A DNA stretch of 54,064 nucleotides from Acidobacteriota bacterium (lineage in GTDB: Bacteria > Acidobacteriota > Terriglobia > Versatilivoradales > Versatilivoraceae): contig JAJECY010000019.1 of NCBI GenBank assembly GCA_022821775.1, positions 1-54,064 of the forward strand, in the 5' to 3' direction. Position numbers and translations under genes: made by a program. The notes below the pieces were generated by a model. It made no database searches. It was given only the letters and a program-made list of their open reading frames with translations, and was not told where the DNA came from. Of this stretch, positions 1-54,064 are shown in pieces (the stretch's first letter is position 1; each line of letters opens with the position of its first letter).

Positions 1-117
1 GAAGTGGGAGCTTGGCAGAAGCGACGAAACAACGCCAAGGCACGAATCGACTGGCAGTTTACCAGTCCCGACGCCCGAACCAAGCTCAAGCGTCTATACC
101 CGACTCTTAATATGTGA
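1..117 (+). mobile_element. IS630-family transposase, C-terminal tail (partial)
   Basis: The frame is open from base 1 and stops at TGA 115-117, giving 38 residues. It contains NNAKARIDWQF, then DARTKLKRLYPTL, which I recognise as the usual C-terminal end of IS630-type DDE transposases. The catalytic domain lies off the left edge. Only 11 bases separate the stop from the next start codon, so there is little room for a terminal inverted repeat, and none is obvious. A second IS630 piece in the same orientation lies at the right end of the window. Family assignment rests on this tail alone but the motif is distinctive. Confidence 0.75.
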
Positions 118-128
118 CATGACACTAG

Positions 129-500
129 ATGGCGTTCAAGCGATATGTCCCGGAGCGCAGGGATGTGGTGTGGCTCGATTTCGAACCGACGCGGGGATCG
201 GAAATCGGAAAATACCGGTCCGCATTGGTGCTTAGCAGCCGAGAGTACAACCGCAAGACCGGCTTGCTGATTTGCTGCCCGATAAGTACCAGCATTCGCG
301 GTGCCGCCACTGAAGTGCCGATATCCAATCTCGGGAAACCATCCGTAATCGTGGCGAGCTTGATTCAAACCCTTTCCTGGAAAGATCGCAGCGTCAAGAA
401 AATCGTGGTCGCGGATCGAGAAAATTTCCGTGAGACCTTGTTGAGGCTCCTCCCGCTCATTGGTGCGACGGAAATCATTGAGGAGTCGATGCAACTATAA
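129..500 (+). CDS. MazF/PemK-family endoribonuclease toxin, orphan
   Basis: This 123-residue protein matches the MazF/PemK fold: GDVVW-like opening (RRDVVWLDFEP, 11-20), then YRSALVLS (29-36) with the conserved Arg at 30, then CPISTS (50-55) carrying the Ser/Thr expected at the RNA-cleaving site. The family cuts mRNA at short motifs and is normally neutralised by an antitoxin encoded just upstream. Here the upstream sequence is the tail of an IS630 transposase, so no antitoxin gene is visible. No ribosome binding site precedes the ATG; the leader looks replaced by IS-adjacent DNA. Base composition seems less GC-rich than the following genes. The toxin may be silent, or its antitoxin may be elsewhere. 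Confidence 0.82.
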   Translation: MAFKRYVPERRDVVWLDFEPTRGSEIGKYRSALVLSSREYNRKTGLLICCPISTSIRGAATEVPISNLGKPSVIVASLIQTLSWKDRSVKKIVVADRENFRETLLRLLPLIGATEIIEESMQL

Positions 501-638
501 CGTCCCCCCCATTAGAGAAGAATTCTTCAAAGGATCCGGCGCCCGGATGCGTCCCATCCATTAGAGCCGGACACCTCTGCAGGCAGCGGCGATTTATCCA
601 AGCGAAAACGCCATCATCGGCCCCTCACAGACTATTGG

Positions 639-1208
639 ATGTATGTCACACCCGACGGAATGACTGACGTCGACGATGAAAACCTGGCTCGCAGGGCCGC
701 CGCGGGAGACAGGACCGCCTTTTCGGTGTTGCTGGAACGCCACTACGGCCTGATCTACCGAGTCGCGGCACGCATGCTCGGTGACCGGGCGGCGGCCGAG
801 GATCTGGCGCAGGATGTCTGTGTGGGATTGGTGACCCGGCTGGCGTCCTACGGCGGGCAGAGTCGATTCACCACCTGGCTGTACCGGGTGGTGGTGAACG
901 CGGCCCGGGACGCCATGCGCCGCGACGCCACCCGCCGTCGAAACGAGCAGGATTTCGTCGAGCAGGGCGGCCGCGGACGTCGCCAGGGCGGCAGCGGAGG
1001 TGAGGAATCCATTTGGCTGCAACAGGTGCTGGGCCAGTTGAGCGACGAGCTGCGAGCCACGGTGATCCTGGTGCTGGCGGAAGGTCTTCGCCATGAGGAG
1101 GCCGGCAGGATCCTGGGAGTCAGCGGAACAACGGTCTCCTGGCGGCTGCACCAGGTACGCAAGCAGTTGCGCCGGCAGGGGGCGCAGACGGAGAGGATGG
1201 CACGGTGA
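639..1208 (+). CDS. ECF-type RNA polymerase sigma factor
   Basis: A 189-residue sigma-70-family protein of extracytoplasmic-function type. Region 2 spans roughly 17-95 with AEDLAQDV (53-60) and FTTWLYRVVVN (77-87); region 4 spans roughly 129-178 with a helix-turn-helix at HEEAGRILGVSGTTVSWRL. The Gly/Arg-rich linker (109-122) between the regions is ordinary. The ATG at 660 (residue 8) is an alternative start; neither has a strong ribosome binding site. The last codons overlap the next gene's GTG start by 4 bases, so the two are almost certainly co-translated, and the downstream membrane protein is its likely regulator. Confidence 0.92.
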   Translation: MYVTPDGMTDVDDENLARRAAAGDRTAFSVLLERHYGLIYRVAARMLGDRAAAEDLAQDVCVGLVTRLASYGGQSRFTTWLYRVVVNAARDAMRRDATRRRNEQDFVEQGGRGRRQGGSGGEESIWLQQVLGQLSDELRATVILVLAEGLRHEEAGRILGVSGTTVSWRLHQVRKQLRRQGAQTERMAR

Positions 1209-3421
1209 GAGACGAACTGGAAAGGCTCGAAAACGAACTGAAGCGCGCGGTGCCCGAGCCAAAGCCGGAGGTAAGAAAGCAAATCCTCTCGAAGGCCATG
1301 GAGGCCTTTGACCGACATCACCAAGGATTGTCGGCTGAGCCGCGTCAGACAGGACAGGAGGTAAACATCATGTCCTGGCTGAAACAGAGAATCCATCCCT
1401 TTCAACTTCGCTATGTCGCGGCTGCCTGTGCCTTGTGCCTGGCAGTTGGCGGGGGCGCCGGTGCCTATTGGCTGCTCAACTGGTCCACCGAACCGGTGGA
1501 AACCAGCCAGGTTGCCAGGCTGGAGCCCGAACCTTCGGCCGCCCCGGAAGCAGGCGAGTCTCTCCAGCCCCCCGAAGAGGCCGCCCAGGCCGAGGCACCC
1601 AGTGACCCGCCTGCAGCCGAGTCCGCCCCGGCACCGCCGCAAAAACCGGGCGGCCCACCTGCCGAGAAGGCAACACAGGCCCCGGCTGCTGCCGCCCAAT
1701 CGGCTCGGGTGGTTGAAACGGAGGGCGTCACCGGCGAGGGGTCGGAAGCCGCCACCATCACCTATGCGGATCCCAGCCAGCCGCCTGCGCCTGCCTCGCC
1801 CGTTTCCCCACCGCCCCCTCCCCCTTCGGCGTCAATCAGCGGCGTGGTGCGTGGCGTCATTGGTGGCGCCCCGACCACGGCGTCCATGAGGGCGCAAAGC
1901 CAGGCTGCGGGCGGTCCTGCCGCTCTCGGCCGCGCCAGGATGAGCATGGCTGCCGAGGACCCCGGAATGATCCGGGAAAGAGGCGCTTCGGCGGGAGACC
2001 GCTTTGCCCGCGTCGATCCCAACCGGTTGAAGGTGGTTGCCGATGAACCCGTGTCGACCTTCTCGATCGACGTCGATACCGCTTCCTACGGTTTCTTGCG
2101 CGCCTCGCTGAAGCAGGGTGTGTTGCCGCCCAAGGAGGCCGTTCGCATCGAGGAGTTGATCAACTACTTTGCCTATGACTACCCGGCGCCCTCGGGGCCG
2201 GAACCCCCGTTTGCAACCCAGGTGACCCTGTTGCCTGCTCCCTGGAACCCCTCCACCCGTCTGATGCATATCGGCATCCGCGGATTCGAGATGACGGGTT
2301 CGCGCCCGCGGGCCAACCTGGTGTTTCTGGTCGACTCCTCGGGTTCCATGGGCCAGCCCGACAAGCTGCCCCTGCTGGTCAACTCCCTCCGCCTGTTGCT
2401 CGGGTCCCTGGGGCCGGAGGACCGGGTGGCCATCGTGACCTATGCGGGATCCTCGGCCACGGCCCTGGAGCCCACTCCGGTGAGCCAGAGGGAGAAGATC
2501 CTGGCCGTCCTCGGCCAATTGAGAGCCGGCGGCTCCACGGCCGGCGCCTCGGGGATTCAAAGTGCCTATCGACTGGCTCGCCAGCACTTCATCCCCGACG
2601 GCGTCAACCGCGTGATCCTGGCCACCGACGGGGATTTCAACGTGGGCATGACCGATGTGGATCAGCTCCAGGGCTATGTCGAGCGCGAGCGGAAAAGCGG
2701 CGTGTTCCTTTCGGTCCTGGGCTTCGGCATGGGCAACTTGAATGACAGGCTCATGCAAGCCCTGGCGCAAAGCGGAAACGGCGTCGCCGCCTACATCGAC
2801 ACCCTCTCCGAAGCCCAGAAGGTCCTGGTGGAGGAAGCCACCTCAACGCTTTTCCCCATCGCCAAGGATGTCAAGATCCAGGTCGAGTTCAACCCGGCCC
2901 GAGTGAGCGAGTATCGGTTGATCGGTTACGAGAGCCGCATGCTGGCCCGCGAGGACTTCCAGAACGACCGGGTGGACGCCGGCGAAGTCGGTTCCGGTCA
3001 CCGGGTGACCGCCATCTACGAGATCACGCCCGCCGGGTCCGGCGGGGAGCGGGTGCCACCGCTGCGCTACGGGACGGAGAAGAATCGGCAGCCGAGCGCG
3101 GCAAGCGGCGAATACGCCTTCGTGAAGATCCGCTACAAGTTGCCCGAATCGGACACCAGCGCCTTGATCTCCCAGGCGGTGACCGGAGCCAATGAACACG
3201 AGCGCATCGAGCGGGCTCCCCTGGACGTTCGCTTCGCGGCAGCGGTAGCAGCATTCGGTCAACTGCTGCGGGGAAGCCCCTATACGGGGAAGTTCGATTA
3301 CGACGATGTGATCGAACTGGCCCGGGCAGCCCGCGGCGAGGACCGCTTCGGCTATCGCTCCGAGTTCCTCCAACTGGTGCGGCTGGCCCGGTCGGCAGCC
3401 CAGCCCGCCATTGCTCCCTGA
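1205..3421 (+). CDS. Membrane-anchored VWA protein, YfbK type, with short cytoplasmic head
   Basis: A 738-residue protein with a GTG start inside the stop of the sigma-factor gene. A charged cytoplasmic head (1-60) is followed by one membrane segment (about 69-91), then a long Pro/Ala/Glu-rich stalk (100-210). The YfbK-type N-domain contains FSIDVDTASY (286-295); the von Willebrand A domain has the metal-site motif DSSGS (377-381); the C-terminal third resembles DUF3520. VWA domains bind ligands through a Mg-coordinated MIDAS. The overlap with the sigma gene and the short cytoplasmic head suggest it acts as, or replaces, an anti-sigma factor that senses something outside the inner membrane. 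That role is inference; the head has no zinc-finger signature. Confidence 0.88.
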   Translation: MRDELERLENELKRAVPEPKPEVRKQILSKAMEAFDRHHQGLSAEPRQTGQEVNIMSWLKQRIHPFQLRYVAAACALCLAVGGGAGAYWLLNWSTEPVETSQVARLEPEPSAAPEAGESLQPPEEAAQAEAPSDPPAAESAPAPPQKPGGPPAEKATQAPAAAAQSARVVETEGVTGEGSEAATITYADPSQPPAPASPVSPPPPPPSASISGVVRGVIGGAPTTASMRAQSQAAGGPAALGRARMSMAAEDPGMIRERGASAGDRFARVDPNRLKVVADEPVSTFSIDVDTASYGFLRASLKQGVLPPKEAVRIEELINYFAYDYPAPSGPEPPFATQVTLLPAPWNPSTRLMHIGIRGFEMTGSRPRANLVFLVDSSGSMGQPDKLPLLVNSLRLLLGSLGPEDRVAIVTYAGSSATALEPTPVSQREKILAVLGQLRAGGSTAGASGIQSAYRLARQHFIPDGVNRVILATDGDFNVGMTDVDQLQGYVERERKSGVFLSVLGFGMGNLNDRLMQALAQSGNGVAAYIDTLSEAQKVLVEEATSTLFPIAKDVKIQVEFNPARVSEYRLIGYESRMLAREDFQNDRVDAGEVGSGHRVTAIYEITPAGSGGERVPPLRYGTEKNRQPSAASGEYAFVKIRYKLPESDTSALISQAVTGANEHERIERAPLDVRFAAAVAAFGQLLRGSPYTGKFDYDDVIELARAARGEDRFGYRSEFLQLVRLARSAAQPAIAP

Positions 3422-3518
3422 GACACGCCGAGAGTCCTCAAGCGCTCGAACGGCGCCACCAATTCCCCGCCGCCTCTGCTGCTGCTCGTCACTCCCGGAA
3501 CGCCGCGTTTGCCCCCCT

Positions 3519-3901
3519 CCGGATCGACTGCGGGCGGAGCCCTTGTCTCTCCGACTCCCCCTCCAGGGGGGAGTGATTCTTGAGGCCAGCACAAGCCTTC
3601 GTGCCCGATTCCCGGGCAGGATGTAAACCATGTTCCCGGTTTAAGGTGTGGATGATGCCCACCCGGGAGCGCGGGCGTCCCGCCCGCACAATTGCCCGGC
3701 ACGGCCTTGGCCGACTCCGCCGCTGGGATCGAAGGGTAACGGGGCCTTGCCTTTCATTCGGACTGGCCATGGCAGTTCACGCCGGCAGGGTGGCTGCCTG
3801 CCGGCAACGTTGCGCTGACGCTCCACCACCTCCAGCGAGGAATAAGGATGCGGGCGGGACGCCCGCGTTCCCGGGTGGGGCTTCGCCCGCAGTCGATCCG
3901 G
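3519..3901. repeat. Outer inverted repeat pair, 24-base arms
   Basis: The arm at 3519-3542 (CCGGATCGACTGCGGGCG...) is the reverse complement of 3878-3901 with one mismatch. The arms enclose about 335 bases, which contain the inner inverted pair. Arms read directly from the sequence. Confidence 0.75.
3658..3879. repeat. Inner inverted repeat pair, 31-base arms, each arm itself palindromic
   Basis: The arm at 3658-3688 is the reverse complement of 3849-3879 with one mismatch. Each arm contains the near-palindrome GCGGGCGTCCCGCCCGC, so each can fold by itself or with its partner. A related core (GGCGGGACACCCGCGCTCC) recurs at 17713-17731, indicating a dispersed intergenic repeat family. Confidence 0.75.
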
Positions 3902-4030
3902 TGGGAGGCGACGGCGGCTCGGATCGGCTCGGATCTGCTTTACAATTCCCACCCAAGGCGCTATGGTGCGCCCCGAAATCGGTTCGGTCCGATACCGATT
4001 CCGGTTCTTTCAGTTCCGCCCGCAATCCGA

Positions 4031-5260
4031 ATGAACACGCCCCACTCTCAAGGCGGCCGGCCGGGAGATCTGCGAGGGAAGCGCGGCTTTATCCTGACGG
4101 GGATCTCCGCCTCCCACACGCTGTTCCACGCCTTCCAGCACAGCCTGCTGGTATTGTTTCCCAACATTCGGGAGACCTTCGCCCTCTCCAATCTGCAGAC
4201 CACCTCCATTTCGGCGGTGCAGGAAGTAGTGGCCGGCCTGATCGATCTGCCCGGTGGGGTGGCGATGGACCTGTTCAAGCGTTACTGGGGCCTGGTCATG
4301 ACCGTCTGCATGGGCGGTTTCGGAATCGGCTGGATGGTGGTCGGTACGGCTCCCGGGTATGTGACCGTCCTTATAGGAATGGCGATCGTGGCCGCTTCCT
4401 CCTCTCTCTGGCATCTGCCGGCCATGGCCTCTCTCTCCAACCGCTTCGCCGAGCGGCGCGGCTTCGCCCTGTCGGTGTACGGGGTCGGCGGCAACGTGGG
4501 CGAGATCCTGGGACCGGCCACTACCGGCCTGCTGTTGGGAATCCTCGCCTGGCAAAGCATCATCGGCTCCTATGCCCTGCTTCCCCTGCTCCTGATGTTT
4601 CCCGTCCACTGGGCTTTTCGGGACATCGGAAGCCGCCAGCCGGGCTCGCCTTCGACTCCGGAGAGCTCCAAGCTTTCGGACCAGCTCGGTTACACCCGGC
4701 AGATGTTCAGGAACGGCGTCTTGTGGGGAATCATCGCCATCGCGGGACTGCGGGGCATGGCCTTTGTGGCTTTCACCGCGGTGATCGCCCTCTACGCCAA
4801 GGATGTGCTGGACTTGAGCGACCAGACTCGGGGAATCTACTTTTCGCTGTTGGGTGTGGTCGGGATGACCGCCTCGCCGCTGCTGGGCCATCTCTCGGAC
4901 CGGTTCGGACGAAAGACGGTCCTGGTGCCCAACCTGCTGGCTCTGGGGGTACTGACCCTGCTGATGGCCTGGTACGGCCACCTGGGTGTCTTTCCGCTGC
5001 TGCTGTTGCTCATGGGGGTCTTCCTCTACAGCGACCAGCCCGTGCTGACCGCCGCCGCCCTGGACGTGGCCGGGGGACGCACCACCACCACCGCCATCGG
5101 GTTCGTCTCCTTCTCCCGTCTGGCCTTGAGCGCACCTTCTCCGGTGATCGCGGGGTGGCTTTACCGTCCCGAGGCCGTGCATGCCGTGTTCTACTACATT
5201 GCGGGATTATTCTTCCTGGCCGCCTGCGGTCTCTTCCTGCTCCCGTTGCGCAGGGGATGA
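4031..5260 (+). CDS. MFS transporter, 12 membrane segments
   Basis: A 409-residue major facilitator. Hydrophobic segments are spread along the whole length in two halves separated by a polar loop (about residues 195-220, rich in Ser, Pro and Gln). The motif GHLSDRFGRKT in the second half is the family's loop 8-9 signature. I chose the ATG at 4031 because the frame upstream runs into the repeat tract and has no signal. MFS carriers move small solutes by uniport, symport or antiport; the substrate here cannot be told. A DJ-1-like gene follows after 51 bases on the same strand and may share the transcript. Confidence 0.88.
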   Translation: MNTPHSQGGRPGDLRGKRGFILTGISASHTLFHAFQHSLLVLFPNIRETFALSNLQTTSISAVQEVVAGLIDLPGGVAMDLFKRYWGLVMTVCMGGFGIGWMVVGTAPGYVTVLIGMAIVAASSSLWHLPAMASLSNRFAERRGFALSVYGVGGNVGEILGPATTGLLLGILAWQSIIGSYALLPLLLMFPVHWAFRDIGSRQPGSPSTPESSKLSDQLGYTRQMFRNGVLWGIIAIAGLRGMAFVAFTAVIALYAKDVLDLSDQTRGIYFSLLGVVGMTASPLLGHLSDRFGRKTVLVPNLLALGVLTLLMAWYGHLGVFPLLLLLMGVFLYSDQPVLTAAALDVAGGRTTTTAIGFVSFSRLALSAPSPVIAGWLYRPEAVHAVFYYIAGLFFLAACGLFLLPLRRG

Positions 5261-5311
5261 CAGACCGCATCGGGCAGGGCAAAATAACGACACCACAATC
5301 GGGAGGACCGG

Positions 5312-5881
5312 ATGGAAAAGATCCTGATCGTCATCGGCGACGCGTCGGAAGCCATGGACACTCTCTACCCGTACTATCGGGTGCAGGAGGAGGGGTTCGA
5401 AGCGGTGGTGGCGGCTCCGGAAAAACGCCGCTACCACCTGGTCATCCATGAGATTCCGCCGGGGTGGGAGGTGACCCGGGAATCGCCCAGCTACCACTGG
5501 AACTCCGACATCGCCTTTCGGGACGTCGAGCCGGAGGGGTACGCGGGTCTCTTTGTTTCAGGGGGACGGGCGCCGGAGTATCTGCGCTACGATAGACATC
5601 TGATGGACATCGTTCGCCACTTCTTTGAAGCCGGCAAGCCCGTGGCCTCGGTGTGCCACGGAGCCGAGATCCTGGCGGCGTCGGGCTTCGTCCGGGGAAG
5701 GCGGATGGCGACCGTGCCCAAGTGTCGATTCGACGTCGAGATCTGCGGCGCCACCTTCGTGGACCACGGCTGCGTGCGGGACGGCAACCTGGTGAGCGCC
5801 CGCACCTGGCACGACAACGCGCTCTACATGAAAGAGTTCGTCCGCATGTTGCTGGATGCGCGCCGGCTTCAGAGGGGATAG
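5312..5881 (+). CDS. DJ-1/PfpI-family protein (class I glutamine amidotransferase-like)
   Basis: A 189-residue cytosolic protein with the DJ-1/PfpI fold. GDASEAMDTLYPYYR (9-23) carries the acidic residue that activates the cysteine, and the nucleophile elbow is SVCHGAEIL (113-121) with Cys115 and His116. Members act as proteases, deglycases, hydratases or chaperones, so the reaction is open. The start at 5312 is supported by GGGAGG ten bases upstream. It follows an MFS transporter and precedes a small basic protein, all on the + strand. The full catalytic set appears intact. Confidence 0.88.
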   Translation: MEKILIVIGDASEAMDTLYPYYRVQEEGFEAVVAAPEKRRYHLVIHEIPPGWEVTRESPSYHWNSDIAFRDVEPEGYAGLFVSGGRAPEYLRYDRHLMDIVRHFFEAGKPVASVCHGAEILAASGFVRGRRMATVPKCRFDVEICGATFVDHGCVRDGNLVSARTWHDNALYMKEFVRMLLDARRLQRG

Positions 5882-5956
5882 AATATGGAGTAGTCGTCCC
5901 CCGACCGCTTCGGCAAACGGACCCGCTTCGAGGATTCGAAAAAAGGGGAACCTGCA

Positions 5957-6178
5957 ATGACTCTTCTTCGCCGCCTGGTCGTCACCGCCGCCCGGGTGCT
6001 GGTCCAGAACCCGGAGGCTCGCGCCAAGGCCCGAGAGGTTCTCGAGGAAGAGGTCAAGCCCCGCGCCAAGGAAGCCTGGCGGGAGGCTCGCCCCGAAATC
6101 GAGAAAGCCGGGCGTGGGCTCAAGCGTCTTGCCCGCAATGTCCGGGACCAGTATCGCAAGGGCCGCCGGGGCGATTGA
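5957..6178 (+). CDS. Small basic helical protein, unknown
   Basis: A 73-residue protein with no family I recognise. It is rich in Arg, Lys, Glu and Ala and should be mostly helical; residues 16-45 have an alternating charge pattern typical of an amphipathic or coiled helix. There is no signal peptide, although residues 1-15 are mildly hydrophobic. AAGGGGA ends about 8 bases before the ATG, which supports real translation. It sits between a DJ-1-like gene and a dioxygenase gene on the same strand. Confidence 0.65.
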   Translation: MTLLRRLVVTAARVLVQNPEARAKAREVLEEEVKPRAKEAWREARPEIEKAGRGLKRLARNVRDQYRKGRRGD

Positions 6179-6210
6179 GGGCGGCCACCGGTCTCCCGAG
6201 GGATGGCTCC

Positions 6211-7071
6211 ATGGGCATGACCATCCTCCCGCTGGAAGAGCACATCGCAGCCGAGGTGCGGGGAATCGAGGTGGGCTCTCCCCACTCCGAGGAAACTTTT
6301 GCCCAGCTTCGCCGGGCCCTTTACAGGCATTCGGTGCTGGTCTTCCACGACCAGGACATCTCCGACGAGCAGCAGGTGGCCTTCACCCGGGGCTTCGGCC
6401 GGCTGCAGGTGACCATGGCCAGCGATCCCTACGGAGGCGGCGGCTTTATCAACCGCATCGCCAACGTGGATGAGGAAGGCCGCCTCATCCCTCCCCGGGA
6501 CAAGCGTTCCCTCTACCAGTCCGGCAACAATCTCTGGCACTCCGACGGCTCATTCAAGGCGGTCCCCCTGCGGGCCTCCATGCTGTCGGCCAAGGTGGTG
6601 CCGCCCCGCGGGGGCGAGACCGAGTACGCCAGCCTTCGTGCCGCCTATGCGGCTCTGCCCGACGCCAGGAAGGTCCAACTGGAGGGCCTGGTCGCCGAGC
6701 ACAGCATGGCCCACTCCCGTGCCCAGATCGCTCCCGGCCTGTTGACCGAGGCCTTCCGAAAGGAAACGCCGCCGGTTCGCCATGTGCTGGTCCGAGCCGT
6801 CCCCGAGACGGGAGAAAAAGCCCTCTACGTGGGGTCTTACGCTTCCCACATCATCGGATGGGAACGCGAGAAGGGCAGCGCCCTGCTGAAGGAACTTCTG
6901 GATTGGTCGACCCAACCGCGATTCGTCTATCGGCACCGCTGGAAGACCAACGACCTGGTGATGTGGGACAACCGTTCCTGCCTCCACCGCGGCCGCCCCT
7001 GGGAAAACGGAATCTACAAGCGCATCATGCACCGCACCACCCTGGCCGGAGACGGCCCCACCGTGTCCTGA
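6211..7071 (+). CDS. TauD/TfdA-family Fe(II)/2-oxoglutarate dioxygenase
   Basis: A 286-residue enzyme of the TauD/TfdA group, which couples oxidative decarboxylation of 2-oxoglutarate to hydroxylation of a substrate such as taurine or an aryloxyacetate. The iron-binding triad is visible: LWHSDGSF gives His110 and Asp112, and NRSCLHRG gives His259. Arg275 in MHRTTLAG should bind 2-oxoglutarate. FHDQDIS (45-51) is the usual N-terminal family motif. Met3 (6217) is an alternative start. The length is normal for the family. No sulfonate transporter is adjacent, so taurine use is not implied. Confidence 0.92.
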   Translation: MGMTILPLEEHIAAEVRGIEVGSPHSEETFAQLRRALYRHSVLVFHDQDISDEQQVAFTRGFGRLQVTMASDPYGGGGFINRIANVDEEGRLIPPRDKRSLYQSGNNLWHSDGSFKAVPLRASMLSAKVVPPRGGETEYASLRAAYAALPDARKVQLEGLVAEHSMAHSRAQIAPGLLTEAFRKETPPVRHVLVRAVPETGEKALYVGSYASHIIGWEREKGSALLKELLDWSTQPRFVYRHRWKTNDLVMWDNRSCLHRGRPWENGIYKRIMHRTTLAGDGPTVS

Positions 7072-7095
7072 CCGCCCTGCCCTCTTCTGGTTGTT

Positions 7096-7135
7096 CTTCG
7101 TGTCCCTTCGTCGTCCTTCGTGCCCCTTCGTGGAT
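7096..7135. repeat. Four 10-base tandem repeats (CTTCGTgtcc type)
   Basis: CTTCGT recurs at 7096, 7106, 7116 and 7126, exactly 10 bases apart. The four trailing bases vary. The array lies between the convergent dioxygenase and TonB-receptor genes. Confidence 0.8.
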
Positions 7136-7173
7136 ATCTTTTTCTCGGTTTGTCGGTCTGAGGCCCCACCTCG

Positions 7174-10100
7174 CTAGAACAGCAGCCGGAAGCCGACCTG
7201 CACCTGGAATGGCGGTCCGGGGATGTTTCCCGCCAGGTATTGGCCGTCCTGTCCCCGGATCTGGGCGAAGTTCGGATTGGTCGGCTGTCCGCTCAGTCCG
7301 CAGGCGAGGTCGCGTGAACCGGCGCAGTAGTTGGCGACCGTCGGGAACCCCTGATTCAGCGTCACGTTGTCGAGGTTCAGCAGATTGAAGAACTCCAGCG
7401 AAAGGACGGCCTGCCGGGTCTCGCCCAATGGAACGCGCTTCTGCACCCGGAGGTTGAGATCGGCGGTCGGCTTGTTGCGGAAGGCGTTTCTGGTGAAAGG
7501 CACTCCGGGTGCGCGGTAGGGACGGTCGGCGCCGCCCCGGTCCTGGTTGGAATCGGTGCCCATGCGCGCGTCGAAGGGGGCGCTCGACAGAATGGACATG
7601 CCCGTCGAGACGTCAAGCTCTCCGGGCAGCAGGACGACACCGTGGGCGTGGAACTGGTGGCGCCGGTCGAGCAGGCTGGGACCGTACTCGGCAGCCAGGT
7701 CATACCCGTTCTCATAGGATATTCCCCCGGCGTCCCGCTCGTTGTCGTCGCTCGATTCGTTCTTCGACAGCACGTAGTGGGCGCTGAGCTGTCCCCAGGA
7801 GCGGCGGATTTCCGAACTGATGGTCAGCGCCCGATAGAAGGACTCCGCGGTCGACTCCCGGACGGTGACGCTGTCAAGCCCCGGGACCGGACGCCGGGTC
7901 CCGCTGCGCAGACCGAAGAACGGGCGCTGGGCCGGGTCGTCCACCCGCACCGCCGGCAAAGCGACGTTGAGGTCCCGGTTCCGTTCCAGGCGGGTGGTGT
8001 CGACCACCAGCAGGTCGGCCCCCAGCGACCAGCCGGGACGGACCTCGTGCTGCAGGCCGCCACCGAACTGGCGCGCCATCGGATTCTTGAAATTCACGTC
8101 CACCGAGGTGACCCTCGCTCCGGCGAAGGGGTTGTTCTCGATGCCGAGGGCCTCGGCGATGGCGGCGATCTGGCCCGGAGCCAGCGTCGGTAGATTGTCG
8201 AGCGACCGCCGGTTCAGATCGATCCCGATGAGTTTCATCTGGTCGTACAGAGTGAGGTGGGGGCTTCCAGGCGGCGCCGGGAATGGCAGGGACACGCTCA
8301 GGTCCCCTGGAGGCACCCGAAAGTTGTTCATGGGGGCGGCCAGCAGCAGCAGGGGCGTTCGAGCGTAATAGATGCCCGCGAACCCGCGCACCACGGTCCT
8401 GGCGTTTCCGGCCGGATCCCAGGCCAGACCTGCCCTCGGTCCGAACTGGCGGCCGCTGCTCGGGATGGCGGTCGGGTCCACCCGGCGGCCGCCGGGAAAG
8501 GTCACGCCGCACAACTGATCGATCAGGAAAGCGTTTTCGGCGTCCGGGGTGGGGTTGAACTGGCCGTCCCAGCGCAGGCCGAAGTTGACCGTCAGGGTGG
8601 GAGCCAGCCGCCACTGGTCCTGCATGAACAGTCCCACCTCGTCGGTTGCGAAGGATGCCTCCAGGTTGCCGACCTGCTGCAGGTAGATCAACGACGGCGA
8701 GCCGAAACGGTTGGGGATGGCCCCGCCGGCCCCGATGATATCGAGGGTCGTCTCGACGTCCGACCCGAAGACCAGGTAGCCGCCGTTCTGGAAGAAGCCG
8801 AACTCCTGATCGATGAAGACGTGGTTGTAGTCGAATCCCGCCTTCAGGTTGTGGTCGTTGACGATCCAGGTCAGGTTGCCGGCCGCCTGGGCCCTCCAGT
8901 CGAACTGGGTGGTGGGGCGGAAGCTGCGGGTCCCGAACTCACCCAGCGAGAGATCGACCAGCGGCTTGAGGGCGTTGGCCGAACGCGGACGATCCTCGCG
9001 CGAGTACTGCCCGCGCAGCTCGAAGAGCAGCCCGGACGACGCCACGCTGGTGAACTGGGCGACCACCGTTTGGGTCTGGTCCTCCTCGGTTCCGTTGGTT
9101 TCCAGCGAGCGATGGGTCGTCGGTACAATGACGTTGCCCACGCCGTCCGAGTTGAGCGCCCGGTTGGTGCTGCCGTTGTAGCGGAGATTGAAGCGGTTGC
9201 CGGCAGGCAGGTTGAAGTCGATACGGGCCAGCCAGGCCTTGGCGTCGTTGGTCACCTCGAACGGGGTCTCCAGGCTCCGGAAGTGGTCGAATCCTTCCCG
9301 GCTGGCGGCGGTGGGCGAGAAGTTGTCGAGCCGCGTGAACCGCACCTCGCGGGGGGCCTTGAACTCCTGCTGCTCATAGGCAACGAAATAGAAGGCGCGG
9401 TCCCGTGAAAGCGCTCCACCCAGGGAACCGCCGAACTGGTGCTGGGTCGGAGCCGCATCCTGCCCGAAAGCGTTACGGGCCGCCAGTTGCTCCGGCCGCA
9501 GAAGGTAGAAGGCCGACCCCCTCGGAGTGTTTGTTCCCGACTTGGTGATGGCGTTGACCAGCCCGCCGCTGGACCGCCCGAACTCGGGGGAATAGCCGGC
9601 CTTCACGACCCGGAATTCGCGCACCGCCTCCTGGGGAATGGTAAAGGTGAACCGGGAGCGCTCGCCGCCTCGGACGCCCCCGAAGAAGGGCTGGTTGTAG
9701 TCGGCTCCGTCGATGCTGACATTCCCGTTGATGCCGCGCTGGCCTGCCAGCGAGATCTGACCGCGCTGAGGCTCGACCTGGGCCGTGGGTGTCAGCGTGA
9801 GGAAATCGTGGAACCGCCGGCCGTTGATGGGCAGGTTGGAGATGGCCTGACTGTCCAGGGCCACGTCGGCCGTATCGGTGGTGGTTTCCACCGCGGAGGT
9901 TTGAGCGGTCACGGTGATTGTCTGGGCGATGCCTGCCGGAGCCAGGGTGAAGTTGATCGTTCGGACTGCCCCGACGGTAAGGGTCACCTCGTCGAGCTCC
10001 GCCGTACCGAAGCCGGCCAATTCGACGTCGAGGTCGTAGGAACCGGGAGGCAGCAGCGGGACGCTGTAGAACCCCGAGTCGTCGGACACTCCGGCGCGGA

Positions 10101-10347
10101 TCAGACCATTGTCGACGTTCACGACCCTCACCGTGGCGCCCGCCAGCACTCCCCCGGTGGTGTCTGATACCAGCCCGGTGATCTTGCCGGTGGTCGCCCT
10201 GTCCTGGGCCTGCGCCGGCGCCAGCAGAAGAACGGCTGCAACCAGGCGAACGAGCGCGAGCCCGCATTTTTCCCCGAGGGGTGTACTCTTGAGGGGAACG
10301 CAGAGAGGCAGGGGCGTGTTTAACGTCATTTTGGGATGCCACCCCAT
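7174..10347 (-). CDS. TonB-dependent receptor with carboxypeptidase-regulatory-like domain (Oar-like)
   Basis: A 1057-residue outer-membrane receptor. The leader ends near LLLAPAQAQ; Met7 (10329) is an equally possible start. An N-terminal Ig-like carboxypeptidase-regulatory domain follows (KITGLVSDTTGGVLAGATV, about 55-125). Next is a plug domain with ITVTAQTSAVETTTDTA and SIDGADYNQPFFGG, then a long barrel ending in Phe (QVQVGFRLLF), as outer-membrane beta barrels usually do. Such receptors bring polymers, sugars or chelates across the outer membrane using TonB energy. The ATG directly follows the stop of the upstream dehydratase gene, so the two are likely co-translated. No SusD-like partner is present. 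Confidence 0.9.
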   Translation of the reverse strand: MGWHPKMTLNTPLPLCVPLKSTPLGEKCGLALVRLVAAVLLLAPAQAQDRATTGKITGLVSDTTGGVLAGATVRVVNVDNGLIRAGVSDDSGFYSVPLLPPGSYDLDVELAGFGTAELDEVTLTVGAVRTINFTLAPAGIAQTITVTAQTSAVETTTDTADVALDSQAISNLPINGRRFHDFLTLTPTAQVEPQRGQISLAGQRGINGNVSIDGADYNQPFFGGVRGGERSRFTFTIPQEAVREFRVVKAGYSPEFGRSSGGLVNAITKSGTNTPRGSAFYLLRPEQLAARNAFGQDAAPTQHQFGGSLGGALSRDRAFYFVAYEQQEFKAPREVRFTRLDNFSPTAASREGFDHFRSLETPFEVTNDAKAWLARIDFNLPAGNRFNLRYNGSTNRALNSDGVGNVIVPTTHRSLETNGTEEDQTQTVVAQFTSVASSGLLFELRGQYSREDRPRSANALKPLVDLSLGEFGTRSFRPTTQFDWRAQAAGNLTWIVNDHNLKAGFDYNHVFIDQEFGFFQNGGYLVFGSDVETTLDIIGAGGAIPNRFGSPSLIYLQQVGNLEASFATDEVGLFMQDQWRLAPTLTVNFGLRWDGQFNPTPDAENAFLIDQLCGVTFPGGRRVDPTAIPSSGRQFGPRAGLAWDPAGNARTVVRGFAGIYYARTPLLLLAAPMNNFRVPPGDLSVSLPFPAPPGSPHLTLYDQMKLIGIDLNRRSLDNLPTLAPGQIAAIAEALGIENNPFAGARVTSVDVNFKNPMARQFGGGLQHEVRPGWSLGADLLVVDTTRLERNRDLNVALPAVRVDDPAQRPFFGLRSGTRRPVPGLDSVTVRESTAESFYRALTISSEIRRSWGQLSAHYVLSKNESSDDNERDAGGISYENGYDLAAEYGPSLLDRRHQFHAHGVVLLPGELDVSTGMSILSSAPFDARMGTDSNQDRGGADRPYRAPGVPFTRNAFRNKPTADLNLRVQKRVPLGETRQAVLSLEFFNLLNLDNVTLNQGFPTVANYCAGSRDLACGLSGQPTNPNFAQIRGQDGQYLAGNIPGPPFQVQVGFRLLF

Positions 10348-11445
10348 TCACTGCCAGGAGCTCTTCTCCAGGCAGTAGGCACTGACCTTGTCGTCGTCGA
10401 AGGCCACGCCGTGGCCGGGACGTTCGGGAGGAACCGCGTAACCTCCCTCGATTTCCAGAGGGTGCTGCAGGAACCGTTCCAGCATCGGGACCTGCTCCAC
10501 GAAGAGCGCGTTGGGGGTGGCGCACACCAGGTGGACGTGGATCTCCATCATCAAGTGGGGAGACACCGAGGCGTTGAAGCTGTGGGCCAGGGCGGCGATT
10601 CTCAGCCACTCGGTGATACCCACCCGGCCGACGTCGGGTTGCAGGATGCCGGCGGCCCCCCGAGCCAGGTACTCCCTGAAGACGTGCCGGTTGAAGAGGT
10701 TCTCGCCCAGTGCGATGGGGATGGAGGTGCGCCGGCTCAACTGCTCGTGCCCCAGCACGTCGTCGGCACCCAAAGGTTCCTCCATCCAGAAGAGGTCGAG
10801 ATCCTCCAGCAGGCGGCAGCGGGCCATGGCTTCGGCCGCGTTCCAGCGCAGGTTGGCGTCGACCATGAGCTTCACGTCCTCGCCCACCGCCTTCCTCACC
10901 GCCCGGACACGGGCCACGTCTTCCAGGCGGCTCTCTTTGCCCACCTTGATCTTGACCCCGGGGATTCCCCGCTCCACGCAAGCGGCAGCCTCGCGGACCA
11001 TCTCCTCCACGCCGTGGTTCAGCCAGCCGCAGTCGGTGTTGTAGACGGGAGTGCGGTCGCGGGCCGCCCCCAGAAAGCGGAAGAGCGGCTGGCCGGCCTG
11101 CCGGGCCTTCAGGTCCCACAGGGCGATGTCGATGGCCGAGGAGGCCAGCAGGGTCACCCCGTGCCTGCCCACCCAGTGCAGTCCCCACCACATCTTCTCC
11201 CAGAGCCGCTGGGTGTCTCTGGGGTCTTCCCCCAGGATCAGGGGCACGACTTCGGTGTCCAGCATCACCTTGGTGGCCCATCCCCCCCGGCCGATGGTGT
11301 AGGTAAAGCCGAACCCCTCGTCTCCGGTGTCGGTATGAACGGTGGCGGCGATCACCTCCAGGCATTCGACTTCCTGGATGGCGTCCACGATCTTGCGGTG
11401 GGGAGGAAACCGGTAGAAGGCCGTGTCGATGCGTCGGATCTTCAT
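10348..11445 (-). CDS. Enolase-superfamily sugar-acid dehydratase (mandelate racemase/muconate lactonizing group)
   Basis: A 365-residue enzyme of the mandelate racemase subgroup. Visible active-site parts are the K-x-K motif VKIKV (Lys165, Lys167), the metal ligands Asp196 (VDAN), Glu222 (WMEEP) and Glu248 (LGEN), and the Asp271/His297 dyad (QPDVG, SPH). Members abstract the proton next to a carboxylate, and most with a K-x-K plus His-Asp dyad dehydrate aldonic acids to 2-keto-3-deoxy acids. The exact acid cannot be told. The gene is first in a two-gene unit with the TonB receptor and is divergent from the GH32-like gene across 108 bases. Confidence 0.9.
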   Translation of the reverse strand: MKIRRIDTAFYRFPPHRKIVDAIQEVECLEVIAATVHTDTGDEGFGFTYTIGRGGWATKVMLDTEVVPLILGEDPRDTQRLWEKMWWGLHWVGRHGVTLLASSAIDIALWDLKARQAGQPLFRFLGAARDRTPVYNTDCGWLNHGVEEMVREAAACVERGIPGVKIKVGKESRLEDVARVRAVRKAVGEDVKLMVDANLRWNAAEAMARCRLLEDLDLFWMEEPLGADDVLGHEQLSRRTSIPIALGENLFNRHVFREYLARGAAGILQPDVGRVGITEWLRIAALAHSFNASVSPHLMMEIHVHLVCATPNALFVEQVPMLERFLQHPLEIEGGYAVPPERPGHGVAFDDDKVSAYCLEKSSWQ

Positions 11446-11553
11446 GCTTCCATTCCTCGTTCAATGGTCCCGGAACCACGGTGTCGGTTCAGCCGGCTCG
11501 CCGCGGTGGGGACCGTTGCGTTCAACCGGGGGACAAAGATAGCATATTGAAGC

Positions 11554-13044
11554 ATGGCATCCGATAGGCACGCCCCCCGCTATCACTTCACCGCACCCGA
11601 AGGGGAATGCCGCCCTTTCGACCCCAACGGGGCCATTTACTGGCGGGGGCGCTACCACCTCTTCTACATCTTTCAGGATCCGAGCCTGCCGCATCAAGGG
11701 CACTGCTGGGGCCACGCCAGCAGCCCCGACCTGCTGGACTGGACCATCCATCCTCCGGCCCTGAAACCTGACCGGGGGGATCCGGAGGTGGGCATCTTCA
11801 GCGGCGGGGCCTTCCTCGACAAGGCGGGCCGGCCGGTGCTCATCTACCACGGGGTCGGCTCCGGAACCTGCCTGGCGGTCCCCGGTGACGACGACCTGGT
11901 CCAATGGCGCAAGAGCCCGCACAATCCGGTAATTCCCGAGCCCCGAGAGGGAGATCCGGGCTGGGGAGTCTACAACGTGTTCGACCCCCATGCCTGGCTG
12001 GAAGGAGACCGCTACCACGCCATTCTGGGCGGGAAGGTGAAGCCCGATGACCGGTGGGACACGGTCTATCGGTTCACCTCCGACGATTTGGTCCACTGGG
12101 AGTACCAGCGGCCCTTCTACCGTCCCGACCCTGCCTGGACCGGCGAGGAAGAAGACTGCGCCTGTCCGGACTTCTTCCCCCTGGGTAATCGGCACGCCTT
12201 GCTCTGCATCAGCCACCCCCGGGGGGCTCGCTGCTACCTGGGCCGCTACCGAAACGGAACCTTCTTCCCCGAGGAGCACCACCGCATGAACTGGCCGGGA
12301 GGCGCCTGCTTTGCCCCGGAAAGCCTGCTGGACGACCAGGGCCGGAGGATTTTCTGGACTTGGGCCCTCGATCAGCAGAGCCGGGAAAAACCGCTGCGCG
12401 GCCTGGGAGTGATGACCCTGCCTCGGGTGTTGTCGCTGGACCCGGACGGCTCCCTGCGGATCGAGCCGGCCGCGGAGCTGGAGAGCCTGCGGACGGTCCG
12501 AGGGCAGTGGCGCGACCTGGAGCTTGCACCCGGCCGGGAACTCCCCTTTGACGAGCTCAGGGGCGATAGCCTGGAGTTGGGACTGGAGGCCAGCCTTGCG
12601 GAGGCGGGGGCGTTGGCACTCAAGGTTGGCTGCAGCCCGGGTGGGGAAGAGCAGACGGTGATTCTCTGCGACCGCCGGGAAGGATCTCTGCTCATCGACA
12701 CCACCCGGTCCAGCCTGAACCCCGAGATCTGGAGGCCGTTCCCCATCATGAGGCGGGATACCGAGTCGCAGGACGTGCCCGTTCAGGAGGCCCCCTTCGA
12801 GCTGGCTTCGGGGGAACGGCTGAAGCTGCGAGTCTTCCTGGACCGTTCCATCCTGGAGGTCTTTGCCAACGGCCGGCAGTGCCTGACCCAGCGGATCTAC
12901 CCCACCCGCAGCGACAGCCTGGGAGTGTCCCTGGTTGCCGTCAGGGGCGAGGCGAGGGTCCACGCCCTCACCGCCTGGGAAATGAAGGGAATTCGAACCT
13001 CTGATAGCCGAGTCCTGGAAAAACTCCTGGAGGAGACCCGATGA
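11554..13044 (+). CDS. Glycoside hydrolase family 32-like protein with altered motifs
   Basis: A 496-residue protein built like GH32 enzymes (invertase, levanase): a five-bladed propeller (about 10-310) plus a C-terminal beta-sandwich containing LRVFLDRSILEVFANG. The nucleophile motif DPNG is intact (Asp23), within RPFDPNGAIYW. The transition-state motif usually read as RDP is FDP here (143-145). The acid/base motif usually read as ECPD is ACPD (203-206), inside DCACPDFF, with acidic residues displaced a few positions upstream. No signal peptide is seen, so it may be cytoplasmic. The stop overlaps the next ATG by 4 bases. Fructan hydrolysis is possible but not assured. Confidence 0.85.
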   Translation: MASDRHAPRYHFTAPEGECRPFDPNGAIYWRGRYHLFYIFQDPSLPHQGHCWGHASSPDLLDWTIHPPALKPDRGDPEVGIFSGGAFLDKAGRPVLIYHGVGSGTCLAVPGDDDLVQWRKSPHNPVIPEPREGDPGWGVYNVFDPHAWLEGDRYHAILGGKVKPDDRWDTVYRFTSDDLVHWEYQRPFYRPDPAWTGEEEDCACPDFFPLGNRHALLCISHPRGARCYLGRYRNGTFFPEEHHRMNWPGGACFAPESLLDDQGRRIFWTWALDQQSREKPLRGLGVMTLPRVLSLDPDGSLRIEPAAELESLRTVRGQWRDLELAPGRELPFDELRGDSLELGLEASLAEAGALALKVGCSPGGEEQTVILCDRREGSLLIDTTRSSLNPEIWRPFPIMRRDTESQDVPVQEAPFELASGERLKLRVFLDRSILEVFANGRQCLTQRIYPTRSDSLGVSLVAVRGEARVHALTAWEMKGIRTSDSRVLEKLLEETR

Positions 13045-14915
13045 AATCTCTCGCCTGGTTGATCCCCCTGGTGATGGTTCAGGTCGGACCGGGGTGCCAG
13101 CCCCGGACGCAGCCCGGAGCCGATGAGGCGACCCATTTTACCCACGGCGCCATGCTGGGCCGGGTGGAGGCCCACAAGATGGGGGTCTGGGCCCGCACGG
13201 CCCGCTCCGGGAAGTTCGCCGTCAGGTACGGGACCGAGTCCGAGCGACTGGATTCCCTTTCCCCGGCGGTGGAGACTCGGGTCGAGCGGGACAACACCGG
13301 CTGGGTTCACCTCGCCGGCCTGGATTCAAACACCCGATACCACTATCGGCTGGTCTGGCTGGACGGGGCGGAGGAGATTCCGGGTCCCGGGGGAACCTTC
13401 CATACCCTGCCCAGCCCCGACGACGTGCGCCATCCCCGGCACAACCCGGAGGGACGTTTCAACTTCCGATTCGAGTTCGCCTGCGGCAACAACCAGAATA
13501 CCGGCGGTCCGGGGGCCTTCGGATCGAGCCTGCCCGCCTTCGCCACCATGCTCAGAGAGCTTCAGGGCGCCGGCAGTCGGGCCCGGATCGATTTCGCCAT
13601 TCTCAACGGGGACTGGCTGTACGAGGAGAAGCGCCGGTACCCTCCCCAGGACTGGCTGCGGCAAGTGGGCCTTTCCGCCGGGCAGACACCCGAGGTGGTG
13701 GAGGTCATGCCCAACATCGTGGGCGTCTGGGAGAACTACAAGCTCTACCTGGACCGGGGAGAGCACCTGCCCGACTGGCATCGGGTGGTCCCCTCCTACT
13801 TCACCTTCGACGACCACGAGATCGTCAACGACGTCTACGGAGCCGGAGAGGTGGGTCTGCGCAACCGGCGTCCCGTCTTCCGAGACATCGCCCTGAAGGC
13901 CTGGTACGACTACCTGGGCTGGAGCAACCCGGTGGATCCTCCCCATGACTTTCTGTTCGGACGGGCCGCCTTCACCGCCGGAAGCTCCATCCTGGCCGAT
14001 CCCGAAGCCGACTTCAGCCGCTTGGACCCCCGGGAGACGGCCACCCTGCACGTGCACTGGGGCACCCCCGATGCCGGCGTCATGGATGGACCCAGCGACA
14101 CCGAGGGCGGCGACCCCAACGCCGGTGTCTACCGGATCGTGGAGGTGCTGGATGCCAACCGGTTGAAGATCCGGCCCGCCGCCAGGGCCGACGGCATGGC
14201 GGCCTACTCCATCGGGCGGGTGTCGCACTTCCGGAAGTCGGTCAGCAATGCCGACTTCTTCTTCCTGGACACCCGCAGCCACCGCATGATGCACCACATG
14301 AACCAGCCCCGAAAGAAGGGCGTTTCCATGATCGGCGCTCCTCAGAAGGACTGGTTGAAGCGGGAGATGAAAGCCAGCCGGGCCGACCTGTTTTTCATCG
14401 TCTCCTCAGTCAACTTCACCATCCCTCACGTGGGGGCCTATGGGCCGGAGCCCGTCCCCAACAAGGACGACGCCTGGACGGTGTTCCTGGAGGAACGGGA
14501 GGACCTGATCCGCTTCTGGGACTCGCTGGGCAAGCCGGTCTTTGTGCTGACGGGCGACCTGCACAACAGTTTCGCCATCAAGATCACCGACCGCGTCTGG
14601 GAATTCGCTTCCGGACCCCACAACTCGAGCAACCACCCGCTGAGCAGCGAGGGCGGGCGTCCCACCAACGGCGCCTACGATTCCCAGGGACGCCGGGTGG
14701 AGATCCGCTGGTCGAGCTTCATGCAGCCGGACACGCCCCTCCTGATGCGAAATCGGCCGGTCTACTGCGTGGTGCAGGTCAACAACGCCTTCAACAACCC
14801 GGTCGAGGAAGGCACCGACCGCTGGGTGGCCTACCGCCATCCCCAGGTAATCTTTCAGTACTACGACGGGCTTAGCGGCGAGATGCTCTACGCCGAATCG
14901 ATCCTGGCGGATTGA
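13041..14915 (+). CDS. PhoD-like metallophosphatase/phosphodiesterase, exported
   Basis: A 624-residue protein of the alkaline phosphatase D family. A short leader ends at Cys19 in a loose lipobox (QVGPGC), so it may be a lipoprotein. A fibronectin-like N-domain covers about 30-125. The metallophosphatase core follows with NGDW (189-192), FDDHE (256-260), LDTR (409-412) and TGDLHNS near 506. About 100 residues between FDDHE and LDTR (roughly 300-398) form an extra segment not usual in short PhoD proteins. The family releases phosphate from diesters and monoesters outside the cytoplasm. The 4-base overlap with the GH32-like gene implies joint translation. Confidence 0.88.
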   Translation: MKSLAWLIPLVMVQVGPGCQPRTQPGADEATHFTHGAMLGRVEAHKMGVWARTARSGKFAVRYGTESERLDSLSPAVETRVERDNTGWVHLAGLDSNTRYHYRLVWLDGAEEIPGPGGTFHTLPSPDDVRHPRHNPEGRFNFRFEFACGNNQNTGGPGAFGSSLPAFATMLRELQGAGSRARIDFAILNGDWLYEEKRRYPPQDWLRQVGLSAGQTPEVVEVMPNIVGVWENYKLYLDRGEHLPDWHRVVPSYFTFDDHEIVNDVYGAGEVGLRNRRPVFRDIALKAWYDYLGWSNPVDPPHDFLFGRAAFTAGSSILADPEADFSRLDPRETATLHVHWGTPDAGVMDGPSDTEGGDPNAGVYRIVEVLDANRLKIRPAARADGMAAYSIGRVSHFRKSVSNADFFFLDTRSHRMMHHMNQPRKKGVSMIGAPQKDWLKREMKASRADLFFIVSSVNFTIPHVGAYGPEPVPNKDDAWTVFLEEREDLIRFWDSLGKPVFVLTGDLHNSFAIKITDRVWEFASGPHNSSNHPLSSEGGRPTNGAYDSQGRRVEIRWSSFMQPDTPLLMRNRPVYCVVQVNNAFNNPVEEGTDRWVAYRHPQVIFQYYDGLSGEMLYAESILAD

Positions 14916-14986
14916 GGGGGGCGGGACGCGGGTCGTGGGAGGTTGGAGGAAAAGCTGACGGATCTGCAACCGAGACGGAGGAGTTG

Positions 14987-16126
14987 ATGATGAGAGTCGC
15001 TTGTCGGCCAGGTTGGTTGTTTCTCGGCGTCCTGACGATTGGGAGCAACGCGTGCACGATGTCCCAATCCCCCCGGGACGCCCTGCCCGAGCCACTGCAG
15101 AAGGTCACCGTCTTTACCAAGGGCGAGGCGGGGTACCACTGCTTCCGCATACCGGCGCTGGTGATGACTCCCGGGGGAACGACTCTGGCGTTTGCCGAGG
15201 GACGCAGGGACAGTTGCCGCGACGATGCCGACATCGACCTGGTGCTGAAGCGCAGCACCGATCAGGGACTCACCTGGGGCCCGCTACAGGTGCTTTTCGA
15301 CGACGGCGACCTGTCGGTGAACCAGCCCGTGCCCGTGGTGAACCGGCAAACAGGGGAGGTGGTCTTCGTCTTCTGCAAGAACAACCAACGGGTGTTCGTT
15401 TCGAAGAGCAGCGACGAAGGGGCGACCTGGAGCCGGCCACGAGAGATCACCCAACAAGTCGCCGATCCCTCCTGGAGCTATCTCGGCGCGGGTCCGGGCC
15501 ACGGCATCCAGCTATCAAGCGGCCGGCTGCTGGTCTCGAGCTGGGGCGACCTGTCGCCGGGGCCCAGAACCTGGAGGCCGGCCGGCTGGGGCAAGGTCCA
15601 GTTCTCCTACGCAATGTACAGCGATGACCACGGCCGGACTTGGCGGCGCAGCCAACCGCTGGACATCGACCTCTCGGACGAGTCGATGTCAGTGGAGACG
15701 GTGGACGGGCGTATCTATATGAACATGCGCAGCCGGCAGAACAAGCTTCTGCGTGCCTATGCCTGGAGCGAGGACGGGGGAGAGACCTGGTCGGAGGTCA
15801 ACTTCGACCCGGGGATGCCCGAGCCCTCGGTGCAGGGCAGCCTGGTTCGATTCACCACTGCCGACAAGCACGGGAAAAATCGTGTCCTGCTTGCCCATCC
15901 CTCGAGCCAGGCCGAGCGGGCTCGACTGACGGTTCGGATGAGCTACGACGAGTGCCGAACCTGGCCGGTGGCCAAACTTCTCCACCAGGAATACTCCGGC
16001 TACTCGGATATGGCCATCGCCCCCGACATGACGGTGCTGTGCCTCTACGAGTCCGAATGGCACGCCAGGATGCTCCTGGCCCGCTTCACCCTGGACTGGC
16101 TGACCGACGGCGCCGACAGCCTCTGA
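14987..16126 (+). CDS. Exo-alpha-sialidase-like exported enzyme (BNR/Asp-box propeller)
   Basis: A 379-residue six-bladed propeller. The FRIP motif is at 53-56 and is followed by an acidic stretch (DADIDLV, about 80-86) where sialidases carry the catalytic Asp. Asp boxes are visible at STDQGLTW, SSDEGATW, SDDHGRTW and SEDGGETW. The N-terminal 25 residues form a hydrophobic leader with Cys23, possibly a lipoprotein site. The start at 14987 (or 14990) is set by ACGGAGGAG just upstream. Sialidases release terminal sialic acids from glycans. No sialic-acid lyase, kinase or transporter of the classical nan pathway is seen in the window, so another sugar acid could be the target. Confidence 0.87.
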   Translation: MMRVACRPGWLFLGVLTIGSNACTMSQSPRDALPEPLQKVTVFTKGEAGYHCFRIPALVMTPGGTTLAFAEGRRDSCRDDADIDLVLKRSTDQGLTWGPLQVLFDDGDLSVNQPVPVVNRQTGEVVFVFCKNNQRVFVSKSSDEGATWSRPREITQQVADPSWSYLGAGPGHGIQLSSGRLLVSSWGDLSPGPRTWRPAGWGKVQFSYAMYSDDHGRTWRRSQPLDIDLSDESMSVETVDGRIYMNMRSRQNKLLRAYAWSEDGGETWSEVNFDPGMPEPSVQGSLVRFTTADKHGKNRVLLAHPSSQAERARLTVRMSYDECRTWPVAKLLHQEYSGYSDMAIAPDMTVLCLYESEWHARMLLARFTLDWLTDGADSL

Positions 16127-16263
16127 GACACTGTCGCCGCCGTCAGCCCTGAGTCAGGGCGCATGGTTCCAAGATCGGCAAGCGCTCTGATCCGTCCTTG
16201 AGCTGGAGGGGAAACTGGCGGCGGGATTCACCGCGCCCGCTGCTGAGACATTGAGAGGCAAGG

Positions 16264-17325
16264 ATGATTCACGATCGCAGAAGGTTTGTGGGCCGGACCT
16301 TGCAGGCCGGCTTGGCATCGACCCTGTTGGCGAAGGCGGGTCTGGCGGAGTCTACCGACCGGCCCGGAGGTCAGGAAGCCCACTACCGGTTCAAACTGGC
16401 CATGTGGATCGACGAGTTGCGGGACGCGGACGAGCTGACCCTGGACCAGGAATTGGAGGTCGCCAGGGAAATCGGGATCGAGCACGTCTGGTTCCAATCC
16501 GTCCCGGGAGTGCCGTCGATTCCCGAGATGAGCGATGCCGAGGTGGACCGCGTGGGCGAGCGCCTGGCCCACTATGGGCGCAAGCTGCTCATGCTCAGCG
16601 GCTGGATTCCCTTCCACAACCTGCCGCTGCTGGACCTGGACGTCAAGAACATGACCCGGCATCCCGAATTTCTCAAGGAATTCAAGGCCGTGGTCCGGTC
16701 CATGCAGATCGCCGCCCGATTGGGCGCCCCGGCGGTGCTCTCCTACAGCTTCGTCTGGCCGGGGGAGCGCGGCTACGGGGGACCCACCTGGCCCATGCGC
16801 TGGGCGACCCGGGGCGGCATCATCGCTGAAATGGACATGGAGAAGCTGGTCAAGGCCTTCTCCCTGATGCTGGAACAGGCCGAGAAGTACGACGTCGACC
16901 TGGTGCTGGGCATGCGGCCCTTCAACTACGTCAGCTCCACCGGCAACTTCCGCCGGCTGGCCGAGCGCCTGGGTTCCGGCAGGCTCAGGGTCCAGTGGTC
17001 GCCAGCCGACGCCCTGCTCTCCGCCGAGTGGGACCAGGCCACCGCCGGCTTCCTCAATCTGAGACCCTACCTCCACAGCCTCCACATGAAGGACGTCCAG
17101 ATCCTGGACGGGCCCGGGGTCGACTTCGGCTGGCGCGCCCTGGGGGACGGCCAGGTGGACTACCTCACCATTCTGCGCAACCTGCGCCGGCACCGCTCGG
17201 ATGCGGTGCTGGCCCTGGCCACCCACTTCAGACCGCCCAGCGGATCGTTGATCGAGGCCATGCACATCAACTACGCCAATCTGAAGGCTCTGATTGCAAA
17301 GGTGGAGGAAGGCACGACCGGGTGA
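16264..17325 (+). CDS. Exported TIM-barrel sugar isomerase/epimerase-like protein
   Basis: A 353-residue protein with the xylose-isomerase-like TIM barrel (AP endonuclease 2 superfamily). The N-terminus has a Tat-like start, RRRFVGRTLQAG, so it is probably folded with a metal before export. Barrel segments include IGIEHVWFQSV, HSLHMKDVQI and DGQVDYLTIL, which carry the typical metal-binding His, Asp and Glu positions. Catalysis on a sugar is expected but unproved. It is last of the + run starting at 11554. A stem-loop lies about 240 bases downstream. Confidence 0.85.
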   Translation: MIHDRRRFVGRTLQAGLASTLLAKAGLAESTDRPGGQEAHYRFKLAMWIDELRDADELTLDQELEVAREIGIEHVWFQSVPGVPSIPEMSDAEVDRVGERLAHYGRKLLMLSGWIPFHNLPLLDLDVKNMTRHPEFLKEFKAVVRSMQIAARLGAPAVLSYSFVWPGERGYGGPTWPMRWATRGGIIAEMDMEKLVKAFSLMLEQAEKYDVDLVLGMRPFNYVSSTGNFRRLAERLGSGRLRVQWSPADALLSAEWDQATAGFLNLRPYLHSLHMKDVQILDGPGVDFGWRALGDGQVDYLTILRNLRRHRSDAVLALATHFRPPSGSLIEAMHINYANLKALIAKVEEGTTG

Positions 17326-17563
17326 CCGCCGCCGCATTCGCGGCTATCCGGCACCCCGCGCTGTCGCCCGGGAACAATCTATTGGTGCCTCTTGCAAAAT
17401 CCCGCAAGCAAGAGTTTTACGGGTCGGGAGAGGGGACAGGAAATTCGAGGGCAGGTGCCCTCTGTGCCTGAATGGCCACAAGAAGCACATACGCTTGAAT
17501 CGGCAGGTCTCAAATCTCATTCAGGAATCAGCGCTCACAAAACCCGGCTCTCCGTCCAACGGC

Positions 17564-17621
17564 CACAAAAGGCACAAAACGGGATTGGGCAAGACTGGAG
17601 CCTTGTTTTGTGCCTTTTGTG
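17564..17621 (+). terminator. Stem-loop with 17-base perfect arms, possible terminator
   Basis: CACAAAAGGCACAAAAC at 17564-17580 pairs exactly with 17605-17621 across a 24-base loop. A run of five T follows one base later on the + strand. It lies between convergent genes, where a terminator is expected. The A/T-rich stem and long loop are not typical, so it may instead be a copy of a dispersed KGCACAAAA-type repeat. Confidence 0.4.
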
Positions 17622-17712
17622 CTTTTTGTGGTTGAGCCGTTTACCCCATTCGCTGGGCAGCGAGAGCTTTTCCAGGAGAAGCTGGGGGAAAGGATGTGCC
17701 GAACATTGTGCC

Positions 17713-17736
17713 GGCGGGACACCCGCGCTCCGCGGG
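17713..17736. repeat. Dispersed GC repeat core with short hairpin
   Basis: GGCGGGACACCCGCGCTCC (17713-17731) resembles the arms at 3658-3688 and 3849-3879. CCCGCG-CTC-CGCGGG at 17722-17736 forms a perfect 6-base-pair hairpin with a 3-base loop. Confidence 0.55.
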
Positions 17737-17762
17737 ACACCGGCGCGGCCCGTCGTCCGGCC

Positions 17763-18638
17763 CTACCTGAGCAGGCGCCGCACGTAGGCGATGTCCTGGC
17801 GCAGGACATCGCGGGGGTCGGCTTCGCCCTGGTACTCGATGGACAGGCAGCCGTTGTAATGCAGGCGTTGAAGCTCAGCCAGCAGGGGCTTGAGATCCAC
17901 GACGCCTTCCCGCAGGGAGGTCCCCTGGAAGCGGCGTCCCCGGGTGGAGTCCAGGTAGCGGCCGGCTGGCTCTCCGGGTTTCAGCGGGCGGGCGTTCTTC
18001 AGATGAACATGGGCCAGGTAGGGCGCCATTGCGGCCATAGCCTGCCGAGGCGCTTCGTGAACGAATAGGGGTGCTGCAGTGTCAAAGATCAGGCGAAAGG
18101 CGGGGGAATCGATCTCTGCTGCGATGGCGGCGCATTCAGCCCCCGTTCCCATGAGGGGCTGAACCGGCGGATAGTCGATGTTTTCGGCCACCAGGGTGAT
18201 GCCGACGGATTGCGCATGGGCCGCACAGGCCGCCAGGCCCTCCACCAGCCAGGATCGCTGCTCGGCCAGCGGGACCCCCGGCTTGACGGTTCCCGGCACG
18301 ATCATGGCCAGCCGGGCGCCCATCTCGGCCGTCCTGTCGAGCAGCCTGAAGGTGCGTTCCGCCGCCTCCCGGCCATAGCCTGAGGGGACGATCAGGTCCG
18401 AATGGAAGATATAGCAGACCAGCGGCAGGCCGGCCTCGGCGGCCATCCTCTTGAGCTGCCGGGCCGAGTGGTCCTCCCAGTAGGGGTGCATGAGCTCCAG
18501 CCCGTCGGCGCCGAGTTCTCCGCAGGTCGAGACCACTTCCTCCAGGGTGAGGAAGCCGGCCCGGGTCCGGGGATTGAGATAGCCCTCCCGCAGGACCCAG
18601 TCGAAGTTGTAGTCGATCAGCAGAATGGAGGAGGACAT
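17763..18638 (-). CDS. TIM-barrel sugar isomerase/epimerase-like protein
   Basis: A 291-residue cytosolic TIM barrel of the xylose-isomerase-like family. Family marks include LGADGLELMHPYW early on, TLVAENIDYP in the middle, RLIFDTAAPL, AHVHLKNARP and LSIEYQG near the end, which contribute the Glu, Asp, His and Glu metal ligands of such isomerases. Relatives isomerise or epimerise ketoses, inososes and related polyols. It is the last gene of a five-gene minus-strand operon with two SDRs, another TIM barrel and an E1/lipoyl fusion; the gap to the upstream SDR is 45 bases. Confidence 0.87.
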   Translation of the reverse strand: MSSSILLIDYNFDWVLREGYLNPRTRAGFLTLEEVVSTCGELGADGLELMHPYWEDHSARQLKRMAAEAGLPLVCYIFHSDLIVPSGYGREAAERTFRLLDRTAEMGARLAMIVPGTVKPGVPLAEQRSWLVEGLAACAAHAQSVGITLVAENIDYPPVQPLMGTGAECAAIAAEIDSPAFRLIFDTAAPLFVHEAPRQAMAAMAPYLAHVHLKNARPLKPGEPAGRYLDSTRGRRFQGTSLREGVVDLKPLLAELQRLHYNGCLSIEYQGEADPRDVLRQDIAYVRRLLR

Positions 18639-18683
18639 TGTGGTGGATCCCGGTCGGGCGGCTGGGCGGCAGGTTGCGGCGGC

Positions 18684-19487
18684 TCAGCCCCGGCTCCGGT
18701 CTTCGGAGAAGTCGAAATCCGACATGTCGGGAGTGCAGCCCCGCAGCGTCCAGCCGCCGTCCACCGTCAGGATCTGGCCGGTGACATAGGCGGCTTCCTC
18801 GCTGGCCAGAAAGACGCATGGCCCCACGTAGTCCTCCGCCTGGCCGACTCTGCCGGCGGGGGTGACGGCGGCCCACTTGGGGTCGAAGTCGGGGTCGTAG
18901 GCGCGATTGCGGTCGTTGCTGGTGGCGGCCGGAGCTACGCAGTTGACCCGGACCTGCGGCGCCAGTTCCAGGGCCAGTTGCCGGGTCAGGGCTTCCAGGC
19001 CGGCCTTGGCCATGGTGTAGCTGGAATGGAAGGGGATGATCTGCCTGACGGCAATGGAACTGATGTTGATGATGGACCCGCCTCCTTCTTCCATCATCGC
19101 GCGGGCCGCGGCCATGGAGCCGAAGAAAGGACCTCTCAGGATGGTGGAGACCACGTCCTCGAAGTCCTCCTCGGTCACTTCGAAGAACGGGCCGAAGCGG
19201 GTGCGGGCGGCATTGTTGACGAGAACGTCCAGGCGGCCGAACCGCCGGCAGACGGCCTCCACCATGCCTTCGAAGGCCGTCCTGGAGCCGATGTCGGCCT
19301 GGAAGAGGTCAGCCTCTCCGCCGGCTTCCAACACCTGCCGGGCGGTCTGTTCGGCGCCCTCGGGGTCGGTCTTGAAGTTGACCGCCACCCGTGCCCCCTC
19401 GGCCCCCAGCCCGATGGCCAGGCCCTGTCCGATGCCCTTGCTGGCGCCCGTGATCAGGGCCACTTTACCGGCAAGTCTGCTTCCCAT
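18684..19487 (-). CDS. SDR-family NAD(P)-dependent dehydrogenase
   Basis: A 267-residue classical short-chain dehydrogenase. The cofactor motif TGASKGIG is at 13-20, NNAA at 91-94, catalytic Ser at 143-144, and the YxxxK pair is Tyr157/Lys161. VDGGW near the C-terminus is typical. A positively charged residue after the first strand (NFKTDPEG) hints at NADP use, but this is weak. Relatives oxidise sugars or keto acids. It is fourth in the five-gene operon, with 62 bases to the upstream gene. The C-terminal 20 residues are acidic and unusual. Confidence 0.92.
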   Translation of the reverse strand: MGSRLAGKVALITGASKGIGQGLAIGLGAEGARVAVNFKTDPEGAEQTARQVLEAGGEADLFQADIGSRTAFEGMVEAVCRRFGRLDVLVNNAARTRFGPFFEVTEEDFEDVVSTILRGPFFGSMAAARAMMEEGGGSIINISSIAVRQIIPFHSSYTMAKAGLEALTRQLALELAPQVRVNCVAPAATSNDRNRAYDPDFDPKWAAVTPAGRVGQAEDYVGPCVFLASEEAAYVTGQILTVDGGWTLRGCTPDMSDFDFSEDRSRG

Positions 19488-19549
19488 GGTATTCCTCCTT
19501 GAGCGCTTGCATCCGGCAGCCCCCGCTGTCCCGTCGACACGGTCCGGAG

Positions 19550-20407
19550 CTACAAGCCGACCCCGGCCTCCTCGGCCACCCGGCGGATGTATCCGGCGGC
19601 CTCCTCGTACTCCGGCTCGGTGGCCAGGTGCTCGATGATCAGGGGCGTTTCGGGAGACAGCCCTTGGATGCGGCGCAGGTAGGTGTCGTAGTCCAGCACG
19701 CCCCGTCCCGGCAGGACCTCCTGAATGGCCACCGTCCTGGAATCCAGGGCGTGGTGGATATCCTTGGCGTGACAGGAGCGGATCCAGGGCCCCAGCAGGT
19801 CGAAGCAGCGGTGGATGACCCGCCCGGTGGAGTAGAAGTCATGGGGGTCCCGGATGGCGTTGGCCGGGTCGAGGTGCACGGCCAGTCCCTGCCGATCCAC
19901 TGCCTTCAGAATCCTGAGGTACACCTCCGGTCCGTCCAACAGTGTCCAGGGAGACATCTCCAGCGTCAATCGGGTTCGGCGGGGCTTGACTTCGTCCAGG
20001 ACCTGCCTCACCCACTCGACCACCGCCTCGAAAGCCTCTTCCCCGAAGTTGTCAGGATGGTGGCCCACGTGGGCAAAGGGCGAGCCGCTGGGGTCGAAGG
20101 AGCCGACCACGGTGGCGCAGCAGACCGCCTCCAGCTCGTCGGCAATGGCCAGGGTCTCGGCGATTTTTCTCAGGTTTTCCTGCCGTTTCCCGTCGTCGGG
20201 ATCCAGCGGGTTCACCCAGGCGGCCACCTCGGCCACCACGATGTCGGCCGCGGCGAAGGTCCGCTTGATCTCGGCAAGCTCGTCCCGGGCGCCCGCGAAA
20301 GCTTCCGGCCAACTGACGGCCCGATACCCCTGCCCGCGGCACTCCTCCACGTAGTCCCGGGGGTCCTTGGACCGAAGGTAGTCCTCGATAGTGGCCCCGA
20401 GCCTCAT
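19550..20407 (-). CDS. TIM-barrel sugar isomerase/epimerase-like protein
   Basis: A 285-residue xylose-isomerase-like TIM barrel. Useful marks are TRLTLEMSPWTLL (metal Glu), LAVHLDPANAI (Asp), RSCHAKDIHH (His-Asp) and TPLIIEHLAT (Glu). It shares the fold with the product of 17763-18638 but the sequences differ clearly, so they may serve two steps or two epimers. It is third in the operon, 21 bases after the E1/lipoyl fusion, which suggests tight co-expression. No signal peptide. Confidence 0.87.
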   Translation of the reverse strand: MRLGATIEDYLRSKDPRDYVEECRGQGYRAVSWPEAFAGARDELAEIKRTFAAADIVVAEVAAWVNPLDPDDGKRQENLRKIAETLAIADELEAVCCATVVGSFDPSGSPFAHVGHHPDNFGEEAFEAVVEWVRQVLDEVKPRRTRLTLEMSPWTLLDGPEVYLRILKAVDRQGLAVHLDPANAIRDPHDFYSTGRVIHRCFDLLGPWIRSCHAKDIHHALDSRTVAIQEVLPGRGVLDYDTYLRRIQGLSPETPLIIEHLATEPEYEEAAGYIRRVAEEAGVGL

Positions 20408-20428
20408 GCCATTCTCCTTGGTCGAGCG

Positions 20429-22840
20429 TCAGGCTTGCGGTTTGAGGATGCCGAGCGGGTCCCCCAGGTTCACCACCGTGCCCTCGGGGGCGATCACCTG
20501 CGCCAGAACGCCGTCGGCCGGCGACTCGATCTCGGTGAGAGCCTTGTCGGTCTCCACCTCCACCACGGCCTGTCCGCTCGTCACCGCATCGCCCTTCTCC
20601 ACCAGCCAGCGCATGATGGTGGCCTTGGTGATGGTGAGGTCCTGGTGGGGCATGGTGATGGGGATGCCGCCTTCCACCAGGGGCGGTTCCGGTGCTTCCG
20701 GAGGTGTCCGCGAGGTGTCCGCAGGCGCCTCGGGGGGAGGCGGGCTGGGCATCGGTGGGGCTGTGGGGGTGGGTGCCGGCGGGGATTCCGCCTTGCGCTC
20801 CAGGCGTCTGGGCGCCGGCGCGACCCCGGCCAGGACGGACTCGGCGGCGGCGCGGATACGGTCTACAGTGAGGGAGATGGCCGCTTCCAGGGGCGGGCTG
20901 AAGGGATGGGCCACCGGCTCGGTATGGATGCGGCCCACCGGGGCATCCAACAGGTCGAAGCCGTGCTCCATGACAACGGCCGCGATCTCGCCTCCCAGCC
21001 CGCACATGGAGAAGGCTTCGTCCACTACCAGCAGGTGGTGGGTCTTGTCCAGGCTCCGGATCAGGGTGTCCACGTCCAGGGGAACGATGGTGCGCAGGTC
21101 GATCACCTCGCAACCGACCCCCCGGGACTCCAGTTGGCCGGCCGCCTCCAGGCAGCGATGCACCAGCGCCCCGCAGGTCGCCAGGGTCAGGTCGTTGCCC
21201 GGACGCACCACGGCCGCTTGACCGAAGGGGACCACCCATTCCCCATGCGGAACCTCGTCTTCACTGGAAAGCAGCACCTTGGGCTCCATGAGGATGACCG
21301 GGTCCCGGCTGCGCAGCGCGGCGGTGAACAGGCCCTTGGCATCGGCCGCGTTGGAGGGAACCGCCACCATCAGGCCGGGGCAGTGGGCCCAGATGGGGTA
21401 GTAGGCGCCGCTGTGGTGGGGGCCGGCGCTCTTGATCACTCCCATGGGGGCCCGAATCAGGAGCGGCACGCTGAACTGGCCATTGCTCATGTAGCGCAGC
21501 TTGGCCGCCTGTTGAATGATCTGGGAAGCCGCCTCGAACATGAAGTCGCTGAACATGAGGTCGCTGACGGCGCGGCAGCCCCGGGCCGCCGCCCCGAAGG
21601 CCGCCCCGGTAAAGCCCAGCTCGCAGATGGGGGTATCGATCATGCGATCGCCGCCGAACTCCTCCCACATCCCCTTGGTGTGGGCGAAGCTGCCGCCGCG
21701 CCGGCCGATGCCCTCGCCGAAGTAGATGAGGTTGGGGCTGCGCCTCATCTCGGAGGCGATAGCGTCCCGGGTAGCCTCCAGCCAGCCCTGTTTACGGGTT
21801 TCCGGTCGCGGCGATTGCCGCTCGGGCACCTCGATCACGGGACCCCAGACGGAATCGTGGACGCTGGATTCCGCCGGCAGCGGAGAATCCAGCGCGAACT
21901 GTTCGGCATCGTCGATCCTCGACTCGATCCGGGCCTCCAGGGCGTCCAGTTCGTCTCTGCCAGCCGTGCCGGTCCGGGTCAGTCTTCGGCCCAGCCGTAG
22001 AATCGGGCACTTCCGCTTCCACCGGTCGATCTCCTCCTGGGTCCGATAGGTGCCCGCCAGGGGTTCGCCCTCGTGATGACCCACCGTGCGATAGGTGCGG
22101 GCCTCGATCAGGGTGGGGCCCAGACCTTCCCGGGCCCGTTCCGCTGCCTTTTCCATGACCCGATGGACGGCCAGCACGTCGTTGCCGTCGACGCTTTCTC
22201 CTGGGATGCCGTAGGCGGCGGCGCGGCTGGCGATGCGGGTGTTGCGGGTAGAGGTGACCAGGGGTGTGCTGGTGGCGTAGAGATTGTTTTCGCAGACAAA
22301 GACCACCGGGGCCGACAGGGTGGCCGCCAGGTTGAGAGACTCGTGAAAGGCGCCATGGCTGACGGCTCCGTCTCCGAAGAAGGCCACCGCGATGCCGCCG
22401 CTGCCGCCTACTTTTTCGGCCAGCGCAGCTCCTACCGCGGCCGGAATGCCGGCGCCCACCAGGCCGTTGGTCCCCAGCAGGCCGGTCTCGGCGTCATAGA
22501 GGTGCATGCTGCCCCCGCGGCCGCCATTGCATCCCGTCGACCGTCCGGCCAGTTCGGCCAGCGCCTTTTGGGGCGACAGGCCCTTGGCCAGCGCGTGGCC
22601 GTGCCCGCGATGGGTGCTGGTGATGACGTCCTGCGGGCCCAGGTGGGCGCACACCCCGACGGCGGTGGCTTCCTCGCCCACGTAGAGATGAATGAAGCCG
22701 GGGATTTTCCCGTCCCGGTAGAGGCGCTGCACCCGCAGCTCGAACCGGCGGATCAACACCATCCGCTCGTAGAGCCGGAGCTGGGCGGCGGCATCCACCG
22801 CCGGGGCCGACCCGCGCTTGTGGTTTCCGGTTGGAGTCAT
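20429..22840 (-). CDS. 2-oxoacid dehydrogenase E1-alpha/E1-beta/lipoyl triple fusion
   Basis: An 803-residue fusion. E1-alpha (about 1-335) binds thiamine diphosphate through GDG (156-158) and Asn185/186. E1-beta (about 350-670) contains ICELGF with the cofactor-activating Glu407. A Pro/Ala/Glu linker (674-722) leads to a lipoyl domain (about 725-803) with the lipoylation Lys766 in VETDKALTEIE. Together these decarboxylate a 2-oxoacid and pass the acyl group to lipoate. No E2 acyltransferase core or E3 dihydrolipoyl dehydrogenase is encoded nearby. It overlaps the upstream SDR gene by 4 bases. The frame is continuous across all junctions, so the fusion is genuine. Pyruvate, acetoin or a sugar-derived 2-oxoacid are possible substrates. 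Confidence 0.92.
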   Translation of the reverse strand: MTPTGNHKRGSAPAVDAAAQLRLYERMVLIRRFELRVQRLYRDGKIPGFIHLYVGEEATAVGVCAHLGPQDVITSTHRGHGHALAKGLSPQKALAELAGRSTGCNGGRGGSMHLYDAETGLLGTNGLVGAGIPAAVGAALAEKVGGSGGIAVAFFGDGAVSHGAFHESLNLAATLSAPVVFVCENNLYATSTPLVTSTRNTRIASRAAAYGIPGESVDGNDVLAVHRVMEKAAERAREGLGPTLIEARTYRTVGHHEGEPLAGTYRTQEEIDRWKRKCPILRLGRRLTRTGTAGRDELDALEARIESRIDDAEQFALDSPLPAESSVHDSVWGPVIEVPERQSPRPETRKQGWLEATRDAIASEMRRSPNLIYFGEGIGRRGGSFAHTKGMWEEFGGDRMIDTPICELGFTGAAFGAAARGCRAVSDLMFSDFMFEAASQIIQQAAKLRYMSNGQFSVPLLIRAPMGVIKSAGPHHSGAYYPIWAHCPGLMVAVPSNAADAKGLFTAALRSRDPVILMEPKVLLSSEDEVPHGEWVVPFGQAAVVRPGNDLTLATCGALVHRCLEAAGQLESRGVGCEVIDLRTIVPLDVDTLIRSLDKTHHLLVVDEAFSMCGLGGEIAAVVMEHGFDLLDAPVGRIHTEPVAHPFSPPLEAAISLTVDRIRAAAESVLAGVAPAPRRLERKAESPPAPTPTAPPMPSPPPPEAPADTSRTPPEAPEPPLVEGGIPITMPHQDLTITKATIMRWLVEKGDAVTSGQAVVEVETDKALTEIESPADGVLAQVIAPEGTVVNLGDPLGILKPQA

Positions 22841-23631
22841 TGGGCCATGAACCCCCCGTCCACAAAGAGCACGTGCCCCGTTACCATGAGCGAGGCCTGC
22901 GAGATCAGAAACAGGCAGGGTCCCACCAGGTCGGCCGGTTCCGCCAGGCGTCCCGCCGGAATGCGCGACAGGATCTTCTCCAGCAGGGCGCCACGGTCTT
23001 CAAGCGCTGGGTTGTCCAGCACCGAATCCAGCATGGGGGTGCGCACCTGGCAGGGGGCGATGGCGTTGACGCGAACTCCGAAGGGCGCCCATTCCACCGC
23101 CAACTCCCTGACCAGGGCGTTGACGCCCGCCTTGGAGGCGGCGTAGGCCCCGGTGCCCCGCCCAAAGGCGGCTGAAGAGGCAATGCTGCTGAAATGCACC
23201 AGGCTGCCGCCGCGTCCCTGTTCCAGCAACACTCTCCCCACCGCCCGGGAAATCAGGAAGCTGCCGCCCAAACTGGTGTGAATGGACTGGTCGAACTGCT
23301 GCTGAGTCATGCGCACGATGGGGTTGAGCTGCTGGTTGACCGTCAGGTTGACGGCGAAGTCCAGGCTTCCCAGGTATTCCACCGCCTGCTCCACCGCCCG
23401 GTCCACTTCGTTCTCCCGATTGACGTCGCACCCCAACCCGATGGCCTGCCCTCCCATCTCCACGATTCTCTGGGCGCCCTCTTCTGCCGCCGCTTCCCGA
23501 AGGTCGCACAGGGCCAGTTCGGCGCCGCCACGGGCGATCCGGTCGCACAGCACCGCCCCGATGCCGCCGGCCGCCCCGAAGACAATGCCCTTGCGGCCAT
23601 CGATCGCAAATAGCGTTGACTTATCGCTCAT
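22837..23631 (-). CDS. SDR-family dehydrogenase, first gene of the operon
   Basis: A 264-residue short-chain dehydrogenase. The glycine motif reads GAAGGIG (19-25) instead of TGxxxGIG. The usual NNAG is NLTVN (95-99), an uncommon change in the adenine-pocket region. The catalytic set is intact: Ser148/149, Tyr163 and Lys167 (GAYAASKAG). An acidic residue ends strand 2 (LALCDLRE), favouring NAD. It starts the five-gene operon and overlaps the E1/lipoyl gene by 4 bases, so it probably makes or consumes the same pathway intermediate. Confidence 0.9.
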   Translation of the reverse strand: MSDKSTLFAIDGRKGIVFGAAGGIGAVLCDRIARGGAELALCDLREAAAEEGAQRIVEMGGQAIGLGCDVNRENEVDRAVEQAVEYLGSLDFAVNLTVNQQLNPIVRMTQQQFDQSIHTSLGGSFLISRAVGRVLLEQGRGGSLVHFSSIASSAAFGRGTGAYAASKAGVNALVRELAVEWAPFGVRVNAIAPCQVRTPMLDSVLDNPALEDRGALLEKILSRIPAGRLAEPADLVGPCLFLISQASLMVTGHVLFVDGGFMAQ

Positions 23632-23951
23632 GGAATTTACCGGGGCGTATTCTAGCAGAATGTCGCCGGGGCGTGGATTTTCAGTCGGAATCGGACGGCC
23701 GACCGGCCTTCAACCTCCCGTGGTTTGGTGACGGTTGAGGAGCACCTGCGGGCCGACATCAAGCAGTTGGCCGACCGGGTCGGGCGGCTTGAATACGGTC
23801 AGGCCAAGCTGGAGGGGCTGCTGGAAGGCCTGCGGGAGGCGGTCACCGGCCGGGCCGCCAGCTAAAAGACCAGGGCTGGAAGAATTAGCAGGCGCGCAGG
23901 AGTTTCCCCTCCTCAAGGGAGTCGCAGAAAGCGGTGCCGCAGCGGGCCGTC
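23632..23951. other. Intergenic region with one small possible gene
   Basis: About 0.32 kb upstream of the five-gene operon and downstream of the GH10-like gene. It must hold the operon's minus-strand promoter; AT-richer sequence at 23632-23660 is the only candidate and no clear boxes can be assigned. The small frame at 23728-23865 is described separately. Confidence 0.5.
23728..23865 (+). CDS. Short coiled-coil peptide or gene remnant
   Basis: A 45-residue frame with a GTG start. Residues from DIKQLADRVGRL to LEGLLEGLREAV show a heptad pattern of a coiled coil, and similar C-terminal segments occur in small hypothetical proteins linked to toxin-antitoxin loci. There is no clear ribosome binding site and the frame stays open back to 23656, so it could be the 3' end of a decayed longer gene. 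Real coding is suggested only by the clean heptads. Confidence 0.35.
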   Translation: MTVEEHLRADIKQLADRVGRLEYGQAKLEGLLEGLREAVTGRAAS

Positions 23952-25652
23952 TCAGGGCCGGCGGTAGCGGACCTCCACCTCCAGTTTTTCAATCAGAATG
24001 GATTCGGCTGTCCTCGGCCGGGGCCGGGTGAGGCGGAGGCCGACCAGGTTGGCGCCAACGGCAAACTGGTCGGGCGACAGCCGGTCGAACACCAGCCAGC
24101 CGCCGTCCGAGATCGGCTTGCCCAAGAGGGCGTTGTTCAAGCGGGCTTCAACCAGGTTCTCGATTCCCTTGGCTGGAGGGATGTTGAGCAGGCGGCTGTC
24201 GGGATGGCCGATGGTGGCCACAATAACTTCCTGGAGGCGCTTTTGCTCGGGCAGTCCCTTGGCCGAGGGGTCCGATAGCAGTACCCGTAGCGTAAGCCCT
24301 TCCAAATGCTCGCGCTCGGCGTCCACGTCGTCGGCGATGTTCACGGTCAAGAGAGCATCGGCCTTGCCGTCGTTGGCCAGGGGGGCCGGCAGCGGGGCCA
24401 GCATGTTGGTGTTGAAGTACATCCAGCGGGGCGTGGTCCAGTCCTGGGGGTTGGGGATGACCGTGGGACCGTGCCCGCCGCCGCGGCGCTGGGCCACGAA
24501 CCGCTTGTTCTTGCGGTGAAGGGTCTTGGGGCTGCCGATTTCCCGGTAGGCTTTGAGGTGGGTTTCCCAGACCCCGCGGAAGGGAAAATCGGGGGCGTGG
24601 TTGAAGTTGAAGGTCTGGATGCCGTCCGCACCCTGGCGCCACCAGTTGGCGGCAACGCCGCGATAGATGTCGATCGGTGGGGTGGCGTAGCCGTCGGAGG
24701 CGTGGTGGTCATCCACCGAGGGATAGAGCTTGACGTGGGTGCCGGCCACGATAGGGCGAAAGGCGGCGATGTCCACGTCGAAGTTGCGAATGCCCAGCGC
24801 CAGCACGTCCACCAGTCCTTCCCGGACCCAGGTCTCGATATCCAGGCCATCGAAGCGGCAGCCTTCCAGGTTCTCCGGAATTCGAGCCCCGACCAGCAGG
24901 GGCCGGCCGCGGCGCTGGGCCACTTGCTGGGTAATCGAGCGAAACTCCCGCATGAAGTCGTTCATCTTGTCCCGATTGGCCCAGGCCTTGCCCGGAGGCA
25001 GAACCGGGCACACCCTGGCAAAGTCCAGCGAGATACCGTCGTAGTCGAACCGCTCCGCAATTTCCCGCAGAATGCTCAGCTTGTAGCGGCGCACTTCGGG
25101 AATGGCGTAGTTCCACAGGCCGACCGGCCCGGGCCAGGTGTGGATCAGCCATTCCGGGTGCTTCAGCTTCATGGGGAGCTTGCTGAAAGGCCCCAGGTCG
25201 TTGTCGGAGCCGTTGATGCGGTAGTTGTAGAAGGCTTCGACGCCCCGTTTCCTCGACTCTTCGGCAAAGATGGCGGCGATGTCGATGCCCTGCTCCTTCC
25301 AGCGGCGGTAACCCTCGCTGTCATAGAGCGGCATGATCGAGCTCGGCCACGGTGACTGGTTGCCTTCCCCCCAACACCACCAGACGCTGTCGATCTGGAC
25401 GCCAGCGGCGTCGATGACGTGGAATTTCCACTTCACCAGTTCGGCCGGGTCGCGGCCCCCAAAATTGCGGTCGCCGGAGATGGTGTCGAAGTTGATGATG
25501 ATCCGGCGGTCCCGGCGGGCGGCGGCAAGGTGCTCGTCGGACAGTTGCACCGGTTTGGCGCCCGGGTCCCCACGCAGAGGGAGGTCCCCGGCGGGGTTCG
25601 GAAGGACCAGCATCATCGGAGCCAACAGCAAGAGCGTTCGAAGAAGTGACAT
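23952..25652 (-). CDS. Exported GH10-like (TIM-barrel) glycosyl hydrolase-like protein
   Basis: A 566-residue protein with signal peptide (MSLLRTLLLLAPMMLVLP). The start at 25652 is set by AGGAGG ten bases upstream; an ATG 21 bases earlier lies ahead of that site. Residues about 40-400 form a TIM barrel like that of the family-10-like GHL proteins: RIIINFDTISGD, then YDGISLDFARVCP with a possible catalytic acid, and GADGIQTFNFNHAP. A C-terminal beta domain follows. Its substrate is unknown. It is last in a three-gene unit with a Gfo/Idh oxidoreductase and an Nramp-like transporter, suggesting that it frees the imported sugar. Confidence 0.75.
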   Translation of the reverse strand: MSLLRTLLLLAPMMLVLPNPAGDLPLRGDPGAKPVQLSDEHLAAARRDRRIIINFDTISGDRNFGGRDPAELVKWKFHVIDAAGVQIDSVWWCWGEGNQSPWPSSIMPLYDSEGYRRWKEQGIDIAAIFAEESRKRGVEAFYNYRINGSDNDLGPFSKLPMKLKHPEWLIHTWPGPVGLWNYAIPEVRRYKLSILREIAERFDYDGISLDFARVCPVLPPGKAWANRDKMNDFMREFRSITQQVAQRRGRPLLVGARIPENLEGCRFDGLDIETWVREGLVDVLALGIRNFDVDIAAFRPIVAGTHVKLYPSVDDHHASDGYATPPIDIYRGVAANWWRQGADGIQTFNFNHAPDFPFRGVWETHLKAYREIGSPKTLHRKNKRFVAQRRGGGHGPTVIPNPQDWTTPRWMYFNTNMLAPLPAPLANDGKADALLTVNIADDVDAEREHLEGLTLRVLLSDPSAKGLPEQKRLQEVIVATIGHPDSRLLNIPPAKGIENLVEARLNNALLGKPISDGGWLVFDRLSPDQFAVGANLVGLRLTRPRPRTAESILIEKLEVEVRYRRP

Positions 25653-25716
25653 GAGGACGGTTCCTCCTAGCATGGAGCGGCGCCGATGGCGGCAGCATGA
25701 AGCGCCGGCCGTAGCC

Positions 25717-27681
25717 CTACAGATAGGTCCACACGATGACAGAGATGCCCAGGAAGAAGGCGCCGCAAATCAGCAGGCCCGCCTGCATGAACCAGGGCGG
25801 CCGGATCCGGGCCGGCAGCAGGGTGCGGTTGACGTAGAGGGTGTGCAGGGCCGTGGACCCCAGCGCCACGTTCCCCAGCACGGCGCCGATGATGGCCAAG
25901 GTGAGGGGCTCGAACAGGGAGAGCCAGACAACGCCCCAAACGGCGTAAATACCCAGGATGGAGTAGTAGATGTAGCGCACCTGGGGGCCGCGCAGGCGTT
26001 GAGCCCGCCGGCTGCTCGACCAGACCACGTCGGTCCAGCGGCGGGCTATGGCTTCTCCCGAGAAGATCTGCCCCGGAGCCAGAATCAGGAACCCGCACAG
26101 CAGGGTGGCGGGCCAGAGAAGCCACTGCAGATCGGGATACCTGCGGGCCGCGCCGTCGGCGATCATGGCGGCCACCCGGTGTCCCTCCACCGGCACGTTC
26201 CGAAGGAATTCCAGTGAGACCAGGCAGGGCAGGGCCATCCCCAGGAAGCAGCAGAACGTCCACACCACCAGTTGGTCTCGCCGGACGTAACGCATCCAGC
26301 CGCGCCAGCGCCCCAGGTTGGCCTCGTCGAGAGGAAAGGTCTTCCCGGCGTGCAGCAGCGTGACCGAACTGCCGCCCACGGCGCTGGGGATGGCCCCCAC
26401 CAGCTTGCCCATCCCCCAGCCCTTGTCGCGGGCATAGTTGGAACAGAGGGCGTTGCCGGTGCCTCCAATGCCGGCGATGGCGGCGAAGGCGGCCAGAATG
26501 GCCCAGTTGAGGTCGGGCAAGCCGCCGTGTTCCCACAGGTAGCCGAGGATGCCCACTCTCTCCACCCCCTGGTAGGCGAACAGCGACCGGGCCCGGCCGG
26601 CTACCGCGGCCGGAAGATCTTCCAGCCGATCAAGGGATTGTGCCTGCCCACCCTGTAAGACCTCGATCCGGTCCAACTTCCAGGTCTGATCGGCCAGGAC
26701 CTGTCCGGCCAGCCGCAGCCGGACACCATCCTCGGTGTCCTCCACGAAGAAGCGGTCCTCCCGGGAGAGCGAGGTGGCGCGGTCGACCAGGCCTTGACGC
26801 ACCTCCGCCAGATCGGCCGGCACGGCGGCATACATCCCGAATCGCTCCGGCTCGGGGCCGCGTGAGGCCGCGAACTCGGTAACCAGCGTCCCGCCGGGCT
26901 CGACGGTTCCCTTGACGGTGTAGCGGTGGCCGCCGCGGGACTCGCTCAACTCGAAATGGGGCCCCACGATGATGGTATCGGCCCGCAGCGGCAAGGCTCC
27001 GAACCTGAAAAAGCCGGTCACCACTTCCTGCAGGCTGGCATAGGAGACGGTGAAGGCGGACAGGATGCAGAGGAAACCGAGCACCAGGATGACCTTGAGG
27101 GACATCAGGCGCTCAATGCTGCGGTAGATGGTGCCGCCGAATATCAGGGGGAGAAAGGCCAGCAGGAAAACGGCATAGCCGAGCACCTTGACCAACCGCA
27201 CCTCGGAGAGGGAGATTCCCAGCAACTGCACGGTCCCGTCACCCGGCAGATGGCCCAGCAGAGCCGCGGCCAGCGGCACCGCGGCCGTGGCCGCCATGAA
27301 GGGCCAGATATTGCTGACATCCATCAGCAGGTACCAGGCCGTCCAGACTCTCGGTCCCGGCCGGGTCCGCAGAAATCCCACGTAGACCGGCTCGCCGCAG
27401 TAGAGGGCGTAGCGCATCACCTCCAGGTTGACGACGAGCTGACAGAGGATGCTGATGGTGGCCAGCCAGAGGATGGTGCCGCCGTACTGGCTGGCGACGG
27501 CCGGACCGAAGAGCCACTCCCCGGCGCCGATGGCCACCCCGGCCATCATCATGCCGGGACCGATCAAGGCCACCCAGCTACGCATGCCCATTGCCGGCGG
27601 GGCGGGCATGTCGGCCGTGGTCCAGTCCGGAAGATTTCCCGAGGCCACGGTGGCGCTTCCTGCAGAAGGGGTATCGTTCAT
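25717..27681 (-). CDS. Nramp-fold membrane transporter without metal motif, with large insertion
   Basis: A 654-residue protein of about eleven membrane segments. GPGMMMAGVAIGAGEW (41-56) aligns with the first helix of Nramp transporters, but the metal motif DPGN is replaced by GAGE. The helix-6 region reads AAIAGIGGTGNALCS, without the MPH-type signature. A hydrophilic block of about 150 residues (232-390) sits between helices and is rich in beta and charged residues. Classical Nramp proteins import Mn or Fe with protons; loss of the ligands argues for another substrate. It lies between a Gfo/Idh oxidoreductase (34-base gap) and a GH10-like hydrolase, so a sugar or sugar acid is my guess. 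Confidence 0.8.
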   Translation of the reverse strand: MNDTPSAGSATVASGNLPDWTTADMPAPPAMGMRSWVALIGPGMMMAGVAIGAGEWLFGPAVASQYGGTILWLATISILCQLVVNLEVMRYALYCGEPVYVGFLRTRPGPRVWTAWYLLMDVSNIWPFMAATAAVPLAAALLGHLPGDGTVQLLGISLSEVRLVKVLGYAVFLLAFLPLIFGGTIYRSIERLMSLKVILVLGFLCILSAFTVSYASLQEVVTGFFRFGALPLRADTIIVGPHFELSESRGGHRYTVKGTVEPGGTLVTEFAASRGPEPERFGMYAAVPADLAEVRQGLVDRATSLSREDRFFVEDTEDGVRLRLAGQVLADQTWKLDRIEVLQGGQAQSLDRLEDLPAAVAGRARSLFAYQGVERVGILGYLWEHGGLPDLNWAILAAFAAIAGIGGTGNALCSNYARDKGWGMGKLVGAIPSAVGGSSVTLLHAGKTFPLDEANLGRWRGWMRYVRRDQLVVWTFCCFLGMALPCLVSLEFLRNVPVEGHRVAAMIADGAARRYPDLQWLLWPATLLCGFLILAPGQIFSGEAIARRWTDVVWSSSRRAQRLRGPQVRYIYYSILGIYAVWGVVWLSLFEPLTLAIIGAVLGNVALGSTALHTLYVNRTLLPARIRPPWFMQAGLLICGAFFLGISVIVWTYL

Positions 27682-27715
27682 GAGGAAAGGGAACCTCGCG
27701 TCCCGGGTTCAGGGG

Positions 27716-28741
27716 TCAGCCCAGGGCAACCGGTCTTCCCGTGCGGGCCGACTGGTAAAGCGCCAGTACGCTGCGCAGAAAGGCGCGGCTGAGATCCAGT
27801 GAAACCACCGGGGCGGCGCCCTCCAGGATACAGGCTTCCATGGCCTTGACTTCGGCCTCGTAGGAGTCCACCGCCGGAATTCGGATCACCTCCCTGCTTC
27901 GGTCGGTGGCGGTGAAGGTCAAGCGTCCTTCCTTGGGGGGACTCCCCGGCCAATCCGCTCCCGACAGGTGATCCATGACGGTCAGCATTCCCCGGGTGCC
28001 GATGATCTCGGCCCCGCGGCGAGGGGCCGACTGCATGCCGCAGGAGATCTGGGCCACCATGCTGTTGGCAAACCGCATCTGGGCAATCAAGGTGAGATCC
28101 ACCCCCGTGGGCCCGACCGATTGCTGAGCCCAGACCTCGCTGGGGGGTGTCCCGCCCGCCAGGGCGATGGCGAAGGCGTTGGGGTAGACGCCCACGTCCC
28201 ACAATCCACCGCCGGCCAGTTCCGGTTGCAGGCGGATGTTGCCGCGGTCTTCCGGGGGCAGACAGAAGGCGTCCCAGCAGGTCACCAGTTCTACCTGCCC
28301 CAAGCGCCCCTCGGCCATAATCCGCTGGATGGTCCGGATCTGGGGATGATGGAGAAAGGAGAAGGCCTCGAAGATCGTCACCCCGTATTGCCGGGCAGCG
28401 GCTTCGACCGCTTGCAGTTCCTCCAGGTTGGTCACCAGGGGCTTTTCGCACATGACATGCTTGCCCGCCCGGGCGGCGCGAATCGTCCAGTCGGCGTGCA
28501 GGGTGTTGGGCAGAGGGTTGTAGACGGCATCGATCTCCGGGTCCTCGATCAGTTCCTGGTAGCTGCCGTAGGCCCGGGGGATGTGGTTCTCCGCGGCGTA
28601 GGCCTCGGCCTTTGCCAGGCCGCGGCTGGCCACGGCCGCCAGGTGGCTGCGGGGAGAGCGCTGCATGGGGCCCACCATGGCGACGTTGATCCAGGCTGTC
28701 GACAGCAGACCCCAGCGGACTTTGTCGGTGGCGAGCGCCAT
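27716..28741 (-). CDS. Gfo/Idh/MocA-family oxidoreductase
   Basis: A 341-residue NAD(P)-dependent enzyme. The Rossmann domain begins KVRWGLLSTAWI, and the family motif CEKP includes Glu99-Lys100-Pro101. The C-terminal domain has GGGLWDVGVYP, matching the GGGxxxDxGxY pattern that contributes the catalytic residues. Members oxidise sugars, inositols or glycosides, often at C3 or C1. It is first in a three-gene minus operon and divergent from the DUF1080 gene across 241 bases. DUF1080 proteins act on 3-keto-sugars made by some Gfo/Idh enzymes, so the two could work together. Confidence 0.92.
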   Translation of the reverse strand: MALATDKVRWGLLSTAWINVAMVGPMQRSPRSHLAAVASRGLAKAEAYAAENHIPRAYGSYQELIEDPEIDAVYNPLPNTLHADWTIRAARAGKHVMCEKPLVTNLEELQAVEAAARQYGVTIFEAFSFLHHPQIRTIQRIMAEGRLGQVELVTCWDAFCLPPEDRGNIRLQPELAGGGLWDVGVYPNAFAIALAGGTPPSEVWAQQSVGPTGVDLTLIAQMRFANSMVAQISCGMQSAPRRGAEIIGTRGMLTVMDHLSGADWPGSPPKEGRLTFTATDRSREVIRIPAVDSYEAEVKAMEACILEGAAPVVSLDLSRAFLRSVLALYQSARTGRPVALG

Positions 28742-28982
28742 GGCGGCCTGGGCAGCCCTTCCCCTGTCGCAGTAGTTGCCCCCGGGCGAGCTGCCGGTGG
28801 CCAGCGAAACCGATCGATATGTGAGACCCTGAGCTCACGGCATCATAGGGGGCGCCCCCAAGGCTGTCAAGCCGGGTCCGCCCCATCTCCGGGTTCGACC
28901 GAAACCGGCAAGTCCATTTGAGGTATGATCTGCGAAACGATTCGACCGACCCCTGCAGAGCACCCTTGGGAGGAGCGAAACC

Positions 28983-30068
28983 GTGACCAACTCTCGGCAA
29001 ATCCGCCTCGTCCTCGTTCTGATGTCCTTGAGCTGGCTGCAGCTCGCCCCGGGCTTCGGCCAATCCCGTTCGGCCTCGGAGTGGCTGGCCCATGACCCCG
29101 AACGGCCCCGGCCGCCGGTGGTGTCTCCGGCGCCGCAGTCGCTGCCGGTGGCTCCTCCCGAGGACGCCGTGGTGCTCTTCGACGGGACCGGTATGGCGGG
29201 ATGGAGAAGCGAGGAGGGAGGGCCGGCGCCATGGAAAGTGCAGGACGGCGCCATGATTTCGGTTCCCGAAAGCGGCTACTTGTATACCTCCCGGGCCTTC
29301 GGCGACGTACAGCTTCACGTGGAATGGGCGGCCCCCCTTCCGGTGGAGGGCAGCAGTCAGGGGCGCGGCAACAGCGGCGTCTACCTGATGTCCAAGTACG
29401 AAGTCCAGGTTCTCGACTCCTACCGCAACGACACCTATCCCGACGGGCAGGCGGGGGCCGTCTATGGGCAGTACCCGCCCCTGGTGAACGCCAGCCTTCC
29501 CCCGGGAGAGTGGCAGACCTACGACATCGTCTTTCGCCGCCCCCGCTTTCACAGGGACGGACGGCTGGCCTCGCCGGCCCGGATGACGGTGATTCACAAT
29601 GGAATCCTGGTGCAGGACAACGTGGAGCTGTGGGGACCCACCGGCTGGCTGCAGCATGCGCCCTACACCTACCACCCCGACAGGCTGCCGCTTGCCCTGC
29701 AGGACCACGGCAACCCGGTCCGGTTCCGCAATATCTGGCTCAGGGAACTGCCCGAGCATGCCGAGCCCGGTCCGGTCCGAAAGCCCGCCCCGCCCGCCAT
29801 CTCTCTGGCGCCGGCAGTGTTGCAGCGCTATGCCGGCCGCTACCGGACCCCGGATGGAAACGAGTACGTAATCTCCCTGCACGGGGACCACCTGAGGGCG
29901 TTCTTTTACCGGCAACCGGAGATCGAGCTGGTGCCCCGCTCGGAACGGGAGTTCGCCCTGCGCTGGACGGCGGCCCGCCTGCTGTTCGACCTGGATGGGG
30001 AAGGCCGTCCCACCGGATTCATCTTCGAGATCGGGGGCGACCGGCGTCCGGTCAAGCGGGTTGACTGA
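28983..30068 (+). CDS. Exported DUF1080 (3-keto-disaccharide hydrolase-like) protein
   Basis: A 361-residue exported protein with a GTG start backed by GGGAGGAG eight bases upstream. The signal peptide ends near LAPGFGQS. The DUF1080 concanavalin-like domain spans about 60-255, with DAVVLFDGTGMAGW at its start, GNSGVYLMSKYEVQVLDSY in the centre and VRFRNIWLREL at its end. A C-terminal beta domain (about 275-361) follows. Some members hydrolyse 3-keto-glycosides. TATGAT at 28924-28929 could be a -10 box, but no good -35 is found. The stop lies 7 bases from the convergent recQ stop. Confidence 0.88.
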   Translation: MTNSRQIRLVLVLMSLSWLQLAPGFGQSRSASEWLAHDPERPRPPVVSPAPQSLPVAPPEDAVVLFDGTGMAGWRSEEGGPAPWKVQDGAMISVPESGYLYTSRAFGDVQLHVEWAAPLPVEGSSQGRGNSGVYLMSKYEVQVLDSYRNDTYPDGQAGAVYGQYPPLVNASLPPGEWQTYDIVFRRPRFHRDGRLASPARMTVIHNGILVQDNVELWGPTGWLQHAPYTYHPDRLPLALQDHGNPVRFRNIWLRELPEHAEPGPVRKPAPPAISLAPAVLQRYAGRYRTPDGNEYVISLHGDHLRAFFYRQPEIELVPRSEREFALRWTAARLLFDLDGEGRPTGFIFEIGGDRRPVKRVD

Positions 30069-30075
30069 TCTTGGA

Positions 30076-32289
30076 TCACCCCTCGCCGCCTTGAGCCTGC
30101 AGCCGATAGATGATTCGTAACAGGTGCAACTCGTCATAACCGACGCTCTTGTCGAGGGCATCGAAAACCGGCCGCAGGAAATCCGGGCCTAATTCATCGA
30201 AGGCTGCCAGGACTTGGTCTTGCGTCTCGGATGACAACCGGGACTCGGCGCGGAACCGTTCCACGGGAAGCACCTCTCCTGATTGCACATACCTTTCCAA
30301 ATAAGAGATGAGGGTCTGGCGTTTCACTCCGTAGGCTTGCATCAATTGGGTCAGCGACTCGCCGGTCCGGAAGCGTTCTCCGACTTCCTGGCTGCGAGAT
30401 TTCAAGGATTTTGAAGCGGAAGTGGAGCGAGGGGACGATTTTGGATTCTCTGCCAGTCCTTTTTCCCGGCAATAGGCGGCGATGATGGGTAAGAAGATGC
30501 CGGCGTATCTTTCAACTTTCGCCCGACCAATGCCGTGCAGCCTTTCCAACGTCGTTTCGGAGTGAGGGAAATAGGTTGCCATCTCTTGCAGGGACCGGTC
30601 GGAGAAGATCACGTAGGGTGGAACGTTGGCAGTATCCGCCAGCTCCTTGCGCTTGGTGCGGAGCTGTTCGAAGAACTGATGGTCGTAGGCGGCGGTTTCG
30701 TCGGACGGGACACCGTGGCCGGAGGCCTTCCCGCCTGTTTCCACCGGTGTCCCCGACACCTTCTTCCCCCTGAGAACAGCCCACCCCGCCCGCGTCAACT
30801 TGACGCTGCCGTGTTTCATATGCCGCGCAAGGAGCTTCTGTTGGATGAACTGTTGCGCCAGGAGCTTCCATTGTTCGGCGGAAAACTCCTTGCCTATGCC
30901 GTAAGTCGAGAGACGGTCATGTCGTTGCCTCATCACCTTTATTGCCCGCGAACCGCGCAACACGTCGATGATGTGGCTGATGCCGAAAACCTGGTCCGTG
31001 CGCACAACGCAGGAGAGAAATTTTTGTGCCGGAAGGGTCAAGTCAACCTGCTCCTCTTCTTTCTTGAGGCAGTTGTCGCACGCTCGGCAGTTTTCCGACG
31101 GGAACGCCTCTCCGAAATAGGCCAACAATTCGCTTCGGCGGCATTCGCCCGAGGTCGCCCAATCCACCATGGCTTTCAGGCGCTCTCGCCGTCCCTGGCT
31201 TTCAGAGGCCGCGCCCTGCCGGATGAAGTATTGGATGGTGTCCACGTCACCATAGCTGAACAGCAGCAGACAATCCGCCCGCAGTCCGTCTCGACCGGCG
31301 CGTCCGATTTCCTGGTAATAGCTTTCAACGTTCTGGGGCAAATCCGCATGGAGCACAAAGCGCACGTCCGGCTTGTCGATACCCATGCCAAAGGCAATTG
31401 TCGCCACCATGCACCGCACATCGTCGCGGATGAAGGCCTGCTGGTTGTTCCTGCGGGTTTCGTCGTCCAGGCCGGCATGATAGGGCAGTGCGGAGAACCC
31501 GTGTTCCACCAGCGCCTGGTGCAGCCAGTCCACTTGTCGGCGGGTGGCACAGTAGATAATTCCCGACTGGTCGGGATGGGCTGCGAGGAAATCGAGCGTT
31601 TGGCGCAGCAGGTTCGTCTTCGGCTCGACGGCAATAAAGAGGTTTGAGCGGTCAAAGCTGGCAATGAACTCGTTTTCATTGCGGAAACCCAGTGTCTGCC
31701 TGATGTCGGTTTGGACACGGGGGGTCGCCGTAGCCGTCAGGGCAACACATACGGCCTGTGGGAATCGCTTCCGTACAGAGTCCAGTTGGCGGTATTCCGG
31801 GCGAAAATCGTGCCCCCACTGCGAAATGCAGTGGGCTTCATCAATGGCCAGGCAGTCCACCCGACAGTCGTCCAGCAGGCGCAATGTTTCAGGACGCAGA
31901 AGCGATTCGGGCGCAAGGTAGAGCAGCTTCACCTCGCCCGTTCCGAGCCAATCGACGGTCGAAACATATTCGTCGTGGTCGAGGGTGCTGTTGATAAAAA
32001 CGGCAGCTACTCCTATCTGCTGCAACTGGGTCACCTGGTCCTGCATGAGTGAAATGAGCGGCGATACCACCACCGTCAGCCCGTCGAAGAACAGCGCCGG
32101 CAATTGGTAGCACAGGGACTTGCCCCCGCCGGTGGGCATGATGACCAAGGTGTCGCGCCGTTTCCGAATGTTGTCGATGATCTCTGGCTGCAACGGTCGA
32201 AATTCGTCGTAGCCGAAGACGGTCTTGAGGACCTGTTGGGGAGACTGATGGCCAATAGGGTAAACGGGAATGGGTGGATGATGAGTCAT
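30076..32289 (-). CDS. recQ: RecQ-family ATP-dependent DNA helicase
   Basis: A 737-residue helicase. Walker A is TGGGKS (53-58), the DEAH box is at 150-153, and ATxAFGMGIDKPDVR and QEIGRAGRDG mark motifs V and VI. Four cysteines in the segment ending ENCRACDNC form the zinc-binding subdomain. A winged-helix region, an HRDC domain (about 545-625, with LERLHGIGRAKVERY) and a C-terminal helix-turn-helix domain follow. RecQ unwinds forks and recombination intermediates. The gene begins 27 bases after vapC on the same strand and is probably transcribed with vapBC. Base composition looks less GC-rich than neighbouring genes. Confidence 0.94.
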   Translation of the reverse strand: MTHHPPIPVYPIGHQSPQQVLKTVFGYDEFRPLQPEIIDNIRKRRDTLVIMPTGGGKSLCYQLPALFFDGLTVVVSPLISLMQDQVTQLQQIGVAAVFINSTLDHDEYVSTVDWLGTGEVKLLYLAPESLLRPETLRLLDDCRVDCLAIDEAHCISQWGHDFRPEYRQLDSVRKRFPQAVCVALTATATPRVQTDIRQTLGFRNENEFIASFDRSNLFIAVEPKTNLLRQTLDFLAAHPDQSGIIYCATRRQVDWLHQALVEHGFSALPYHAGLDDETRRNNQQAFIRDDVRCMVATIAFGMGIDKPDVRFVLHADLPQNVESYYQEIGRAGRDGLRADCLLLFSYGDVDTIQYFIRQGAASESQGRRERLKAMVDWATSGECRRSELLAYFGEAFPSENCRACDNCLKKEEEQVDLTLPAQKFLSCVVRTDQVFGISHIIDVLRGSRAIKVMRQRHDRLSTYGIGKEFSAEQWKLLAQQFIQQKLLARHMKHGSVKLTRAGWAVLRGKKVSGTPVETGGKASGHGVPSDETAAYDHQFFEQLRTKRKELADTANVPPYVIFSDRSLQEMATYFPHSETTLERLHGIGRAKVERYAGIFLPIIAAYCREKGLAENPKSSPRSTSASKSLKSRSQEVGERFRTGESLTQLMQAYGVKRQTLISYLERYVQSGEVLPVERFRAESRLSSETQDQVLAAFDELGPDFLRPVFDALDKSVGYDELHLLRIIYRLQAQGGEG

Positions 32290-32316
32290 TCTTGCGGAAA
32301 TGTTCCAGTGCTCCGG

Positions 32317-32703
32317 TCACGCCGGCTCAATGTCGGTTTGGGCGAAATCCTTGCCCTTGAACAAAAGGGGCTCCCCCGTGGCTTCCGCGAGCGCGTAGGC
32401 GAAGCAGTCGCCGAAGTTCAACCTTGCCGGATGGTTGCCTCTGCCGAAACGCCGCCACGCCAAGCGGGCGGCTTCCACCTGTTGAGGCGTGACCGGAACC
32501 AGTTCCATTCCTGCCCTTTCCAGAAAATGGTCGAGTTGATGACCCGCTGCCAAACCGCTCCGGCTTTCGACGACAATGGCGGTTTCAAGCAGATTGGCCA
32601 CCGACATTCGGCAAGGCGAGGTTTCAATTATCGATCTCGCATAGACTTCCGCATCCGCTTCAGCAAAGAGAACTGCCAGCACGGCCGATGTGTCGACGAT
32701 CAT
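32317..32703 (-). CDS. vapC: VapC PIN-domain ribonuclease toxin
   Basis: A 128-residue PIN-domain toxin. The acidic active site is complete: Asp4 (MIVDTSA), Glu40 (ANLLET), Asp99 (NFGDCFAY) and Asp119 (GKDF). VapC toxins cut tRNA or rRNA unless bound by VapB. The start overlaps the vapB stop by 4 bases, the usual arrangement, and recQ follows after 27 bases. Confidence 0.93.
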   Translation of the reverse strand: MIVDTSAVLAVLFAEADAEVYARSIIETSPCRMSVANLLETAIVVESRSGLAAGHQLDHFLERAGMELVPVTPQQVEAARLAWRRFGRGNHPARLNFGDCFAYALAEATGEPLLFKGKDFAQTDIEPA

Positions 32704-32957
32704 TTGGGCAATCCCCGCTCGTCGTACAAAAGGTCACCGTGTTCCAGAGACGAGGCGCCCTTACCCACCAGCTTTGCACAGCGTTTCCCGATGGCCAGCA
32801 GCTCCTGAGTTCGGGAATCCACATCACGCCGGCGCTTCTCTCGAGCCAGCCGTTCCCGTAGCGCAACCCTTATGGCGCCGGTCTTGGTCTCGCCGGTAAG
32901 CTCGGCGAGCTCTCCGGCGAGTTGGCAGGCCTCTTCATTCTTGATGTTGAGACTCAT
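32700..32957 (-). CDS. vapB: VapB antitoxin, PSK-type
   Basis: An 85-residue antitoxin of the VapB/PSK transcription-factor family. MSLNIKNEEACQLAGELAEL is typical of the DNA-binding N-terminus, and the C-terminal half, ending LLYDERGLPK, would wrap the toxin. The start at 32957 is chosen because GGAGG lies five bases upstream; a GTG one codon earlier is too close to it. A palindrome just upstream is the likely autoregulatory operator. Confidence 0.9.
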   Translation of the reverse strand: MSLNIKNEEACQLAGELAELTGETKTGAIRVALRERLAREKRRRDVDSRTQELLAIGKRCAKLVGKGASSLEHGDLLYDERGLPK

Positions 32958-32967
32958 CACTGCCTCC

Positions 32968-32998
32968 AGGGTAGAATTCTCAATTACGATTCTACCCT
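32968..32998 (-). promoter_or_regulatory. Palindromic operator of vapBC
   Basis: AGGGTAGAAT at 32968-32977 is a perfect inverted copy of 32989-32998, with an 11-base AT-rich spacer. It begins 11 bases ahead of the vapB start and touches its ribosome binding site. VapBC complexes bind such palindromes to repress their own operon. Confidence 0.7.
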
Positions 32999-33208
32999 AA
33001 GCCTAAACCCAATGCGACCCGTATGCCGCCTGAGGGGGACAGGGTAACCGCAGGCCCCGCATCGAAAGAGCAGCCGAGCCGTCCTCGTGATACGGTACGG
33101 CGCCCTCTGGCTGGGCGGAAGGGTCGCCCCCAAACTATGGAATCACTGCGGTGAACAGGGAGGGAGTGCTGTTCCTGCGGTCCGACTTCTGATGGTCGTC
33201 AGACTGCC

Positions 33209-34714
33209 TCAGACCAGGATTTCCTTCATCACCCGGCCGCCCAGGTCGGTGAGGCGCTTGAAGCGTCCGGCGTGGTAGTAGGTGAGTTGCATGTCATCAA
33301 GCCCCATGCAGTGCAGCATGGTGGCATGCAGGTCGTGCAGGTGGTAGACGTTTTCAGCGGCGTTGATGCCCAGTTCGTCGGTGGCCCCAACCACCGTGCC
33401 GCCCTTGATGCCGGCCCCGGCGAACCACATGATCATGGCGTCCTTGTTGTGGTCGCGGCCCGGGTTGGACCGGAAGAAGTCCATGGAGTTGTCGGCGGTG
33501 CGGCCGAATTCTCCGCCCCAGACCACCAGGGTTTCGTCCAGCAGGCCCCGCTGCTTGAGGTCCTTGAGGAGACCGGCCACCGGCTGGTCGGTTTCCAGGC
33601 CCCGCTTGCGGTGCTCCAGGGCGATATTCTCGTGGGAGTCCCAGCCTTCGCAGTAGATCTGGACGAAGCGCACCCCCCGTTCCACCAGGCGGCGGGCCAT
33701 CAGGCACTTGCGGGCCATGTGCTCCGACATGGCGTGGTTGAGCCCGTAAAGCTCCTTGATGTCCTCCGGCTCCTTGTCGATGTCCAGGGCCTCGGGCACC
33801 GCGAACTGCATCCGGAAGGCCAGCTCGTAGTTCCGCATGCGCCCCAGCAGGTCGCTGTTGGAGGGATGGGCTCCCAACAACTTCCGGTTGAGCCGGTTGA
33901 GCAGGCCGATGCTGGCCTCCTGCCGCTGCGGGGTCACTCCTTTCGGGGGTTGCAGGTCCACGATCGGGACCCCCTCGGAGCTCAACAGGGTACCCTGGCA
34001 CACGGCCGGCAGGTAGCCGTTGGAGTAGTTGACGGCTCCTCCCTCGATCCCCCGCCGCTTGTCGGGCAAGACCACGAAGGCCGGCAGGTTCTGGTTCTCG
34101 GTGCCCAGTCCGTAGACCGCCCAGGAGCCCAGGGAGGGGCTGCCCGGAATGGGGAGTCCGGTGTTCATCAGGAAGCTGCCCACCGGGTGGCTGCTGGAAT
34201 CGGTGTGGAGGGACCTGACCACGGCCATGTCGTCGACGCAGGTGGACAGATGGGGGAAGATCTCGGAGACTTCGATGCCGGACTTGCCGTGCCTGGCGAA
34301 TTTGAAGGGACTCCCAACGTAGATCCGCTTTTCCAGGCTGCCGTAAATGCGGGTCACCGGGGTGCCGTGGTAGCGGTCCAGGGCCGGCTTGGGGTCGAAG
34401 GTGTCCATCTGGCTGGGAGCGCCGAACATGAAGAGAAAGATGCAGGACTTGGCCTTGCCCGGCAGGTGGGGTGGCTTGGGGGCCAGTGGATTATCGGCGG
34501 TGCTGGGGGCGGCCAGCAGGCCGTCCTGGTAGAGCATGGAAGAGAGCGCCACCGATCCCAGCCCCTTGCCGATGCGGTAGACGAACTCCCGCCGCCCCAG
34601 GCCCGGGTCGTTTGCCGACGGCACGGGCTCGACGTCGCTGCAGAGCTGCACCCCGTTCTTTCGCAGGAGCAGTTGGCCCTTGCCGGCTCTTGCGGGTTGC
34701 CTGTCGTGTTTCAT
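33209..34714 (-). CDS. DUF1501 exported protein (sulfatase-like fold)
   Basis: A 501-residue DUF1501 protein. A Tat-like motif, GRREFVYRIGKGLG, lies near residue 40, so export in folded form is likely although the start is long. CIFLFMFGAPSQMDTFDPKP is the hallmark opening of the domain, with VVWGGEFGRTADNS and GRDHNKDAMIMWFAGAGIKGG further on; these resemble alkaline-phosphatase-superfamily metal sites. Function is unknown. It is almost always encoded next to a cytochrome/DUF1549/DUF1553 protein, as here, 16 bases downstream of it. Confidence 0.92.
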   Translation of the reverse strand: MKHDRQPARAGKGQLLLRKNGVQLCSDVEPVPSANDPGLGRREFVYRIGKGLGSVALSSMLYQDGLLAAPSTADNPLAPKPPHLPGKAKSCIFLFMFGAPSQMDTFDPKPALDRYHGTPVTRIYGSLEKRIYVGSPFKFARHGKSGIEVSEIFPHLSTCVDDMAVVRSLHTDSSSHPVGSFLMNTGLPIPGSPSLGSWAVYGLGTENQNLPAFVVLPDKRRGIEGGAVNYSNGYLPAVCQGTLLSSEGVPIVDLQPPKGVTPQRQEASIGLLNRLNRKLLGAHPSNSDLLGRMRNYELAFRMQFAVPEALDIDKEPEDIKELYGLNHAMSEHMARKCLMARRLVERGVRFVQIYCEGWDSHENIALEHRKRGLETDQPVAGLLKDLKQRGLLDETLVVWGGEFGRTADNSMDFFRSNPGRDHNKDAMIMWFAGAGIKGGTVVGATDELGINAAENVYHLHDLHATMLHCMGLDDMQLTYYHAGRFKRLTDLGGRVMKEILV

Positions 34715-34730
34715 GGTTTCCGAACGCCTC

Positions 34731-37355
34731 TTATTCCAGGTAGATGAATTCGTTCATGTTCAGCAGCACCAGGCAGAGCTCCTGCAGGTTCCCCTGCTGT
34801 CCCTCCAGTGAGGAGGCCCCCCCGGAGGAGTCGGCCAGCGCCGCCGGCGTCAGGGAAAGCCGGCGCGGCGCCGGCCGCAGGAATGCCAGGCAATCGGCCG
34901 CTTCAGAAGAATCGGGGTCGCGCTGCAAGGCCAACTGGAAAGCTCGCTTAACCTGCAGGGCCACGTCCTCGCCCACCTCTTTCCGAATGCGGGCCGCCAT
35001 GGCCTGAGCCTGCTGGTGGGCGAAGGTTCCATTGAACAGGGAGAAGACCTGGCTGGTGACGGTGGTGACGTTTCTGACGGCGCACCGCTCGGAGGTGTTG
35101 GGTCCGTCGAAGACGGTCATCATCGGGAGCTGGAAGGACCGCATCTGCAGCATGTAGAGGCTGCGCCGGTTCCTGTCTTCCTGGGGAGAGGGCTCCCACC
35201 AGGTGCGAGAACGCTTCTGCCACTCGTCCTCGGCCGCCGGGAGAAAGGGCGGACCACCCATCACCGGATTCAGATTGCCGCTTACCGAAAGCAGGCTGTC
35301 GCGGATGACCTCTGCCTGGGCCCGAATGGGACTGCGCTTCCAGAGCAGCCGGTTGGAGGAATCGATCTCCTCGAACGCCGTGTTTTCGGGATTTTCCACC
35401 GACTGGCGATAGACGCTGGAGTGCAGGATGAGGCGGTGCATCTCCTTGACGCTCCAGCCCCCGTCCACGAACTGCCAGGCGAGCCAGTCGAGCAGGTCCT
35501 GATGGAGGGTGCCGCTGCCGTTCCTGCCGAAATCGCTGGCCGTCCTCACCAGGCCCTCTCCGAAATGGTGCTGCCAGATGCGGTTGACCATGACCCGGGC
35601 CGTCAGGGGATTGTCTCCACTGGCGATCCACTCCGCCAGCAGCTTGCGGCGGCTCTGGCCCAGCCCGTCCATGTTGGCGGGCTTGGAATGGCCGGTGATC
35701 GTGCTCAGGAACCCCGGCTTGACCTCCTCGCCCCTCAGCTTGAGGTTGCCTCCCTTCAGAACATAGGTGGCCACCGCTCTTCGCAGGGGCGCGTCGGAGG
35801 TGAGGTAGGCCATGGCCTTGTAATAGTCGGGGCTGCTCGGATTGGCGAAGCGGGCGGTCTGGCGTGTAATCAGAGCCAGCCGATCCTTCTCCTCCCGGGT
35901 GTAGAAGTCCCCCTTGGCGAATGGCATCCGCTTGAGATCGGGAATCACCCAATCCTTGAGGTCCTGAGGACTCATGAGAATGTAGTGGGGCGCTTCCCGT
36001 TCCTTCAGCCCGGCCCTGAAGGCCGCGGCGGCCTCCTTGCGGTCGGAAAGCACCCGGTCCCAGGCCTCGGATTTTTGTTTCCACCACTTTGGTTGCTGGA
36101 CAGGAGTTTCGTACTGGGTGAACTTCAGGGGCTTGGCGCTGAATGTCAGCGGCGCGAAGAAGGCTTCCAGCCGGTAGTAATCCCGGGTGGGAATGGGGTC
36201 GTACTTGTGGTCGTGGCAGCGGGCGCACCCCAGCGTGATCCCCAGGAAGGTTTCTCCGGTGGTATCCAGCACATCGATCAGGACATCCCGCCGGCCTTCC
36301 TCGGCGCTGCGTTCCACCCGCACTCCCAAGGTCAGGAAGGAGGCCCCTATCTTCCCCTCGTCTCCATAGGCCCGGAAGGCATCGCCCGCCAGTTGCTCTT
36401 TGATGAAGCGGTCGTAGGGGCGGTCCTGGTTGAAGGCCCGGACCACGTAGTCCCGGTAGCGCCACATGTGGGGCCGCGGATATTCCAGCCCGCCGCCACG
36501 GGTGTCGGCATAGCGCACCAGGTCCAGCCAGTGCCGTCCCCAGCGCTCGCCGTAGCGGGAGTCGGCCAGCAGCCGCTCGACAGCCCGGGAGTAGGCCTCG
36601 GGCGACGAATCCTCCAGGAAGCGGACCATGTCCTCGGGAGTGGGAGGCAGCCCGATCAATCCGAAATAGAGCCGCCGCAGCAAGGCGCGGCGAGACGCGG
36701 GGGGCGCCGGCCGCAATTCCTTTTTCTCCAGTCGGGCCAGGATGAAGGCGTCGATGGGGTTGGCCACCCAGTCCTGCTGCTTGACTTGCGGGACTTCCGG
36801 CTCCTTGAGCTCGGTCCAGGGCCAACCGGGCTTGTCCTCCTGCTTGCCCCCGGCCTCTTCAGTGACCGGCATCCCGTCGATCCAGCGGGCAATGAGATCG
36901 ATCTCCTCCGCCGACAGGGCATCGCCGCCCAATGGCATGGACGGCTGCCGCTTCCCACTAAGGCGAAGCATCAGCGGGCTGGCGGCGCTGTTGCCGGCTA
37001 TGACGGCCGGTCCGTCCAGAGCGCCTCCCTTCAGCAGCGAGTCCACGGTTTCGAGGACCAGGCCGCTACGGTGGGACTGCGAACTGTGGCAACTGCCGCA
37101 GTTGCTCTCCAGGATGGGACGGATGTCCTGCTCGAAGCCGGGAGCGGCATCGGTCGGGCTGGAGGCACCCAGGCTGGTTCCATTCAGTGCCAGGCTGAAC
37201 AGTCCCAGGCCGATCCAGGTCAGGACAGACCCCGGCCGGCGGCGGCATGGCAGACCGAACCAACGCAGACAGGCCGAGGCTCGAAGTGTTGGTGCGCTGG
37301 GATCCACTCCGATACCCCCCTTTGGGCTGACTTTGGGACCACTGCAATGTGTCAT
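34731..37355 (-). CDS. Planctomycete-type cytochrome c / DUF1549 / DUF1553 protein
   Basis: An 874-residue exported protein. An N-terminal leader (about 42-64) precedes a cytochrome domain with heme motif CGSCH (86-90). DUF1549 follows with LRRLYFGLIGLPPTPED and a second CARCHDHKYDP motif, and DUF1553 forms the C-terminal half with NPLTARVMVNRIWQHHFGEG. A GTG at 37307 preceded by a G-run is an attractive alternative start, since a consensus-like TTGACA at 37369-37374 would then act as a -35 box. The protein is probably a periplasmic heme enzyme of unknown reaction working with the DUF1501 product. Confidence 0.92.
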   Translation of the reverse strand: MTHCSGPKVSPKGGIGVDPSAPTLRASACLRWFGLPCRRRPGSVLTWIGLGLFSLALNGTSLGASSPTDAAPGFEQDIRPILESNCGSCHSSQSHRSGLVLETVDSLLKGGALDGPAVIAGNSAASPLMLRLSGKRQPSMPLGGDALSAEEIDLIARWIDGMPVTEEAGGKQEDKPGWPWTELKEPEVPQVKQQDWVANPIDAFILARLEKKELRPAPPASRRALLRRLYFGLIGLPPTPEDMVRFLEDSSPEAYSRAVERLLADSRYGERWGRHWLDLVRYADTRGGGLEYPRPHMWRYRDYVVRAFNQDRPYDRFIKEQLAGDAFRAYGDEGKIGASFLTLGVRVERSAEEGRRDVLIDVLDTTGETFLGITLGCARCHDHKYDPIPTRDYYRLEAFFAPLTFSAKPLKFTQYETPVQQPKWWKQKSEAWDRVLSDRKEAAAAFRAGLKEREAPHYILMSPQDLKDWVIPDLKRMPFAKGDFYTREEKDRLALITRQTARFANPSSPDYYKAMAYLTSDAPLRRAVATYVLKGGNLKLRGEEVKPGFLSTITGHSKPANMDGLGQSRRKLLAEWIASGDNPLTARVMVNRIWQHHFGEGLVRTASDFGRNGSGTLHQDLLDWLAWQFVDGGWSVKEMHRLILHSSVYRQSVENPENTAFEEIDSSNRLLWKRSPIRAQAEVIRDSLLSVSGNLNPVMGGPPFLPAAEDEWQKRSRTWWEPSPQEDRNRRSLYMLQMRSFQLPMMTVFDGPNTSERCAVRNVTTVTSQVFSLFNGTFAHQQAQAMAARIRKEVGEDVALQVKRAFQLALQRDPDSSEAADCLAFLRPAPRRLSLTPAALADSSGGASSLEGQQGNLQELCLVLLNMNEFIYLE

Positions 37356-37620
37356 ACTGCCCGGCGGTTGTCAAGCGAAACAGGGGTAGGACAGCGGCGC
37401 ATCGGAAGGAGTGCCGTGGCGGCGGAGGGCGTGGGCGGCTGCCTGACCACAATGGCTTGACCTGCCTTCCCAAACGCGCCAAACTACCCTTTTTCAGTGA
37501 GCCGACACCAGGCAAGAGACATTTCCGGACGGCAGCCGACCCCGACTGCAGACGGGGTGCACGCCGCCGGAGTTCATCTCCCTTGCCTGGAGCACCCCGC
37601 CACCCATTGGAGGAAACGGC

Positions 37621-38883
37621 ATGAACCCGAAACGGGCACAGTTGCTGTCTGACGGATACGTGATCCTGCGCCAGGTCGTTCCCCCCGAGCAACTGGATCG
37701 TCTACGAAGCGATATCGAGACGGTGGTGGCCCGGCAGCGGGCCGGCGACCCCGAATGGGACAGGACACCGCAGCCGAGGGCTTCCATCATCGACCAGGTT
37801 GATGCGGAGACCATCGGCGCCTTCGAGTTCCTGTTGCACCGCAACACTCATGGAGTCAGCGCCGAGGTGCTCGACTGCCCGACGGAGGCGGTGGCCTCCA
37901 ACCAGGCCCTGGTCATCTGCAATCCCGAGTTTACGCCGGAAGCCCCCCCGCGACCGGGACAGCACTGGGGAACCGACCCCCGCAACTGGCACCGCGACGT
38001 GCGGCCCGATCGGGACGGACCGCTGAGTGCGCACATCGAGGATCAACTGGCCAACGGCCCGGCCTACGTGCAGTGGAACATCGCTCTTTACCGGGACCAC
38101 ATCCTCTACGTGGTCCCGGGCAGCCACCGCCGTCTGAGCACCGAGATCGAGTCTTCCCACCTTCAGGGGGAGCGGGGCACCACCAGTCCGGTCCCGCAGA
38201 GCATCCCCGTGGAACTGGGGCCGGGGGACGGCGTGGTCTACAACAACCTGATGCTCCACTGGGGCAGCAAGTACGGACCGGAGAAGAAGCGCCGCACCGT
38301 CCACCTGGGCTATCGCTCCTTCGGCCGCATCTTTCCGCGCCAGCAGTGCAACCTGCCCATGGGCTTCTGGGAGCGGTTCGCCGCCGGGACCCCGCAACGG
38401 CGGGTGGCCGAACACTGGTTCGGACTCTTTCAAGCCGAGTTTGCCACCATCGAGGAGTTTTTCCGCGCGGCCCTGTCGGAAAACGGGGAAGCCTTTCGGG
38501 CCCGACTGAGCCGCCTGCATCCGCCGGAGAACGGGCGGCGGACCTGCCTGATCCTGTTGGCCAAGCAGGCCCTGGCCCTCCACCGGCAGAGAGGATCGGC
38601 GCACGGTGACCAGGCCGGACAGTCGGTTTACGACTGGCAGCTTCGGGAACTGGCTTCGCGTTTCAGCGACCGGGAACTGGATCTGCTGTGGCGGCGTTTC
38701 CAGCCCATCGACCAGGCCCTGAGAAGCGGCGCCTCCAGGCATGTCTCCGGTTTCCTGGGACCGACCACCGACTACGAGTTCGAGAGGGTTCCGGCGGGGA
38801 TGACGGCCGAGGGGATGTGCGCCGAGATTCTGGGTCAGCCGCAGCAGTTCTTCCATTCCGGCCCGACGCCGCTTCCCGCCTGA
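37621..38883 (+). CDS. Phytanoyl-CoA dioxygenase (PhyH)-family oxygenase, long form
   Basis: A 420-residue Fe(II)/2-oxoglutarate enzyme. Iron ligands are His124 and Asp126 (WHRDV) and His213 (LHWGSK); Arg224 or Arg225 should hold 2-oxoglutarate. DGYVILRQVVP at the N-terminus is typical. About 120 residues beyond the double-stranded helix core form an unassigned helical tail. Substrates of PhyH relatives range from lipids to ectoine and phosphonates; none is indicated here. TTGGAGG lies about 7 bases before the ATG. Confidence 0.88.
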   Translation: MNPKRAQLLSDGYVILRQVVPPEQLDRLRSDIETVVARQRAGDPEWDRTPQPRASIIDQVDAETIGAFEFLLHRNTHGVSAEVLDCPTEAVASNQALVICNPEFTPEAPPRPGQHWGTDPRNWHRDVRPDRDGPLSAHIEDQLANGPAYVQWNIALYRDHILYVVPGSHRRLSTEIESSHLQGERGTTSPVPQSIPVELGPGDGVVYNNLMLHWGSKYGPEKKRRTVHLGYRSFGRIFPRQQCNLPMGFWERFAAGTPQRRVAEHWFGLFQAEFATIEEFFRAALSENGEAFRARLSRLHPPENGRRTCLILLAKQALALHRQRGSAHGDQAGQSVYDWQLRELASRFSDRELDLLWRRFQPIDQALRSGASRHVSGFLGPTTDYEFERVPAGMTAEGMCAEILGQPQQFFHSGPTPLPA

Positions 38884-38958
38884 TTCCGGCTCCCCTCGAC
38901 GGAAGACACGACACTTAGGGCAGGCACAATCGGATGCAACATTGAAGGAGGTTGTCCC

Positions 38959-40284
38959 ATGACCAGTCGACGCGCTTTCCTCAAACAACTTGGCGCCGTA
39001 TCGGCGGTCTCGCCGCTGATGGGCGCGGCGATGCCGGCCCGGCCTTCTCCCAAGGAAAATGACGCCATGGCCCGGACGCTCGAGGGGTTCGAGCCTCGGG
39101 GCTGGAAGCGGCACATGCTCATTCAGGGAGACGGCAAGGGAGGCTGGGTGGTTCGGAAAGCCGAGATTAATTTCCACCACTACACCCCGCCGGGCCGCCG
39201 CCCCCACCCCCTCCAGGGACAGGGGATCTGGGCCTTCGGCGTGGTCGAGATGGACAACGGCGAATTGGCCCTGCTGGCCAGTTGGGACACCGACAGCGAC
39301 CAGACTCACGGGACCGACCCGACCTGTGAGGACTTCAAGGGACCCATCGCCTGCGAGAAGCTGATGATCGCCTTCAGCAGCGACAAGGGGCAAAGCTGGA
39401 CCAATTTCCGCCGGATCGAGGGAGGCGAAGGTCGTCCGGTGCAGTTGACCTACCTGGGCAAGGGGAACCTGACGTTCCAGACCGATCGGGTGAAGCCCAT
39501 CCTGCAGTACTTCAGCAGCGACTACGGGCGGACCTGGGAAACCAACGAGTTGCCGCCAAGCTCGGAGGGGAAACTCTTCTCACCCTGTGACAGCAACAAC
39601 CTGGTCGACCGCGATGCCGAGGGCGTCGCCGTCCGACTGGCCCAGATCGGCTACCAGTGGCCACAGGAGCCTTCCATCGGAATGGTGCGCTGGTCCGAGG
39701 ACGGTGGGCGGACCTGGGGCAAGGAGGTGGCTCCACCCCAGTGGCAGTGGCCGGTGGAATATCGCGGGCGAACCTACACCATGGCCACCAACGAAGGCTC
39801 CCTGGTGCGGGCGGCCAACGGCTGGCTGGTAGCGGCACTCAGGACCGATCTCCATCCTCGGATTCGGCCCCTCAACAACGGCGGGCTGGCCGGCACCGTC
39901 GTATCCATCTCCAAGGACGAAGGACTCACCTGGTCGCCGATCAAGGTGCTCTTCGAGGCCGGACGCCACCACCCCCACCTGCTGCGACTGCCCAACGGCG
40001 ACATCGTGATGACGGTCATCCTCAGACAGGACGTGGAAAACGGCAAGCTGGCCAGCTACCGCCGCGGCTGCGAGGCGGTGATCAGCCGCGACAACGGCCA
40101 GAGCTGGGACGTGGCCCACCGCTACATCCTGGACGACTTCGAGTATTCCAACGGCCTTCCGCTGAGTACGGCCACCGGCCACCTCTACTCCACCCTGCTC
40201 GAGGACGGCCACATCCTCACCTGCTACGGGCACTATCCCTCCAAGGGCGCCTGCCTGATTCGCTGGAAGCCGACCGAGGCCTGA
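38959..40284 (+). CDS. Tat-exported BNR/Asp-box propeller, sialidase-like without FRIP
   Basis: A 441-residue propeller protein. It opens with a Tat signal (SRRAFLKQLGAVSAVSP) and has AAGGAGG seven bases upstream. Five Asp boxes are clear: SSDKGQSW, SSDYGRTW, SEDGGRTW, SKDEGLTW and SRDNGQSW. The FRIP/YRIP motif of true sialidases is not present; the equivalent area reads GIWAFGVVEMDNGELALLAS. Catalysis on sialic acid is therefore doubtful, and it may act on another glycoside or only bind. It lies between a PhyH oxygenase and a GSDH-like propeller gene on the same strand. Confidence 0.85.
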   Translation: MTSRRAFLKQLGAVSAVSPLMGAAMPARPSPKENDAMARTLEGFEPRGWKRHMLIQGDGKGGWVVRKAEINFHHYTPPGRRPHPLQGQGIWAFGVVEMDNGELALLASWDTDSDQTHGTDPTCEDFKGPIACEKLMIAFSSDKGQSWTNFRRIEGGEGRPVQLTYLGKGNLTFQTDRVKPILQYFSSDYGRTWETNELPPSSEGKLFSPCDSNNLVDRDAEGVAVRLAQIGYQWPQEPSIGMVRWSEDGGRTWGKEVAPPQWQWPVEYRGRTYTMATNEGSLVRAANGWLVAALRTDLHPRIRPLNNGGLAGTVVSISKDEGLTWSPIKVLFEAGRHHPHLLRLPNGDIVMTVILRQDVENGKLASYRRGCEAVISRDNGQSWDVAHRYILDDFEYSNGLPLSTATGHLYSTLLEDGHILTCYGHYPSKGACLIRWKPTEA

Positions 40285-40416
40285 GGCCGCCCATTGGAAT
40301 TGCCGCTGCAGCGGGAGCCTGTAATGATTCAGAAGGTTTCGTTGGAACGGCAACTCCACAGGATGGACTTTTGGCGAATGACAGGTTTTGGGAGAAACCC
40401 GGCCATCGCTCATCCC

Positions 40417-41868
40417 ATGCGACTCCTCTTTGCCGTTGCTTTCGTGGTCGGCGCCTCCTTTCCAGCCTTCGTCTCTGGCCAGGCCAAGGACCCGCTGGAC
40501 TCCTCGAAGGTGCTGAAACTGACCACTTTCGCCACCCATTCTTCAGCCGCCGCGCCCGAAGCCGCCATCGACCTGACCCACGCAAGGGACGGGTCCGGAA
40601 GAATCTTTGTGAGCACCAACGAGGGCAGGGTCCATGCCTTCTCTTCCAGCGGAAAGTCCCTCGGGACCTTCCTGGATTTCAAAACGGCCCGAGTTGCCGA
40701 CTTTGAAGCTGCTCTGGATTTCACAACCAACGGGCTCTCCTACATGGCATTCCATCCGGACTACGCCAGAGCCGGCGCTCCGGGAGAAGGCAAGCTCTAC
40801 ACCCTCTACAAGAGCCGGATGCCGGGAACCCGCGCCCCTGACTACAGCGGAGCCGCCCTTGCGACCAGGCCGGGAGACGTTCTCAGTCAGTACGCCCTGG
40901 TCGAATGGACCGTCGACCGGAACGATCCCAACCGCATCGACACCGAATCGCGGCGCGAGGTGCTAAGGATCGAATTCAGTGGTCCGGGCCCCACCGTCCA
41001 CTCGGTCGGAGAGATCAGCTTCAACCCGTTCAGCAGGCCGGGCCAGGGCGACTACGGGAATCTCTACCTCACACTGGGCGACGCCTTTGCCGGAGGGGCC
41101 TTGAAGAACTTTCAGTTCGTGCAGGACCGGGACAATCCGTTCGGCAAGGTGCTGCGCATCAATCCGCTCCGGAAGGGCGACGCCCCTTATTCCGTCCCCT
41201 CGGACAATCCATTCCAGGATGGCGGTCCCCTGCTGGACGACGACGACAATGCGGAAGAGATCTTCGCCTGGGGCCTGCGCTACCCCCAGAACTTCAGCTT
41301 CGCCAGGGACACTCGAAACAACCCACGCCTGATCGTATTCGACATCGGCGCCACCGACTTCGAGGAAGTCAACATCGTAGACCTGGGCGACAACCACGGC
41401 TGGACGCGCTACCGCGGTCCGGTCGAAGGAAACCCGAAAACAATCCTGAACCTGCCGCCCCGGTCCCGTCTCGAGTTTCCCGCCGCCGTTTATGACCACA
41501 CCATACCGGCCCTTCCCGGCGAGACTCCCAAAAAGGGAAGCGCGGCCATTACCGGTGGGTTCGTGGTCTCGGATCCTGCAGATCCGGGTTTCCAGGAGCA
41601 ACTGATCTTCGGCGACCTGGCTCGCTGCGCCTTCTTCCACGCCGACTTCGAGGCGTTGCTGGCAGCCGACGCGGCCGATACCCAGGCGCCCGTGCGCGTG
41701 ATGGCGGTGAGTGTCGACGGTGGCGCCCCCGGACTCTTCTGCGACTCGATCGGCAAGGATCGCGGCGATGCCCGCTTCGGCGTGGACGAGAGTGGCCGAC
41801 TCTTCATTATCAGCAAACAGACCAACGCCATCTATCTGACCAACCTGGTCGCCGACCAGGCGCCCTGA
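40417..41868 (+). CDS. Glucose/sorbosone dehydrogenase-like exported propeller (PQQ-type family)
   Basis: A 483-residue exported protein. The start at 40417 puts a good signal peptide (MRLLFAVAFVVGASFPAFVSG) at the N-terminus; upstream in-frame ATGs at 40324 and 40378 are possible. The propeller contains NGLSYMAFHPDYA, GNLYLTLGDA, NPFGKVLRINP, EIFAWGLRYPQNFSF and GDNHGWTRYRGP, all hallmarks of the GSDH family. Members oxidise aldoses with PQQ in the periplasm. No PQQ biosynthesis gene is in the window. The stop faces the convergent symporter gene 19 bases away. Confidence 0.88.
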   Translation: MRLLFAVAFVVGASFPAFVSGQAKDPLDSSKVLKLTTFATHSSAAAPEAAIDLTHARDGSGRIFVSTNEGRVHAFSSSGKSLGTFLDFKTARVADFEAALDFTTNGLSYMAFHPDYARAGAPGEGKLYTLYKSRMPGTRAPDYSGAALATRPGDVLSQYALVEWTVDRNDPNRIDTESRREVLRIEFSGPGPTVHSVGEISFNPFSRPGQGDYGNLYLTLGDAFAGGALKNFQFVQDRDNPFGKVLRINPLRKGDAPYSVPSDNPFQDGGPLLDDDDNAEEIFAWGLRYPQNFSFARDTRNNPRLIVFDIGATDFEEVNIVDLGDNHGWTRYRGPVEGNPKTILNLPPRSRLEFPAAVYDHTIPALPGETPKKGSAAITGGFVVSDPADPGFQEQLIFGDLARCAFFHADFEALLAADAADTQAPVRVMAVSVDGGAPGLFCDSIGKDRGDARFGVDESGRLFIISKQTNAIYLTNLVADQAP

Positions 41869-41887
41869 CCCCGGGAGGGGTGCACGG

Positions 41888-43402
41888 CTATCGATCCCGG
41901 CGGGGCCGGAGCGCGCCGGCCAGGTAGGCGTAAAGGAGCGTCACCAGGCAGGATGAGGGGATGATCCACATGAAGGACAGCGGGCGGTCCTGAGGGAAGA
42001 CGCCGAAGGTGTGCCCCCAACCCACCACCAGGCCGAAGAGCATGCCGGCGCAGGTAGCCTGAACGGCTATGGGGCCGGTGCAGCGCTTCACCCAGATCGC
42101 CGCCAGGAACAGCCCGCCCAGCCCGCCCACCGGGAAGCTGCTCACCCGTTGGGCCAATTCCAGCAGATTTCCCCGGATATGTTCCGGGATCAGAAACAGC
42201 GCCAGGCACGTCAGGATCGACAACAAGCCCACGGCCACGGTTAGCCCGCGGGCCAGCAGGAGCTGGGCCGCGGCGCCCAGCGGCGTAGCCCTCCAGCGTT
42301 CCACGTAGTCCACGCTGATGACGGTGGCCACCGAGTTCATGCCCGAGTCCAGGCTGGACATGGCGGCGCTGAACAGGGCCGCCACCACCAGCCCCGCCAG
42401 GCCGCGCGGGAGCTGCGAGCGAATGAAGTAGGGAAACACCTGGTCGGCGTCGGCCGGGGGGTGGCCCTGGTAGTAGGCATAGAGAGCCAGGCCCACCGCC
42501 GCCAGGGCCAGCATGACCAGCAGGCCTGAAATCAGGTCGCAGGCGCTGGACAGCCGGGCCGATCGTGCCGAAGCGGTGGACATCAACCTCTGGACGGCCA
42601 CCTGGTCGCCAGCGTAGGTGCAGACGTACCAGAAGAAGCCCAGCAGGCCCATCCCCACCAGCGTGACCCGTTCGTGGGGGTCGAAGCTGAAAATGGGCTG
42701 TTCGGGCCGATCAGCGGCGGCAATAGTCTGCCACCAGGCGCCCGGCCCCGTTCCGGTTTCGACCGCCACGTAGGCCACGGTGAAGAGGGCTCCGCCGAAG
42801 AGAATGAAGAACTGAGCCACGTCGGTCCAGATCACGGCCCGCATTCCGCCCAGGGTGGTGTAGGCCACCGCGATCAGTCCGATGCCCGCCAGGATGAGCA
42901 GCCGGTCCAACTGGGTGATCTGCGCCAGCGCCAGGGTCGAGGAAAAGAGCACCAGTCCCATCCAGTTCAGGCGAACCACCAGGAAGATGGCGGAGGCGAA
43001 CATGCGGGTGCCGACGTCGAACCGCTGCTCCAGGTATTCGTAGATGCTGGTAACCCGAAGGCGCAGAAAGACCGGCACCAGCCCATAGGCGATGACCAGG
43101 TAGATGAGGGGATAGAAAACCAGGCCGCCCATGGCCCCCATGACGCCGTACTTGATGACCTCGCCGGGCGTGGCCAGGTAGCTGACCGTAGAGGTCAGGG
43201 TGGCCATCAGGCTCAGCCCTACGGCGAACCAGGGCATGCGGCGCCCCCCGAGGAAATACTCTTCCGCGGAGTGCTGGCGGCGGGAGAAGATCAGGGCCAT
43301 CCACACGGTGGCCACCAAGTAGGCCCCGATCATGGAGTAGTCCAGCCATTCAAGCTGGTGGTAGGCGGCGGACTCGACTGCGGTGGAGGCCTCAAGCGGC
43401 AT
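41888..43402 (-). CDS. Sodium/solute symporter (SSS family)
   Basis: A 504-residue inner-membrane carrier with about thirteen hydrophobic segments. Family marks include FSRRQHSAEEYFLGGR after the first helix, SLMATLTSTVSYLATPGE, YTTLGGMRAVIWTDVAQFF and SAAMSSLDSGMNSVAT, which carries the sodium-site serines. SSS proteins import sugars, sialic acid, amino acids or vitamins with Na+. The gene ends a minus-strand run (sialidase, Nramp-like, PhyH, aldolase, symporter), so the imported compound may be what the HpcH/HpaI aldolase pathway degrades. Confidence 0.93.
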   Translation of the reverse strand: MPLEASTAVESAAYHQLEWLDYSMIGAYLVATVWMALIFSRRQHSAEEYFLGGRRMPWFAVGLSLMATLTSTVSYLATPGEVIKYGVMGAMGGLVFYPLIYLVIAYGLVPVFLRLRVTSIYEYLEQRFDVGTRMFASAIFLVVRLNWMGLVLFSSTLALAQITQLDRLLILAGIGLIAVAYTTLGGMRAVIWTDVAQFFILFGGALFTVAYVAVETGTGPGAWWQTIAAADRPEQPIFSFDPHERVTLVGMGLLGFFWYVCTYAGDQVAVQRLMSTASARSARLSSACDLISGLLVMLALAAVGLALYAYYQGHPPADADQVFPYFIRSQLPRGLAGLVVAALFSAAMSSLDSGMNSVATVISVDYVERWRATPLGAAAQLLLARGLTVAVGLLSILTCLALFLIPEHIRGNLLELAQRVSSFPVGGLGGLFLAAIWVKRCTGPIAVQATCAGMLFGLVVGWGHTFGVFPQDRPLSFMWIIPSSCLVTLLYAYLAGALRPRRDR

Positions 43403-43510
43403 GGCGGTGTTCTAAGGGCAAGATGACGGCCGGATCATTCGTGGGTGAAACAGGGGGCGTTGATGGCGTATCGGGGAAAGGGTCGGGAACAGCCTTCGGC
43501 TGACGGAGCT

Positions 43511-44299
43511 TCAGGAGCTCGAGGCCGGCTGGATCTCCCGAATCCGCTTGGCGACCTCGGAGGCATGGCGGTAGAGGGTGATCCAATCGCCGTCCACCGC
43601 GATCCAGGAGAGGCCCAGGGCCAGCCAGCGCCGGAGGCCCTGCGGGTCGTAGCCGGTGGAGTGGCCGGCGGGGATCCCCTTGCGGATGGCTGCCCGGTAG
43701 ATCTTTTCGCAGGCGGCGGTCACCTCCGGATGTCCGGCCTGGCCGCCCAGCCCCATGCTGGCGCTCAGGTCGCCCGGTCCGGCCACGATGCTGTCCAGGC
43801 CCGGAATGTCCAGGATGGCGTCGATCTCATCCACGGCCTGTATGTGCTCGATCTGGAGTATCAGCAGGACCTGCCGGTCGATCTCGGCCAGGTATTGCGG
43901 CGGCGCCACCGCTCCGAACCGCACCCCTCGGGCCGGACCGAAGCCGCGCACGCCCCGGGGCGGGTAGTGGAAGCCGGCCACCGCCCGTTTGGCGTCGTGG
44001 ATGCTTTCGATGCGGGGAACGATGATGGCGGCGGGGTGCAGCTCCAGGTAGGGCTTCATCACCACTGGATCGTTGGAAGGCACCCTCACGAATGCGGCGG
44101 CGCCCGCGCCCCGCGCCGCCCGGATGTGGTCCAGCGCCTGGGAGTAGCTGAGGGCCGAGTGCTCGCAATCGATCCACACGAAGTCGTAGCCCGCCTCCCC
44201 GAACAGCTCGCTCACGGACGCATCGGTCAGGGCGACCGCCGTGCCCAAGGAGAGTTCCCCCCGCTTCCACTGGTCTCTGATCTTCTGGATTTGGTTCAT
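43511..44299 (-). CDS. HpcH/HpaI-family class II aldolase
   Basis: A 262-residue aldolase of the HpcH/HpaI group. Active-site residues are His47 (DCEHSAL), Arg72 (FVRVP), and the metal ligands Glu151 (QIEHIQAV) and Asp177 (GPGDLSASMG). The family splits 2-keto-3-deoxy acids, such as 2-keto-3-deoxy-L-rhamnonate or 4-hydroxy-2-oxoheptanedioate, into pyruvate and an aldehyde. The mandelate-racemase-type dehydratase at 10.3-11.4 kb could supply such acids. It lies between PhyH and SSS genes with 70- and 108-base gaps, probably one transcript. Confidence 0.93.
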   Translation of the reverse strand: MNQIQKIRDQWKRGELSLGTAVALTDASVSELFGEAGYDFVWIDCEHSALSYSQALDHIRAARGAGAAAFVRVPSNDPVVMKPYLELHPAAIIVPRIESIHDAKRAVAGFHYPPRGVRGFGPARGVRFGAVAPPQYLAEIDRQVLLILQIEHIQAVDEIDAILDIPGLDSIVAGPGDLSASMGLGGQAGHPEVTAACEKIYRAAIRKGIPAGHSTGYDPQGLRRWLALGLSWIAVDGDWITLYRHASEVAKRIREIQPASSS

Positions 44300-44369
44300 G
44301 GCTTAACGGCCTCCTGGCCGGGTAATACGATCATGGCCGATACCGGCTTGAGACCCCCGGCGTGGCCCT

Positions 44370-45185
44370 TCAATTCAGGGCTTCCACCCGCCGGCTCCGG
44401 CTCAGCAACTGCTTCCCCCGTTCCGACAGTTCCTGGAAGTCCCGCGCCGCCATCCGGATGGGGTGGTTGCGGGGATCGTACCAGGAAAGGTGGTAGCCGA
44501 TGTCCAGCTCCATGCGGACGTGGTCGGAGCGGTTGGGCGTTCCGCGGTGGATCACCCGCGCATCGCAGATGTAGGCCGAGCCGCGCTTCAGGTTCAGACG
44601 CATCCTGGAGGGGTAGCGCCCCGACTCGATCAATCGGTTGAGGCTGTGACCGCCGCCGGAACCCGGCACATGGCTCAGCTCTGGCACGCCGCAGTGATGG
44701 GTGCTGGGCAGCAGCTCGAAGCTGCCGTTCCGCTCGTTGGTGTCCACCAGGGCGATCTTCAGCGACAGGGCGGGAAAGACCGGCAGCACCAGGTTGGCGC
44801 CAAACAGCTCCCCGTCCCGGTGCCAGTTCATGACGCCGCACCCCGGAAAGGGATGGTATGAGATGTAGTCGCTCATCTGGAAATCGCCGCTGCCCCACAA
44901 CCGTTCAAGTAGCTCCAGTACTGTGGCGTTCTCGTAGAGGGCTGGATCGGAAAAGGGCATCCTCCAGGGTGTTTCGATCTTGTAGCGCAGTGGCTCGGTG
45001 ACCCGGCCCCGGCCGGTATCCAGGTCACCGCTCAACTCCCTGGAGTTGCGGGCCCGCACCCTCTCCAGCATGGGCAACAGCTCCGCATGAAGCGCCTCGG
45101 CCTTGGCAGTGGGAATGAAGTCCTCGAAAACCACGTAGCCGTTGATCAGAAATTCCTGGACCAGTTGATCGATCGGAGCCGACAT
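44370..45185 (-). CDS. Phytanoyl-CoA dioxygenase (PhyH)-family oxygenase
   Basis: A 271-residue Fe(II)/2-oxoglutarate enzyme counted from the ATG at 45185; an ATG 36 bases upstream is possible. NGYVVFEDFIP (15-25) is the family opening. Ligands are His122 and Asp124 (NWHRDGE) and His213 (VIHRGTPNRS); Arg224 should bind the 2-oxoglutarate carboxylate. Length matches single-domain PhyH proteins, unlike the 420-residue paralogue at 37.6 kb, from which it differs strongly. It may act on a sugar-related compound, given its place upstream of the aldolase. Confidence 0.88.
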   Translation of the reverse strand: MSAPIDQLVQEFLINGYVVFEDFIPTAKAEALHAELLPMLERVRARNSRELSGDLDTGRGRVTEPLRYKIETPWRMPFSDPALYENATVLELLERLWGSGDFQMSDYISYHPFPGCGVMNWHRDGELFGANLVLPVFPALSLKIALVDTNERNGSFELLPSTHHCGVPELSHVPGSGGGHSLNRLIESGRYPSRMRLNLKRGSAYICDARVIHRGTPNRSDHVRMELDIGYHLSWYDPRNHPIRMAARDFQELSERGKQLLSRSRRVEALN

Positions 45186-45263
45186 GGCGCCCTGTCTGAA
45201 ATACCCTGTTTCACCCTGCATCGGCGGTCCCGTCGCATGGGACGGGGGCGTGGCCTAGTGAAC

Positions 45264-45437
45264 AGTGGATAGTGGATAGTGATTAGTGGATCGTTATTTG
45301 ATCGACACGTAAAGCACCATGTCAGTCTCGGCACCGTCCTTCAAATAAGCACAGTCCGTTCCCAAAACCCTCGGCTGACCACTCTCCACACTTCAAACTT
45401 CTAACTTCACACTTCAAACTTCTAGCCTCAAACTTCA
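45264..45437. repeat. Two low-complexity tandem repeat arrays in an intergenic gap
   Basis: AGTGGAT recurs at 45264, 45271 and 45285 with AGTGAT at 45278. Farther on, the 15-base unit CACTTCAAACTTCTA starts at 45389 and again at 45410 (period 21), with a degenerate third copy to 45437. The whole gap 45186-45475 is otherwise featureless and has lower GC than its surroundings. Confidence 0.7.
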
Positions 45438-45475
45438 GCAGTGTACCTGCTTGGCGCCGCCGGGGACAACTTCAA

Positions 45476-46780
45476 CTATTTCATCATCTCCGCCGCCGAC
45501 CTGACCGACTCCACCGCGCCCCACAGGGCCAGAACGAACAGAAATCCCATGAGAAGGTTTTCCCACCAGCGGTTGCAATAGCGCGGGCCGATCAGGCGGG
45601 AGCTGGCCGTGATCCACCAGAGGCCGCCGGCCAAGGCCGGGATAAGCACCACCATCAGGGTATTGACCAGCAGCGTCAGCCTGACGAAGTCGGCCCGGTC
45701 GGTGAAGATCCAGACCAGCGGCGAGACCAGGGTCCAGACCGCCACCCAGCGGTAGACGGGATGGAGGCGGTGGTCGGAAGGAGCGCCTCCCGCGCCCCGC
45801 CAGCGCCGGTAGGCGTGGCTGGCCAGGCACCCCAGCCCCAGGCCGCAGCCGAGCAGCGAGGTGTAGACGGCTCCGAACAGGCCCAGGAAGAACAGCAGCC
45901 GCCCGCCGTCGCCCAGCACGAGGCCCAGAAGCTCGGTCAGGTCGTCCAGATCCCCGATCCTCCCGCCGCCGGCGTGCACCAACTCGGCCCCCAGGGTCCA
46001 GACCGCCAGGTTGAACAGGATCATGGCGCCGATGGCCAGCATGAAGTCGTAGGTCTGCACCCGACGGTAGGCCGGTCCCCGCCAGCCCTTCTGTTCCAGA
46101 AAGTAGGGGTAGACCAGGTTCATCAGCGAGCCCCCGACCGCGCCTACCATGGCCATGGCCACCACCATGGCGCCAAAGGGACCCTGCCTGTCCGGAAGCT
46201 GGAGTGTCAGGACACCCTTCAGGATGCCTTCCAGGTTGGGTCCGACCCAGATGGCGGTGCCGAGCAGCGAAACCGTCATCAGGACCATGAATCCCTTGAA
46301 CACCCACTCGACGCGGGTGTACACCGGCCGGAAAATGAGGATCAGCCCGAGGACGATCCAAACCAGCGCCCACTGCCACCGGCGGCCGGCCCCGGTCAGC
46401 TCCACCATGATCTCCCCGACGCCGGCCACCATGTAGGTGCCGTTGACGTGGGCCACGATCACGGCCACCACCAGCAGAAAGGGGGCGTACCAGCGGTGCA
46501 GACGCACCAGGCCGTCCAGCACCCCTTCTCCGTGAGGATTGCAGAGCTGATACTTGGCGATGGTGGTGACGAAGAAAAAACGCATCAGGAGGGCAAACAC
46601 CATGGCCCACATGAGCGCGTAGCCGTAGTTGCCCCCGGAAATGCCGGCCGAGAGGATGTCGCCGGAACCCAGCCATGTCAGAACGACCACGAAACCCGGA
46701 CCGAAGGACTTCACGTACTCGGCAAAGGAGCGGGGAATCGGAGCCGGTGGCGTGGGCTCATCGAGCCTGGAGGTGGCCAT
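45476..46780 (-). CDS. Nramp-fold membrane transporter without metal motif
   Basis: A 434-residue protein with about eleven membrane segments. The first helix reads FGPGFVVVLTWLGSGDI (27-42 region), where Nramp metal transporters have GPGxxx...DPGN. Asp41 is kept but the DPGN motif is not. The helix-6 region, MVGAVGGSLMNLVYP, also lacks the methionine signature. The start at 46780 is preferred because AAGGGA precedes it and the protein then begins with a short Pro-rich tail. It is unlike the 654-residue paralogue in having no insertion. Neighbours are a sialidase upstream and a PhyH/aldolase/symporter run downstream. Confidence 0.82.
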   Translation of the reverse strand: MATSRLDEPTPPAPIPRSFAEYVKSFGPGFVVVLTWLGSGDILSAGISGGNYGYALMWAMVFALLMRFFFVTTIAKYQLCNPHGEGVLDGLVRLHRWYAPFLLVVAVIVAHVNGTYMVAGVGEIMVELTGAGRRWQWALVWIVLGLILIFRPVYTRVEWVFKGFMVLMTVSLLGTAIWVGPNLEGILKGVLTLQLPDRQGPFGAMVVAMAMVGAVGGSLMNLVYPYFLEQKGWRGPAYRRVQTYDFMLAIGAMILFNLAVWTLGAELVHAGGGRIGDLDDLTELLGLVLGDGGRLLFFLGLFGAVYTSLLGCGLGLGCLASHAYRRWRGAGGAPSDHRLHPVYRWVAVWTLVSPLVWIFTDRADFVRLTLLVNTLMVVLIPALAGGLWWITASSRLIGPRYCNRWWENLLMGFLFVLALWGAVESVRSAAEMMK

Positions 46781-46933
46781 GGTGGGAACCGTCCCTTCTC
46801 CCTGCTGAGACAGGACACGAGTTGCGGCTGACGGAATCAAGGTCGGCTATGGCTCCGGGGCGGGACCGTGAAACGGCCATGGCCGGCCTGGGCACGTCGG
46901 TCCGTTCGAAAGGGACGGGCATCCGGACGGTGT

Positions 46934-48202
46934 TTACCTGCGCCGGGACCCGCCTTCCAACTCGGCCAGGTCGAACCGGTAGAAAGTGATCTCGCCGTAC
47001 CTGTCAGCCGTACCCGTCGCTGTTTCCACCACCATGCCGATGGTGCCGTCGGCCAATCGCTGCATGACCGAATAGGCGGCAAATCCGTTGTTGACTTGAA
47101 CCGGATTGGTGAAGGTCTTTCCTTCGTCGTAGCTGGTCCAGACCGTGATGTTGTTGCGGTTGAGGCCGCTTTCCCCGCGCGGTCCGGAAAAAAGGATCCG
47201 ATCTCGGTCGTGACCTGCGCGCTTGGCGGAATAGCGGACCAGCGAGCCGTCTACTTCCGTGATGGGTATGGCGTCCGGATTGTCGGGTCCCCAGGTGACG
47301 CCGCCATCGGTGCTGATATGGCGCCGGCGGAACTTGCCGCTGTCCGGCCGAGCGTCCAGCATCACTCTGCCGTCGATCAACTCGACGACTTCATCCTCGT
47401 TGGCATCAGGCCCCGGTGTGACGTTGCCGACCTGCCAACTCTTACCGTGGTCGTCGGAATAATAGACGAACGGCTCAACGGTAACCGGTCCGTCTGGTGT
47501 TCTTGATCCGCCGCGCTTGGCTGGAATAATCAGCCGGCCGTTGCGCGATCTTTTTTGGTCCTGCCATTGAAGTTGAATGCCGCTGCCCGGACCGGGTTCG
47601 GCTTGACGCCAATAGAGGCCGTCACTGGTCTCGTGCGGTTCGTCCGGATAGACCACTTGCTTGCGGTCCGACCAGGTCTGGCCGTTATCGGTGCTGGAAC
47701 GGAACCACACGATGTGGTTGCCGTCCTTGGAGTCCGGGCTTTGCCCGTAGGCCATATTACGGGGCGCAACGTCCGGCAATTGTCCATAGAACAGGAACAC
47801 CGTCCCTGTCTTGGCATCGAGCACCGGCGTCGGGTCGGAGAAATCGAGCAGGTCCCCACCCGGGCGGAAACCGGATTCGATGACAACCATCGGTTGCCAG
47901 GTTCGACCGTTATCGGTGCTCCGGCGCATCACCAAGTCGATGGGGGCGTTTTCATCGCGACGCGGGTCACTACCGTCTCCCCGGCGCCCCTCGGCAAAGA
48001 CCAATACCGACCCATCCTGGGAAACGATCATGCCCGGTATGCGAAAAGTGTGGTACCGCTCCTGCTGCGTGACGTAGTCGCCCTTGGGAGAAACGAACGG
48101 TACCGACACCGTAATGATCTCTGCCACCGCCGGCAATGAGACCAAGATCGCCAGCATTACAAAAAAGACGATACCGCGAACGTATCCTCTCAACTGCGCC
48201 AT
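46934..48202 (-). CDS. Exo-alpha-sialidase-like exported enzyme
   Basis: A 422-residue exported propeller. The start at 48202 is fixed by AAGGAGG just upstream and gives a clean signal peptide (FFVMLAILVSLPAVAE). FRIP is at 53-56, an acidic segment (ENAPIDLVMRR) holds the likely catalytic Asp, and Asp boxes are STDNGRTW, STDNGQTW, SDDHGKSW and STDGGVTW. SVMQRLADGTIGMVVET near the end fits the catalytic Glu region. It is closer in motif to the 14987-16126 protein than to the Tat-exported one. The base composition looks less GC-rich than its neighbours. Confidence 0.88.
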   Translation of the reverse strand: MAQLRGYVRGIVFFVMLAILVSLPAVAEIITVSVPFVSPKGDYVTQQERYHTFRIPGMIVSQDGSVLVFAEGRRGDGSDPRRDENAPIDLVMRRSTDNGRTWQPMVVIESGFRPGGDLLDFSDPTPVLDAKTGTVFLFYGQLPDVAPRNMAYGQSPDSKDGNHIVWFRSSTDNGQTWSDRKQVVYPDEPHETSDGLYWRQAEPGPGSGIQLQWQDQKRSRNGRLIIPAKRGGSRTPDGPVTVEPFVYYSDDHGKSWQVGNVTPGPDANEDEVVELIDGRVMLDARPDSGKFRRRHISTDGGVTWGPDNPDAIPITEVDGSLVRYSAKRAGHDRDRILFSGPRGESGLNRNNITVWTSYDEGKTFTNPVQVNNGFAAYSVMQRLADGTIGMVVETATGTADRYGEITFYRFDLAELEGGSRRR

Positions 48203-48443
48203 GTCTACCTCCTTGGTGTGGGTTGCTATCGCCTGCACGTGCGAAGAACCCCGTCCTAGTTCCGGAACCGGAACCCGGGGGGAGCGCCATCACCTCCCGG
48301 TCCCGTGTGGCATTTCTACGATGCCCCGATCCAGAATACCAGAATGGCTGCTCCTGAGCGCCCCCCGAAGCACGGCTCTACTCTTGACTCGGCCCACCTG
48401 AAGGAGCTGGGCTGCCCCGACGGTCGGCCCGATCGCCCGAGAC

Positions 48444-51170
48444 CTACCAAAGGGTGTAGCGGATGCGCACGCCGAACCGCCGCGGGGAGAGCACGTTGGC
48501 GAAGTAGCGTCGTGACCTGAAGCCGTCCTGGGTGCGGGCGATGAGGCCGGGGGTCTGGCGGACGCCGGTGACGGCGTACTCGTCGAGCAGGTTGTCGGCA
48601 TAGACGGTCAGCGTCCAGTCGTTCCTCGAAAGGGAGGCCGACAGGTTGTGGAGGTCGTAGGCAGGAAGGGTCTCGCCGCCGGCGCGCAGCCCTATGCGGG
48701 TGAGCACGTCACCGACGTAGGTGTAGCCGTACAGCAACCTGAGCAGGGTCCGGTCGCCGAGCAGCGTGGTGTGGCTGGCCAGCAGGCTGCCCTGATGGCG
48801 CGGCGCCCCCGACAGGCGGTCGCCCTCGAAGGCGTCGGCGCCGCCATCCAGCAAGCCGGGCGAGTCCCGGCTCAGCTCCGCCCGGGTGTAGGACCAGGAT
48901 CCACGAAGGCTCAATGCGTTGGTGACACCAGCCATCCCCGCAAACTCGATGCCCCGGCTCACCGCCCCGCCGCCGTTCAGCGTGATCGGCTGGGAACTGA
49001 AGGGTGTGGTCCCCGCGACGTGGATGTCCTTCCAGTCCACCTGGAACAGGGTGCCGGCGGCGCTGTACCGTCCCTCGCGCCAGGAGCGGCGCATACCGAT
49101 CTCGTAGTTGGTGGTGGTATCGGGCCGGATCAAGGCCTGATCCTCATAGATGCAACCCGACTGCGGCGGGTCGTTGCCCGGGTCCGAGTCGGTGAGAAGA
49201 GCGATCTCTTCGTCGGTGCACACCCGGAAGTTGTTGCCGCCGCCGATGCGGTACCCCTCCGAGCGGGTGAAGTAGGCGTTCGACTGCTCGTCGAAGCGGT
49301 AGCTGAGGCTTGCCTTGAACAGCATGCCACGGTCGTTGGACTCGTATTCGGTGAAGGGTGAATTGTACAAGGGCGTGTAGGGAAACTCGGTGAGACTGCC
49401 GGTCTCGATGCGGTAACCGAACCAGCGCCCCCCGACCGTCACCCGCCACCGCCGACCCAGGTCCCGCGAAATCTCTCCGAACAGCGCCCGTTCTCCCACG
49501 GCCTGGCTTCCAAGCGAGTAGTACTCGACCGGGTCCGACACCGGGTTCCCTTCCAGAACCGGCGTCACTCCCGAGAATTCCGTCAGTCCCGGCGTGAACT
49601 CGAAGCTGGTCCCGCTGCTGTCGTAGTTGTTGAAGAAAACGCCCCCGACCCAGCCCCACGGTCCCTCGCTGGTCGAGACCAGCCGCGTCTCCCAGTTGAA
49701 GCGCTTCTCCCATTCGTCCTCGCGCGTATAGGCGGCGAAGCTGCGGAACCGCGACGTCAGGTCGGTGACCGAGATCCCCGGGTCAACCGCCCGGGCTTCG
49801 GTCAGCGCCGGGAACTCGCCCGGCAGCAGCCCCGCGATGCCGAACGCCTGGATCAGCAGATCCGTCTGGTCGCGCTGCCCCTGCTCGGCGAAGCGCGAAT
49901 AGCCGACCGCGCTGGTCAGTTCCGCGACGCCCGGCGCCCAGGTCAGCTCCAGGCTCCACAGTTGGTTCCTGCGGTCGTTCGGTTCCACAAAGCGGTGCGC
50001 CGAGACATAGCGGCCGGTGTCGAACGACCGGGAGTGATTGACCTGGCGCGCGCCGACCTGCTGATCCTGCAGGTGGTAGGCAAACAGGGCCGACAGGTTG
50101 GGGGTCGCCTCCCACAGCAGGGAGAGCCGGGCCGAGATCGTCTCCTCCGTGTTGGCATCCTCTTTACGACGAAGGTTCTCGGCCACGGCCTCCGGGTCGT
50201 TCAGGTCCGGCTCGGGTTCGGAGACGCCCGGGGTGCGCAGCAGATAGTCGTAGTCGATGAAGCCGGGGTCGGCATAGCGGTCGACGGAGCCGCGCAACGC
50301 CAGTTTGCGGAAAACGAGCGGCAGGTTGAAGGTCAGTCCGGCATCGGTGCCCGGGGCTCCGCCGTGGGCCAGCGCGAACAGGTCGCCGCGGACCTCGAAG
50401 GTGCCCTGTTGGGTATCCGGCCGGCGCGGCAGGTAACGCACGGCCCCCGCCAGGGTGCCGGCGCCGTAAAGGGTCCCCTGGGGCCCCAGCAACACCTCCA
50501 CCCGCTCGATGTCACTGAGACGGAGATCGACCGCCAGGGGAATGTCCCCCAGGTAGGTGGCGACGCCGTTGTTGTAGTTGTTGCCGGTGAACTCCGACCC
50601 GTTCAGGGAGTCGGTGTTTAGGCCGCGGGCGATAATGGCGTTGCTGCCGCGCGCCCCCTGGTCCACCACCGTCAGTCCGGGCGTCCAGCGCGCCAGTTCG
50701 GTCAGGTTCCCGATGGCCCTCTGTTGGATTTCGTCGCCGCTCACGGCCAAGACGCTCATCGGCACCTGCTGCAGCGCCTCCTCGGTGCGGGTCGCCGTCA
50801 CCACCACCGCATCCTCGAAAGGGGCCAGACGCAGGGTTATGGCCGATAGGTCCACCGGATCGGTCCCGACCTTGACGTCCTCCAGCCTCACCGTGCCGAA
50901 GCCGCTCCGGGAGACTATAATCGTGTAGGTGCCGGGAGCGAGACGGGCGAACTTGAACCGGCCACCCGCATCAGCTTGCACCTGGCGCGGCGTGTCCGGA
51001 CCGTCACTCAGCGCGACCGTGGCGCCGGGCAACACCGCGCCGGTGGCATCGACCACCATGCCCGTAATCCGACTTGGCTGGGCAGCGGCCCCACCGATTG
51101 CGCACACAACCAGACCGAGTGTCATGGCACACTTGATTGCCGCACCCGTCACGCCCTTTTTGGTGGCCAT
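48444..51170 (-). CDS. TonB-dependent receptor with carboxypeptidase-regulatory-like domain
   Basis: A 908-residue outer-membrane receptor counted from 51170, where a signal peptide (CAMTLGLVVCAIGGAAAQ) begins. The regulatory-like domain has GMVVDATGAVLPGATVAL, the plug has VVVTATRTEEALQQVPMSV and VEVLLGPQGTLYGAGTLAGA, and the barrel ends with an aromatic residue (FGVRIRYTLW). The plug resembles classical siderophore or vitamin receptors more than the Oar-like receptor at 7.2 kb. The substrate is unknown. An AT-rich palindrome lies 43 bases upstream. The gene is divergent from the SUMF1-domain gene. Confidence 0.92.
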   Translation of the reverse strand: MATKKGVTGAAIKCAMTLGLVVCAIGGAAAQPSRITGMVVDATGAVLPGATVALSDGPDTPRQVQADAGGRFKFARLAPGTYTIIVSRSGFGTVRLEDVKVGTDPVDLSAITLRLAPFEDAVVVTATRTEEALQQVPMSVLAVSGDEIQQRAIGNLTELARWTPGLTVVDQGARGSNAIIARGLNTDSLNGSEFTGNNYNNGVATYLGDIPLAVDLRLSDIERVEVLLGPQGTLYGAGTLAGAVRYLPRRPDTQQGTFEVRGDLFALAHGGAPGTDAGLTFNLPLVFRKLALRGSVDRYADPGFIDYDYLLRTPGVSEPEPDLNDPEAVAENLRRKEDANTEETISARLSLLWEATPNLSALFAYHLQDQQVGARQVNHSRSFDTGRYVSAHRFVEPNDRRNQLWSLELTWAPGVAELTSAVGYSRFAEQGQRDQTDLLIQAFGIAGLLPGEFPALTEARAVDPGISVTDLTSRFRSFAAYTREDEWEKRFNWETRLVSTSEGPWGWVGGVFFNNYDSSGTSFEFTPGLTEFSGVTPVLEGNPVSDPVEYYSLGSQAVGERALFGEISRDLGRRWRVTVGGRWFGYRIETGSLTEFPYTPLYNSPFTEYESNDRGMLFKASLSYRFDEQSNAYFTRSEGYRIGGGNNFRVCTDEEIALLTDSDPGNDPPQSGCIYEDQALIRPDTTTNYEIGMRRSWREGRYSAAGTLFQVDWKDIHVAGTTPFSSQPITLNGGGAVSRGIEFAGMAGVTNALSLRGSWSYTRAELSRDSPGLLDGGADAFEGDRLSGAPRHQGSLLASHTTLLGDRTLLRLLYGYTYVGDVLTRIGLRAGGETLPAYDLHNLSASLSRNDWTLTVYADNLLDEYAVTGVRQTPGLIARTQDGFRSRRYFANVLSPRRFGVRIRYTLW

Positions 51171-51212
51171 GTCGAGTCTGAGGAGATTCCGCAATTGAGC
51201 CACTGAACGGCG

Positions 51213-51229
51213 GAAATAATATGTATTTC
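51213..51229 (-). promoter_or_regulatory. AT-rich palindrome upstream of the TonB receptor
   Basis: GAAATA at 51213-51218 and TATTTC at 51224-51229 form an inverted repeat with a 5-base spacer. The island stands out against GC-rich surroundings and lies 43 bases before the receptor start. It could be a -10 region or a binding site for an iron regulator, though it does not match the Fur consensus well. Confidence 0.3.
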
Positions 51230-51405
51230 GGAAAGCACCACTTCCCTGTTGGACAAGAGTATAGCAACAGTCGGCGACGCCCCGGGAAAGGCCGCAGGCA
51301 ACCTGAAACGCAGACTGGCGGATTTCCTGCTGACTGTAGCAACCTGGGGCGCTGTTCCGTGACTCTGATGGTTGTGTACCCGATGCTGTTTCGGAGAGTC
51401 CATCG

Positions 51406-53094
51406 ATGAAACACTTTGCCAACGCCACCATTCCGACCGGCTTCGCCCTTGTCCTCCTTTGCAACGCGGCTTCGGCCGAAATCCTCCATGACGGCGACGG
51501 CATTCAGCTCCAGGGCACCGCCCGAATCGTCTCTCGATACGCAGCCACCTGCCATGTCCTCGAGGAGAAGCACTCTCCCTTGGAGTTTCGACAAATCAAG
51601 GACAACCACGGACAATCCCTCCACGTCTGGCAGCTCGATTTCTCGGCTCATAACAACACCGGCAACCGCCTGTCCTTCCTCAAAGCCGAGTTCGATATCG
51701 CATCCCCATCGCCTCCCTGCACTGAATGGATCGGCGAGGGACCAAATGGCGGCCCCTCGGGAAATTTCGTCGATGCGGACGGACGTCCCAGGCCCATCGA
51801 GTGGGCCGACACCCGGATATCGCTCTCAATGCCCAATGGCATGGGGAAGGACCAGGTGGCACGTGACGTTATGTTTCTCCTGGTCTTCCACGAAGACCAG
51901 CCGGCTTTCAGGAACCGGTCGGTTGATTTCGCCCTTGCCCTGCCGGGGGAAGAGGAGCAACCGGCCCCCGACATACCGCAACCGGGAACGGGTCCCGCGG
52001 GGTTCTCCCCCCGGCGAGGGCTCCCGCTCCCGCCCGAGGTCCTGGCCGACAAATACGTGAGCCAGGCCCAACGGCTCTTGCGGGAAAAGGATCACCACGG
52101 GGCTCGACAGGCCATGGAGAAGTCGCTCTCCTTCCAGCAGGAGCATGGAGTGGAGCCCCGGCCCGAGGATCATTTCGGGTATGGGGAAGTCTGGGTTGCG
52201 TTGGGCGAGCCCGAGCGCGCCATTGAATCCTTGGTCCGCTATTTGCAGATGCGGGGACGGGACGCCGATCGATATGAGGAAGCCCTGGATCTGCTGAACC
52301 GGGCCGAAGCCGAAAAGGCGAGGGATGAGGCCGCCGCCTACTCTGCAGCCCAATCCGGACCGCCCGAGATTCGAGCAGGGGAAACCGTGGTGTTCGATGG
52401 AATGGAGTTCGTAGGGATTCCTCCGGGGGAGTTTCTGATGGGCTCGACCGGCACGTATGCGGCGCCGGATGAGATTCCGGCGACTCGGGTTTGGATCAGT
52501 CGGGGGTTTTTCCTCGGCAAGTACGAGGTGACCCAGGACCAGTGGAAAGCCGTGATGGGGCACAATCCCTCGAGGTTCTCGGGATGTGGGAAATGTCCGG
52601 TGGAGATGGTTTCCTGGAACAACGTACAAGCGTTCATCAGAAAGCTGAACGCGCGGGCGAAAGGGGGGCGGTATCGCCTGCCGACTGAAGCGGAATGGGA
52701 GTACGCGGCGCGGGCGGGCACGACAACGGACACTTACGCTGGAAAATTCGACATTGGGTCAGATGCCTCTGAAGATCCGGTTGTGCACCAGATTGCCTGG
52801 CACCGCTGGGACAGTGGAAAACAGACTCAGCCGGTCGGTCAGAAGATCCCAAATGCGTTTGGGCTCTACGACATCCTGGGGAATGTCTTGGAATGGGTCG
52901 GCGACTGGTACAGTCGTTATCCGGGCGGGGTGGTCACGGACCCCGTGGGGCCACGCACAGGCAGGGGGCGGGTGGCCAGAGGCGGCAATTGGAGCGACTC
53001 TAGTAAGGAATATTTCCAGACATCCTATCGCCGAGCGTTCCAGCCCAGACACCGCGACGACGAGCTTGGCTTCCGCCTGGTGAGGACAGAGTAA
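51406..53094 (+). CDS. SUMF1-domain (formylglycine-generating-enzyme-like) exported protein
   Basis: A 562-residue protein. A signal peptide ends at ASA-EI near residue 24. Residues 25-195 form a domain I do not recognise, followed by helices resembling TPR units (about 212-310). The C-terminal SUMF1 domain (about 325-562) begins FVGIPPGEFLMGS and contains KYEVTQDQWKAVMG, RLPTEAEWEYAARAG and GNVLEWVGDWY. True formylglycine-generating enzymes carry two cysteines after RGGS; here the segment is RGGNWSDSSKEYF, with none. It is therefore unlikely to activate sulfatases. The stop is 3 bases from a convergent small gene. Confidence 0.87.
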   Translation: MKHFANATIPTGFALVLLCNAASAEILHDGDGIQLQGTARIVSRYAATCHVLEEKHSPLEFRQIKDNHGQSLHVWQLDFSAHNNTGNRLSFLKAEFDIASPSPPCTEWIGEGPNGGPSGNFVDADGRPRPIEWADTRISLSMPNGMGKDQVARDVMFLLVFHEDQPAFRNRSVDFALALPGEEEQPAPDIPQPGTGPAGFSPRRGLPLPPEVLADKYVSQAQRLLREKDHHGARQAMEKSLSFQQEHGVEPRPEDHFGYGEVWVALGEPERAIESLVRYLQMRGRDADRYEEALDLLNRAEAEKARDEAAAYSAAQSGPPEIRAGETVVFDGMEFVGIPPGEFLMGSTGTYAAPDEIPATRVWISRGFFLGKYEVTQDQWKAVMGHNPSRFSGCGKCPVEMVSWNNVQAFIRKLNARAKGGRYRLPTEAEWEYAARAGTTTDTYAGKFDIGSDASEDPVVHQIAWHRWDSGKQTQPVGQKIPNAFGLYDILGNVLEWVGDWYSRYPGGVVTDPVGPRTGRGRVARGGNWSDSSKEYFQTSYRRAFQPRHRDDELGFRLVRTE

Positions 53095-53097
53095 CCC

Positions 53098-53346
53098 TCA
53101 ATTGTTGGTCACGTAAACTCTCAGACCGAGTGGATTCCCCTTGTAGTCCAGCGGCATCAACTCCTCCGGAAACACGACGTAGCAAGGATTTTCGGCCGAA
53201 GACCCACACGGGACCTGCTTTGCGTGGACGACCGGTTCCACGGCACATGCCCCTTGAAATGCCAGCGTCGCAAGAGCCACCGCGATCACTCCAAAAACGA
53301 CTCGGTTGTACCAGTCAGCCTGCTTCGAACCATGTCTTGAGGTCAT
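53098..53346 (-). CDS. Small exported protein, unknown
   Basis: An 82-residue protein with no family I know. A hydrophobic signal or anchor (VVFGVIAVALATLAF) precedes a mature part of about 45 residues with two cysteines (VPCGSSAENPC), which could form a disulfide. GAGGAG is placed well for the start at 53346; the ATG one codon upstream is also possible. The gene converges on the SUMF1-domain gene. A longer frame extends upstream but lacks a ribosome binding site. Confidence 0.65.
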   Translation of the reverse strand: MTSRHGSKQADWYNRVVFGVIAVALATLAFQGACAVEPVVHAKQVPCGSSAENPCYVVFPEELMPLDYKGNPLGLRVYVTNN

Positions 53347-53519
53347 CATTTTCTCCTCACGATTTTCATCCTGAAAGCCAAGCAACCCCGTGAAACCCGT
53401 CATGCCGTCTTCATGCCCATGTGAAGTTTGAGACACCCGTGAGTCGGCTGAGGCAACGGCACTGACTCCGCCCCGTTAGAAGCCATTACCTGATCGGGTT
53501 GTAGTTGGATTTTAGAGGA

Positions 53520-53894
53520 TTAGTCCAGGAAGCGGATAGCGGCAAAGAGCAATCCACCGATGGCCAGGTGGATACCGACGATTCCGGCCCCCTGAATCCA
53601 CAAGGCCCTGAATCCCTCGGCCTTGAGGTCGGCAATGTCAGCCCTGGTAGAGGCTCGCAACCGGTCCATTTCGACCCTGACCGCGGCGAATTCGGCCGTG
53701 GTCGAAGTCTGGAGTTTTGCGATGTCCGCCCTGGTTGAGGCCTGCAGTTTGTCGATATCGGACTTGGTGGCAATCATTCCGTCTTGGAAGGCTCCCGCCA
53801 TGGAGCGAATTATCGCTCCGGCCTGGGCTTCGTTGAAGCCGGCGGCCTTGAGATCCTGGCTGACTTTCAGAGTGTCGAAACCAGTAGTGGCCAT
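53520..53894 (-). CDS. DUF1640-like coiled-coil membrane-anchored protein
   Basis: A 124-residue protein. Residues 1-30 ([20 protein letters not shown]) match the opening of DUF1640-type proteins. The middle is a coiled coil built from repeated [10 protein letters not shown]-like units ([20 protein letters not shown] and a later [12 protein letters not shown]). One membrane segment at the C-terminus ([17 protein letters not shown]) should anchor it. The start at 53894 is set by AAAGGGA upstream. The IS630 fragment begins about 11 bases upstream of the ATG, so the gene's original promoter may have been lost or replaced. Confidence 0.8.
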
Positions 53895-53905
53895 GGAATA
53901 TCCCT

Positions 53906-54064
53906 TTAAAGCCATGGAAGAAACAACAGTGGGTGATTCCGCCCCAGCAGAACGGCGAGTTTGTGGCCCGGATGGAGCAGGTGCTTGATGTGTATAAGCG
54001 GCCTTACGATCCCCGGCATCCGGTGGTGTGTATGGACGAATCGCCTCGGCAACTGATTCGGGAA
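53906..54064 (+). mobile_element. IS630-family transposase fragment, 5' truncated, runs off the window
   Basis: The frame reads [13 protein letters not shown], then [15 protein letters not shown], then [15 protein letters not shown], and stays open to the last base. This is the start of the IS630 DDE domain, with the first catalytic Asp in CMDES. The usual N-terminal helix-turn-helix half is not encoded upstream: the frame has a stop at 53885 and the DNA there belongs to the DUF1640-like gene on the other strand. Either the element is cut at its 5' side or the sequence joins two unrelated segments. Its orientation matches the IS630 tail at 1-117. Confidence 0.7.

Follow-up and report, generated by a model that had tools for sequence, protein, structure and literature searches.

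An Nramp-related carrier with an inserted soluble domain and without the DPGN motif in a catabolic operon of an acidobacterium

Introduction

What does a carrier with the Nramp fold transport when the metal motifs of that family are missing? The question is raised by a gene in the window—the whole stretch of 54,064 nucleotides of an Acidobacteriota contig that was analyzed here—which a preliminary description read as an Nramp-fold carrier that had lost DPGN, acquired a large soluble insertion, and plausibly changed from metals to an organic solute. In the SLC11 family, canonical members are recognized by DxxN with A/CxxM, NRAT proteins by DxxN-AxxT and NRMT proteins by DxxG-TxxA/T, and the TM1 Asp has been termed universally conserved (PMC8806188). 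A 2026 study has described “Nramp-related” proteins, including groups that it calls G-motif, which in its passages on them are paraphyletic to canonical Nramps and mostly uncharacterized (PMC12873925). The published record on G-motif relatives is contradictory: PxpT is reported to be required for use of 5-oxoproline (PMC13274462), and MntG/YcsG to import Mn2+ (PMC10448178). The literature that we searched describes no function, transport or binding for the subgroup to which the present carrier belongs.

Results

The features of the locus are collected in Table 1. The open reading frame is real, the coordinates first given for it are right, and it is conserved in five congeneric genomes (92–97% identity), with homologues in marine Planctomycetaceae that are 52–56% identical over nearly the full length of the carrier, insert included. 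Genes of this Nramp-like kind number about 13 per genome in these bacteria.

Table 1. Features of the carrier gene and its surroundings (positions in the window)
Feature	Position	Strand	Description and basis
3-Keto-disaccharide hydrolase (PF06439)	28983..30068	+	Divergent; Pfam search
GFO/IDH/MocA oxidoreductase	27716..28741	-	Directly upstream of carrier; Pfam search
Nramp-related carrier	25717..27681	-	654 aa, ~11 TM helices; NF037982 match, AF2 model
TM1 GAGE, residues 52-55	27517..27528	-	Aligned to canonical DPGN; G54 and E55 invariant (43/43)
Inserted alpha/beta domain (predicted), residues ~232-388	26518..26988	-	TM5-TM6 loop; AF2 models, alignment, tree
TM6 G407-T-G-N410	26452..26463	-	Aligned to canonical AxxM; G407 43/43, N410 42/43
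GHL10 glycosyl-hydrolase-like protein	23952..25673	-	N-terminal signal-like stretch; Pfam search
Short-chain dehydrogenase	22837..23631	-	Pfam search
Fused TPP-dependent E1 alpha/beta and lipoyl domain	20429..22840	-	Pfam search
AP_endonuc_2 (xylose-isomerase-like TIM barrel)	19550..20407	-	Pfam search
Short-chain dehydrogenase	18684..19487	-	Pfam search
AP_endonuc_2 (xylose-isomerase-like TIM barrel)	17763..18638	-	Pfam search

The carrier proved to be a member of the superfamily. The NCBIfam model NF037982 (Nramp family) matches it at 132.9 bits, above the cut-off, in two stretches with the insertion between them; a Pfam-A profile search with the protein gave no match at E<=1. An AlphaFold2 model of the whole carrier (mean pLDDT 89.7, pTM 0.90), compared with the PDB using Foldseek, retrieved EleNRMT as its best match and EcoDMT, BfraNramp and DraNramp as the other leading ones, with target-normalised TM-scores of 0.55–0.76 for this group. 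KCC and further APC-fold structures were also among the matches, which is expected because Nramp belongs to the same fold superfamily, and a YcsG model came at rank 19. We then drew on a family alignment (A1) of 43 members, in which core spacing is constant throughout, insert-free members included, and the loops of variable length (TM3-4, TM5-6 and TM7-8) are the predicted external ones. Its profile aligns with that of DPGN-type Nramps over 384 collinear columns that take in all TM helices (hhalign probability 86.8%, E 4.3e-6), and the connection is stronger when made in two steps through intermediates encoded in the same genome (A1 to the L065-type, 99.5%; L065-type to canonical, 97.2%). The Pfam profile PF01566 matches none of the 43 members at E<=1; it does match the own-genome intermediates and canonical-like paralogs. 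Because NF037982, hhalign and the AlphaFold/Foldseek comparison agree, profiles and model together place the carrier as an Nramp relative in the broad sense of the superfamily, despite the absence of a PF01566 match. The APC amino-acid transporters AdiC, CadB, PotE and GadC share the LeuT/APC fold and a glycine-rich TM1 (GSGxF/GSGI in AdiC and PotE) but have no profile similarity to the carrier family (hhalign probability 0.5%), and membership of the carrier in that family was ruled out.

Both site motifs of canonical SLC11 proteins are replaced. In TM1 the carrier reads IGAGEW, in which GAGE aligns with DPGN of E. coli MntH; across A1, the position of the canonical Asp is Gly in 41 of 43 members and Ala in the other two, and that of the canonical Asn is Glu in every member and is followed by a conserved aromatic residue (W/F56). 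TM6 lacks MPH/AxxM, as had been noticed from the sequence: no Met stands at the aligned position, which is Asn in 42/43. The resulting GxxE-GxxN signature fits neither the canonical nor the NRAT nor the NRMT pattern, and GSGE is likewise seen in TM1 of remoter relatives, some of them plasmid-borne and some encoded in the same genome. Judged from the alignment, G-E in place of DPGN is thus an old trait of the whole family, and the word “lost” in the preliminary description, right about the motif now found there, is wrong about its history. Since DPGN is absent family-wide and Nramp-related proteins are described as paraphyletic to canonical Nramps in the passages of PMC12873925 that treat them, the published rooting implies that DPGN was probably never present in this lineage.

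The insertion is real as well, and was sized correctly. The anchors G223 and G404 are 181 residues apart in the carrier and 24–31 apart in insert-free relatives, which gives an insert of ~156 residues between TM5 and TM6 (~150 had been estimated). It is confidently modelled within the full-length protein (pLDDT ~93) and, alone, yields repeated beta strands plus helix at pLDDT 82 and pTM 0.74. Given a cytoplasmic N-terminus, which other Nramps have, the TM5-6 loop and with it the insert would lie on the periplasmic side; the net positive charge of the short TM2-3 and TM8-9 loops is consistent with these being on the cytoplasmic side. In a tree computed with the insert columns removed, the eight rows that have the insert, from Acidobacteriota and marine Planctomycetota, all fall into one clade (support 100/99), with one change in every bootstrap tree; on this phylogeny, the TM5-TM6 alpha/beta insert arose once. 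No known domain was recognized in it: a sequence search of the PDB gave no match better than E 0.29, and Foldseek none at E<=0.001, the highest TM-score being about 0.3 with p32. Its two-fold layout of strands plus helix has no more than a loose likeness to PUR/p32. That the insert might be mobile or occur by itself was also considered and rejected: across 10 whole genomes the insert was found solely within these carriers, and it had no plasmid match.

Judged from the sequence, the carrier is the second gene of a tight eight-gene minus-strand operon in the order MocA, carrier, GHL10, short-chain dehydrogenase (SDR), E1-lipoyl, TIM barrel, SDR and TIM barrel. Its neighbors, 34 bp upstream and 43 bp downstream, are the sugar oxidoreductase and the glycosidase-like gene of the preliminary description; intergenic gaps are mostly <70 bp, with one of ~320 bp, and the gene order is preserved in congeners. 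A GHL10 orthologue (L019:4527-6281) begins, by eye, with a lipobox-like LSGC sequence.

Related genes, in other phyla too, can have similar catabolic surroundings. In the planctomycete locus L027, the genes that come after a carrier from a different subclade are SDR, E1, E2 and MocA; L171 adjoins E1; Ldh_2 adjoins L029, L031 (both from Poribacteria) and L032; a 2-hydroxyacid dehydrogenase lies beside L070 and L147, and MocA beside L140 and L162. In the same genome, a close paralog lies directly downstream of two SSF symporters, and further paralogs adjoin LarA, RraA and TIM-barrel genes. Among further relatives, two on a Rubrobacter plasmid (L080:593-2014 and L080:5947-7413), both annotated as divalent metal transporters, are near UxaA, LutABC, a four-carbon acid sugar kinase, PdxA and a lactate-racemase-domain gene, and haloarchaeal ones are near an L-lactate permease. 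Other members, for example L149, L161 and L164, have unrelated genes alongside, and no pxp genes are among the identified neighbors of the carrier and its relatives. Two relatives on haloarchaeal plasmids (L188:580-1803 and L189:586-1803), with GPGT in TM1, lie directly upstream of hydantoinase/oxoprolinase genes, an adjacency that is a further hint of an organic substrate.

In family searches on one closed congeneric genome with 13 Nramp-like loci, 6 loci had a MocA, SSF or TIM-barrel gene no more than 5 kb away (2.05 expected, p 0.009), the same test with ABC ATPases as a control giving 1 against 0.99 expected. Only SSF and this pooled set are enriched, MocA alone being found at 1/13 loci in that genome (p 0.56), and the enrichment is modest and in part reflects the mutual clustering of catabolic genes. 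Homologues of MntR, DtxR, Fur or ZiaR were absent from all 75 family loci, and no metal riboswitch was found within the window. Among five plasmid genes of the DPGN type, the adjacent regulator is annotated as MntR in two cases, as a “metal-dependent transcriptional regulator” in a third and as ZiaR in a fourth; the fifth gene has no such neighbor.

Discussion

The carrier belongs to the large and little-studied Nramp-related branch that has already been described. It matches the G-motif groups by textual description, in having an Nramp core with neither DPGN nor MPH; the passages that describe these groups mention neither an inserted soluble domain nor a catabolic setting (PMC12873925). From canonical MntH/Nramp (SLC11) it differs in both motifs while sharing the fold. 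EleNRMT, a Mg2+ transporter, likewise does without the canonical Met and Asn but retains the Asp (PMC8806188). PxpT and YcsG (MntG) are, by description, Nramp-family carriers encoded beside enzymes for an organic substrate, 5-oxoproline, and a metal-only role is not proven for them; PxpT of C. glutamicum differs in having 436 aa and no reported insert.

We think it probable that the protein is a secondary carrier that imports an organic solute on an Nramp fold, with a periplasmic accessory domain. An organic substrate is favored because of the catabolic neighbors, the ~13 paralogs per genome and the absence of metal regulators, and PxpT offers a precedent (PMC13274462). For this operon the solute is most likely a sugar, a keto-sugar or polyol, or a sugar or hydroxy acid. 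The glycine-rich unwound segments of TM1 and TM6 would provide a wider substrate site, in which E55, with N410 and W/F56, may form hydrogen bonds to the solute or serve H+/Na+ coupling, and the inserted domain may aid substrate capture or contact with a partner in the periplasm. An exported GHL10 or the 3-keto-disaccharide hydrolase would free a unit outside the cell, which the carrier would take in; MocA and the SDRs could then oxidize it, the TIM-barrel proteins isomerize the product, and the E1 complex cleave this to acyl-CoA. The suggested change from metals to an organic solute therefore survives as far as the solute is concerned; a change within this gene is unsupported, the absence of DPGN being family-wide and Nramp-related proteins being described as paraphyletic where PMC12873925 discusses them.

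Several points speak against an organic solute: the record on G-motif relatives conflicts, the enrichment is modest, several members have unrelated neighbors, and E55 places a carboxylate at the site to which a cation might bind. Were the site rebuilt from E55 and N410, the protein might carry a divalent cation (Mg2+ or Mn2+) and supply cofactor to the nearby TPP- and metal-dependent enzymes. The two residues, one invariant and the other nearly so, do sit on both ligand helices, EleNRMT moves hydrated Mg2+ without Met and Asn (PMC8806188), MntG/YcsG is a reported Mn2+ importer (PMC10448178), and NCBIfam names the family a divalent metal transporter. Nevertheless, the TM1 Asp that is universal in SLC11 (PMC8806188) is missing, neither a metal regulator nor a riboswitch lies nearby, and one cofactor hardly explains ~13 paralogs with differing catabolic neighbors, so we consider a metal carrier unlikely. 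A compromise in which a metal–hydroxy-acid or metal–sugar-acid complex is carried, the metal held on the E55 side and its ligand in the widened site, would reconcile PxpT (5-oxoproline) with MntG (Mn2+) and suit the hydroxy-acid enzymes that adjoin related G-motif carriers; we give it still less credence, as the operon of this copy looks directed at sugars or polyols and not at chelates. A role as sensor or transceptor and not as transporter, with a solute detected by the external domain, is brought to mind by the conserved external domain of single origin and by the SSF transporter directly upstream of a close paralog. This seems very improbable, since there is no signalling domain and the spacing of the TM core and the site residues are constant in all 43 members, including those that have no insert.

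If these proteins carry organic solutes, the Nramp fold would serve two kinds of substrate and many metal-transport annotations are wrong. NF037982, an equivalog model entitled “Nramp family divalent metal transporter,” scores carriers free of the metal motifs above its cut-off and is the sole NCBIfam model matching these proteins; therefore, automatic annotation names them metal transporters. The dispute over Mn2+ or 5-oxoproline for YcsG/PxpT also becomes testable on a larger set with clear operons.

Inserts on external loops would add a new element to the architecture of the Nramp fold, and other members have ones that differ from that described here. A paralog from the same genome (L070:8735-10618, contig C187) has D-x-D-G-D-G repeats on its external TM5-TM6 loop, which on the tree correspond to three changes, possibly including losses. 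These repeats, which Pfam does not recognize, resemble calcium-binding loops, and similar ones occur in the planctomycete members L122, L123, L130 and L138. In L104 (703-1293) and L154, ~150 residues of helical repeats are placed between TM3 and TM4; comparison of the L104 insert with the TM5-TM6 insert of the carrier gave no homology. A truncated family copy at a contig end (L074:3-1037) has such TM3-TM4 helical repeats as well. It is conceivable, and we offer it tentatively, that the Nramp-related proteins with G-x-G-E form a broad family that carries carbon sources on the Nramp fold and is paralogous to the metal Nramps. Soluble domains unrelated to one another would then have been gained time and again on the external loops of these proteins, as periplasmic modules for substrate capture or partner docking.

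Elsewhere in the window, a second Nramp relative (45476-46840, minus strand) matches PF01566 and has GSGD in TM1; an HpcH aldolase is two genes away from it and an SSF symporter three genes away. Two adjacent large genes at 33209-37355, also on the minus strand, look by eye like a DUF1501/DUF1553 pair, which is common in Planctomycetota.
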